Below, in pieces: positions 1 to 30,268 of a stretch of DNA of 30,268 nt. The translations under genes and the position numbers were made by a program. The notes under the pieces are model-generated. The model made no database searches, was not told the DNA's origin, and saw only the letters and a program-made list of their open reading frames with translations. The stretch's first letter is position 1; each line of letters opens with the position of its first letter. This DNA is from an archaeon (lineage in GTDB: Archaea; B1Sed10-29; JAJSAI01): positions 1 through 30,268 of the forward strand of contig JAJSAI010000017.1 of assembly GCA_024274695.1 (NCBI GenBank), in the 5' to 3' direction.

Positions 1-384
1 GAGCTCGCGGTACTCTACTACGCCCTGTCCAAGATCATGTCAAAAGTGCATTTCACGAGAGAGGCCAAGTGGAAGGACTTCAAAGAGCACGTGATCTCAG
101 ACCTAACTTCAGGAAAGAAGGTGAGTGAGATAATAAGCGATGTGATACGCTTTGACCAAGAGTACGGGAACTACCTCACTAACGTCATAGAAAAGGCCAG
201 GATGAAGTACGCTAGCACAGCGTACGCTCTCGGAATGTCCTTGAGCTCGGCGTGCGAGTTCACAGGAGCCAACATGGCAGAAGTCTCAGCATACATAGGA
301 CAGACCAAGATACACGAGAGACCCTTCACTCAAACAAAAGACATAAGAGAGAGGATAAAAATCGCGAGACAGCTTATAAGGTGA
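1..384 (+). CDS. Small helical protein, 5' truncated; possible antitoxin-like partner of downstream PIN protein
   Basis: The reading frame is open from the first base of the window, so the N-terminus is missing; the ATG at 37 is probably internal. The visible 127 residues are mostly helical and charged. Near the C-terminus, after a run of small residues (ALGMSLSSACEFTGANM), comes AEVSAYIGQTKIHE, which resembles the helix-turn-helix tail of small archaeal antitoxin-like proteins that typically read 'WELMEYIGKTKI'. The gene ends with TGA at 382-384, five bases before the ATG of the PIN-like gene, so the two are probably one transcript. The antitoxin reading is inference from this tail similarity and the gene order; the protein could equally be an unrelated conserved archaeal hypothetical. 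Confidence 0.6.
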   Translation, partial: ELAVLYYALSKIMSKVHFTREAKWKDFKEHVISDLTSGKKVSEIISDVIRFDQEYGNYLTNVIEKARMKYASTAYALGMSLSSACEFTGANMAEVSAYIGQTKIHERPFTQTKDIRERIKIARQLIR

Positions 385-389
385 ACAAA

Positions 390-1025
390 ATGGATGTATA
401 CTGTGACGCAAGCTCTCTCATAAGCCTGTCTTCCTCTTGCCTGCTGGGCGTGCTCGAGAAGTTCGAGAAAGCCGATTTCTACATCCCTAAAAGTGTCTAC
501 AACGAGGCAATAAGATCAGCCGAAGAGATAAAGAAGTTCAAGTGGAACGGGATAAGAATAAAGGGCCTCGTGGACCAAGGGGTCCTTAAACTCACCGAAG
601 CGAGGGATGAGGCCCTGAAGTTCATGAGGCTGGCCAACAGCCTGTTCTCAAGCAAGAGGAAGAGGATAAAAATAGTCCACCTCGGAGAAGCGGAGTGCGT
701 TGGAGCGCTCATAAAGAAAAGGAAGGGTGTGCTACTGGTCGACGAGCGGAACACCAGAATGCTCATCGAAGACCCGTTGAAGTTGAAGGACTACATACAA
801 ACCCGGACAAAACAAAGGATCGAAGTTGACAGGAGAGTGCTCTCGGAACTGAAGGAGCTCGTGGGATGGATACCCATAATCAGGTCCACAGACCTCCTCG
901 CAGCCGCGTACATGGCGGGAGTGTTAAAGTCAGAGGAAGAGCTTGAGGCCGCCCTGCTCTCACTGAAGTACTCAGGGTGTTCTGTCACTTTCGAGGAGAT
1001 AGAGGAGTACATCAGGATACTGTGA
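390..1025 (+). CDS. PIN-like domain protein (putative ribonuclease)
   Basis: This 211-residue protein starts with the pattern expected of a PIN domain: a first strand followed by an acidic residue (VYCDASSLISL), then a mid-protein LGEAECVGAL stretch with a conserved-looking Glu and a LLVDERNTRML strand with Asp. These are the usual positions of the acidic metal-binding residues of PIN nucleases, which cut RNA. I chose ATG 390 because an AAGGTG Shine-Dalgarno sits at 378-383, seven bases upstream; a GTG at 381 is possible. The longer frame from 252 overlaps the upstream gene and is unlikely. A C-terminal helical extension of about 80 residues follows the core. PIN proteins paired with small upstream genes are often VapC-like toxins, but this one is longer than a classic VapC (about 130 residues), so the toxin role is only a possibility. 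Confidence 0.7.
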   Translation: MDVYCDASSLISLSSSCLLGVLEKFEKADFYIPKSVYNEAIRSAEEIKKFKWNGIRIKGLVDQGVLKLTEARDEALKFMRLANSLFSSKRKRIKIVHLGEAECVGALIKKRKGVLLVDERNTRMLIEDPLKLKDYIQTRTKQRIEVDRRVLSELKELVGWIPIIRSTDLLAAAYMAGVLKSEEELEAALLSLKYSGCSVTFEEIEEYIRIL

Positions 1026-1031
1026 TCCCGG

Positions 1032-1685
1032 ATGATAAGCATTGGACTCGTGCAACCAGAGGTTCCCGAAAACTTGGGCGCAGTGGCAAGGGTCATGGCT
1101 AACTTCGGCCTGTCTGACCTGAGGATCCTTGACCCGCGGTTTGACATCCTGTGCGATGACGTGAAACGGACTGCAAAACACGCCCAGGCAATCCTTGAAA
1201 GAGCAAGGGTCTTCAGCTCATTCAGTGCCATGAGAGAAGGGTTTGACCTGGTGGTAGGGACGACCGGACGTAGAGTGCCAAGACCGAAAGCGCACAGGAC
1301 GCCGATAACCCCCAGGGAGCTCAAGGAAGTTCTCGCGGACAAGACCCTCATCCTGTTCGGAAGAGAAAGCGTGGGCCTGACGAACGACGAGCTCAAAGCA
1401 TGCGACATCACCGTCACCATCCCCACCTCCAGAGAGTATCCTGTGCTGAACCTGTCCCACGCGGTAGCAATAATAGCATACGAGCTCTACCAAGCGAAAC
1501 CGAGAAGAAAGGTTGACGTCTCAGGAGCCGTGACCCTGTTCGAGAGGATGGCCGAAAAGACAGGGTTCAGGAAGAAACAGGAGGCAGTCAACGCGTTCAG
1601 GCGTGTTCTCACGACAGCCAGCCAGTCGCAAGTTAACATGATCTCAGGGGTGCTTTCAGAATGCCTGAAAAAAATGAGAGACTGA
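1032..1685 (+). CDS. trmJ: SpoU/TrmJ-family tRNA 2'-O-methyltransferase
   Basis: This 217-residue protein has the three SPOUT (SpoU class) motifs in order: PENLGAVARVM near residue 11, LILFGRESVGLTNDEL near residue 106, and YPVLNLSHAVAIIAYEL near residue 136. The trefoil knot they form binds S-adenosylmethionine and methylates a ribose 2'-OH. TrmJ enzymes act on position 32 of tRNA, and the archaeal version modifies C32. Length and motif spacing fit TrmJ, and the C-terminal extension after residue 155 is typical. The ATG lies six bases after the PIN gene stop. Its 3' end overlaps the next gene by 25 bp, so translational coupling is likely. SpoU paralogs with other targets cannot be excluded. 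Confidence 0.88.
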   Translation: MISIGLVQPEVPENLGAVARVMANFGLSDLRILDPRFDILCDDVKRTAKHAQAILERARVFSSFSAMREGFDLVVGTTGRRVPRPKAHRTPITPRELKEVLADKTLILFGRESVGLTNDELKACDITVTIPTSREYPVLNLSHAVAIIAYELYQAKPRRKVDVSGAVTLFERMAEKTGFRKKQEAVNAFRRVLTTASQSQVNMISGVLSECLKKMRD

Positions 1686-2365
1686 GTCTTCCCGAGCTCC
1701 TAAGATTCCTGCTCGTGCTAGCAGTGTTCGGTGGAGCGCTGGCCACGATTACCACAACAAGGCCTGACTTGACCGTCCTGCAAAGGGAAGTAGGAAGGCA
1801 CACCGTGTTCATGCTAGGGCTCATGGGCGCCAGCGCAGAGCTCGAGGAAGTGTACGTAAGAATCCCAGAGGGCTCTCCGGAGGTCATAGAAAAGCTCAGG
1901 GTGCTGGGACTCACCGAAAAAAACACGTCCCAGGGAGTTGTCATGTACGCTCCCAGACTCAACCCGGAGCTCGAAAGAATAGTCCTAAAGTACGTTGACC
2001 ACCTCCAGTCACTGGGAGAGCCGGTGTTCCTATCCCGTGCAGTAGTCTCTCTCAAGGACGGGCCTCTTGACGTGGAGATAATCCCCGAATGCACAGGCCT
2101 CTTCGGGTTCATGGCAGTAAGTGCTCTAATAATAGGCTACCCGCGAGCAGGGTGGAGGAAAAAAATCCTGGGAGTGGCTGTAGCACTCCCACTAGTGCAC
2201 CTGGTTAACGTGCTCAGGCTCTCCACCAGCATCCTGTCGGCACACCTGGCGGGTGTGAGCGCGTTCCACTTCACGCACGATCTCCTATGGAAGACTGTCC
2301 TGCTAGCGTTCTCGTTCTTGTTCTGGCTGGGCTGGATAAAGTTCTTTCCTGAAGGTAAGCTTTAA
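1661..2365 (+). CDS. Archaeosortase/exosortase family protein
   Basis: This 234-residue multi-spanning membrane protein carries the signature of the exosortase/archaeosortase superfamily. The proposed catalytic Cys is C144 in PECTGLFGF, the Arg is R186 in NVLRLSTSI, and the His is H203 or H206 in AFHFTHDLLW. Hydrophobic segments lie near residues 14-30, 148-163, 168-188 and 208-228, and an extracytoplasmic loop of about 110 residues follows the first. Archaeosortases cleave a C-terminal sorting signal of secreted proteins and attach the product to lipid or another acceptor. No protein in this window shows a recognisable PGF-CTERM-type tail, so the substrate lies elsewhere. The start ATG 1661 has a GGGGTG site at 1647-1652. 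The gene overlaps trmJ by 25 bp. Confidence 0.85.
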   Translation: MPEKNERLSLPELLRFLLVLAVFGGALATITTTRPDLTVLQREVGRHTVFMLGLMGASAELEEVYVRIPEGSPEVIEKLRVLGLTEKNTSQGVVMYAPRLNPELERIVLKYVDHLQSLGEPVFLSRAVVSLKDGPLDVEIIPECTGLFGFMAVSALIIGYPRAGWRKKILGVAVALPLVHLVNVLRLSTSILSAHLAGVSAFHFTHDLLWKTVLLAFSFLFWLGWIKFFPEGKL

Positions 2366-2368
2366 AAC
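2357..2368 (+). promoter_or_regulatory. TATA box overlapping archaeosortase stop codon
   Basis: The sequence AAGCTTTAAAAC contains a TTTAAAA box centred about 29 nt before ATG 2393. This is the spacing expected for a leaderless archaeal transcript. The TAA stop codon of the preceding gene (2363-2365) lies inside the box. Confidence 0.6.
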
Positions 2369-2392
2369 CCGGAAAATGCTTAGTTGGTCTGA

Positions 2393-4102
2393 ATGCCGGA
2401 AAAAAAGAAGAGCACAAAGGATCTTCTCAAGGAAAGTCTTCTTGACCTAGAAGCAGGGCTGAGCACGAAAGCCCATAGAGAGTATGATGTAGCCACTCAC
2501 GAGGAGCTCAAAGAGCTCATAGAAATCGCGCTCAGGCAGAACAAGAGGATCGCGGAGAGAATAGACTACCTCGCTCAGGTCCTAAGAGAAGCGATCACTC
2601 CAGAGGAAGAGCCGAACAAGATACTGTTAGCCCTTGGAAGAAGCCAGGTCGAGGCCCTGGAAGAACTTGAGGAAATGAAGAAGAAACTCTCCCAACTGGA
2701 GAAAAAACTGACAGAAGGACAAAAGAAAATTGCTGCCGAGAGAGCCAAGACCCTGTTAGAGTACGAAAAGGCACTGAAAAAGATAACAGAGGAGCAAGCC
2801 AAACAGCTCAACGAGCTCGAGAAGAAGATACAAGTGGTAAACCTTCACCTGGCGCTCCTTCCGAGCGGCAAGGACGTGGCAAAACTTGCCGAAAAGATAG
2901 AAGAAATAAGCGAAGAGCTTGACCTCCTGTCAGACATGGTGTCTGAAGATCCTGAAAAGGTCAACGCAAGAATAGCCTCATTAAAACAGGAGCTTGACGC
3001 CCTGAAAAAAGAAACCGAAAAACAGGAGGAAAAAACACGTGAAGAACTGCTAAAAGGGGTGCTCAAATCCCTTAAAGAGTACGCTGAAAAAACGGACAAG
3101 AAAATAGAACTGCTGAAGAAGGCCACGGAAGAAAGCATTTCTGCCAAAATAGACAAGATAGAGAAAGACCTGAAAAGCGTTGAAGAAAAAGTAGAGCAGG
3201 ACATTGAACTTGACTCACTGCAACCCGAAGAAACCGCTGCGCTGCTAGCATCAATAAAGCAGGACCTTGAAGACCTTAAGCAGAGCCAGAAGGCAGAGGT
3301 TCTTCTGAAAAAGATAAGTGAACTTGAGGAGAAGATAGCGTCCTTGAGCGGTAAAGATATCCTGCAGGAAATGGAGAAGCTTGAAAAAAGGGACCTACAG
3401 CAAGAGGCCATGCTGAAGGCCCTGGACTCGAAAATAAAGAGCCTGGAAAAAGAGGTCAAAAACTACGAGGACCTCGCCGCTGCAGAACCAGAACAGTTCC
3501 AGTACGCTGTCGCGAGGATAAAGCAAGACATTGATAAGCTCTCTGAAAAAATGGACAAGATAAACGCTCAGGCTGACAAGGTAAGCGAGCTTCAGACGCG
3601 GCTCGCTTTACTCTCCAGCAGGATAGAAGGCATTGAAAAACTTGTGTCTGAAAAAGTCTACGAGAACATGCTGAAGATGAAAGCAGAAGAGGCGGAGAAG
3701 ATAGAGGAACTTCTGAGGGAAGTCACTGAGCTCAAGAAAATACTGCAGGGAGTTCCAGAGGAAGCGTTCTCCCTTGGCTCTGACGTTGATGTCCTAAAAG
3801 AAAAAATTTCAGAGCTGGAAAAAAGGATAGAAAACATAGAACACACGCCGTCTAAAGAGGCTCTGAGGAAAGAGGTAATGGCAGTAAAACAGGGGACAGG
3901 AGAAGACCCTGAAGGAAAAATTTTTGAAGTTCTCTCGGGCATGGGAAAAGGAGAGGAAATTCCTGTCTCGGACATAGCTCAAAAGGCAGGCGTGCCCGAA
4001 TCAGAGGTCATAAGGGTCGCGGAACAAAATCCTGGGTTCAGGATAGTGGTGGACGAAGGAGTTCTCGGCGCGATCCGCGGGAAGAAAGTGAAAAAACTCT
4101 GA
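2393..4102 (+). CDS. Long coiled-coil protein with C-terminal winged-helix-like region
   Basis: This 569-residue protein is almost entirely Lys/Glu/Leu-rich heptad-like sequence from about residue 40 to 500, with no signal peptide or membrane segment. It is therefore a cytoplasmic elongated coiled coil. An internal pattern recurs: LLALGRSQVEALEELEE, LLSDMVSEDPEKVNARIASL, LLASIKQDLEDLK and AAEPEQFQYAVARIKQDIDKL each resemble the others, which suggests a repeated unit. The last 65 residues leave the coiled coil and contain IPVSDIAQKAGVPESEVIRV, a helix-turn-helix-like stretch, then a short strand pair (FRIVVDEGVLGAI) and a basic tail, consistent with a winged helix that could bind DNA. I do not recognise a family. 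The start is leaderless relative to the TATA box at 2357-2368. Confidence 0.85.
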   Translation: MPEKKKSTKDLLKESLLDLEAGLSTKAHREYDVATHEELKELIEIALRQNKRIAERIDYLAQVLREAITPEEEPNKILLALGRSQVEALEELEEMKKKLSQLEKKLTEGQKKIAAERAKTLLEYEKALKKITEEQAKQLNELEKKIQVVNLHLALLPSGKDVAKLAEKIEEISEELDLLSDMVSEDPEKVNARIASLKQELDALKKETEKQEEKTREELLKGVLKSLKEYAEKTDKKIELLKKATEESISAKIDKIEKDLKSVEEKVEQDIELDSLQPEETAALLASIKQDLEDLKQSQKAEVLLKKISELEEKIASLSGKDILQEMEKLEKRDLQQEAMLKALDSKIKSLEKEVKNYEDLAAAEPEQFQYAVARIKQDIDKLSEKMDKINAQADKVSELQTRLALLSSRIEGIEKLVSEKVYENMLKMKAEEAEKIEELLREVTELKKILQGVPEEAFSLGSDVDVLKEKISELEKRIENIEHTPSKEALRKEVMAVKQGTGEDPEGKIFEVLSGMGKGEEIPVSDIAQKAGVPESEVIRVAEQNPGFRIVVDEGVLGAIRGKKVKKL

Positions 4103-4116
4103 AACAAAACGAAACA

Positions 4117-4124
4117 TTTATAAA
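4117..4124 (+). promoter_or_regulatory. TATA box of the pilin gene
   Basis: TTTATAAA lies 53 nt before the pilin start. Transcription would begin near 4147, leaving a short leader that carries the GGAGGTG ribosome site at 4154-4160. Confidence 0.7.
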
Positions 4125-4153
4125 CCCGGGTTTGTTTTTCTTTAGCAACCAAT

Positions 4154-4160
4154 GGAGGTG
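4154..4160 (+). promoter_or_regulatory. Strong Shine-Dalgarno of the pilin gene
   Basis: GGAGGTG is followed nine bases later by ATG 4170. The pilin has a leader and a near-perfect ribosome site, unlike the many leaderless genes around it, which suggests high expression. Confidence 0.75.
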
Positions 4161-4169
4161 TAAAAGAGA

Positions 4170-4598
4170 ATGAGGAAAGGAATATCTCCGGTAGTAGCCG
4201 TGGTTCTTTTGATAGCCATAGCAGTAATAGCAGCAGTGGCTGTCTGGTTCTGGGTAAGCCCACTGACCGCAAAGCCAGCAACAGCAGGAACAGCACAGAA
4301 AACAATCAGCGTCGTCAGCTGTACAATCTCAGGGAACAACGCCAACCTGAAGATAAACAACCCAGGAGGTCTCACAGTAACAGAAGCAGAACTCGCAAGC
4401 GCTGACATCTACGAGGCCGGAGCTGCCACAGCTACAGTGACAGACCTAAGTTCTGTGAACCTCAGCACAATCAGTTCAATAAGCCCAGGATCCCAACTGG
4501 TAGTAACTCTGAACAACAGTGCTGCAGGACTTCAGACCGGAACACAGTACGAGCTCAGGATAACAGGCTACCCGGATGCTCCGTTCAGCTGCACCTGA
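4170..4598 (+). CDS. Type IV pilin-like protein (archaeal pilin N-terminal domain)
   Basis: This 142-residue protein begins with MRKGISPVVAVVLLIAIAV, the class III signal-peptide pattern of archaeal pilins: a short basic leader, a processing site after Gly4, and a hydrophobic assembly helix to about residue 27. The GISPVVAVVLLIAI core is the hallmark of the archaeal pilin N-terminal domain (formerly DUF1628). The rest is Thr/Ser/Asn-rich and beta-prone with two Cys (in VSCTI and the C-terminal FSCT) that may form a disulfide. It is probably cleaved by a prepilin peptidase and assembled outside the membrane. The secretion ATPase at 5286 may drive assembly, although a regulator gene lies between. 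It has its own promoter and a T-rich terminator. Confidence 0.88.
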   Translation: MRKGISPVVAVVLLIAIAVIAAVAVWFWVSPLTAKPATAGTAQKTISVVSCTISGNNANLKINNPGGLTVTEAELASADIYEAGAATATVTDLSSVNLSTISSISPGSQLVVTLNNSAAGLQTGTQYELRITGYPDAPFSCT

Positions 4599-4644
4599 AC
4601 GCAGTGAAAGGGATAAGTAAACTGTTGATAAAACCCTCATATTC

Positions 4645-4666
4645 CCCTCTCTTCTTTTTTGTTTTT
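4645..4666 (+). terminator. T-rich transcription terminator after the pilin gene
   Basis: About 47 nt past the pilin stop, a pyrimidine tract with two T runs (CTTCTTTTTTGTTTTT) fits the oligo-T termination signal used by archaeal RNA polymerase. No strong hairpin precedes it. Confidence 0.55.
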
Positions 4667-4710
4667 GCGCTAAACAGGGTAATGCCTGGACTTTTACTTT
4701 TTCGTGAATT

Positions 4711-4761
4711 CAAAAAAAGGTGATGAGGGGAGGGGGAATGGCTGGACTGAGAATCCCCTCA
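4711..4761 (-). terminator. Hairpin plus T-run terminator of the wHTH regulator gene
   Basis: On the minus strand the stop codon begins an 8-bp inverted repeat: TGAGGGGA at 4761-4754 pairs with TCCCCTCA at 4731-4724 across a 22-nt loop. The repeat is followed by TCACC and a run of seven T. This looks like an intrinsic-style terminator that starts at the stop codon itself. Confidence 0.5.
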
Positions 4762-5190
4762 CGCGTGGTACAGGACCTTCTTGCCTGCCCGGGTCTTCTT
4801 CAGGAGACCCCTGTTGTACAAGTTGTTCAGCCTTGCGGAGGCAGCGTTTTTGCCCTTGTACCCAAACCTTCTGCGCACCTGCTCAGCGTCCACGGCCCCA
4901 GCTTGTCTGACGAAACGCAGGATCTCCGCGTCAGTCTCTGACAAGCCCCTCTCCACCACAGGAGCCTCTCGCGCGGCAGGCGCGCCGGCAGACAGTTTCT
5001 CTGAGAGCTCATCAAGTCTTTTCAGAATTTCCTTGAACAGCAGGTTCGTTTGCTCTCTTTCCCTTGCGAGCCTGTACAACATCAGGCCCAGAGCGGCGGG
5101 ATCTTTAAATTGTTCCTTGTCGTACTTGAAGTCAAACACCAGAGACTCAAAGTCCTTGTCCGCTGGGTTGGCAGGCAATTTTCCTGTCAT
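4759..5190 (-). CDS. Winged-helix DNA-binding protein
   Basis: This 143-residue protein has an N-terminal acidic segment, a helix around residues 28-65 with a hydrophobic heptad (LMLYRLAREREQTNLLFKEILKRL) suited to dimerisation, an Ala/Pro linker, and a C-terminal winged helix. In the latter, ETDAEILRFVRQAG leads to DAEQVRRRFGYKGKNAASARLNNLY, which looks like a recognition helix, and RGLLKKTRAGKKVLYHA forms the wing. The quoted stretches are split by me and contain no catalytic motif. I prefer ATG at 5190 because the minus-strand TATA box at 5211-5220 lies 26 nt upstream, making the gene leaderless; a start at 5208 would fall between the TATA box and the TSS. Two TCATGA sites around the start may be an autoregulatory operator. 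The target is unknown. Confidence 0.8.
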   Translation of the reverse strand: MTGKLPANPADKDFESLVFDFKYDKEQFKDPAALGLMLYRLAREREQTNLLFKEILKRLDELSEKLSAGAPAAREAPVVERGLSETDAEILRFVRQAGAVDAEQVRRRFGYKGKNAASARLNNLYNRGLLKKTRAGKKVLYHA

Positions 5191-5203
5191 GATTCTATCA
5201 TGA
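5187..5203. promoter_or_regulatory. Paired TCATGA sites at the regulator start (candidate operator)
   Basis: The palindrome TCATGA occurs at 5187-5192 and again at 5198-5203, 11 bp apart, which is one DNA turn. A related TCAT follows at 5209-5212. The pair covers the predicted transcription start and first codon of the wHTH gene, so binding there would block its own transcription. Operator function is inference. Confidence 0.35.
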
Positions 5204-5210
5204 TACAATC

Positions 5211-5220
5211 ATATTTAAAT
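5211..5220 (-). promoter_or_regulatory. TATA box of the wHTH regulator gene
   Basis: ATTTAAATAT on the minus strand is centred 26 nt upstream of ATG 5190. This is leaderless spacing and supports that start. Confidence 0.6.
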
Positions 5221-5285
5221 GTTTCTGTCTTGACCCGTAACCCTTTTTATTCTCTTACTGTTTTTTCGTTCAGGGTGGCTTGCGG

Positions 5286-6461
5286 ATGGCTGATGGAGTG
5301 AAGATTGTCAAGAAAAAGCCGGTCACGCAGTACGTTATGGAAAAGCCGAGTCTGCAGACACTTCTCTCGGACCCCGACTTGGAAGAGATTATGGTCAACG
5401 GGCCAGGGACTCCTGTTTTCGTGTACCACAAGGTTTACGGGCAGTGTGAGACAAATCTTGTCATGACGAACGCCCAGATACTAAAGACCATCCAGGATAT
5501 TGCCAAGAAGAGCGGCGAGACCATCTCACCTCAGAGGCCTTTCATGGACGCGAGGCTTCCTGACGGGAGCAGGGTTAACGCCACACTAAAAGAAGCGACT
5601 CCGACAGGGCCGACCATAACCATCAGGAAGTTCAGGTCCAAGCCTTTCTCGATCGTGGACCTCATAAGAGCTGGAACGATGACCCCTGACCTCGCCGCGT
5701 TCTTGTGGACCGCTGTGGAAGGCGAGGGAAACTACCCTCTGAACATTATCGTGATCGGAGGAACAGGATCAGGAAAAACCACTACCCTCAACACACTGAT
5801 AACATTCGTGCCGCCCCAGGAGCGGATTATATGCATTGAGGATACCCTAGAGCTCAACTTCGCGGGCAGGAAGAATGTTGTGAGGATGGAGTCTTATCCT
5901 GGAGACCCTGTTCGACCGCCTTTGACCATGAACCAGCTTCTCATAAACGCCTTGAGGATGAGACCAGACAGACTGATCGTGGGAGAAGTGAGAGGAGAAG
6001 AAGCGGAAACTCTTTTTAATGCCATGAACGTGGGGCACTCTGCTATGGGAACCCTGCACGCTAACTCTCCTTCAGAATTCAAGTCAAGGCTCACCAATCC
6101 CCCTATGAACGTTCCTGAGGACATGCTCCCGCTGATAGACCTTGTCATAACCCAGGCAAGGATAAAAACAGAGTCTGGACTCAAGAGAAGGATACTCTCT
6201 GTGGTTGAAGTCACTCCAGGAGAGACCACGATAAGCTTTAACAAAGTGTACGAGTACGATCCTAGGACCGACCAGATTGTCAGGACGGACGTTCCCAGCA
6301 TAAAAGAACAGGAGCTGGCCAGATTAACCGGCCAGAGCGTGACAGACATAATAGACAAGAGGCGCGAAAAGCAGGAGATAATAGAACTGCTGTTAAAGAA
6401 AGAGAGTATGAGCTTCGAAAAGGTTCAAGAAGTGATGTACGAGTACTACTACGAAGAGTAA
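5286..6461 (+). CDS. Type II/IV secretion system (pilus) ATPase
   Basis: This 391-residue cytoplasmic ATPase of the GspE/TadA/VirB11 superfamily would power assembly of type IV-like pili. It has an N-terminal domain (about residues 1-140), Walker A GGTGSGKTTTLNTL near residue 160, an Asp box CIEDTLELNF near residue 185, and Walker B with adjoining residues LIVGEVRGEEAETLFNAM near residue 235. The His box GHSAMGTLHANSP follows. All catalytic motifs look intact. I chose ATG 5286 because GGGTGG at 5273-5278 is well placed; a TTG at 5280 is in frame. No TadC/FlaJ-type membrane partner is present in the window. The pilin 700 bp upstream is the nearest plausible client. Confidence 0.9.
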   Translation: MADGVKIVKKKPVTQYVMEKPSLQTLLSDPDLEEIMVNGPGTPVFVYHKVYGQCETNLVMTNAQILKTIQDIAKKSGETISPQRPFMDARLPDGSRVNATLKEATPTGPTITIRKFRSKPFSIVDLIRAGTMTPDLAAFLWTAVEGEGNYPLNIIVIGGTGSGKTTTLNTLITFVPPQERIICIEDTLELNFAGRKNVVRMESYPGDPVRPPLTMNQLLINALRMRPDRLIVGEVRGEEAETLFNAMNVGHSAMGTLHANSPSEFKSRLTNPPMNVPEDMLPLIDLVITQARIKTESGLKRRILSVVEVTPGETTISFNKVYEYDPRTDQIVRTDVPSIKEQELARLTGQSVTDIIDKRREKQEIIELLLKKESMSFEKVQEVMYEYYYEE

Positions 6462-6473
6462 CCTGCAAAACGC

Positions 6474-6965
6474 TCATTTACCGAAGGCCATCGCCTGCAG
6501 TTCCTCTGGAGTTTTCCCGAAGTACTCCTCAAACTTTTTGGTCGTGGTGAGCAGTTTTGTGTTACCCGATTTCTCGGAACGGACTATCCCTCTTGCCTCC
6601 AGTTCTTTAATGTACTCGTAGGCCTTGTTTCCTATGACCTTCACGATGTCCGACTGTTTTACAGGTTGTCTGAGGGCTATGAGCGCAAGGGTTCTGAGCA
6701 CTGCCCTTCCGAGCTCTGGAGAGACGGCCAGGTGCGAGACCTTGTCTATAATATCTCTCTTCACCCTCATGGAGTACCTTTCCCCGAGGCGAACGATCTC
6801 CAGCGCCGGGTTCGCCTCATTAAACTCTTTCATCGCGTCCTCTGCGATCTTCAGGAGAACAGGCCCCTGTTCCACGCCCAGTACCCTTGAAAGCGCTTTC
6901 AGCGAGAGCGGCTTGGGGGACATGAACAGTGCTGCTTGGAATAATCTTTTCTCCTGTTCGTACAA
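6474..6965 (-). CDS. scpB: Segregation and condensation protein ScpB
   Basis: ScpB is the winged-helix (kite) subunit that binds the kleisin ScpA and joins SMC in chromosome condensation. The two winged-helix domains are visible: LFQAALFMSPKPLSLKALSR opens the first and LRTLALIALRQPVKQSDIVK the second, the latter being the typical ScpB signature. I favour a TTG start at 6965 because the minus strand reads GAGGTGATC (6977-6969) and then GGATTG, an ideal Shine-Dalgarno that overlaps the scpA stop, giving 163 residues. GTG codons at 6974 and 7007 are in-frame alternatives; the longest form overlaps scpA by 32 bp. The gene is cotranscribed with scpA. No smc gene is in the window. Confidence 0.9.
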   Translation of the reverse strand: MYEQEKRLFQAALFMSPKPLSLKALSRVLGVEQGPVLLKIAEDAMKEFNEANPALEIVRLGERYSMRVKRDIIDKVSHLAVSPELGRAVLRTLALIALRQPVKQSDIVKVIGNKAYEYIKELEARGIVRSEKSGNTKLLTTTKKFEEYFGKTPEELQAMAFGK

Positions 6966-6968
6966 TCC

Positions 6969-6977
6969 GATCACCTC
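6969..6977 (-). promoter_or_regulatory. Shine-Dalgarno deciding the scpB start
   Basis: GAGGTGATC is fully complementary to the usual 16S rRNA tail. It lies inside the scpA-scpB junction, overlapping the scpA TGA, and points to TTG 6965 as the scpB start with about 8 nt from GAGG to the start codon. Confidence 0.5.
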
Positions 6978-7695
6978 ATGATCCAGGGACTGCGATGAAT
7001 ATTTCACCGAAGACCTGGTCCTGCCAGAGGACTACCCTCTGCTGGGTGGCAAGGTACAACAGGGGGAACAAGGTTTTTATGACCCCTTCCCTCGTTTTTT
7101 CAGGCAGGATGTTGGTGAACATGGTCATCCTCCTGGAGTCAAGGGTGCTGACTATTTTTTCGTAGACCTGTTCCACGAGCTTCTTGAACTCTTCCGAGCT
7201 CGGGTTGGATAATTCTATCAGGTACTCCGGAATTGGCTCTGGCTCCTTTTTCTTACGCGCGGCCCTCTTTTTCTCCCGTTTTATAACGTCCTCTACCGCG
7301 AGCATGAGCTCTTCCAGGGTTATCTTCCTCTTGGTCTCCCTGGTGATCGGAAGCAGGCCAAGGTCCTCCGGCTTGTCAACAGTAACCAGAGGGGTGAAAA
7401 AGTTCTCAGGAATGAAGCCCTGCACTTCTTCCTGGCGCAGTTTCCACGAGTCGCTTTTCATACGGAGGAGAATACTCGCGGCGAGCACCGCGTTCGCTGG
7501 CACCCAGAGGTTTAGCTCGCGCATCCTCTTTATCTTTTCCAGGAACGAGTGCACGAGCTTGGCAATGTCAACATCCCAAGGGTCTATGTCATTCTCCCTA
7601 ACGGTCTCCAGAAGAAGATCTTTCCAGTCAGGCCGGCTGGCTATGCTCGCCAAGTCTAGCTCGTGCACCTCAACACCCGGAAGAATACAGGGCAT
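6976..7695 (-). CDS. scpA: Segregation and condensation protein ScpA (kleisin)
   Basis: This 239-residue protein is the kleisin that bridges SMC heads and recruits ScpB. The N-terminal helical region carries the family pattern WKDLLLETVRENDIDPWDVDI followed by LVHSFLEKIKRMRELNLWV and AANAVLAASILLRMKS-like sequence (ANAVLAASILLRMKSD). A charged middle (residues about 110-160) links to a C-terminal winged helix ending in TREGVIKTLFPLLYLATQQ. The ATG at 7695 is only 10 nt from the palindromic TATA at 7699-7712; a weaker CCTTTTAGG box at 7721-7729 is better spaced for it. A GTG at 7668, which removes nine residues, is an alternative start. It is followed directly by scpB. Confidence 0.92.
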   Translation of the reverse strand: MPCILPGVEVHELDLASIASRPDWKDLLLETVRENDIDPWDVDIAKLVHSFLEKIKRMRELNLWVPANAVLAASILLRMKSDSWKLRQEEVQGFIPENFFTPLVTVDKPEDLGLLPITRETKRKITLEELMLAVEDVIKREKKRAARKKKEPEPIPEYLIELSNPSSEEFKKLVEQVYEKIVSTLDSRRMTMFTNILPEKTREGVIKTLFPLLYLATQQRVVLWQDQVFGEIFIAVPGS

Positions 7696-7698
7696 GGA

Positions 7699-7712
7699 AA
7701 TATTTAAATATT
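7699..7712. promoter_or_regulatory. Palindromic TATA box between scpA and Zn-ribbon gene
   Basis: AATATTTAAATATT is a perfect 14-bp palindrome. Its centre is 29-30 nt before ATG 7735, fitting a leaderless plus-strand gene. Whether it also serves scpA depends on the true scpA start. Confidence 0.5.
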
Positions 7713-7734
7713 AGGTGGAACCCTAAAAGGAAGA

Positions 7735-7962
7735 ATGTCCCCGGCCAAAAAGGAGAGGAAGTCTCAGGTGCTCACCTGCCCAAAGTGCGGTGCAGAGGTA
7801 AAGGTATCTAATCCTACTGAGGGAAAGTTCGTGACATGCAGGAAGTGCGGCGCCCTGAGCGAGATTATCAAGAAGAGGCGCAAGTACGACCTCATACCCC
7901 TAGAGGAGTCAGGAGAAGCGCAGGATATTTCTGACATAGAGTTCAGCATGGATCTTGACTAA
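7735..7962 (+). CDS. Small zinc-ribbon protein
   Basis: This 75-residue protein has one zinc ribbon formed by LTCPKCGAEV (residues about 13-22) and VTCRKCGAL (about 33-41), giving two CxxC knuckles 17 residues apart. A basic stretch IKKRRKYDL follows, and the C-terminal 20 residues are acidic (EESGEAQDISDIEF). Such proteins bind zinc and often act as adaptors for nucleic acid or protein binding; no catalytic residue is seen and I cannot assign a function. It is leaderless from the TATA at 7699-7712. Its 3' end overlaps the convergent ubiA stop codon by four bases. Confidence 0.82.
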   Translation: MSPAKKERKSQVLTCPKCGAEVKVSNPTEGKFVTCRKCGALSEIIKKRRKYDLIPLEESGEAQDISDIEFSMDLD

Positions 7963-8282
7963 AACAACGCTCCTATCAAGAAGCCTACGAGGGCAATGCC
8001 CATCGCGGCTAGAGTGTTCCTTCTGACCCTTTCAAGATCTTTCGCCTGGTAAGCGCTGGGCAGGCACAGTAGTGTGATATATGCCGCGGTTATCGCGAAC
8101 GGGATGAACAACGGGTCGAGATAGTACGGTCCAGGCTGTAGGAAAGGAATGAAGAGAACTATTACGCTCAGTAGCATGAAAAAGGTGGCGTGCCACGCCG
8201 CGTTCTTTTCCCCTATGATCACGGGCAGAGTCATCCTGCCTGTCCTCACGTCTCCTGGAAGATCCTGGATGGACTTCAACAC
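7959..8282 (-). CDS. UbiA-family prenyltransferase, C-terminal part
   Basis: These 107 residues carry the second UbiA Asp motif (SIQDLPGDVRTG) and the last three or so membrane helices. The frame stays open from the TAG at 8361, 26 codons upstream. A GTG at 8282 or TTG at 8279 sits just after GGGAGG, so internal re-initiation is conceivable, giving a two-polypeptide enzyme. The true end is TAG at 7959-7961. Confidence 0.55.
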   Translation of the reverse strand: MLKSIQDLPGDVRTGRMTLPVIIGEKNAAWHATFFMLLSVIVLFIPFLQPGPYYLDPLFIPFAITAAYITLLCLPSAYQAKDLERVRRNTLAAMGIALVGFLIGALF

Positions 8283-8360
8283 TTCCCTCCCGAACCCGAG
8301 CAGGAATGCTGAAAGAGAAAGAATGTACGCGGGGCCGGTGATACTGCCCGCGGACGCCGC

Positions 8361-8807
8361 CTAGCCGAACAGGAATGGGATGGCCATACTCAGGCTTATC
8401 GCAAGATTGCCCAACACAGCGACTTTCTTCAGGAACCAGGAGTAGTAGAAGGAGAGTACTGCGAAGAAAAGGGCTATGAAGAAGCATCCCCAGTTTATCA
8501 GGGCTGCGGTGAGCACTCCTGCGGGCATGAAGAAAAGGAATGTGGCCAAAGCATGCTTCTCCTGGAGCTCCAGGGAAACGAGAGGCCTGTCCGTCCTTTT
8601 GTTCAGCCTGTCTGTCTCCAGATCAAAGTAGTCGTTTATGGCGAACGAACCCATTTCAATGAACAGGGGGGACAGGAAAACTGGGATCATCAAGCTCAGG
8701 GGAGGCACTCCTGAAGCGCCCATCACCGCGCCTATCAGTGCCGCGATTCCGAGGAACACCCCGTGCTCTAGCCGGGTAAGCCTCCAGAACGCGCGCGCCT
8801 TTTTCAA
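8361..8807 (-). CDS. UbiA-family prenyltransferase, N-terminal part up to TAG
   Basis: These 148 residues hold the first half of the UbiA fold, with about four membrane helices and the Mg-binding motif NDYFDLETD followed by NKRTDRPL. The start is TTG 8807, supported by GGTGA seven bases upstream. Alone it lacks the second Asp motif and would not be an active prenyltransferase. Confidence 0.7.
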   Translation of the reverse strand: MKKARAFWRLTRLEHGVFLGIAALIGAVMGASGVPPLSLMIPVFLSPLFIEMGSFAINDYFDLETDRLNKRTDRPLVSLELQEKHALATFLFFMPAGVLTAALINWGCFFIALFFAVLSFYYSWFLKKVAVLGNLAISLSMAIPFLFG

Positions 8808-8813
8808 GAGTGC

Positions 8814-9521
8814 TCACCTAGCGAGGCTCTCCCAGAGCACTTCCTCCTTCGGGTTGACCACTATCCCCTTGTCAGTTATCTTGTAGGGATGCAGTTTCTT
8901 GTCGTGGTCAGTTCCTCTCATCTTTCTTATGAATATGACCCTCTGAGGGGGCTTGAAGTACAGTGCGATAACCCCGTCAGTTATGAACTCTTCAACCCCG
9001 AACCTGGAGAACTGGTCCCTCTTCCCGAAGGTCTCCGAGGTAAGAACAGTAGTGCACTTCAGTTCCTTCAGCTCGTCAACCAGCCTGAACAGGGAGTACC
9101 TGAGTTGTGACTCGCTCGGCATCCACATCCCGAAAGCAGTGGTGGAATCTATCACGAGCCTCTTTGCCTTGAGCTCGTCCACCAGCTCCTTTATTTTCGC
9201 TATCTCTTCGTCAAACCTTCTCGCAAACTCCGAGGGCTTTATCATCCCGACCCTGTAGAGTCTTATGAGCCCTTCATGCTCGTACTTTGCAAGATCCCAC
9301 CTGAAGTTCCGCACGTTCCACCACAGGTTGGTGACCCCTTCTTCCAGGGTAATGTATATGCCAGGGTCGTTGTACAATGCGGCCCCGTTGTAAATGTACT
9401 GCATTGCGAAGATAGTCTTCCCAGTACCTGCTCCTCCTGAAACAAGAACGCTTGCTCCTGGAAGGAACCCTCCCCTTAGAAGAGGGTCGAGTCCCGGTAT
9501 TCCTGTGGCTACTCTGTCCAT
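8814..9521 (-). CDS. KaiC/RAD55-like RecA-superfamily ATPase
   Basis: This 235-residue single-domain ATPase has the KaiC-family N-terminus (RVATGIPGLDPLLRGG), Walker A SGGAGTGKTIFA at about residues 28-39, and Walker B RLVIDSTTAF near residue 122. The C-terminal part contains FITDGVIALYF and IRKMRGTDHDKKLHPYKI, both typical of archaeal KaiC-like proteins. KaiC-like ATPases in archaea are linked to signalling and regulation; a specific role is unknown. The ATG is 26-27 nt from the palindromic TATA at 9543-9552, which it shares with the divergent RuBisCO gene, so the two may be co-regulated. The UbiA frame starts six bases downstream of its stop. Confidence 0.88.
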   Translation of the reverse strand: MDRVATGIPGLDPLLRGGFLPGASVLVSGGAGTGKTIFAMQYIYNGAALYNDPGIYITLEEGVTNLWWNVRNFRWDLAKYEHEGLIRLYRVGMIKPSEFARRFDEEIAKIKELVDELKAKRLVIDSTTAFGMWMPSESQLRYSLFRLVDELKELKCTTVLTSETFGKRDQFSRFGVEEFITDGVIALYFKPPQRVIFIRKMRGTDHDKKLHPYKITDKGIVVNPKEEVLWESLAR

Positions 9522-9542
9522 GAAGCTGATAACGGAAACAAG

Positions 9543-9552
9543 GTTTATAAAC
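9543..9552. promoter_or_regulatory. Palindromic TATA box shared by RuBisCO and KaiC-like genes
   Basis: GTTTATAAAC is a perfect palindrome. Its centre is 27.5 nt from the RuBisCO ATG (9575, plus) and 26.5 nt from the KaiC-like ATG (9521, minus). Both spacings match leaderless transcription, and no second box is visible in the 53-bp intergenic region apart from an adjacent CTTTAAC. Confidence 0.6.
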
Positions 9553-9574
9553 TTTAACCCTCTTCTTTGAGATC

Positions 9575-10807
9575 ATGGGAGTGTACGAGGATTTTGTTGA
9601 CCTATCATACAATCCTTCTGAAAGGGATCTTGTTTGCACGTTTGAACTGAGCCCTTGCACCAGGAGGGCTGCGGGAGCGGTCGCGGCAGAATCCAGTATA
9701 GGAACCTGGACAAAGCTCACCACCCTTTCTGAAAAAACCAAGAAACGGCTCATGGCAAGGGTATTCTACATGGATGGGAAAAAGATCAAGGTGGCCTATC
9801 ATCCTGAACTGTTCGAGGAAAACAACATGCCCCAGATACTAAGCTCGATAGCAGGAAACATTTTTGGTATGAAGGAAGTGAAAAAACTCAGGCTCTTGGA
9901 CGTGAGGTTTCCTAGGAGGATAGCAAAATCCTTCCCAGGCCCTGCCTTCGGGATAAAAGGGATAAGAAAACTCACTGGAGTGAAGCACAGGCCGCTCATA
10001 GGGACCATAGTAAAACCGAAACTAGGCCTAAGCCCTGAAGAGCATGCCCGGGTCGCGTACGAGGCTTGGGTAGGAGGATGCGACATAGTCAAGGATGATG
10101 AGAACCTCAGCAGCCAGAAGTTCAACAGCTTCCTGAAAAGAATTGAGGCCACGCTCAAAGCAAAGAGAAAGGCCGAGAAGGAGACCGGAGAGGTCAAGAT
10201 ATACATGCCCAACGTGACCGCGGAGACGAAGGGAATGCTCAGGAGGGCTAAAGAGGTAAAGAAAAGAGCGGGAGAGTACGTCATGGTTGACGTTCTGACC
10301 GCGGGGTTCGCGGGAGTGCAGACCCTGAGGGAAGAGGAGCTGGGCAGAGTGATTCACGCTCACAGGGCAATGCACGCGGCCCTAACCCGGAGCAGGGACT
10401 TCGGTATCAGCATGAGCGTGCTCGCCAGAGTGTTCAGAACAATAGGAGTGGACCAGCTGCACGTGGGCACAGGGGTTGGCAAGATGGCGGAAGGCAGGGA
10501 CAAGGTCCTGGAAAACGTTCATGCCCTGACTGACGAGTACTACAACATCAAAAAAACCCTGCCAGTGGCTTCAGGAGGACTGCATCCAGGGATGGTTCCT
10601 GACTTGTTCAAGATTTTCGGTAAGGATGTGGTGATACAGGCAGGGGGAGGAGTACACGGGCACCCGAAGGGAACCCGGGCAGGAGCAGTGGCGCTGAGGG
10701 CAGCGGTTGAAGCCGTCGCGCAGGGAGAAACACTGACATGGGCTGCTGCAAGAACCCCTGAACTTCGGGAGGCTCTAGCGCACTGGAAAACGAGGACAAA
10801 GAAATAA
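9575..10807 (+). CDS. rbcL: Ribulose-1,5-bisphosphate carboxylase, form III (large subunit)
   Basis: This 410-residue protein is a complete RuBisCO of the archaeal form III type. Catalytic residues are present: K147 and K149 in GTIVKPKLGL, the carbamylated Lys K173 with D175 and E176 in GGCDIVKDDENL, H263-R264 in HAHRAMHAA, H296 in DQLHVGTGVGKM with loop-6 Lys K303, S333 in SGGLHPG, and the phosphate-binding AGGGVHGHP. It carboxylates RuBP to two 3-phosphoglycerate; form III usually serves AMP/nucleoside salvage rather than the Calvin cycle. No small subunit, AMP phosphorylase or ribose-1,5-bisphosphate isomerase gene lies in the window. It is leaderless from the TATA at 9543-9552. A RuBisCO-like (form IV) protein is excluded by the intact active site. 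Confidence 0.95.
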   Translation: MGVYEDFVDLSYNPSERDLVCTFELSPCTRRAAGAVAAESSIGTWTKLTTLSEKTKKRLMARVFYMDGKKIKVAYHPELFEENNMPQILSSIAGNIFGMKEVKKLRLLDVRFPRRIAKSFPGPAFGIKGIRKLTGVKHRPLIGTIVKPKLGLSPEEHARVAYEAWVGGCDIVKDDENLSSQKFNSFLKRIEATLKAKRKAEKETGEVKIYMPNVTAETKGMLRRAKEVKKRAGEYVMVDVLTAGFAGVQTLREEELGRVIHAHRAMHAALTRSRDFGISMSVLARVFRTIGVDQLHVGTGVGKMAEGRDKVLENVHALTDEYYNIKKTLPVASGGLHPGMVPDLFKIFGKDVVIQAGGGVHGHPKGTRAGAVALRAAVEAVAQGETLTWAAARTPELREALAHWKTRTKK

Positions 10808-10860
10808 ATACCACTGACGACAGAATTATTTTCAGTCCTGCAGGAAGAGGTGTTGTGTTG

Positions 10861-11016
10861 ATGGAAATGAGAAAAGTTTGCCCGATCTGTTTTTCAGAAA
10901 GAGGATTTTCAGTAGTGCTCGAAAAAAGGGACGAGCTCTACCTGTGCCCGTACGAGAAAAGCCACGTGTTCAGACTGGACGACAAGGGTAACCTGATAAA
11001 AACAAGGGTATTCTAA
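10861..11016 (+). CDS. 51-residue zinc-ribbon-like protein
   Basis: This short gene has a well-placed GAGGTG site (10847-10852) eight bases before ATG 10861. The product has KVCPICFSERGF near residue 5 and a single later Cys in LYLCPYEKSHVF, giving a C-x2-C...C-x4-H arrangement that could bind one zinc. The rest is basic with a short strand-rich end (DDKGNLIKTRVF). Small archaeal proteins of this kind are common but the role is unknown. It lies 53 bp after RuBisCO, possibly in the same transcript, and its TAA is the start of a hairpin at 11013-11031. Confidence 0.7.
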   Translation: MEMRKVCPICFSERGFSVVLEKRDELYLCPYEKSHVFRLDDKGNLIKTRVF

Positions 11017-11031
11017 AAGGTTGCCTTTTAG
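11013..11031. repeat. 8-bp perfect inverted repeat (hairpin) at a stop codon
   Basis: CTAAAAGG at 11013-11020 pairs with CCTTTTAG at 11024-11031 across a TTG loop. The TAA stop of the 51-residue gene is inside the left arm. It may help end that transcript or protect its 3' end. Confidence 0.5.
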
Positions 11032-11099
11032 AGGAGAATACTCGTCAAACCCGTACAGGTAAGGGAACGGGTTAAAAAACGCTTTCTGTTTATTCTCCT
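11032..11099. repeat. 9-bp inverted repeat flanking the helicase promoter
   Basis: AGGAGAATA at 11032-11040 is the exact complement of TATTCTCCT at 11091-11099. The arms enclose the TATA box of the helicase gene, and the right arm ends five bases before its ATG. It could be a binding site for a looping regulator or chance. Confidence 0.35.
11071..11080 (+). promoter_or_regulatory. TATA box of the helicase gene
   Basis: GTTAAAAAAC is centred 28 nt before ATG 11104, matching leaderless spacing. Confidence 0.55.
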
Positions 11100-11103
11100 G
11101 GGC

Positions 11104-12879
11104 ATGAGAGTGTTCTTCAGGCATGACAGTCTTAGGAAGGGACAGGAGACAATAATACGCGAGGTCGCGAGAACCGTTGTAGACAGGGACCATCTTCTCC
11201 TGCAGGCGCACACAGGGCACGGGAAGACCGATGCGGTCTTGTCCGCAGCAGTTTCAGCAGCCCTGGACCAGGGAATGAGGGTCTTGTTCCTTACTCCGAA
11301 AAAGAGCCAGCACGCCCTCGCGATACAGGTGATTAAGGACCTTAACGAGAAGCACGGGCTTGAACTATCCGCTGCTGATGTCTTAGGGAAGAGGGAGTAC
11401 TGCCTTTCCAGGGCCAGGGAGGTAAGCGAGTTTTACGAGTACTGCAGCCTGCTGAAGAAAAGGGGGCTATGCCCCTACTATTCAGAGTACAGGAGAGCCG
11501 GCGGGCCTGACTTGCCCCTCGTGAGAGGGAAAAAAGAAGTGCTGAACGCGTGCAGGAGAGCAAGGATTCCACCCTGTCCCTACGAGGTGCTCCTTGATTC
11601 CGCGCAGGACGCTGACGTGATCGTGGCAGACTACAACTACCTTTTTTCTGGCATAAGAAAAATTTTCCTGGCAAGAACCAGAATCTCCCTGCCAGAAACG
11701 ATACTGGTCGTGGACGAGGCTCACAATCTTGCCGACAGGGTCAGGGACAACATGAGCGCCACCCTCACTAACAGCACTCTGCAAAAAGCGGTGCGAGAAG
11801 CCAGGGAGCTGGGAGAAGACGCGGGAGAACTTGAGGCCCTCACAAGGATTATACCCTCCTACGCGGAGGATCCTGAAACGATAATGGAAAAACCAGAAGT
11901 GCCCTGTCCAGACCTGAAGAACCTTTGGCGTCTGGGAATGGAGTGGCTAGAGTCCCACGAGAAAAGCAGCCTGCTGAAAGTCTGGTCTTTTTTCATGGCG
12001 TGGGAACAGGAGGGTCCTGAGTTTTTCAGGATCCTGAGAAAAAAGGAGAGAGGATTCTCTCTTTCAGTAAAGTGCCTTGATCCAGGGAACGTCACAGAAC
12101 ACGTTTTCTCGAAAGCGGGAGCAAGCATCCTAATGTCAGCCACGCTCTCCCCTTTTGATATCCACACGCGACTTCTCAGGATAAGAGAGCACAGGACACT
12201 GTCTGTTCCTCCTGTGTTCCCCCCTGAGAACAGGCTCTGCCTGGTCTCAAGCGCTTCCACCAGCAGGTGGTCTGAAAGAAGTGATCAGGAGTACGAGAGG
12301 ATGGCAAGAATAGCGTCAGAACTCAAGAGAGTGACCCCCGGGAACACTGTCGTGTTCTTCCCAAGCTTTGAGTTCATGAAAGAAGTCAGCTCTCGCACGC
12401 GGACCGCGCACGTCTGCCAGGCGGCGCAGGGCGTTGGAGGCGTGCTAGACTCGATGGGAGGGGAGGGGAATGCCCTGGTCTACGCGGTCTCAGGAGGAGT
12501 GCTCGCAGAGGGAGTGAACCTGCCTGGAGTCCGAACGGTAGTGGTGGCGGGACTGCCGGTGCCGTCTCCTGACCCTGAACAGCTCGCGCTACAAGAGTAC
12601 TACGAGAGGATGTTCGGCAGAGGGTACGAGTACGCGTTCTTATACCCTGCCCTGAGAAAAGCGTTGCAAGCGGCAGGGAGGTGTATTAGGGGAGAAAAGC
12701 AGAAGGGAGTCATAGTGTTCCTGGACCACAGGTTCAGGAGGTACCTGCCCATGATACGGAATTATTATCCTGACGCCAGGCTCGCGGGAGATCCCGTGCC
12801 CATGGTTCAGGAGTTCTGGAGTGTTAGAGCATCCTGCGCGCGGTCAGGATCCTCTTCTCCAGAGAGTAGAATCCTATGA
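11104..12879 (+). CDS. XPD/Rad3-family (DinG-like) DNA helicase with Fe-S cluster cysteines
   Basis: This 591-residue superfamily 2 helicase has motif I QAHTGHGKTDAV (residues 34-45), a DEAH box VVDEAHNLADR (202-212), motif III MSATLSPFD, and the C-terminal motifs AVSGGVLAEGVNLPG and AAGRCIRGEKQKG. Between motifs I and II are Cys at 100, 114, 123, 150 and 158 in the contexts KREYCLS, YEYCSLL, GLCPYY, NACRRA and PPCPYE. Four of these are the ligands expected for the 4Fe-4S cluster of XPD. XPD-type enzymes unwind DNA 5' to 3' in repair. The P-loop has His in place of a usual Ser/Thr (GHGKT), which is tolerated in the family. It is leaderless. Its last 56 bp overlap the convergent gene, and the final 15 residues look like added tail. 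Confidence 0.9.
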   Translation: MRVFFRHDSLRKGQETIIREVARTVVDRDHLLLQAHTGHGKTDAVLSAAVSAALDQGMRVLFLTPKKSQHALAIQVIKDLNEKHGLELSAADVLGKREYCLSRAREVSEFYEYCSLLKKRGLCPYYSEYRRAGGPDLPLVRGKKEVLNACRRARIPPCPYEVLLDSAQDADVIVADYNYLFSGIRKIFLARTRISLPETILVVDEAHNLADRVRDNMSATLTNSTLQKAVREARELGEDAGELEALTRIIPSYAEDPETIMEKPEVPCPDLKNLWRLGMEWLESHEKSSLLKVWSFFMAWEQEGPEFFRILRKKERGFSLSVKCLDPGNVTEHVFSKAGASILMSATLSPFDIHTRLLRIREHRTLSVPPVFPPENRLCLVSSASTSRWSERSDQEYERMARIASELKRVTPGNTVVFFPSFEFMKEVSSRTRTAHVCQAAQGVGGVLDSMGGEGNALVYAVSGGVLAEGVNLPGVRTVVVAGLPVPSPDPEQLALQEYYERMFGRGYEYAFLYPALRKALQAAGRCIRGEKQKGVIVFLDHRFRRYLPMIRNYYPDARLAGDPVPMVQEFWSVRASCARSGSSSPESRIL

Positions 12880-13381
12880 CTAACAGCAGGAACACCGCCT
12901 CAGCCACAAAACCCGTGGCCAGCCCCGCGAACAGCACGAGCGACCTGACGGGCCTGAGGCTCAGTCCCTCCCCAATCCTCTTTTTCCCGGACTCTGCCTC
13001 CAGAACCGCGCTAGCATAACTGGCCAGCACAACAACGCATAGCGTGAACACCCCGGGAAAAGCAGGCACGATTCCCGCAAGGACCACGCTGGACAACAGG
13101 GTCATATCCACGATCCTGTCCGCGGTCTTGTCAAAAAAGCTTCCGAACCTTGACTTCTTCCCTTTCACCCTGGCAACCTGGCCGTCAAGGGCGTCCAGCA
13201 GGCAGGACAACCCGAAAAACCCTGCTGCTAGAACAAGCCTGCCTTCCAGCACGAGGTATCCTGAAAAGAACGCGAGGAATACCGAGAAGAGGGTGATCAT
13301 GTTAGGAGAGAGGGGACAGTACCCTGCGATTCCTGAAAACACCTTTGACTCCAGCTGCTCTTTTAGTTTAAGGTATTCCAT
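12824..13381 (-). CDS. CDP-alcohol phosphatidyltransferase family protein
   Basis: This 185-residue membrane enzyme has the complete CDP-alcohol phosphotransferase motif, running from DALDGQVARV at about residue 63 to GSFFDKTADR at about residue 78, with the DG-x2-AR-x8-G-x3-D-x3-D spacing. It displaces CMP from a CDP-linked lipid or alcohol; in archaea the lipid donor would be CDP-archaeol and the product an archaetidyl polar lipid such as archaetidylinositol phosphate. The exact acceptor cannot be read from sequence. About six membrane helices fit the family. It overlaps the upstream DedA-like gene by 14 bp on the same strand and the convergent helicase by 56 bp. Together with ubiA it indicates that membrane lipid synthesis is encoded. 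Confidence 0.88.
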   Translation of the reverse strand: MEYLKLKEQLESKVFSGIAGYCPLSPNMITLFSVFLAFFSGYLVLEGRLVLAAGFFGLSCLLDALDGQVARVKGKKSRFGSFFDKTADRIVDMTLLSSVVLAGIVPAFPGVFTLCVVVLASYASAVLEAESGKKRIGEGLSLRPVRSLVLFAGLATGFVAEAVFLLLVIGFYSLEKRILTARRML

Positions 13382-13856
13382 GGTACCAGCCTGTCACGTA
13401 CTCGATCCCATAGTACGCAGCGTATGATATTAAAATGTACTTGACTATTTTTCCAGCGGCCGTGACCGCAAAAAACCTTCTGAAGGAGTAGTTCACCACA
13501 CCGCAGAACAGGCCGATTAAGTCAAAAGGAAGTGGGGACACCGCGAACACGAATATTATAACCTCTGCACCGTACTTCTGAAAGTACTCTCTGACCACCG
13601 CCAGTTTTTCCTCAAGATCATATTTTTTTGAAGCTAGTTTTTCCCCACCATAGGCCATCCAGTAGGACACTGTCTCTCCCACCGCTGCCCCGAGCCCTGC
13701 GAACACTCCTAAAAGAATAGGGTCGAAGAACTTGGACGCTGCCATGGCTGCCACGACCAGGAACCCGGGGGTCGGCAGGAAGAGGGTGGCCGAGGACAAG
13801 ACGCCTGCCAAGAATGCTCCAACGTAACCGAGGGAGTACAACACTGAAAGGTCCAT
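13368..13856 (-). CDS. DedA/VTT-domain membrane protein
   Basis: This 162-residue protein is an integral membrane protein of the DedA/SNARE-associated (VTT) family. Features are the early LFLPTPGFLVVAAM segment, the re-entrant-like GVFAGLGAAVGETVSYWMAY with a conserved Glu, and FVFAVSPLPFDLIGLFCGV. Members are lipid scramblases or transporters, fitting its place before a phospholipid-synthesis enzyme. I chose ATG 13856 (MDLSVLY) over TTG 13877 because the TATA box at 13881-13890 is about 30 nt upstream and no ribosome site favours the longer form. Its stop TAA lies 14 bp inside the next gene. Confidence 0.85.
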   Translation of the reverse strand: MDLSVLYSLGYVGAFLAGVLSSATLFLPTPGFLVVAAMAASKFFDPILLGVFAGLGAAVGETVSYWMAYGGEKLASKKYDLEEKLAVVREYFQKYGAEVIIFVFAVSPLPFDLIGLFCGVVNYSFRRFFAVTAAGKIVKYILISYAAYYGIEYVTGWYHGIP

Positions 13857-13880
13857 CGGAAAATGCTTAGACCACAAGCG

Positions 13881-13890
13881 ATATATAAAC
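13881..13890. promoter_or_regulatory. TATA box between DedA-like gene and divergent unknown gene
   Basis: ATATATAAAC is the only clear box in this short divergent region. Its centre is about 24 nt from ATG 13910 (plus) and about 30 nt from ATG 13856 (minus), so it could serve both leaderless genes. Confidence 0.5.
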
Positions 13891-13909
13891 AGTTCTATTC
13901 TTATCCATT

Positions 13910-14326
13910 ATGAGCATGGTACTTCAGCTCGGCGTGTTCATCAGCTCGTTCGATCCCGAGAAGGCGGGAAAAGCCGCGAGGGCAGTGGCGAGGAAGGTCA
14001 ACGGCAGAATAGGGTACTACCAGTCCAGGATCCCGCTGTCCACCACCCTCCTCACCCCAAGGCAGGGAAAAAGAACCGATCCTTCAAAGGCGAATCACGT
14101 GATCGTGACCGCAGAAGGTGAGAAGATCCTTGAGCTTTACGGTACTCGGGCACGGGCTTCTGGCAGGCTATACCGTAATGACCCTGCACTGGTCAGGATC
14201 CTCGCGGATCATGATGTGTACACTTTTGAGTCCTTCAAGAAACGGCATCCCGGAGTGAGGGACTTCATGCTCTTCGCGGGAACAGCGCTCATCATCCTGG
14301 GGCTCCATAATGCGGTAGTTTCCTAG
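13910..14326 (+). CDS. Unknown protein with C-terminal membrane anchor
   Basis: I do not recognise this 138-residue protein. The N-terminal 110 residues are basic and alpha/beta in character, starting with a strand-like MVLQLGVFISSF, an amphipathic helix GKAARAVARKV and later HVIVTAEGEKILELYGTR. A single hydrophobic segment near residues 119-136 (MLFAGTALIILGL) would anchor it in the membrane with the bulk in the cytoplasm. It ends in TAG; reading past that codon would add 20 residues of partly hydrophobic sequence before TGA. It is leaderless from the TATA at 13881-13890 and precedes metG, which has its own promoter. Confidence 0.7.
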   Translation: MSMVLQLGVFISSFDPEKAGKAARAVARKVNGRIGYYQSRIPLSTTLLTPRQGKRTDPSKANHVIVTAEGEKILELYGTRARASGRLYRNDPALVRILADHDVYTFESFKKRHPGVRDFMLFAGTALIILGLHNAVVS

Positions 14327-14399
14327 CCGAACGCGCTGAACGCCTGCCTGAACTTTTTCGGGAGCCTGCTCGTGGCAGTATACTCCTGATGGAAAAGGG

Positions 14400-14407
14400 T
14401 TTTAAAC
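14400..14407 (+). promoter_or_regulatory. TATA box of metG
   Basis: TTTTAAAC is centred 26 nt before ATG 14430, indicating a leaderless transcript. Apart from this box, the region 14327-14429 holds nothing I recognise. Confidence 0.6.
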
Positions 14408-14429
14408 GCTCGTAAGGGAATGATAGATC

Positions 14430-16382
14430 ATGGCGTACAAGTACATCGTCACCAGCGCGCTGCCTTACGTTAACTACGAGCTGCATCTTGGGCACTTCGC
14501 CGGTTGTCTCCTGCCCGCAGACGTTTACTCCCGGTTCCTGAAACAAAAAGGAGAAAAGTGCGTCTACGTGTGCGGTACTGACGAGTACGGTACTCCTAGC
14601 ACTATTGAGGCTGAAAAGGAAGGGATTCCTGTAGAAGAGCTTGTCAGGAAGAATCACGAGAAGCAGCTTCAGGCCGTGAAAGGGTTTAACCTGGACCTTG
14701 ACATTTTCTCTGGAACTTCCCTCGCAGGAGAAGAGCACGTGAAGACCGTCCAGGAAATGTACGAGAGGATGAAAGCAAACAACTACATATACAAAAAGGA
14801 AATAGAACAACTGTACTGTCCAAAGTGCGAGAGGTTCCTGCCGGACAGGTACATCCAGGGAACATGCCCCTACTGCGGCGGGAAGGCAAGGGGGGACCAG
14901 TGTGAGGAGTGCAACAAAGTCCTGGACCCCACGGAGATACAGGAGCCCAAGTGCATAGTGTGCGGGACCACCCCTGAAATCAGGAAGACGGAGCACGCGT
15001 TCTTTGAACTGAGCAAACTGGAGGACCAGCTGAAGGAATGGGTGGAGAACAACAAGCACTGGCCGGCTAACGCGAGGAACACTGCTCTCGCGTGGATAAA
15101 GCAGGGTCTTAGGGACAGGGACATAACAAGGAACATGAGCTGGGGAGTCCCGGTTCCAGACCTTCCAGGACAGGTGTTCTACGTCTGGTTTGATGCGCCA
15201 ATAGGGTACATCACGTTCACTAAGCAGATAGACAGGGAAAACTGGTGGCATGATGCGAACACCAGGATCGTGCACTTCCTTGGAAAGGACAACATCCCCT
15301 TCCACACGATAATGTTCCCTGCAATGCTAATGGCTGATGGGACATACACCCTCCCCTACCAGGTAGTGGCACAAGAGTACCTTAACTACTCTGGAGGAAA
15401 GTTTTCAAAATCAGCGCGCAGGGGGCTCTTCGCTCTTGATGTCCTGGAACTGCTTCCAGCAGACTACTGGAGGTATTACATAATTTCTGTGCTTCCCACG
15501 TCCCATGACACTGACTTTACCTGGGAGGACTTCCAGCAGAAGATAAACTCGGAACTGAACGACACTCTCGGGAACTTCGTGCACAGGACTCTCATATTCA
15601 CCAAAAAGTTTCTGGAAAACAGGATACCTGGTCCAGAGGGGCTCACGCCGGAAGACGAGCAGGTCATAGCCGATGCAGAGGCGGCGTTCAGGAAAGCAGA
15701 AGAACTCTTGTACAACATACGGCTGAAGGAAGCGCTTGACAGAGTAATGGAGATAGCAAGAATAGGCAACAGGTACCTGACAAGAGAGGAACCCTGGAAA
15801 AACAAGGACAGGATGGCCCCCGTCGTGCACACGTGCCTCCGGCTTGTCAAGATGCTGGGGATAGCGTTAGACCCGTTCATTCCAGAGTCCGCGGGAAGGA
15901 TAAGGGAATGGATAGGGGTTGACACCAAGGAATGGGACAAGGCATTAGAGCCCATTAAAGCAGGGACCCAGGTGGGCGAGTTCAAGCCCTTGTTCTCCAA
16001 ACTGGATAACAAAAAAATAGAAGAACTTCGGAGAAAAGTGGAGGGAGGAGATGAGAACGTGATAGAGTACTCTGACTTTGAAAAGCTTGATCTCAGGATC
16101 GCGAGGGTTGAGTCTGCTGAGAAGGTGCAGGGAGCTGACAAGCTCCTCAAGCTAGATCTTGATCTTGGAGAAGAAAAACGGACAGTGGTCGCGGGAATAG
16201 CCCCGTACTATTCTCCAGAGGAGATTGTTGGAAAGAAGATAGTTTACCTGAAGAACCTCAAGCCAAGAAAGCTCAGGGGAATAGAATCCCAGGGCATGAT
16301 ACTGGCCGCAGAAGACGAAGAGGGAAGAGTGGCCTTGCTCACTGTGGACAGGGAAATCGGCCTGGGGGCTAAGGTGGAGTGA
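14430..16382 (+). CDS. metG: Methionyl-tRNA synthetase with fused C-terminal tRNA-binding domain
   Basis: This 650-residue class I synthetase charges tRNA-Met. The HIGH motif is ELHLGHFAG (about residues 17-25), and the KMSKS motif is KFSKS near residue 325, a variant common in archaeal and eukaryotic MetRS. Between them are two zinc knuckles, LYCPKCERFLP with GTCPYCGG and QCEECNKVL with KCIVCG (residues about 130-190). The helical anticodon-binding domain spans about 390-540. From residue 547 (SDFEKLDLRIARVESAEKV) to the end is an OB-fold EMAP/Trbp111-type domain that in some archaea is a separate protein (MetRS beta). All catalytic features look intact. It is leaderless. Confidence 0.96.
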   Translation: MAYKYIVTSALPYVNYELHLGHFAGCLLPADVYSRFLKQKGEKCVYVCGTDEYGTPSTIEAEKEGIPVEELVRKNHEKQLQAVKGFNLDLDIFSGTSLAGEEHVKTVQEMYERMKANNYIYKKEIEQLYCPKCERFLPDRYIQGTCPYCGGKARGDQCEECNKVLDPTEIQEPKCIVCGTTPEIRKTEHAFFELSKLEDQLKEWVENNKHWPANARNTALAWIKQGLRDRDITRNMSWGVPVPDLPGQVFYVWFDAPIGYITFTKQIDRENWWHDANTRIVHFLGKDNIPFHTIMFPAMLMADGTYTLPYQVVAQEYLNYSGGKFSKSARRGLFALDVLELLPADYWRYYIISVLPTSHDTDFTWEDFQQKINSELNDTLGNFVHRTLIFTKKFLENRIPGPEGLTPEDEQVIADAEAAFRKAEELLYNIRLKEALDRVMEIARIGNRYLTREEPWKNKDRMAPVVHTCLRLVKMLGIALDPFIPESAGRIREWIGVDTKEWDKALEPIKAGTQVGEFKPLFSKLDNKKIEELRRKVEGGDENVIEYSDFEKLDLRIARVESAEKVQGADKLLKLDLDLGEEKRTVVAGIAPYYSPEEIVGKKIVYLKNLKPRKLRGIESQGMILAAEDEEGRVALLTVDREIGLGAKVE

Positions 16383-16387
16383 TTAGG

Positions 16388-16579
16388 ATGAGGAACGAGG
16401 ATGTTGTGGAACTTCTTGAAAAAAGGATAGACCGCCTGGAAAGAGGTGTGATCAGAGGCAGGGGGCGTGTTCAAGGAGACCTTGAAAGGATTGAAAAACT
16501 CGTTAAGGCATGTCTGCTTGTCTCCTGCGCGGTGCTCTCTTTTCTGATAGGCCTTTTCATCAGGAGCATGTTATCTTGA
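16388..16579 (+). CDS. Small membrane protein with coiled-coil N-terminus
   Basis: This 63-residue protein follows metG by five bases. ATG 16388 is preceded by GGAGTGAT overlapping the metG stop, eight bases away; a GTG at 16379 is also in frame. The first 35 residues are charged and helical (VVELLEKRIDRLERGV) and the last 22 form one membrane helix (LLVSCAVLSFLIGLFI). Its topology suggests a membrane-tethered coiled coil with an outward C-terminus. I do not recognise a family. Its end overlaps the convergent zinc-protein gene by nine bases. Confidence 0.65.
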   Translation: MRNEDVVELLEKRIDRLERGVIRGRGRVQGDLERIEKLVKACLLVSCAVLSFLIGLFIRSMLS

Positions 16580-16846
16580 TATCTTTTTCTTGGCGTCCTC
16601 CAGGCCTATCCTGAGTATAACCTGGGGAGTTCCTTTTTTGAACCGTATCCCTCCGAACACGCTCGTCATGTGGAACGGGTCCTCGGGAGACATCCTCATC
16701 TCGGACAGGATTGTCCCAACGAGCCTGCTGGCGCAGGACCCGCAGACCCTCGCCTCGTCAGCCACAGTAGAAGAGGGTGTGACGTCTCTTAGGATCCATT
16801 CCACGCTTTCATCAATCTCTTTCTTGCACAGCCCGCACAACACCAT
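16571..16846 (-). CDS. Small zinc-finger protein
   Basis: This 91-residue protein has two CxxC pairs, CGLCKKEID at residues 4-12 and CGSCASRLV near residue 35, probably a single zinc ribbon. The C-terminal half (about residues 40-91) is mixed alpha/beta, including SPEDPFHMTSVFGGI and QVILRIGLEDAKKKI. No catalytic motif is seen and I cannot assign a function. ATG 16846 is 26 nt from the A/T box at 16866-16879, so it is leaderless. Confidence 0.72.
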   Translation of the reverse strand: MVLCGLCKKEIDESVEWILRDVTPSSTVADEARVCGSCASRLVGTILSEMRMSPEDPFHMTSVFGGIRFKKGTPQVILRIGLEDAKKKISR

Positions 16847-16865
16847 TTGTGAGTATAAAGGACGT

Positions 16866-16879
16866 AATTTTATTTAATT
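16866..16879 (-). promoter_or_regulatory. TATA box of the zinc-finger gene
   Basis: The minus strand reads AATTAAATAAAATT, centred 26 nt before ATG 16846. Confidence 0.5.
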
Positions 16880-16890
16880 GTTCCGTTTTG

Positions 16891-16899
16891 TTTTTAAAC
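16891..16899 (+). promoter_or_regulatory. TATA box of the antiporter gene
   Basis: TTTTTAAAC is centred 26 nt before ATG 16922, indicating a leaderless transcript. Confidence 0.55.
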
Positions 16900-16921
16900 C
16901 AGAAAACCCTTTTCTTGGACC

Positions 16922-18130
16922 ATGGAAGTGCTGTTGCCTCTGACGCTCGTAGGAGTCATAATCCTCATAGGCTTTGTGGGAGAGTTAATATTCAAGAAAA
17001 CGAACATCCCTAACATTATATGGCTCATGATAATCGGCCTGATACTCGGACCAGTGCTCCACGTTGTGGATTCTAACCTGTTCCTGAACGTTTCAGAACT
17101 GGTGGCTGCGATCGCGATTATAATGATCCTTTTTGACGGCGGGATGAACATGAAACTGGAGGTCCTCCTCAGGGAGACCCCGAGAACATTTCTCCTGACA
17201 GTCACGTCATTCACCCTAACAATGCTGGCCGTGATGACGGTCATGGTCGCGCTGGGGCACGAGCCCCTTAAGGGCCTTTTGCTGGGGGCGATAATCGGGG
17301 GCACCAGCTCTCCCATAGTCATCCCGATAATAACCGGGCTGTCTGGAGTCAGCGACAAGACAAGAGTGCTCCTGTCCCTGGAGTCCGTGCTCACGGACGT
17401 CCTGTGTATAGTAACCGCGATATCAATAATAGGAATGCTCACTCCAGGGCACGCTGTCAGCTCTCCTGCTCAAGCCCTCGCGAGCACCTTTTCTGTCGGG
17501 ATAGTTCTTGGGATGACGGTAGGGGTCTTGTGGATCCCGATAATGAGGAAGATGGTCAAGTACGAGTACTCGTACTTGCTGGACTTAGCAGTGCTGTTCT
17601 TACTGTACACTCTTGCTGAGGCTAGCGGGGGAAGCGGTGCGCTGGCGTGTCTGATGTTCGGTATTGTGCTGGGCAACGGGAAAAAGGTCCTGAGCATGCT
17701 GCAGTTCAGGGAACTCGGTTTCCAGATAGACGAGACAACCAAACAGTTCCATTCTCTCATAACCTTCCTTATAAGAACGTTCTTCTTCGTGTACATAGGC
17801 CTTCTTGTGAACGTGCAGGACCTTGGCAACATCCTGCTCGGGCTCGCGCTGGTCGCGGTAATCCTTGCCGTAAGACCAGTGGTCGTGCACGTCACGATGA
17901 GGGGGGTTAAAGAAATAAGAAAAAGGGACAAGAGGATAATGAGCTACATGATCCCAAGGGGCCTTGCGGCAGCGGTTCTAGCGTACCTTCCCGTGTCAAA
18001 GGGAATTCCGGGTACACAGGGCTTTGCGGACATAACATTCACTGTCATACTCGCCACGACCGTCGCGGCAACAATAGGAATAAGCCTGGAGAAGTTCAGA
18101 GAGAAAAAGAAAAGGAAAAGGAAAAAGTGA
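16922..18130 (+). CDS. Cation/proton antiporter (CPA superfamily)
   Basis: This 402-residue membrane protein has the CPA antiporter architecture: about twelve hydrophobic helices, FKKTNIPNIIWLMIIGLILG early, ILFDGGMNMKLEVLL near residue 70, AIIGGTSSPIVIPII near residue 125, and SLESVLTDVLCIVTAI near residue 147. It would exchange Na+ or K+ for H+ across the membrane. The key acidic pair, ND in electroneutral and DD in electrogenic members, reads TD here (LTDVL). MSYMIPRGLAAAVLAYLP near residue 345 matches the conserved Pro-Arg-Gly segment. The C-terminus is a short strongly basic tail (KKKRKRKK) with no TrkA-type domain. Ion specificity cannot be read. Confidence 0.88.
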   Translation: MEVLLPLTLVGVIILIGFVGELIFKKTNIPNIIWLMIIGLILGPVLHVVDSNLFLNVSELVAAIAIIMILFDGGMNMKLEVLLRETPRTFLLTVTSFTLTMLAVMTVMVALGHEPLKGLLLGAIIGGTSSPIVIPIITGLSGVSDKTRVLLSLESVLTDVLCIVTAISIIGMLTPGHAVSSPAQALASTFSVGIVLGMTVGVLWIPIMRKMVKYEYSYLLDLAVLFLLYTLAEASGGSGALACLMFGIVLGNGKKVLSMLQFRELGFQIDETTKQFHSLITFLIRTFFFVYIGLLVNVQDLGNILLGLALVAVILAVRPVVVHVTMRGVKEIRKRDKRIMSYMIPRGLAAAVLAYLPVSKGIPGTQGFADITFTVILATTVAATIGISLEKFREKKKRKRKK

Positions 18131-18155
18131 ATGAAAGAAGGCCCTTTTGAGGGGC

Positions 18156-18377
18156 TCACCTCTTTTTAGGCCTTCCTCTCTTCGGCCTGAGGTCCTTAAG
18201 ACCCCTGTGCCTGCCGCAGCTTGGGCAGGCCCATACCTTCTCGTACGTCCCGACGTGTTTTATTCCCACTCTCTCGTCAAAGTATGTGAACGACCGTTTC
18301 ACGGTTCTTATCGCCTTGTCGCGCGGGACCCTTCTCCCGCAAAAGGCGCAGATCACGTACTGCGCTCTTCCTTTCAC
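18156..18377 (-). CDS. rps26e: Ribosomal protein S26e-like zinc protein
   Basis: This 73-residue basic protein begins MKGRAQYVICAFCGRRVPRDKAI. The CxxCGRxVPRDKAI pattern is the S26e signature, and the second CxxC (WACPSCGRHRG) comes about 38 residues later as in S26e. S26e binds the 3' end of 16S rRNA and the mRNA exit channel of the small subunit. The protein is shorter than most archaeal S26e (about 95-100 residues), lacking the Asn/Gly/Arg-rich N-terminus, and ends in a very basic tail. The start is GTG 18377, with AAGGTGAT (18388-18381) upstream and an in-frame TAA preventing a longer form. A ten-codon reading frame ends across this GTG. Confidence 0.62.
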   Translation of the reverse strand: MKGRAQYVICAFCGRRVPRDKAIRTVKRSFTYFDERVGIKHVGTYEKVWACPSCGRHRGLKDLRPKRGRPKKR

Positions 18378-18403
18378 GCTATCACCTTCTTACAGCCAAT
18401 CAT
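18374..18403 (-). CDS. Possible 9-residue upstream reading frame before the S26e-like gene
   Basis: The minus strand has GAGGTGATC (18415-18407), an ideal ribosome site, then GGA and ATG 18403. The frame encodes MIGCKKVIA and stops at TGA 18376-18374, overlapping the GTG start of the next gene. It may couple translation. With so few codons it could also be chance. Confidence 0.3.
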   Translation of the reverse strand: MIGCKKVIA

Positions 18404-18448
18404 TCCGATCACCTCAGTTTATTCCTGCGTTCCTTTTTTTAAGCTTTT

Positions 18449-19378
18449 TCAGGAGAGAGGTTTTGCGGGGATCTCCAGCGTCCGCGTTATGCTCTTCGCG
18501 AGGGTTTCAGCGTGCCCGTGCACTGTGTACACAATGTCTGGACTGCATTCCTGCACGAAGGAGATTATGTCCTCGTAGTCCGCGTGGCCGGAGAGCCTGA
18601 AGATCTTGTCCGCTCGGTAGAACGGCTGGCCTGATGCTACCGCGGTCCTAACACGCGTTCCAGACTGCCTGGAGAGAACTTCCGCGGTCCCGCGGGAGGC
18701 CATTCTCGGCGGCACTACTGCGACGAACTGGCCCGCAAGAAGGTCAGCGCCCTCCTCTGACAGCGTGTTGTAGTACTCCAGGCTCAGTCCTGTTTTGTCT
18801 GTAACGTCCGCTATCCTTGGGTGTACTACTGGGACGATGCCAGCCAGGTTTAGAGCATGAATGACCTCTTGGGCCTTTCCGAGCGCGTAGGCCCCGAAGA
18901 GCACGCTCTCCCCACTGTCTAGTGACTCAAGGACCCATTCTCCTATTTTCTTGTACTCCTCCAGGGGGTCAGGGAAAGCAGTTCCCTTGAGACCGTACGT
19001 TGCTTCCACCACCAGAACGTTACAGTCAACAGGCTCTGCCTCTCCGAACAGGGAGGGCCTTGGTCTGAAGTCCCCTGTGTAAAGGACGCTCTCGCCGTTC
19101 TCCACAAAGAACATTGCGGACCCTGGCACGTGCCCCGCGTTCAGGGACGTGATCTCGAACTCGTTGAAGCTGGCTTTCTCGCCGTAGGACAGAGGTTCTC
19201 CCTGAAGTCCCGAGACACGAAGGGTTTCCTCCGTGGCCATGATCGTGGCGTGGTGCTTCCTAACATGGTCAGAATGTGCGTGGGAAATGAGCACGTCCCC
19301 TTTCCTGACCCTGAACTGAGGGTCTATGAATACTGAACCAGAGGATGCTTCAAGTACTATTCCTGGAGAAACCCTCAT
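18449..19378 (-). CDS. Metallo-beta-lactamase/beta-CASP nuclease (RNA processing-type)
   Basis: This 309-residue hydrolase has the zinc-binding motif ISHAHSDHV (residues 31-39), then GHVPGSAMFFVE, YTGDFRPRP with the bridging Asp, the beta-CASP region FGAYALGKAQEVI, and the late His motifs LSGHADYED and YTVHGHAE. This order matches the COG1236-type exonucleases related to mRNA 3'-end processing factors, and also DNA-ligase-associated exonucleases of similar length. It lacks the KH domains of archaeal CPSF (about 640 residues), so it is not the main termination factor. It is leaderless, with the box at 19401-19410 centred 28 nt upstream. The S26e-like gene follows on the same strand. Confidence 0.88.
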   Translation of the reverse strand: MRVSPGIVLEASSGSVFIDPQFRVRKGDVLISHAHSDHVRKHHATIMATEETLRVSGLQGEPLSYGEKASFNEFEITSLNAGHVPGSAMFFVENGESVLYTGDFRPRPSLFGEAEPVDCNVLVVEATYGLKGTAFPDPLEEYKKIGEWVLESLDSGESVLFGAYALGKAQEVIHALNLAGIVPVVHPRIADVTDKTGLSLEYYNTLSEEGADLLAGQFVAVVPPRMASRGTAEVLSRQSGTRVRTAVASGQPFYRADKIFRLSGHADYEDIISFVQECSPDIVYTVHGHAETLAKSITRTLEIPAKPLS

Positions 19379-19400
19379 GCGGAGATTAAAAGGAGGAGAG

Positions 19401-19410
19401 GGTTAAAAAG
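19401..19410 (-). promoter_or_regulatory. TATA box of the beta-CASP nuclease gene
   Basis: The minus strand reads CTTTTTAACC, centred 28 nt before ATG 19378. The box lies between this gene and the stop of the surface-protein gene. Confidence 0.5.
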
Positions 19411-19423
19411 GGTTTTGTCTTTT

Positions 19424-20671
19424 TCAGAGCTCTTTTTCTATTTTCTCGTCAGTGTCCGCGTCTGCTTTCGCCTGTTCCACCAACTGCTTCAGGTATTCTC
19501 TTGTTTTCATGTCTTCCTCTTCTTCTTTTTCAATGTTCTTTTGTCTTACGTAGTAGAACGCTCCTGCTACTGCAAGCCCTGCCACGAGAATGCCCAGCAG
19601 GAAGGATCCTCCCACGTAGAAGGCTCCGGTTATCCCTATCCTTTCTCCTGCCAGGACCGTGTCAACCGCGGCTATCTCTTCCCCGTCCTTTACGAGCGCG
19701 ATCCTAACGTCTTGCTTGCTGAAGTCGTTGGTGCGTATCTTGATCCTTATGGTCCTGAGTTCTGAGCCCTTGAGGCTGAAGACAGTGTCTCCTTCCACTT
19801 CCCAGCCCTCAGGGAGACCCTCAACGTGCACTTCCACGTTGTTGAGGTCGGTTACTTCGTTGTTTTTGACTTTTAGGACTATCTCGTACCCGACTGTCTT
19901 TCCGTCTTCCTCGAGCTTGTCCTCTGACACCATTGTCATTTCAACGCTTCCCTGGTACGAGTACTTTTCAACCACGTGCAGGAGCACGGAATCGCTGTCT
20001 TCAAGATCTCCGGACGCTGCCTTGAGGGTTATCTCGTAGTACCCTACTGGGTAGTCCTTGGGCACGGTTATTTTAACTGGGAGCACCTTTTTCTCGTGGG
20101 GGAACACCGTGAACCCGCTTACGGGGTACTCTGGATTCAGCCTTTGGCTCACGTCCCCTGATATTAGAACGTTCTTCAGGGGGGTGTCCCCATTGTTCCT
20201 TATCAGGAAGTACAGGGTCTGGGACTCTCCCTGCTTGACTGTTATCTCTCTGTACTCTGACTTGAGCTCGAGCTGGTTCTTGACATGCTCCTGAGTGTTC
20301 TGCGGCTCTTCACGCTGGACGTACAGGCCCCTGTAGTAGTAGTCTTTTTCAGGGGTCTTGAAAGTGACGTACACAGGGTACTTGTCACTGTTAGCAGAAG
20401 AGGGGATTATCACAAAAAGGTCAACGTACTTTACTCCTCCTCTTCCGAGCGTGAAGTGCTGGTCATCAGCGCTCATGTACCATCCTGCTGCTGTGCTCAC
20501 TTCCACCTCTACTTCCTCTGTTGATGTCGCGTATACCTTGAACTCGTAGTGAGCGGGATTTGAAGCATCCCCTGCCACCTGCACGGGATCAGACTGCAGG
20601 GTCACGAAGATCTCGGAAAATCCTATCCCGAGCAACATAATGCCCGCCAGAACAAAGCTCGTCCAGCGCAT
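19424..20671 (-). CDS. Membrane-anchored extracellular protein with Ig-like (NEW3/CARDB-type) domains
   Basis: This 415-residue protein has an N-terminal signal sequence (SFVLAGIMLLGIGFSEIF), an ectodomain of about 330 residues, a membrane helix near residues 352-374 (GGSFLLGILVAGLAVAGAF) and a Lys/Glu-rich cytoplasmic tail of about 38 residues. The ectodomain is beta-rich and repeats the pattern of bacterial/archaeal Ig-like modules: EITVKQGESQTLYFLIRNNG, KVLPVKITVPKDYPVGYYEI and LKVKNNEVTDLNNVEVHVEG resemble NPCBM-associated NEW3 or CARDB domains. It probably works as a surface adhesin or scaffold. ATG 20671 has AAGGTGAT (20682-20675) upstream. It diverges from the TrmB-type regulator, which could control it. 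Confidence 0.8.
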   Translation of the reverse strand: MRWTSFVLAGIMLLGIGFSEIFVTLQSDPVQVAGDASNPAHYEFKVYATSTEEVEVEVSTAAGWYMSADDQHFTLGRGGVKYVDLFVIIPSSANSDKYPVYVTFKTPEKDYYYRGLYVQREEPQNTQEHVKNQLELKSEYREITVKQGESQTLYFLIRNNGDTPLKNVLISGDVSQRLNPEYPVSGFTVFPHEKKVLPVKITVPKDYPVGYYEITLKAASGDLEDSDSVLLHVVEKYSYQGSVEMTMVSEDKLEEDGKTVGYEIVLKVKNNEVTDLNNVEVHVEGLPEGWEVEGDTVFSLKGSELRTIRIKIRTNDFSKQDVRIALVKDGEEIAAVDTVLAGERIGITGAFYVGGSFLLGILVAGLAVAGAFYYVRQKNIEKEEEEDMKTREYLKQLVEQAKADADTDEKIEKEL

Positions 20672-20703
20672 AAAATCACCTTGTAACTATTTGTGTGTGG
20701 TAA

Positions 20704-20715
20704 CATATTTAAAGG
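20704..20715 (-). promoter_or_regulatory. TATA box of the surface-protein gene
   Basis: The minus strand reads CCTTTAAATATG. Transcription would start near 20683, giving a short leader with an AAGGTGAT ribosome site. Confidence 0.55.
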
Positions 20716-20722
20716 TTGCGGT

Positions 20723-20735
20723 TAATAATATATAT
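20723..20735 (+). promoter_or_regulatory. TATA box of the TrmB-type regulator gene
   Basis: TAATAATATATAT lies 15-27 nt before ATG 20750, consistent with a leaderless transcript. It is back to back with the box of the divergent surface-protein gene. Confidence 0.5.
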
Positions 20736-20749
20736 GCCAGGGGATTTTT

Positions 20750-21448
20750 ATGAAAACCATGGAAGAATCTCTCAGGGGCCTCGGATTCAACCAGTACGAA
20801 TCCCGCGTTTACCTCTCGCTCCTGCAGCACGGGCCCTTGACTGCTTCTGAAGTTAGTTCAAAAGCAAAAATCCCCAGGCCAAGAGTCTATGATGTGCTAG
20901 AATCACTGGCAGACAGAGGAATAGTTCTCGTGAGCCCAGGAAGGCCCAACAGGTTCAAGGCTGTTGACGCCAACACCCTTGTAGAGATCCTGAAAAAAGA
21001 AGAACGTGAAAGGCTTGAAAAGAAGTTCCAGAAGTACGAGAGAATAAAACAGGAGATATCAGGAGTTGCCCCCAAAGACAAGGCGGGTGGAGAAAACGTA
21101 TGGCTGCTCAAAGGAGAAAAAGCAGTACACACCAAAATAAGAGAGATAATAGACAACTCCAAAGAAGAGATAATAATAGCAGGGAACAAGAACTCTATCG
21201 CTAGAAAACTTTCCCTGCACGGGGATGCACTAGAAAACGCCAGAAAGAGAGGGGTCAAGATAAGAATAGTCAGCACAGAACACCACAAGGGAATCCCGGA
21301 AGAAACCATCAAACTGCCCGCGCCCAGGATGGTCATAGGCGATGACCACGCCGTACTCTTCCTGCACGAAAAAGAGTACAACAACGTTCTGCTTCTCAAA
21401 AGCAAACACCTGGCCAACGGACTAAAATCGATGATCAAAAAGAGGTAA
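20750..21448 (+). CDS. TrmB-family transcriptional regulator
   Basis: This 232-residue protein has the TrmB layout. An N-terminal winged helix starts LRGLGFNQYESRVYLSLLQ, runs through LTASEVSSKAKIPRPRVYDV (recognition helix) and LADRGIVLVSPGRPNRFKAV (wing), and reads on to about residue 80. A coiled-coil linker follows (residues 80-105), then a phospholipase D-like C-terminal domain from VWLLKGEKAVHTKIREII to the end. TrmB proteins are archaeal repressors or activators, often of sugar uptake and metabolism, with the C-terminal domain sensing the ligand. This one lacks the long sugar-binding extension of Thermococcus TrmB, so its ligand is unknown. It diverges from the surface-protein gene. 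A second ATG at 20759 is possible. Confidence 0.9.
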   Translation: MKTMEESLRGLGFNQYESRVYLSLLQHGPLTASEVSSKAKIPRPRVYDVLESLADRGIVLVSPGRPNRFKAVDANTLVEILKKEERERLEKKFQKYERIKQEISGVAPKDKAGGENVWLLKGEKAVHTKIREIIDNSKEEIIIAGNKNSIARKLSLHGDALENARKRGVKIRIVSTEHHKGIPEETIKLPAPRMVIGDDHAVLFLHEKEYNNVLLLKSKHLANGLKSMIKKR

Positions 21449-21449
21449 G

Positions 21450-21582
21450 CGGGCCCAGGGGGATTCGAACCCCCGATCTACAGCTCTCTCCGATTGCTCC
21501 AATTCTTTTCCGCGAGCGCTTTTCTTGGAAAGAAAAGGGCTCTTAGGAGGCTGTCGCCCTATCCAGACTAGGCTATGGGCCC
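21450..21582 (-). tRNA. tRNA-Arg (anticodon CCT) with 58-nt intron
   Basis: The minus strand folds as a complete tRNA. The acceptor GGGCCCA/TGGGCCC, D-arm GCCT...GGGC, anticodon stem ACAGC/GCTGT and T-arm GGGGG-TTCGAAT-CCCCC are all perfectly or wobble paired. The loop reads CT-CCT-A before the intron and resumes with A38, so the anticodon is CCT, reading AGG. Discriminator is G and CCA is not encoded. AGG is a heavily used Arg codon here. A TATA-like CTTTAAAAC 29-37 nt upstream (at 21611-21619), overlapping the MFS stop codon, is a plausible promoter. Confidence 0.92.
21486..21543 (-). other. tRNA-Arg intron at canonical position 37/38
   Basis: The exon CTCC pairs with intron GGAG as the central 4-bp helix. 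The 5' bulge TAA and 3' bulge AGA are each cut after the second base, leaving A37 joined to A38. The inner stem GAGC-c-CTTTTCTT pairs with AAGAAAAG-c-GCTC. This is a relaxed bulge-helix-bulge substrate for the archaeal splicing endonuclease. Confidence 0.85.
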
Positions 21583-21610
21583 TTCCGAGAATATTTTACT
21601 CCGACACCCA

Positions 21611-21622
21611 GTTTTAAAGCTT
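21611..21622 (-). promoter_or_regulatory. TATA-like box upstream of tRNA-Arg, on the MFS stop codon
   Basis: The minus strand reads AAGCTTTAAAAC, identical to the 12-mer at 2357-2368. The MFS stop TAA (21616-21614) is inside it. It is centred about 34 nt before the tRNA 5' end, so a tRNA precursor with a short leader would start near 21590. Confidence 0.45.
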
Positions 21623-22744
21623 TCGGACAGCGAGCAAAAAGGCCGCGGTAACAGACAAGATCGCGGAAAAAGTGAACGCGGCCGAAGGAGCAAAAGCTTG
21701 CCAGAGCACCCCAAAGATTATGCTAGCGGCCATCCCGGACACTCCAACCACTGTCTCGTACGCTCCCAGAGCAAGCCCTCTTTCACTGGACGAAGACAGC
21801 ACTGAAGCATATGCCCTGGAAACCCCGTCGTACAAGGCCCTGAAAATCCCGAAAACAACGAACAGAACCGGGGCCAGAGCAGGACTAACCGCAAAGCCGA
21901 TCATGACCGCTGAATAGAACAGGAAACCTGTGACAAGCGTCTCCTTCAGGCCGAACCTGTCTGCAAGAACGCCCACCGGGAGCGAGGACATGGAGTAGAC
22001 CGCGTTCAGGACGAGATAGAGGAGAAGGGTGTCCTGAACGCTCACGCTCATCGAAACAAATAGTACGAGGAATGCCACGGAAGCGTATCCTGCCCCGAAG
22101 ACCGCTGAAGCTGCAAGGAACCACTTCATCCCAGGGCTGAGCCCACTCAGGGCAGAGGCAAGCCCTTTCCTTTCTCTTTTAAACTTTTTCTCGCGGACCA
22201 ACAGTAGTAATGACACGGCCGCGGCTCCTGGAACCAAAGACATCAGGAATATCTGCCGGTACGAAAACCCTGCTGACAGAACAGCAAACGCGAGGAGAGG
22301 ACCTATGACCGCGCCCGCAGTGTCCAGAGCCCTGTGAAGACCAAACGCTCTCCCCCTGTACCTCTTGTGAGTATAGTGTGAGATCAACGCATCCCTAGGA
22401 GGATCGCGTATCCCCTTACCCACACGGTCAAGAGACCTGACGGCGAGAACGTGAACCCAGTTCCCTGCCAAAGCGTAGAAAGGCCTGGAAAACGCTGAGA
22501 GGAGGTATCCTGAGAAAAGATAGAGCCTGCGCTTCCCGGTCCTGTCGGACAAGTGCCCGGAGAACGTTTTAAGAACCTTGCTGACCACCTTGGCGAATCC
22601 TTCAACGAACCCCAGGGCCGCAGCTCCCGCTCCCAGCGTGCTCGTCAAAAACAAGGGAAGCAGGGGGAAGACCATGTGTGCAGCGATATCATTGAACATG
22701 CTGACGAGTCCGAGGATCCAGATCTCCCGCTTTATCCCCTTCAT
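21614..22744 (-). CDS. Major facilitator superfamily (MFS) transporter
   Basis: This 376-residue protein has twelve hydrophobic segments in two halves. The MFS motif A is seen as SGHLSDRTGKRRLYLFSGY near residue 62 and again in the second half as GVLADRFGLKETLVTG near residue 260. RSLDRVGKGIRDPPRDALI near residue 108 is typical of a family of archaeal/bacterial MFS exporters related to multidrug or small-molecule efflux. The substrate cannot be read. I chose ATG 22744 over a TTG at 22747 because the box at 22767-22775 is 27 nt upstream. The tRNA-Arg gene follows on the same strand. Confidence 0.88.
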   Translation of the reverse strand: MKGIKREIWILGLVSMFNDIAAHMVFPLLPLFLTSTLGAGAAALGFVEGFAKVVSKVLKTFSGHLSDRTGKRRLYLFSGYLLSAFSRPFYALAGNWVHVLAVRSLDRVGKGIRDPPRDALISHYTHKRYRGRAFGLHRALDTAGAVIGPLLAFAVLSAGFSYRQIFLMSLVPGAAAVSLLLLVREKKFKRERKGLASALSGLSPGMKWFLAASAVFGAGYASVAFLVLFVSMSVSVQDTLLLYLVLNAVYSMSSLPVGVLADRFGLKETLVTGFLFYSAVMIGFAVSPALAPVLFVVFGIFRALYDGVSRAYASVLSSSSERGLALGAYETVVGVSGMAASIIFGVLWQAFAPSAAFTFSAILSVTAAFLLAVRKL

Positions 22745-22766
22745 CAAGCACCCTAACTCAACAGCT

Positions 22767-22775
22767 CTTTTTATG
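22767..22775 (-). promoter_or_regulatory. TATA box of the MFS gene
   Basis: The minus strand reads CATAAAAAG, centred 27 nt before ATG 22744, giving a leaderless transcript. Confidence 0.5.
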
Positions 22776-22792
22776 CCTTTGCAGGGAAAAAC

Positions 22793-22801
22793 GTTTTAAA
22801 C
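22793..22801 (+). promoter_or_regulatory. TATA box of the gene at 22823
   Basis: GTTTTAAAC is centred 26 nt before ATG 22823, matching leaderless spacing. It may head the transcript that runs on to the KaiC-like operon. Confidence 0.55.
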
Positions 22802-22822
22802 GAGCCAGACCTTTTCCCCACC

Positions 22823-23179
22823 ATGGTAAGGGACATAAGGCCTGAGAAGTTCCTGTTGCTCGCTGTGCTCGTGGCGTTCGTGGCAGCAGGCTCAACATAC
22901 ATCATGATCCTACAGGCGCAGGCCAACGGGAACTACCTTAGCAGGAGGATTGTCGTGCTCGAGTGCACTGGGAATTCTCTGAAGATCGTGAGCAGGGGAA
23001 CCGGCTTTCAAGGAGGCTATGCCACAGTATACAAGGTGAACGGAGAGAAACTTTTCACAGTAAAGGTTCCGGCCATGGGTGCTGACGAAACAACCGTGAT
23101 ACCCTTGCCGGGAAGACTTCCTGAGGGAGAGTACGTTCTCTCAGACGACGTGGGAGAAGTAAAGTTCAGTTGCTATTAA
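22823..23179 (+). CDS. Small membrane-anchored extracytoplasmic protein
   Basis: This 118-residue protein has a signal-anchor helix at residues 9-32 (KFLLLAVLVAFVAAGSTYIM) and a compact beta-rich domain of about 80 residues outside the membrane. Two Cys (in VLECTGN and the C-terminal KFSCY) may pair. The strand-turn patterns (KLFTVKVPAMGADETTVIPL) suggest a small beta-sandwich. It looks like a pilin-like or envelope accessory protein, but there is no class III signal peptide and I do not recognise a family. The KaiC-like gene starts 83 bp later, so they may be linked. Confidence 0.7.
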   Translation: MVRDIRPEKFLLLAVLVAFVAAGSTYIMILQAQANGNYLSRRIVVLECTGNSLKIVSRGTGFQGGYATVYKVNGEKLFTVKVPAMGADETTVIPLPGRLPEGEYVLSDDVGEVKFSCY

Positions 23180-23210
23180 AAACCACGTTGCTCTAAGATA
23201 ATACCGCGAG

Positions 23211-23258
23211 ATGAAGAAATGTACAACCGCTGAAAGCGTGATGATAAAAGCCGGCTGA
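23211..23258 (+). CDS. Possible 15-residue reading frame before the KaiC-like gene
   Basis: ATG 23211 opens MKKCTTAESVMIKAG and stops four bases before ATG 23263. A TTAAAAA box about 28 nt upstream could give a leaderless start. The evidence is position only. Confidence 0.15.
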   Translation: MKKCTTAESVMIKAG

Positions 23259-23262
23259 TCGC

Positions 23263-23967
23263 ATGATACAACGGATAGCATCAGGAGTTAAGGGCCTTGA
23301 TGACCTGCTACAGGGAGGAATCCCAAGCCAGACCCTCCTCCTCGTGACAGGACCCCCAGGGTCTGGGAAAAGCACTCTCAGTACCGAGATAGCAGGGAAC
23401 ATACTAAAAAGAGGGGGAGGAGTCGTGTACGCAATAACCTCCGACACTCCCAACGGCGTGAGGAACAAGTTGAGGATAAGGGGATACGAGCCTCCCGAAC
23501 CAGAGTCCCTGAAGATCGTGGACTGTTTTTCGTGGAGGTACGGCAAGCCTGGAGAAAACGGGATAAGGAACCTCACAGACCTGAACGGGCTGAGCCTGAG
23601 AATAAAAGAAGGACTCGCCGCCCTCAAGGACAAGAAGGAAGTGCTGCTGGTCATCGACTCCTTGAGCGACTTCCTCATGTACTCTGAGAAAAATTCAGTG
23701 TACAAGGCCCTGCAGATAATCTCAGGAGAGGTAAAAAGAAAACAGGGCAGGTTCGGGCTCGTCGTGCTGGAAGAAGGGATGCACACCTCTGATGTGTTGA
23801 ACACCGTGTCATACATCATGGACGGAGTAATCCAGATGAAGATGGAGGGAACTAAAAGGCTCCTGAGAATAACCAAAATGGTTGAAACCAATCATCCTCT
23901 TAACTGGATAGAGTACGAGATAAAAGGAGGGGTTGAGATAATATGCGTGAGAGAGTTCTTCAAGTGA
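23263..23967 (+). CDS. KaiC-like RecA-superfamily ATPase (second copy)
   Basis: This 234-residue single-domain ATPase has IASGVKGLDDLLQGGIPSQT at the N-terminus, Walker A TGPPGSGKSTLS (residues 29-40), Walker B LLVIDSLSDFL near residue 130 and the late YIMDGVIQMKME seen in KaiC-like proteins. It shares this plan with the gene at 8814 but is clearly a different subfamily. Its stop lies 25 bp inside the next gene, which encodes a membrane protein, so translational coupling is likely and the ATPase probably works at the membrane. In archaea KaiC-like ATPases of this size are mostly uncharacterised regulators. Confidence 0.88.
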   Translation: MIQRIASGVKGLDDLLQGGIPSQTLLLVTGPPGSGKSTLSTEIAGNILKRGGGVVYAITSDTPNGVRNKLRIRGYEPPEPESLKIVDCFSWRYGKPGENGIRNLTDLNGLSLRIKEGLAALKDKKEVLLVIDSLSDFLMYSEKNSVYKALQIISGEVKRKQGRFGLVVLEEGMHTSDVLNTVSYIMDGVIQMKMEGTKRLLRITKMVETNHPLNWIEYEIKGGVEIICVREFFK

Positions 23968-24347
23968 CCGTTAGGCTGCTGCAGGCGATAAAAAATAATA
24001 ACGGCAAGCTCCTGCTGTCCGCGTGCATAGCACTGCTTTCCCTAATGCTCCTCCACACATTCTTCGGAGGAGTCATGCTGAACATTACCGTGCTAAAGAT
24101 AGCGCAGGTGCTCTGGTTCTTCGCGGCAGCGTACCTCCTGTACTTTGTTCTAAAAGCATACCTTGCCTTCAAGGAAACGTCCTTGCTCGTCGGGCTCGTG
24201 GGCTTCGTCATAATAACGTTCGCGTACGGGGCGGCTAGCATGGTCATCCTGACTAACGCGTACTCTCTGACAGTAGAAACCCTTCTTAACGTTGTCGTGA
24301 CAATCGGTTACGCGCTCATAGCAATCGCATCGGGGTGGTTGAAATGA
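23943..24347 (+). CDS. Four-helix membrane protein in KaiC-like operon
   Basis: This 134-residue protein has four hydrophobic segments at about residues 23-43, 47-70, 79-100 and 108-132, a short basic cytoplasmic N-terminus and no long loop. ATG 23943 has GGAGGGG at 23926-23932 upstream, inside the KaiC-like gene. It overlaps that gene by 25 bp and the next by four bases (ATGA). No motif is recognised; it could be a membrane sensor or scaffold for the ATPase. Confidence 0.75.
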   Translation: MRERVLQVTVRLLQAIKNNNGKLLLSACIALLSLMLLHTFFGGVMLNITVLKIAQVLWFFAAAYLLYFVLKAYLAFKETSLLVGLVGFVIITFAYGAASMVILTNAYSLTVETLLNVVVTIGYALIAIASGWLK

Positions 24348-24649
24348 TACCTGCCGTAATAGAATTGTATGCATCGTTTACGCTCATGCTAGCGATAGTC
24401 TTCGGGATAACCAGCATGATCCAGTACAAGAAGTACAAGTCCAAGAAACTTGGGCTGCACCTCTGGAGCAGTGTAGCGTTCCTCGTCCTGTGCGCTCAGG
24501 AGATAATCTCCTTCTACTGGCTCATGTCCAGCGTCCTGTTCGGGTATCCTCTAGCATACTGGCCCTGGCACCTGCAGGCGCTCGTAGTGCTCTTCGCGCT
24601 TAACCTGCTCGGACTGAGCATGACCGGAAAGATTTACGACAAGTGGTGA
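24344..24649 (+). CDS. Three-helix membrane protein in KaiC-like operon
   Basis: This 101-residue protein has three hydrophobic segments near residues 5-25, 38-60 and 73-95. The loop between the first two is basic (YKKYKSKKLG), so this side is cytoplasmic. ATG 24344 overlaps the upstream stop as ATGA and has GGGGTGG at 24332-24338. It overlaps dph2 by seven bases. No family is recognised. Trp/Tyr-rich interfacial positions (YWPWHL) precede the third helix. Confidence 0.75.
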   Translation: MIPAVIELYASFTLMLAIVFGITSMIQYKKYKSKKLGLHLWSSVAFLVLCAQEIISFYWLMSSVLFGYPLAYWPWHLQALVVLFALNLLGLSMTGKIYDKW

Positions 24650-25575
24650 TAGGGATATACGACCTAGAACTTGAAAAGTTGAAGAAGATTATTTTGGAAA
24701 GGAATGCTAAGAGAGTCCTCCTGCAGTTCCCAGAGGGTATGAAAAAAGAGTCCCTTGAGGTCATGCGGGAACTGTCAAGTGTTTGCGAGCCGGTGCTGTC
24801 AGTGGATCCCTGCTTTGGAGCGTGTGACATACGAACCATTCCAGAAGCAGACCTAACGGTCCATTTCTGCCATACTAGAATGGTAGAAGACGAAAGAGTA
24901 GTCTACGTGCCGTGCTTTTCGGACGCTGATCTCATTCCGGTCGTGAAAAAAGCATTGCCTCTGCTCCCGAAGACAGTTTCTCTGGCGACCACAGTACAGC
25001 ACGCGCACAGGATAGAAGAGGTCAGAGAGTTTCTGGAGTCAGAGGGGTTCAAGGTCCTGCTTTCCAAGGGAAATGGCATGGAGTATCCTGGCCAGGTGCT
25101 CGGGTGCAATTTCTCTGCGGTTCAGGGACACGAGTCTCAGGCTATACTGTTCATAGGCTCTGGCAGGTTCCATCCTCTTGGGGCCGCGTACTATACGAGA
25201 AAAAGGGTTATTGCCGCGGACCCCAGCAGTATGCTGGTGCAGGAAATCCTGCCTGACCAAGCACAAAAAGAGAAGTACGCGAGGATCTCAAAAGCATATG
25301 ATGCAAGGGTATTCGGAGTTGTCGTGTCAACAAAGCCCGGCCAGAAGAGGTTTTCTGTCGCTCAAGAGCTGGCCGAACAGATGCGTGGCAGGGGAGCGCA
25401 GGCTTTTGTTCTTGTGGGCGACATGATAACCCCTGATGTTCTTGACTATCTGCCGTTTGACGCGTTCGTCATAACCGCGTGCCCCAGGATAGTAATAGAT
25501 GACTGGAAGAACTACAAGAAGCCAGTGCTCCTGCCAGAAGAGGCTGTAGAACTTCTGAAGATCACTCAAGGATAA
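24643..25575 (+). CDS. dph2: Dph2, 2-(3-amino-3-carboxypropyl)histidine synthase
   Basis: This 310-residue enzyme makes the first step of diphthamide on elongation factor 2, using a 4Fe-4S cluster to cleave S-adenosylmethionine and transfer an aminocarboxypropyl group to histidine. The three cluster cysteines are present in the three expected domains: C61 in PCFGACDI, C155 in VLGCNFS and C280 in VITACPRI. Length and layout match the archaeal homodimeric Dph2. The start is GTG 24643 or 24646, overlapping the membrane-protein stop. Its 3' end overlaps the convergent pyrH by 14 bp. Confidence 0.93.
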   Translation: MVIGIYDLELEKLKKIILERNAKRVLLQFPEGMKKESLEVMRELSSVCEPVLSVDPCFGACDIRTIPEADLTVHFCHTRMVEDERVVYVPCFSDADLIPVVKKALPLLPKTVSLATTVQHAHRIEEVREFLESEGFKVLLSKGNGMEYPGQVLGCNFSAVQGHESQAILFIGSGRFHPLGAAYYTRKRVIAADPSSMLVQEILPDQAQKEKYARISKAYDARVFGVVVSTKPGQKRFSVAQELAEQMRGRGAQAFVLVGDMITPDVLDYLPFDAFVITACPRIVIDDWKNYKKPVLLPEEAVELLKITQG

Positions 25576-26236
25576 CTGTTCCAGAATGGTGCTTTCCCAG
25601 GATCGCATTTTTTACATCATCAAGATTTCTCCCGCTCACGAAGTGCGCTTCAACCCCTGACCTGGCGAGTATTTTCGCCGCGAGAGCGTCGATAACAAAG
25701 TTCTCCCGCGGCCTCCGCGAGTCATGCTCAAGAGCGAGTTTCACGAGCTGAGAGGGGGATAGCACGTGGTACTTGCGCGCGTTCTTGAACACCTTAGGGT
25801 TGGCAGAATAAATCCCGTCAACGTCCGAGACGTTGACGAACCGGGCGTTCATGCTCTCAGCAAGAAGGGCTGCCACTGTGTCAGTCGTCTCCCCAGGGAA
25901 CATACCCCCCATCACAGCAATACCATGCTGGGCCTGCAGGAAGTAGACTGCTTCGTCCAAGTGATCGAAAAACCTTGCTCCCTTGACCGCGGCCTTCACC
26001 AGCCTCGCGTTAGCGTGAGTCACGCTGATCCCTATTTCGTCCAGGTCATAGTTGTCCTCGTTAAACTGTTTGGCTGCCTCAATGTACTTGGCGGCCATGC
26101 TCCCTCCGCCGACAACAATGCCCAGGCTTTCCATCCCCCTCACGATTCCCGCGAACCTCTTGATGAAATCAACGTTTATCGCGCTGCCCTTGAAGATCAT
26201 TGACCCTCCCAAGGATATGACAACCGCTTTCTTCAT
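25562..26236 (-). CDS. pyrH: UMP kinase (archaeal type)
   Basis: This 224-residue protein of the amino-acid kinase fold phosphorylates UMP to UDP with ATP. The N-terminal glycine motif is VVISLGGSMIFKG, followed by GIVVGGGSMAAKYI, GIAVMGGMFPGETTDTVAAL (phosphate binding) and VNVSDVDGIYSANPKVFKN (nucleotide binding). The length and lack of the bacterial extension fit the archaeal enzyme of about 225 residues. It is leaderless from the box at 26261-26269. It overlaps dph2 convergently by 14 bp. Confidence 0.95.
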   Translation of the reverse strand: MKKAVVISLGGSMIFKGSAINVDFIKRFAGIVRGMESLGIVVGGGSMAAKYIEAAKQFNEDNYDLDEIGISVTHANARLVKAAVKGARFFDHLDEAVYFLQAQHGIAVMGGMFPGETTDTVAALLAESMNARFVNVSDVDGIYSANPKVFKNARKYHVLSPSQLVKLALEHDSRRPRENFVIDALAAKILARSGVEAHFVSGRNLDDVKNAILGKHHSGTVILE

Positions 26237-26260
26237 GCGTGAATAGAAACACTAACAGGA

Positions 26261-26269
26261 ATATAAAAC
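26261..26269 (-). promoter_or_regulatory. TATA box of pyrH
   Basis: The minus strand reads GTTTTATAT, centred 29 nt before ATG 26236. Confidence 0.55.
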
Positions 26270-26292
26270 CAGGACCTTGGGAGCATGCAAAC

Positions 26293-26301
26293 GTTTTAAA
26301 G
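26293..26301 (+). promoter_or_regulatory. TATA box of the aRF1-truD operon
   Basis: GTTTTAAAG is centred 52 nt before ATG 26349. Transcription would begin near 26323, with AGGAGGTG (26332-26339) in the leader. Confidence 0.55.
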
Positions 26302-26348
26302 GCGCGAGAGCAGAACTTTATTAGCCTCTTCAGGAGGTGCCTTGTAAG

Positions 26349-27548
26349 ATGGAAAAGAGTTCTAAAGAGTACTACGAGTTCAAGAAGAAGTTGAAGGAGC
26401 TCAAGCAGATAAGGGGACAGGGAACAGAGCTCATAAGCATTTACCTCGCTCCAGGATACAACGTGAGCGAGATGAGCAACAGGCTTAGGGACGAGTACGG
26501 GCAGGCGAGTAATATCAAGAGCAAGCAAACCCGGAAGAACGTTCAGGCCGCGATAGAAAGGATAATCCACCTTCTCAAGGGAGTCAACAAGCCTCCTGAG
26601 AACGGTATAGCTATCTTCTGTGGTAATGTTAACGGGAAAATAGAATTGTATACCATAATCCCTCCTGAACCAGTTAACGTGACACTTTACCGATGTGACT
26701 CCACGTTCTTCCTGGATCCCCTGTTAGAGCTAATCCAGCCCTCTGAAGTGTACGGGCTCATGACCATAGACCGGAAAGAAGCCACGATAGCGCTCCTGAA
26801 GGGGAAGAGGGTTGAGATCGTCAACCACTTCGAGTCCTACGTGCCAGGAAAGCATAGGGCAGGGGGGCAGTCCAGCGTAAGGTTCGAGAGGCTCATAGAA
26901 ATCGCTGCCCACGAGTTCTTCAAGAAGGTGGGCGAGGCAGCGAACAAGGTCTTCTCAGACCCAAGCGTCAAGGGAGTAATAATCGGCGGCCCAGGACCGA
27001 CAAAGAACTACTTCCTGAACGAGGACTACCTGAACCACGTGGTCAAGGGAAAGATAGTGGGAACAATAGACACAGGATACACCGACGAGATGGGAATAAA
27101 GGAGATGGTGGACAGATCAGGAGAGATAATGGAGGAACTCGAGGCCACGAGAGAGAAAAAACTTGTGGACAAGTTCATGACCGAAGTGGCAAAAGGAGGG
27201 CTTGCCACCTACGGGGAAAAGGAAGTTAGGCAGGCTCTTGAGAACGGCCAGGTTGACACGCTCCTACTCTCAGAAGACCTTGACTGGTTAAGGGTAAAGG
27301 CAAGGTGCCAGGCCTGCGGAAAAGAGTACGAGCTCACCGTACGGGACAAGAACAAGATCCCGGACAGGTGCAGTGACTGCGGGGGCAAACTGGAAGTTGT
27401 TGAAGAAAAACTCCTTGTCGAAGATCTTGCGGAGCTGGCGGAGCAGATGGGCACCAAGGTGGAGATGATCTCCTCCGACACCCCTGAAGGCGCACAGTTC
27501 CTGAACGCGTTCGGAGGCATAGGCGCCCTGCTAAGGTTCAAAGCGTGA
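26349..27548 (+). CDS. prf1: Peptide chain release factor aRF1
   Basis: This 399-residue protein recognises all three stop codons and triggers peptide release. The NIKS motif of the stop-codon-reading domain is at about residues 55-58 (ASNIKSKQTRKNV), with GTELISIYLAP before it. The GGQ catalytic motif is at about residues 172-174 (GKHRAGGQSSVRFERL). The third domain has a zinc ribbon formed by RCQACGKEYEL and DRCSDCGGKLE. All key motifs are intact. The start is ATG 26349, nine bases after AGGAGGTG; a GTG at 26337 overlaps that site and is unlikely. truD follows by six bases. Confidence 0.95.
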   Translation: MEKSSKEYYEFKKKLKELKQIRGQGTELISIYLAPGYNVSEMSNRLRDEYGQASNIKSKQTRKNVQAAIERIIHLLKGVNKPPENGIAIFCGNVNGKIELYTIIPPEPVNVTLYRCDSTFFLDPLLELIQPSEVYGLMTIDRKEATIALLKGKRVEIVNHFESYVPGKHRAGGQSSVRFERLIEIAAHEFFKKVGEAANKVFSDPSVKGVIIGGPGPTKNYFLNEDYLNHVVKGKIVGTIDTGYTDEMGIKEMVDRSGEIMEELEATREKKLVDKFMTEVAKGGLATYGEKEVRQALENGQVDTLLLSEDLDWLRVKARCQACGKEYELTVRDKNKIPDRCSDCGGKLEVVEEKLLVEDLAELAEQMGTKVEMISSDTPEGAQFLNAFGGIGALLRFKA

Positions 27549-27554
27549 GCCAGG

Positions 27555-28673
27555 ATGGCCTACGAAATAAAAAGGGTGCCGGAAGACTTCGTGGTCGAGG
27601 AGATAGATCCAGAAAAAAAGGTAATAGAATTAGGCTGGACTCCCGAGTTCGACCATGAGAGCAGGGGACAGCATCTTGTCTGCGTGCTCGAAAAAAGAGA
27701 CTACGACACACACCTTGCAATGAAAAGGATAGCAAGAGCCCTAAGAATATCCCAAGAAAGAATAGGATACGCTGGGACCAAGGACAAGAAGGCAGTCACC
27801 ACCCAAAGAATTTCAATACAAGGCGTGAAAAAAGAGGATGTTGAAAAACTGTCCCTGCAGGACCTAACACTAAAACCCTGGCACTATTCTGAAAAAAAGA
27901 TAAAACTCGGGGACCTGTGGGGAAACAGGTTCACGATAAAGGTGTACTCTGACTCTCCCCCGAAGACAGAAAACCCTGGGAAGATCCCGAACTTTTTCGG
28001 GGAGCAGAGGTTCGGGAGCATAAGACCCATAACACATCTCGTGGGCAAAAAGATTGTGGAAGGCGACTTCGAGGGCGCTGTTAAAACATACCTTGCTGAA
28101 GTGTTTGAAGGAGAGGCGTCACAGGCCAAAGAGGCCAGGAAAGCGCTCCAGCAGGCGTGGGACTACAAGAAAGCACTGCAGGAGTTCCCTAAAAAGTACA
28201 AGTACGAGAGAGCGATGCTGAACCATCTTGTCAAGCACCCCGGAGACTACGTGGGAGCCCTACGCGCTCTACCGAAAAACCTTAGGATAATGTTCGTTTA
28301 CGCGTACCAGTCCCACTTGTTCAACAAGTTCCTTGAAAAGGTTATTGAAAGAGGGCTTGAGTACGAGGAAGGCCCACTGTACGGGTACGCTCTCAAGCCA
28401 AGGAACTACCTTGAGAAAGAGGTTCTCGAGGAAGAAGGGGTGAGCCTCGAGAATTTCAGGATAAAGAACATGCCCGAACTAAGCTCAAAAGGAAAACGCA
28501 GGCCCCTGTGGGTCAAGCCCGTCGGATTCCGGATACTTGAAAGAGGCGAAGGGTACTACGTGCTCAGGTTCGCGTTACCAAAAGGATGCTACGCGACAGT
28601 GGTGGTTGATTACTTGTTTGGTGGCGCTGGGAGGGGGATTCGAACCCCCGAAGGCCGAAGCCAACTGGCTTAG
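27555..28673 (+). CDS. truD: tRNA pseudouridine synthase TruD
   Basis: TruD converts U13 of tRNA to pseudouridine. The catalytic Asp is in GYAGTKDKKAVTTQ (about residue 77). Other family features are VPEDFVVEEI at the N-terminus, NFFGEQRFGS with the conserved Phe-Gly-x-Gln-Arg-Phe-Gly segment, VYAYQSHLFNKFL, and the closing strand LPKGCYATVVV. Residues 1-352 fit TruD, but the frame has no stop there. It runs on into the antisense of tRNA-Ser, adding about 17 residues (GRGIRTPEGRSQLA) before TAG at 28671-28673. It is cotranscribed with aRF1. Confidence 0.93.
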   Translation: MAYEIKRVPEDFVVEEIDPEKKVIELGWTPEFDHESRGQHLVCVLEKRDYDTHLAMKRIARALRISQERIGYAGTKDKKAVTTQRISIQGVKKEDVEKLSLQDLTLKPWHYSEKKIKLGDLWGNRFTIKVYSDSPPKTENPGKIPNFFGEQRFGSIRPITHLVGKKIVEGDFEGAVKTYLAEVFEGEASQAKEARKALQQAWDYKKALQEFPKKYKYERAMLNHLVKHPGDYVGALRALPKNLRIMFVYAYQSHLFNKFLEKVIERGLEYEEGPLYGYALKPRNYLEKEVLEEEGVSLENFRIKNMPELSSKGKRRPLWVKPVGFRILERGEGYYVLRFALPKGCYATVVVDYLFGGAGRGIRTPEGRSQLA

Positions 28674-28707
28674 CAGGCCAGCGCCCTAACCACTAGGCGA
28701 TCCCAGC
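28622..28707 (-). tRNA. tRNA-Ser (anticodon GCT)
   Basis: The minus strand folds as a class II tRNA. The acceptor is GCTGGGA/TCCCAGC, D-arm GCCT...GGGC, anticodon stem CTGGC/GCCAG with loop CTGCTAA, a long variable arm (about TTGGCTTCGGCCTTC) and T-arm GGGGG-TTCGAAT-CCCCC. The anticodon GCT reads AGC/AGT. Discriminator G is at 28625 and CCA is encoded at 28624-28622. There is no intron. The gene is fully antisense to the 3' end of truD and starts four bases after the glycosyltransferase stop. Confidence 0.95.
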
Positions 28708-28711
28708 ACTC

Positions 28712-29410
28712 CTATCTTTTTTTGAGTGATAGGATTTTAAATGGTTTTGCCCAGGACTGCAGGACAAGCCGGGACAGGAACGTCACCTGGGACAGGACCT
28801 GCTTGATGTTGGTGAACTGCCTGTGTAGCCCCAGTCCTGGAGGGTAGTCTACTTTGACCGGAACGTACACTATCTTCATCCCCTTTGATAGGGCCTTGTA
28901 GTTCATTTCTGCCTCTATCTGGAACCTGTCCTGCTTCAGGCCCAACGAGTTCCAGTCCTTTTTGGATATCACGAAAAACCCGGACAGCACGTCCCTCGCC
29001 AGCCGGCCTGTGGCCAGGAACAAGGAGAGTATTGAAAGGATATTGTTTATTCTCCTGCCGAAGTGCATTACCCTGAACGGCCTTTTTCCCACGACAAGAG
29101 TTCCAGACCCCGCTTTTTCCAGGAGAAGAGGGATCTGTTCAGGGTGAAACTGGCTAGCGTCTATGAACACGAGGAAACGTCCTTTCGCGTGGGACGCGCC
29201 TGTTCTCATGGCGGCGCCCTTTCCCCTGTTCTCAGGGTGTGATATCACGGTCGCGCCGGCTTCAGCCGCTTTTTCTTTGGTCCGGTCGGACGAACCGTCA
29301 TCAACAACTATGACCTCGTATTCTTTTGACACTCTCTTTATTCTCCTGACAGTGTCAGATATGTCCTTTTCCTCGTTGTAGGCCGGGACTATCACGCTCG
29401 CTTTGACCAC
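28712..29410 (-). CDS. Family 2 glycosyltransferase (dolichol-phosphate sugar transferase-like)
   Basis: This 232-residue protein has the GT-A fold of family 2: VIVPAYNEEKDISDTV at the N-terminus, VIVVDDGSSDRTKEKA near residue 34, and NRGKGAAMRTGASHAKGRF near residue 61. GT2 enzymes of this size transfer a sugar from a nucleotide donor, often to dolichol phosphate, for glycoprotein or S-layer glycan synthesis. The DxD metal motif is changed: the site reads FIDASQFHPEQI, with D84 kept and the second Asp replaced by Ser86. The start is GTG 29410, four bases past the gene at 29417, and the stop is TAG. There is no C-terminal membrane domain. Confidence 0.87.
   Translation of the reverse strand: MVKASVIVPAYNEEKDISDTVRRIKRVSKEYEVIVVDDGSSDRTKEKAAEAGATVISHPENRGKGAAMRTGASHAKGRFLVFIDASQFHPEQIPLLLEKAGSGTLVVGKRPFRVMHFGRRINNILSILSLFLATGRLARDVLSGFFVISKKDWNSLGLKQDRFQIEAEMNYKALSKGMKIVYVPVKVDYPPGLGLHRQFTNIKQVLSQVTFLSRLVLQSWAKPFKILSLKKR
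28735..28742 (-). promoter_or_regulatory. TATA box of tRNA-Ser inside the glycosyltransferase gene
   Basis: The minus strand reads ATTTAAAA, centred about 32 nt before the tRNA 5' end. It lies in the last codons of the glycosyltransferase, so the tRNA has a plausible promoter of its own. Confidence 0.5.
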
Positions 29411-29416
29411 TGTCCA

Positions 29417-29959
29417 TTACCCCTGCAGGTAGTACCTGTCGAACAAGTACATGAGCAGTGCTATGTCCGAGCCTTGCCTTCCCTCGAAGATGATCTTGTT
29501 CCCTTGGAGCACGGCCTGGTTCGCTAATGCTCCGGGAGGCCTTATGATTATCATCAGCTCTTTCTCAGAAGGTTCGGGTATGCTGCAGTTCTCGCTCGTG
29601 ACGTTCGGCCCCGCGCAGTTGATGAGCGTTCCGTTAGCGTATTCTCTCCCGTATATGCTGTTGACGTCCACGAGCTGTTTCTTCCTGTTCAGCCCAGGTA
29701 TCAGGGTGCTCGCAAGCTGGTCTGACACGTACTTGAATCCCTGCCTGTCGTCAGCGTTTTTCTCGAGCACGATGATGACCCGGTCCGCTTTGGCTAGCGC
29801 GTCCTGAAAGCTCGTGTTAGTAGGGTGAACGAAACAGTATTCCTCATAGCACTCTTTTACAAGCTTCTGTCCGTAGAGAACGGTGCTCGCCAGAAGGTAA
29901 ACTGAAGCGGCTATAAGCATGAACGAGACTAACAACACCAGGGCTCTCTTCCAGTTCAT
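29417..29959 (-). CDS. Unknown membrane-anchored extracytoplasmic protein
   Basis: This 180-residue protein starts MNWKRALVLLVSFMLIAASV, a signal-anchor helix to about residue 25, and the rest is predicted outside the membrane. The domain contains four Cys (two in the first part CYEEYCFVH, two in LINCAGP and SENCSIPE), consistent with disulfides, and strands such as DRVIIVLEK and ELMIIIRPPGA. It ends GSDIALLMYLFDRYYLQG. I chose ATG 29959 because the box at 29982-29991 is 27 nt upstream. It is followed directly by the glycosyltransferase. I do not recognise a family. Confidence 0.75.
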   Translation of the reverse strand: MNWKRALVLLVSFMLIAASVYLLASTVLYGQKLVKECYEEYCFVHPTNTSFQDALAKADRVIIVLEKNADDRQGFKYVSDQLASTLIPGLNRKKQLVDVNSIYGREYANGTLINCAGPNVTSENCSIPEPSEKELMIIIRPPGALANQAVLQGNKIIFEGRQGSDIALLMYLFDRYYLQG

Positions 29960-29981
29960 GGTATACACTATCCCTTGCACG

Positions 29982-29991
29982 TATTAAAAAC
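29982..29991 (-). promoter_or_regulatory. TATA box of the membrane-protein/glycosyltransferase pair
   Basis: The minus strand reads GTTTTTAATA, centred 27 nt before ATG 29959. Confidence 0.55.
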
Positions 29992-30002
29992 AAAAGGAAT
30001 AG

Positions 30003-30031
30003 AAAAGGGGGAAATCCCCTTTTAAAAGGGG
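30003..30031 (-). terminator. Overlapping hairpins after the S-layer-like gene
   Basis: The three 8-mers AAAAGGGG (30003-30010), CCCCTTTT (30016-30023) and AAAAGGGG (30024-30031) can pair as two mutually exclusive structures. On the minus strand the hairpin CCCCTTTT-AAAAGGGG area is followed by CCCCTTTTCTATTCCTTTTG and more T. This is a likely terminator nine bases past the S-layer stop. Confidence 0.6.
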
Positions 30032-30039
30032 TTTTGGGT

Positions 30040-30268
30040 TTAGTCGGTGAGGTAGCTGAGGAACTCGTCCACAGCAGCCTCGGTGTCCTTGGCCTCGTAT
30101 CCTGCGATTACTACCTTGGTTCCGTCCACGATTATCTTGCTGTCTCCGGCCTTCTTGATGTCCTCGATTCCTGGCACGTTCTTGGCCAGGTCGTTCACGA
30201 TAGGTCCTCCGATTACTATCTGGTAGGTTGCTGGTGTGTCCTTGTCTGTTATCACCAGGTTCTCTGGC
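30040..30268 (-). CDS. S-layer-like surface protein, C-terminal end (5' part outside window)
   Basis: The frame is open to the last base of the window, so only the final 75 residues are seen; the GTG at 30255 is internal. The pattern YQIVIGGPIVNDLAKNVPGI, then KIIVDGTKVVIAGYEAKDTE and a helical AAVDEFLSYLTD end, matches the C-terminal domain of archaeal S-layer proteins, in which a GGP strand-turn and a KVVIAG strand recur. It has no membrane helix or sorting signal at its C-terminus. The glycosyltransferase and membrane-protein genes downstream on the same strand would fit envelope biogenesis. Confidence 0.7.
   Translation of the reverse strand, partial: PENLVITDKDTPATYQIVIGGPIVNDLAKNVPGIEDIKKAGDSKIIVDGTKVVIAGYEAKDTEAAVDEFLSYLTD

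Follow-up and report, generated by a model that had tools for sequence, protein, structure and literature searches.

Does an archaeal gene for a membrane-lipid enzyme really carry a stop codon in its middle, and if it does, what happens to its function? This question is raised by a UbiA-family prenyltransferase gene in the window, by which we mean the whole stretch of 30,268 nucleotides analysed (contig C12 of an 825 kb, 32-contig draft genome that is 91% complete). A sequence-only reading had noticed the stop without giving the strand; the gene runs from 8807 to 7959 on the minus strand. Its parts and its upstream neighbour are these.

7959..8807, minus strand: UbiA-family prenyltransferase gene, DGGGPS-like, 282 codons, with an internal and a terminal TAG (translation, Pfam PF01040, PDB 6m31, AlphaFold)
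8364..8807, minus strand: the 148 codons preceding the internal TAG; motif 1 (N58, D62, D66) and motif 2 (Y122, K127) lie here
8361..8363, minus strand: the internal TAG (codon 149), in frame, close to where predicted transmembrane helix 4 (residues 130-153) ends
7959..8360, minus strand: everything that follows the internal TAG: motif 3 (D182, D186), the transmembrane helices from 5 on, and the terminal stop
8814..9521, minus strand, the same as the UbiA gene: KaiC-family ATPase, directly upstream (Pfam PF06745)

Elsewhere in the window, on the plus strand, there are a RuBisCO large-chain gene (9575-10807), full-length by Pfam and found here in a DPANN archaeon, and a gene for an exosortase/archaeosortase-family membrane protein (PF09721; 1661-2365), whose match is the C-terminal half of the model.

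The UbiA frame extends from a TTG start at 8807 to a TAG at 7961-7959 and is open apart from the TAG at 8363-8361. AGGTGA precedes the TTG, and both the start codon and the ribosome-binding site look good. In 849 bases there are one stop, zero indels and no further lesion. When the TAG is read as a residue, one Pfam UbiA match spans it (residues 21-244, E 8e-41), which means that we are dealing with one gene rather than with two chance open reading frames. Translation and Pfam therefore bear out the earlier claim of a full-length gene of 282 codons, open on both sides of the TAG, and the Asp motifs do lie on opposite sides of it, as had been noticed (N58/D62/D66 before, D182/D186 after). Compensating frameshifts around the TAG were considered and rejected; the alignment with relatives of the same order is free of gaps there.

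If the TAG is read through, the product would probably be digeranylgeranylglyceryl phosphate synthase (DGGGPS). We base this on three things: the closest solved structure, a confident AlphaFold model, and invariant family residues retained to either side of the TAG. Among solved structures the nearest in sequence is 6m31, the DGGGPS of Methanocaldococcus jannaschii (87 bits), and the model of the read-through protein, built with 19 relatives (pLDDT 89.5, pTM 0.88), has the same entry as its best structural match (Foldseek E 1.8e-12, TM 0.72). Following the motif definitions for the M. jannaschii enzyme (PMC9385802), motif 1, N-x3-D-x3-D, and motif 2, Y-x4-K, are both present. Motif 3 has three Asp in M. 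jannaschii, D180, D183 and D187; the last two correspond to D182 and D186, while the first is Ser here, as it is in 6/6 relatives of the same order. The family-invariant residues kept after the TAG are G171, R174, E175, D182, G185, D186, R262 and M269. In length, fold, motif 1, motif 2 and two of the three motif 3 Asp the protein resembles M. jannaschii DGGGPS (PDB 6m31, 6m34, 7bpu), from which the window gene differs by its internal TAG and by the Ser at D180. The UbiA homologues of Archaeoglobus fulgidus (4tq3-4tq6) and Aeropyrum pernix (4od4, 4od5) share the membrane fold and the Asp motifs, but they are only ~21% identical and rank below DGGGPS in the fold search. The substrate can be assigned only tentatively, since the NCBIfam equivalog cut-offs, which are annotation thresholds and not biochemical features, are not reached: the best model, NF009523 'prenyltransferase', gives 226.7 bits against a cut-off of 269, and the GGGP geranylgeranyltransferase models give 144 bits against 296 and 353.

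What do relatives have in place of the TAG? Among named organisms, the protein's best relatives come from Micrarchaeota, a neighbouring phylum in which DGGGPS has been described in all major lineages (PMC12892359). The organism's own phylum, small with its 19 genomes, may be Iainarchaeota, a sister group. No in-frame stop occurs in any of 76 homologues, a set dominated by Micrarchaeota, or in the 21 other matches from the organism's own phylum. In the aligned column, which follows an invariant Gly, none of 82 relatives has a stop; the residues are N, S, D, A, G, C or T, mostly the first five. The check on close relatives that the earlier reading had proposed thus gives a sense codon in every homologue examined, the nearest of which is only 46% identical. 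Among the genomes compared there is no relative of the same genus or family, and none is close enough to date the TAG. Within the phylum a relative is present in all five genomes that are at least 90% complete and in 16/19 overall.

A gene that has been dead for some time should show it beyond the stop, and here the indications are mixed. Identity to the closest relative (L114) is 54% before the TAG and 38% after it, and the codon-usage score per codon falls from 0.28 to 0.14. The after-minus-before profile score is the lowest of 83 sequences, with a profile dominated by another phylum; for that reason we give more weight to a tree-based test. On a fixed tree, the ratio of branch lengths after and before the TAG has a log2 of 0.50 (5-95% -0.17 to 0.98), and two relatives have 0.58 (L114) and 0.71 (L115), so that relaxation after the TAG is not significant in this test. 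GC at third codon positions is 0.72 before and 0.66 after, like that of neighbouring genes. The sequences thus give no clear sign of decay after the TAG, and mild relaxation would be compatible with them. Judged by the tree-based test, in which relaxation falls short of significance, the TAG would be either recent or not real.

We consider it somewhat better than an even chance (about 0.52) that the TAG is either a consensus error of one base or an allele of a minority that the assembly took up, and so most likely absent from the gene of most cells. If so, the gene would be the ordinary DGGGP synthase of a DPANN archaeon represented by a draft genome only, and the true gene would encode a normal membrane enzyme of 282 residues. 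Its task would be to attach the second geranylgeranyl chain to the glycerol backbone. A wrong or rare base is what the intactness of everything else and the expected importance of the gene suggest to us. The single lesion, the retained catalytic motifs, the lack of significant relaxation and the failure to find recoding machinery all speak for it. So do the third-position GC, the start codon with its ribosome-binding site, the spread of relatives through the phylum and of DGGGPS through Micrarchaeota, and the draft state of the genome. The partner genes of the pathway, present and with no internal stop, count on the same side: two polyprenyl synthases (GGPP synthase), GGGPS, CarS and GGR; a GGR-family protein (L145:12952-14223) is encoded in a stretch of normal base composition. 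The lower identity, profile score and codon-usage score after the TAG speak against it, as does the presence of a second UbiA gene. The UbiA gene is also the only one in the window recognised as interrupted, which does not point to an assembly rich in errors throughout.

The strongest competitor, which we rate as a serious though lesser possibility, is a real TAG of recent origin: the native DGGGPS of this strain would just have been inactivated by a nonsense mutation, and the cell would either go without the step, have it supplied from outside by a host or partner, or leave it to the other UbiA. A product stopped at the TAG would lack, by the predicted helices, everything from helix 5 onward and with it motif 3. 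The earlier suggestion to search the genome for a second UbiA proved fruitful, and an intact one was found on contig C14.

G000:C14:27241-28083: second UbiA gene, intact, 281 aa, in a segment of GC 0.32-0.36 with surroundings of ~0.52
L145:5526-8919 (G000:C14): AT-rich cassette of a GGR-superfamily reductase, a 216-aa protein with no Pfam match, the second UbiA and a KaiC

A KaiC gene adjoins the UbiA gene at both loci.

The second UbiA has no close counterpart in any of the 18 remaining genomes of the phylum, and it looks horizontally acquired, as does the cassette that contains it. A viral origin was considered and rejected, as no relative was found in viral contigs. This segment, with its intact UbiA, its reductase and its KaiC, counts in favour of a recent loss of the native gene, and so does the lower identity after the TAG; the second UbiA could relieve selection on the native gene. 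It keeps motif 1 as N-D-x(2)-D-x(3)-D and motif 3 as D-x2-D-x3-D, but it has Ala where the Lys of motif 2 is expected (PMC9385802). BLASTP between the two UbiA proteins gives no significant match, and the second matches the solved DGGGPS more weakly, with 45 bits against 87. On these sequences it has diverged too far for a substitution of the window's DGGGPS to be taken for granted. Together with the tree-based test, these are the points that weigh against a recent null. A bolder version, in which the native DGGGPS has just been lost and the acquired cassette of UbiA, reductase and KaiC has taken over its step, so that we would be looking at the replacement of a core lipid enzyme in progress, seems to us improbable.

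Could the TAG be translated as an amino acid, through pyrrolysine or a suppressor tRNA? Constraint that persists past the TAG in the tree-based test and the variety of residues tolerated in the aligned column would suit this idea. The machinery around it would not.

26337..27548, plus strand: aRF1 with intact GTELISIYLAPG, ASNIKS, YRCDSTF and GGQ (TIGR03676, 529 bits against a cut-off of 235)
27555-28673: TruD gene, ending in TAG
28712-29410: glycosyltransferase gene, ending in TAG
L108: tRNA-Thr(TGT), assigned by hand
L110:1501: tRNA-Tyr(GTA), assigned by hand
L110:2312: tRNA-Gln(TTG), assigned by hand
L143: tRNA-Lys(TTT), assigned by hand
L144: tRNA-His(GTG)-like, assigned by hand

The release factor thus has canonical stop-recognition motifs (GTxLIS, NIKS, YxCxxxF) as well as GGQ. 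TAG ends ~10 of 88 coding frames (~11%) in the window and 18 other loci of the genome. The sequence-only reading had counted four other frames in which TAG is the normal stop; that TAG is a normal stop stands, while the count comes down to two other well-supported genes, TruD and the glycosyltransferase, plus the UbiA gene's own terminal TAG. Its view that global recoding is unlikely agrees with the release factor and with this usage. The suppressor checks it had suggested found neither pylS nor a tRNA with a CTA anticodon. In the 91% complete genome, a profile search that recovers pylS in Methanosarcina acetivorans, the positive control, found no PylS N-terminal domain; the C-terminal model matched only two long frames (541 and 501 codons), far below the cut-off and presumably other synthetases. 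None of ~40 tRNA genes has a CTA anticodon, in a set from which a few expected tRNAs (e. g. Leu-TAA and Pro-TGG) are also missing; intron-bearing genes were read by hand, and ambiguous ARAGORN calls among them are those assigned above. Downstream of the TAG the RNA folds in an ordinary way (z -0.58). The conserved sequence that continues past the in-frame TAG is reminiscent of the pyrrolysine recoding of Methanosarcina and Sifarchaeia. In archaea such recoding accompanies pylTSBCD and methylamine methyltransferases (PMC9723677), whereas the present gene does not encode a methylamine methyltransferase and stands in a genome where TAG is an ordinary stop. Recoding of TAG is contradicted by these findings, and we regard translation of this one TAG as very unlikely.

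Some tRNA genes have features worth recording. A tRNA-Arg(CCT) in the window (21449-21582, minus strand) has a 58-base intron in the anticodon loop; the tRNA scan with default settings overlooked it, and the genome-wide RF00005 table does not list it. By eye, introns apparently also lie outside the anticodon loop, in the D-arm of Lys(TTT) L143 and Gln(TTG) L110:2312-2416 and in the T-arm of the His(GTG)-like L144.

The last idea is that of a split product, two chains of which the second would start by re-initiation within the gene.

8280..8282, minus strand: GTG (Val176), the proposed re-initiation codon, with GGGAGG upstream coding for a conserved Gly-Arg

The GGGAGG pointed out earlier is indeed there, three bases upstream of GTG 8282, but re-initiation is unlikely, and the working of the gene as two chains is the least probable of the readings weighed here, because these bases simply code for the conserved Gly-Arg of a G-R-E motif and the product, starting at residue 176 inside a predicted helix (158-181), would be missing the greater part of transmembrane helix 5; moreover, the relative L114 has the same GGGAGGGAA, there before ATT, GTG stands at codon 176 in only 3/23 relatives, and no ATG, GTG or TTG occurs in frame between the TAG and GTG 8282. 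With no pylS, no CTA anticodon among the ~40 tRNA genes, a canonical aRF1 and a re-initiation signal that is a by-product of conserved codons, the unusual expression mechanism once envisaged for this gene is not supported.

Several things follow, depending on which of the two better readings is correct. If the TAG is an artefact of sequencing or assembly, annotation pipelines would split or drop a core lipid gene of this genome, and a DPANN archaeon could then be misread as having lost its lipid synthesis. A real TAG would offer a rare view of a core membrane-lipid gene just as it is being lost, in a genome where a foreign relative might take its place.
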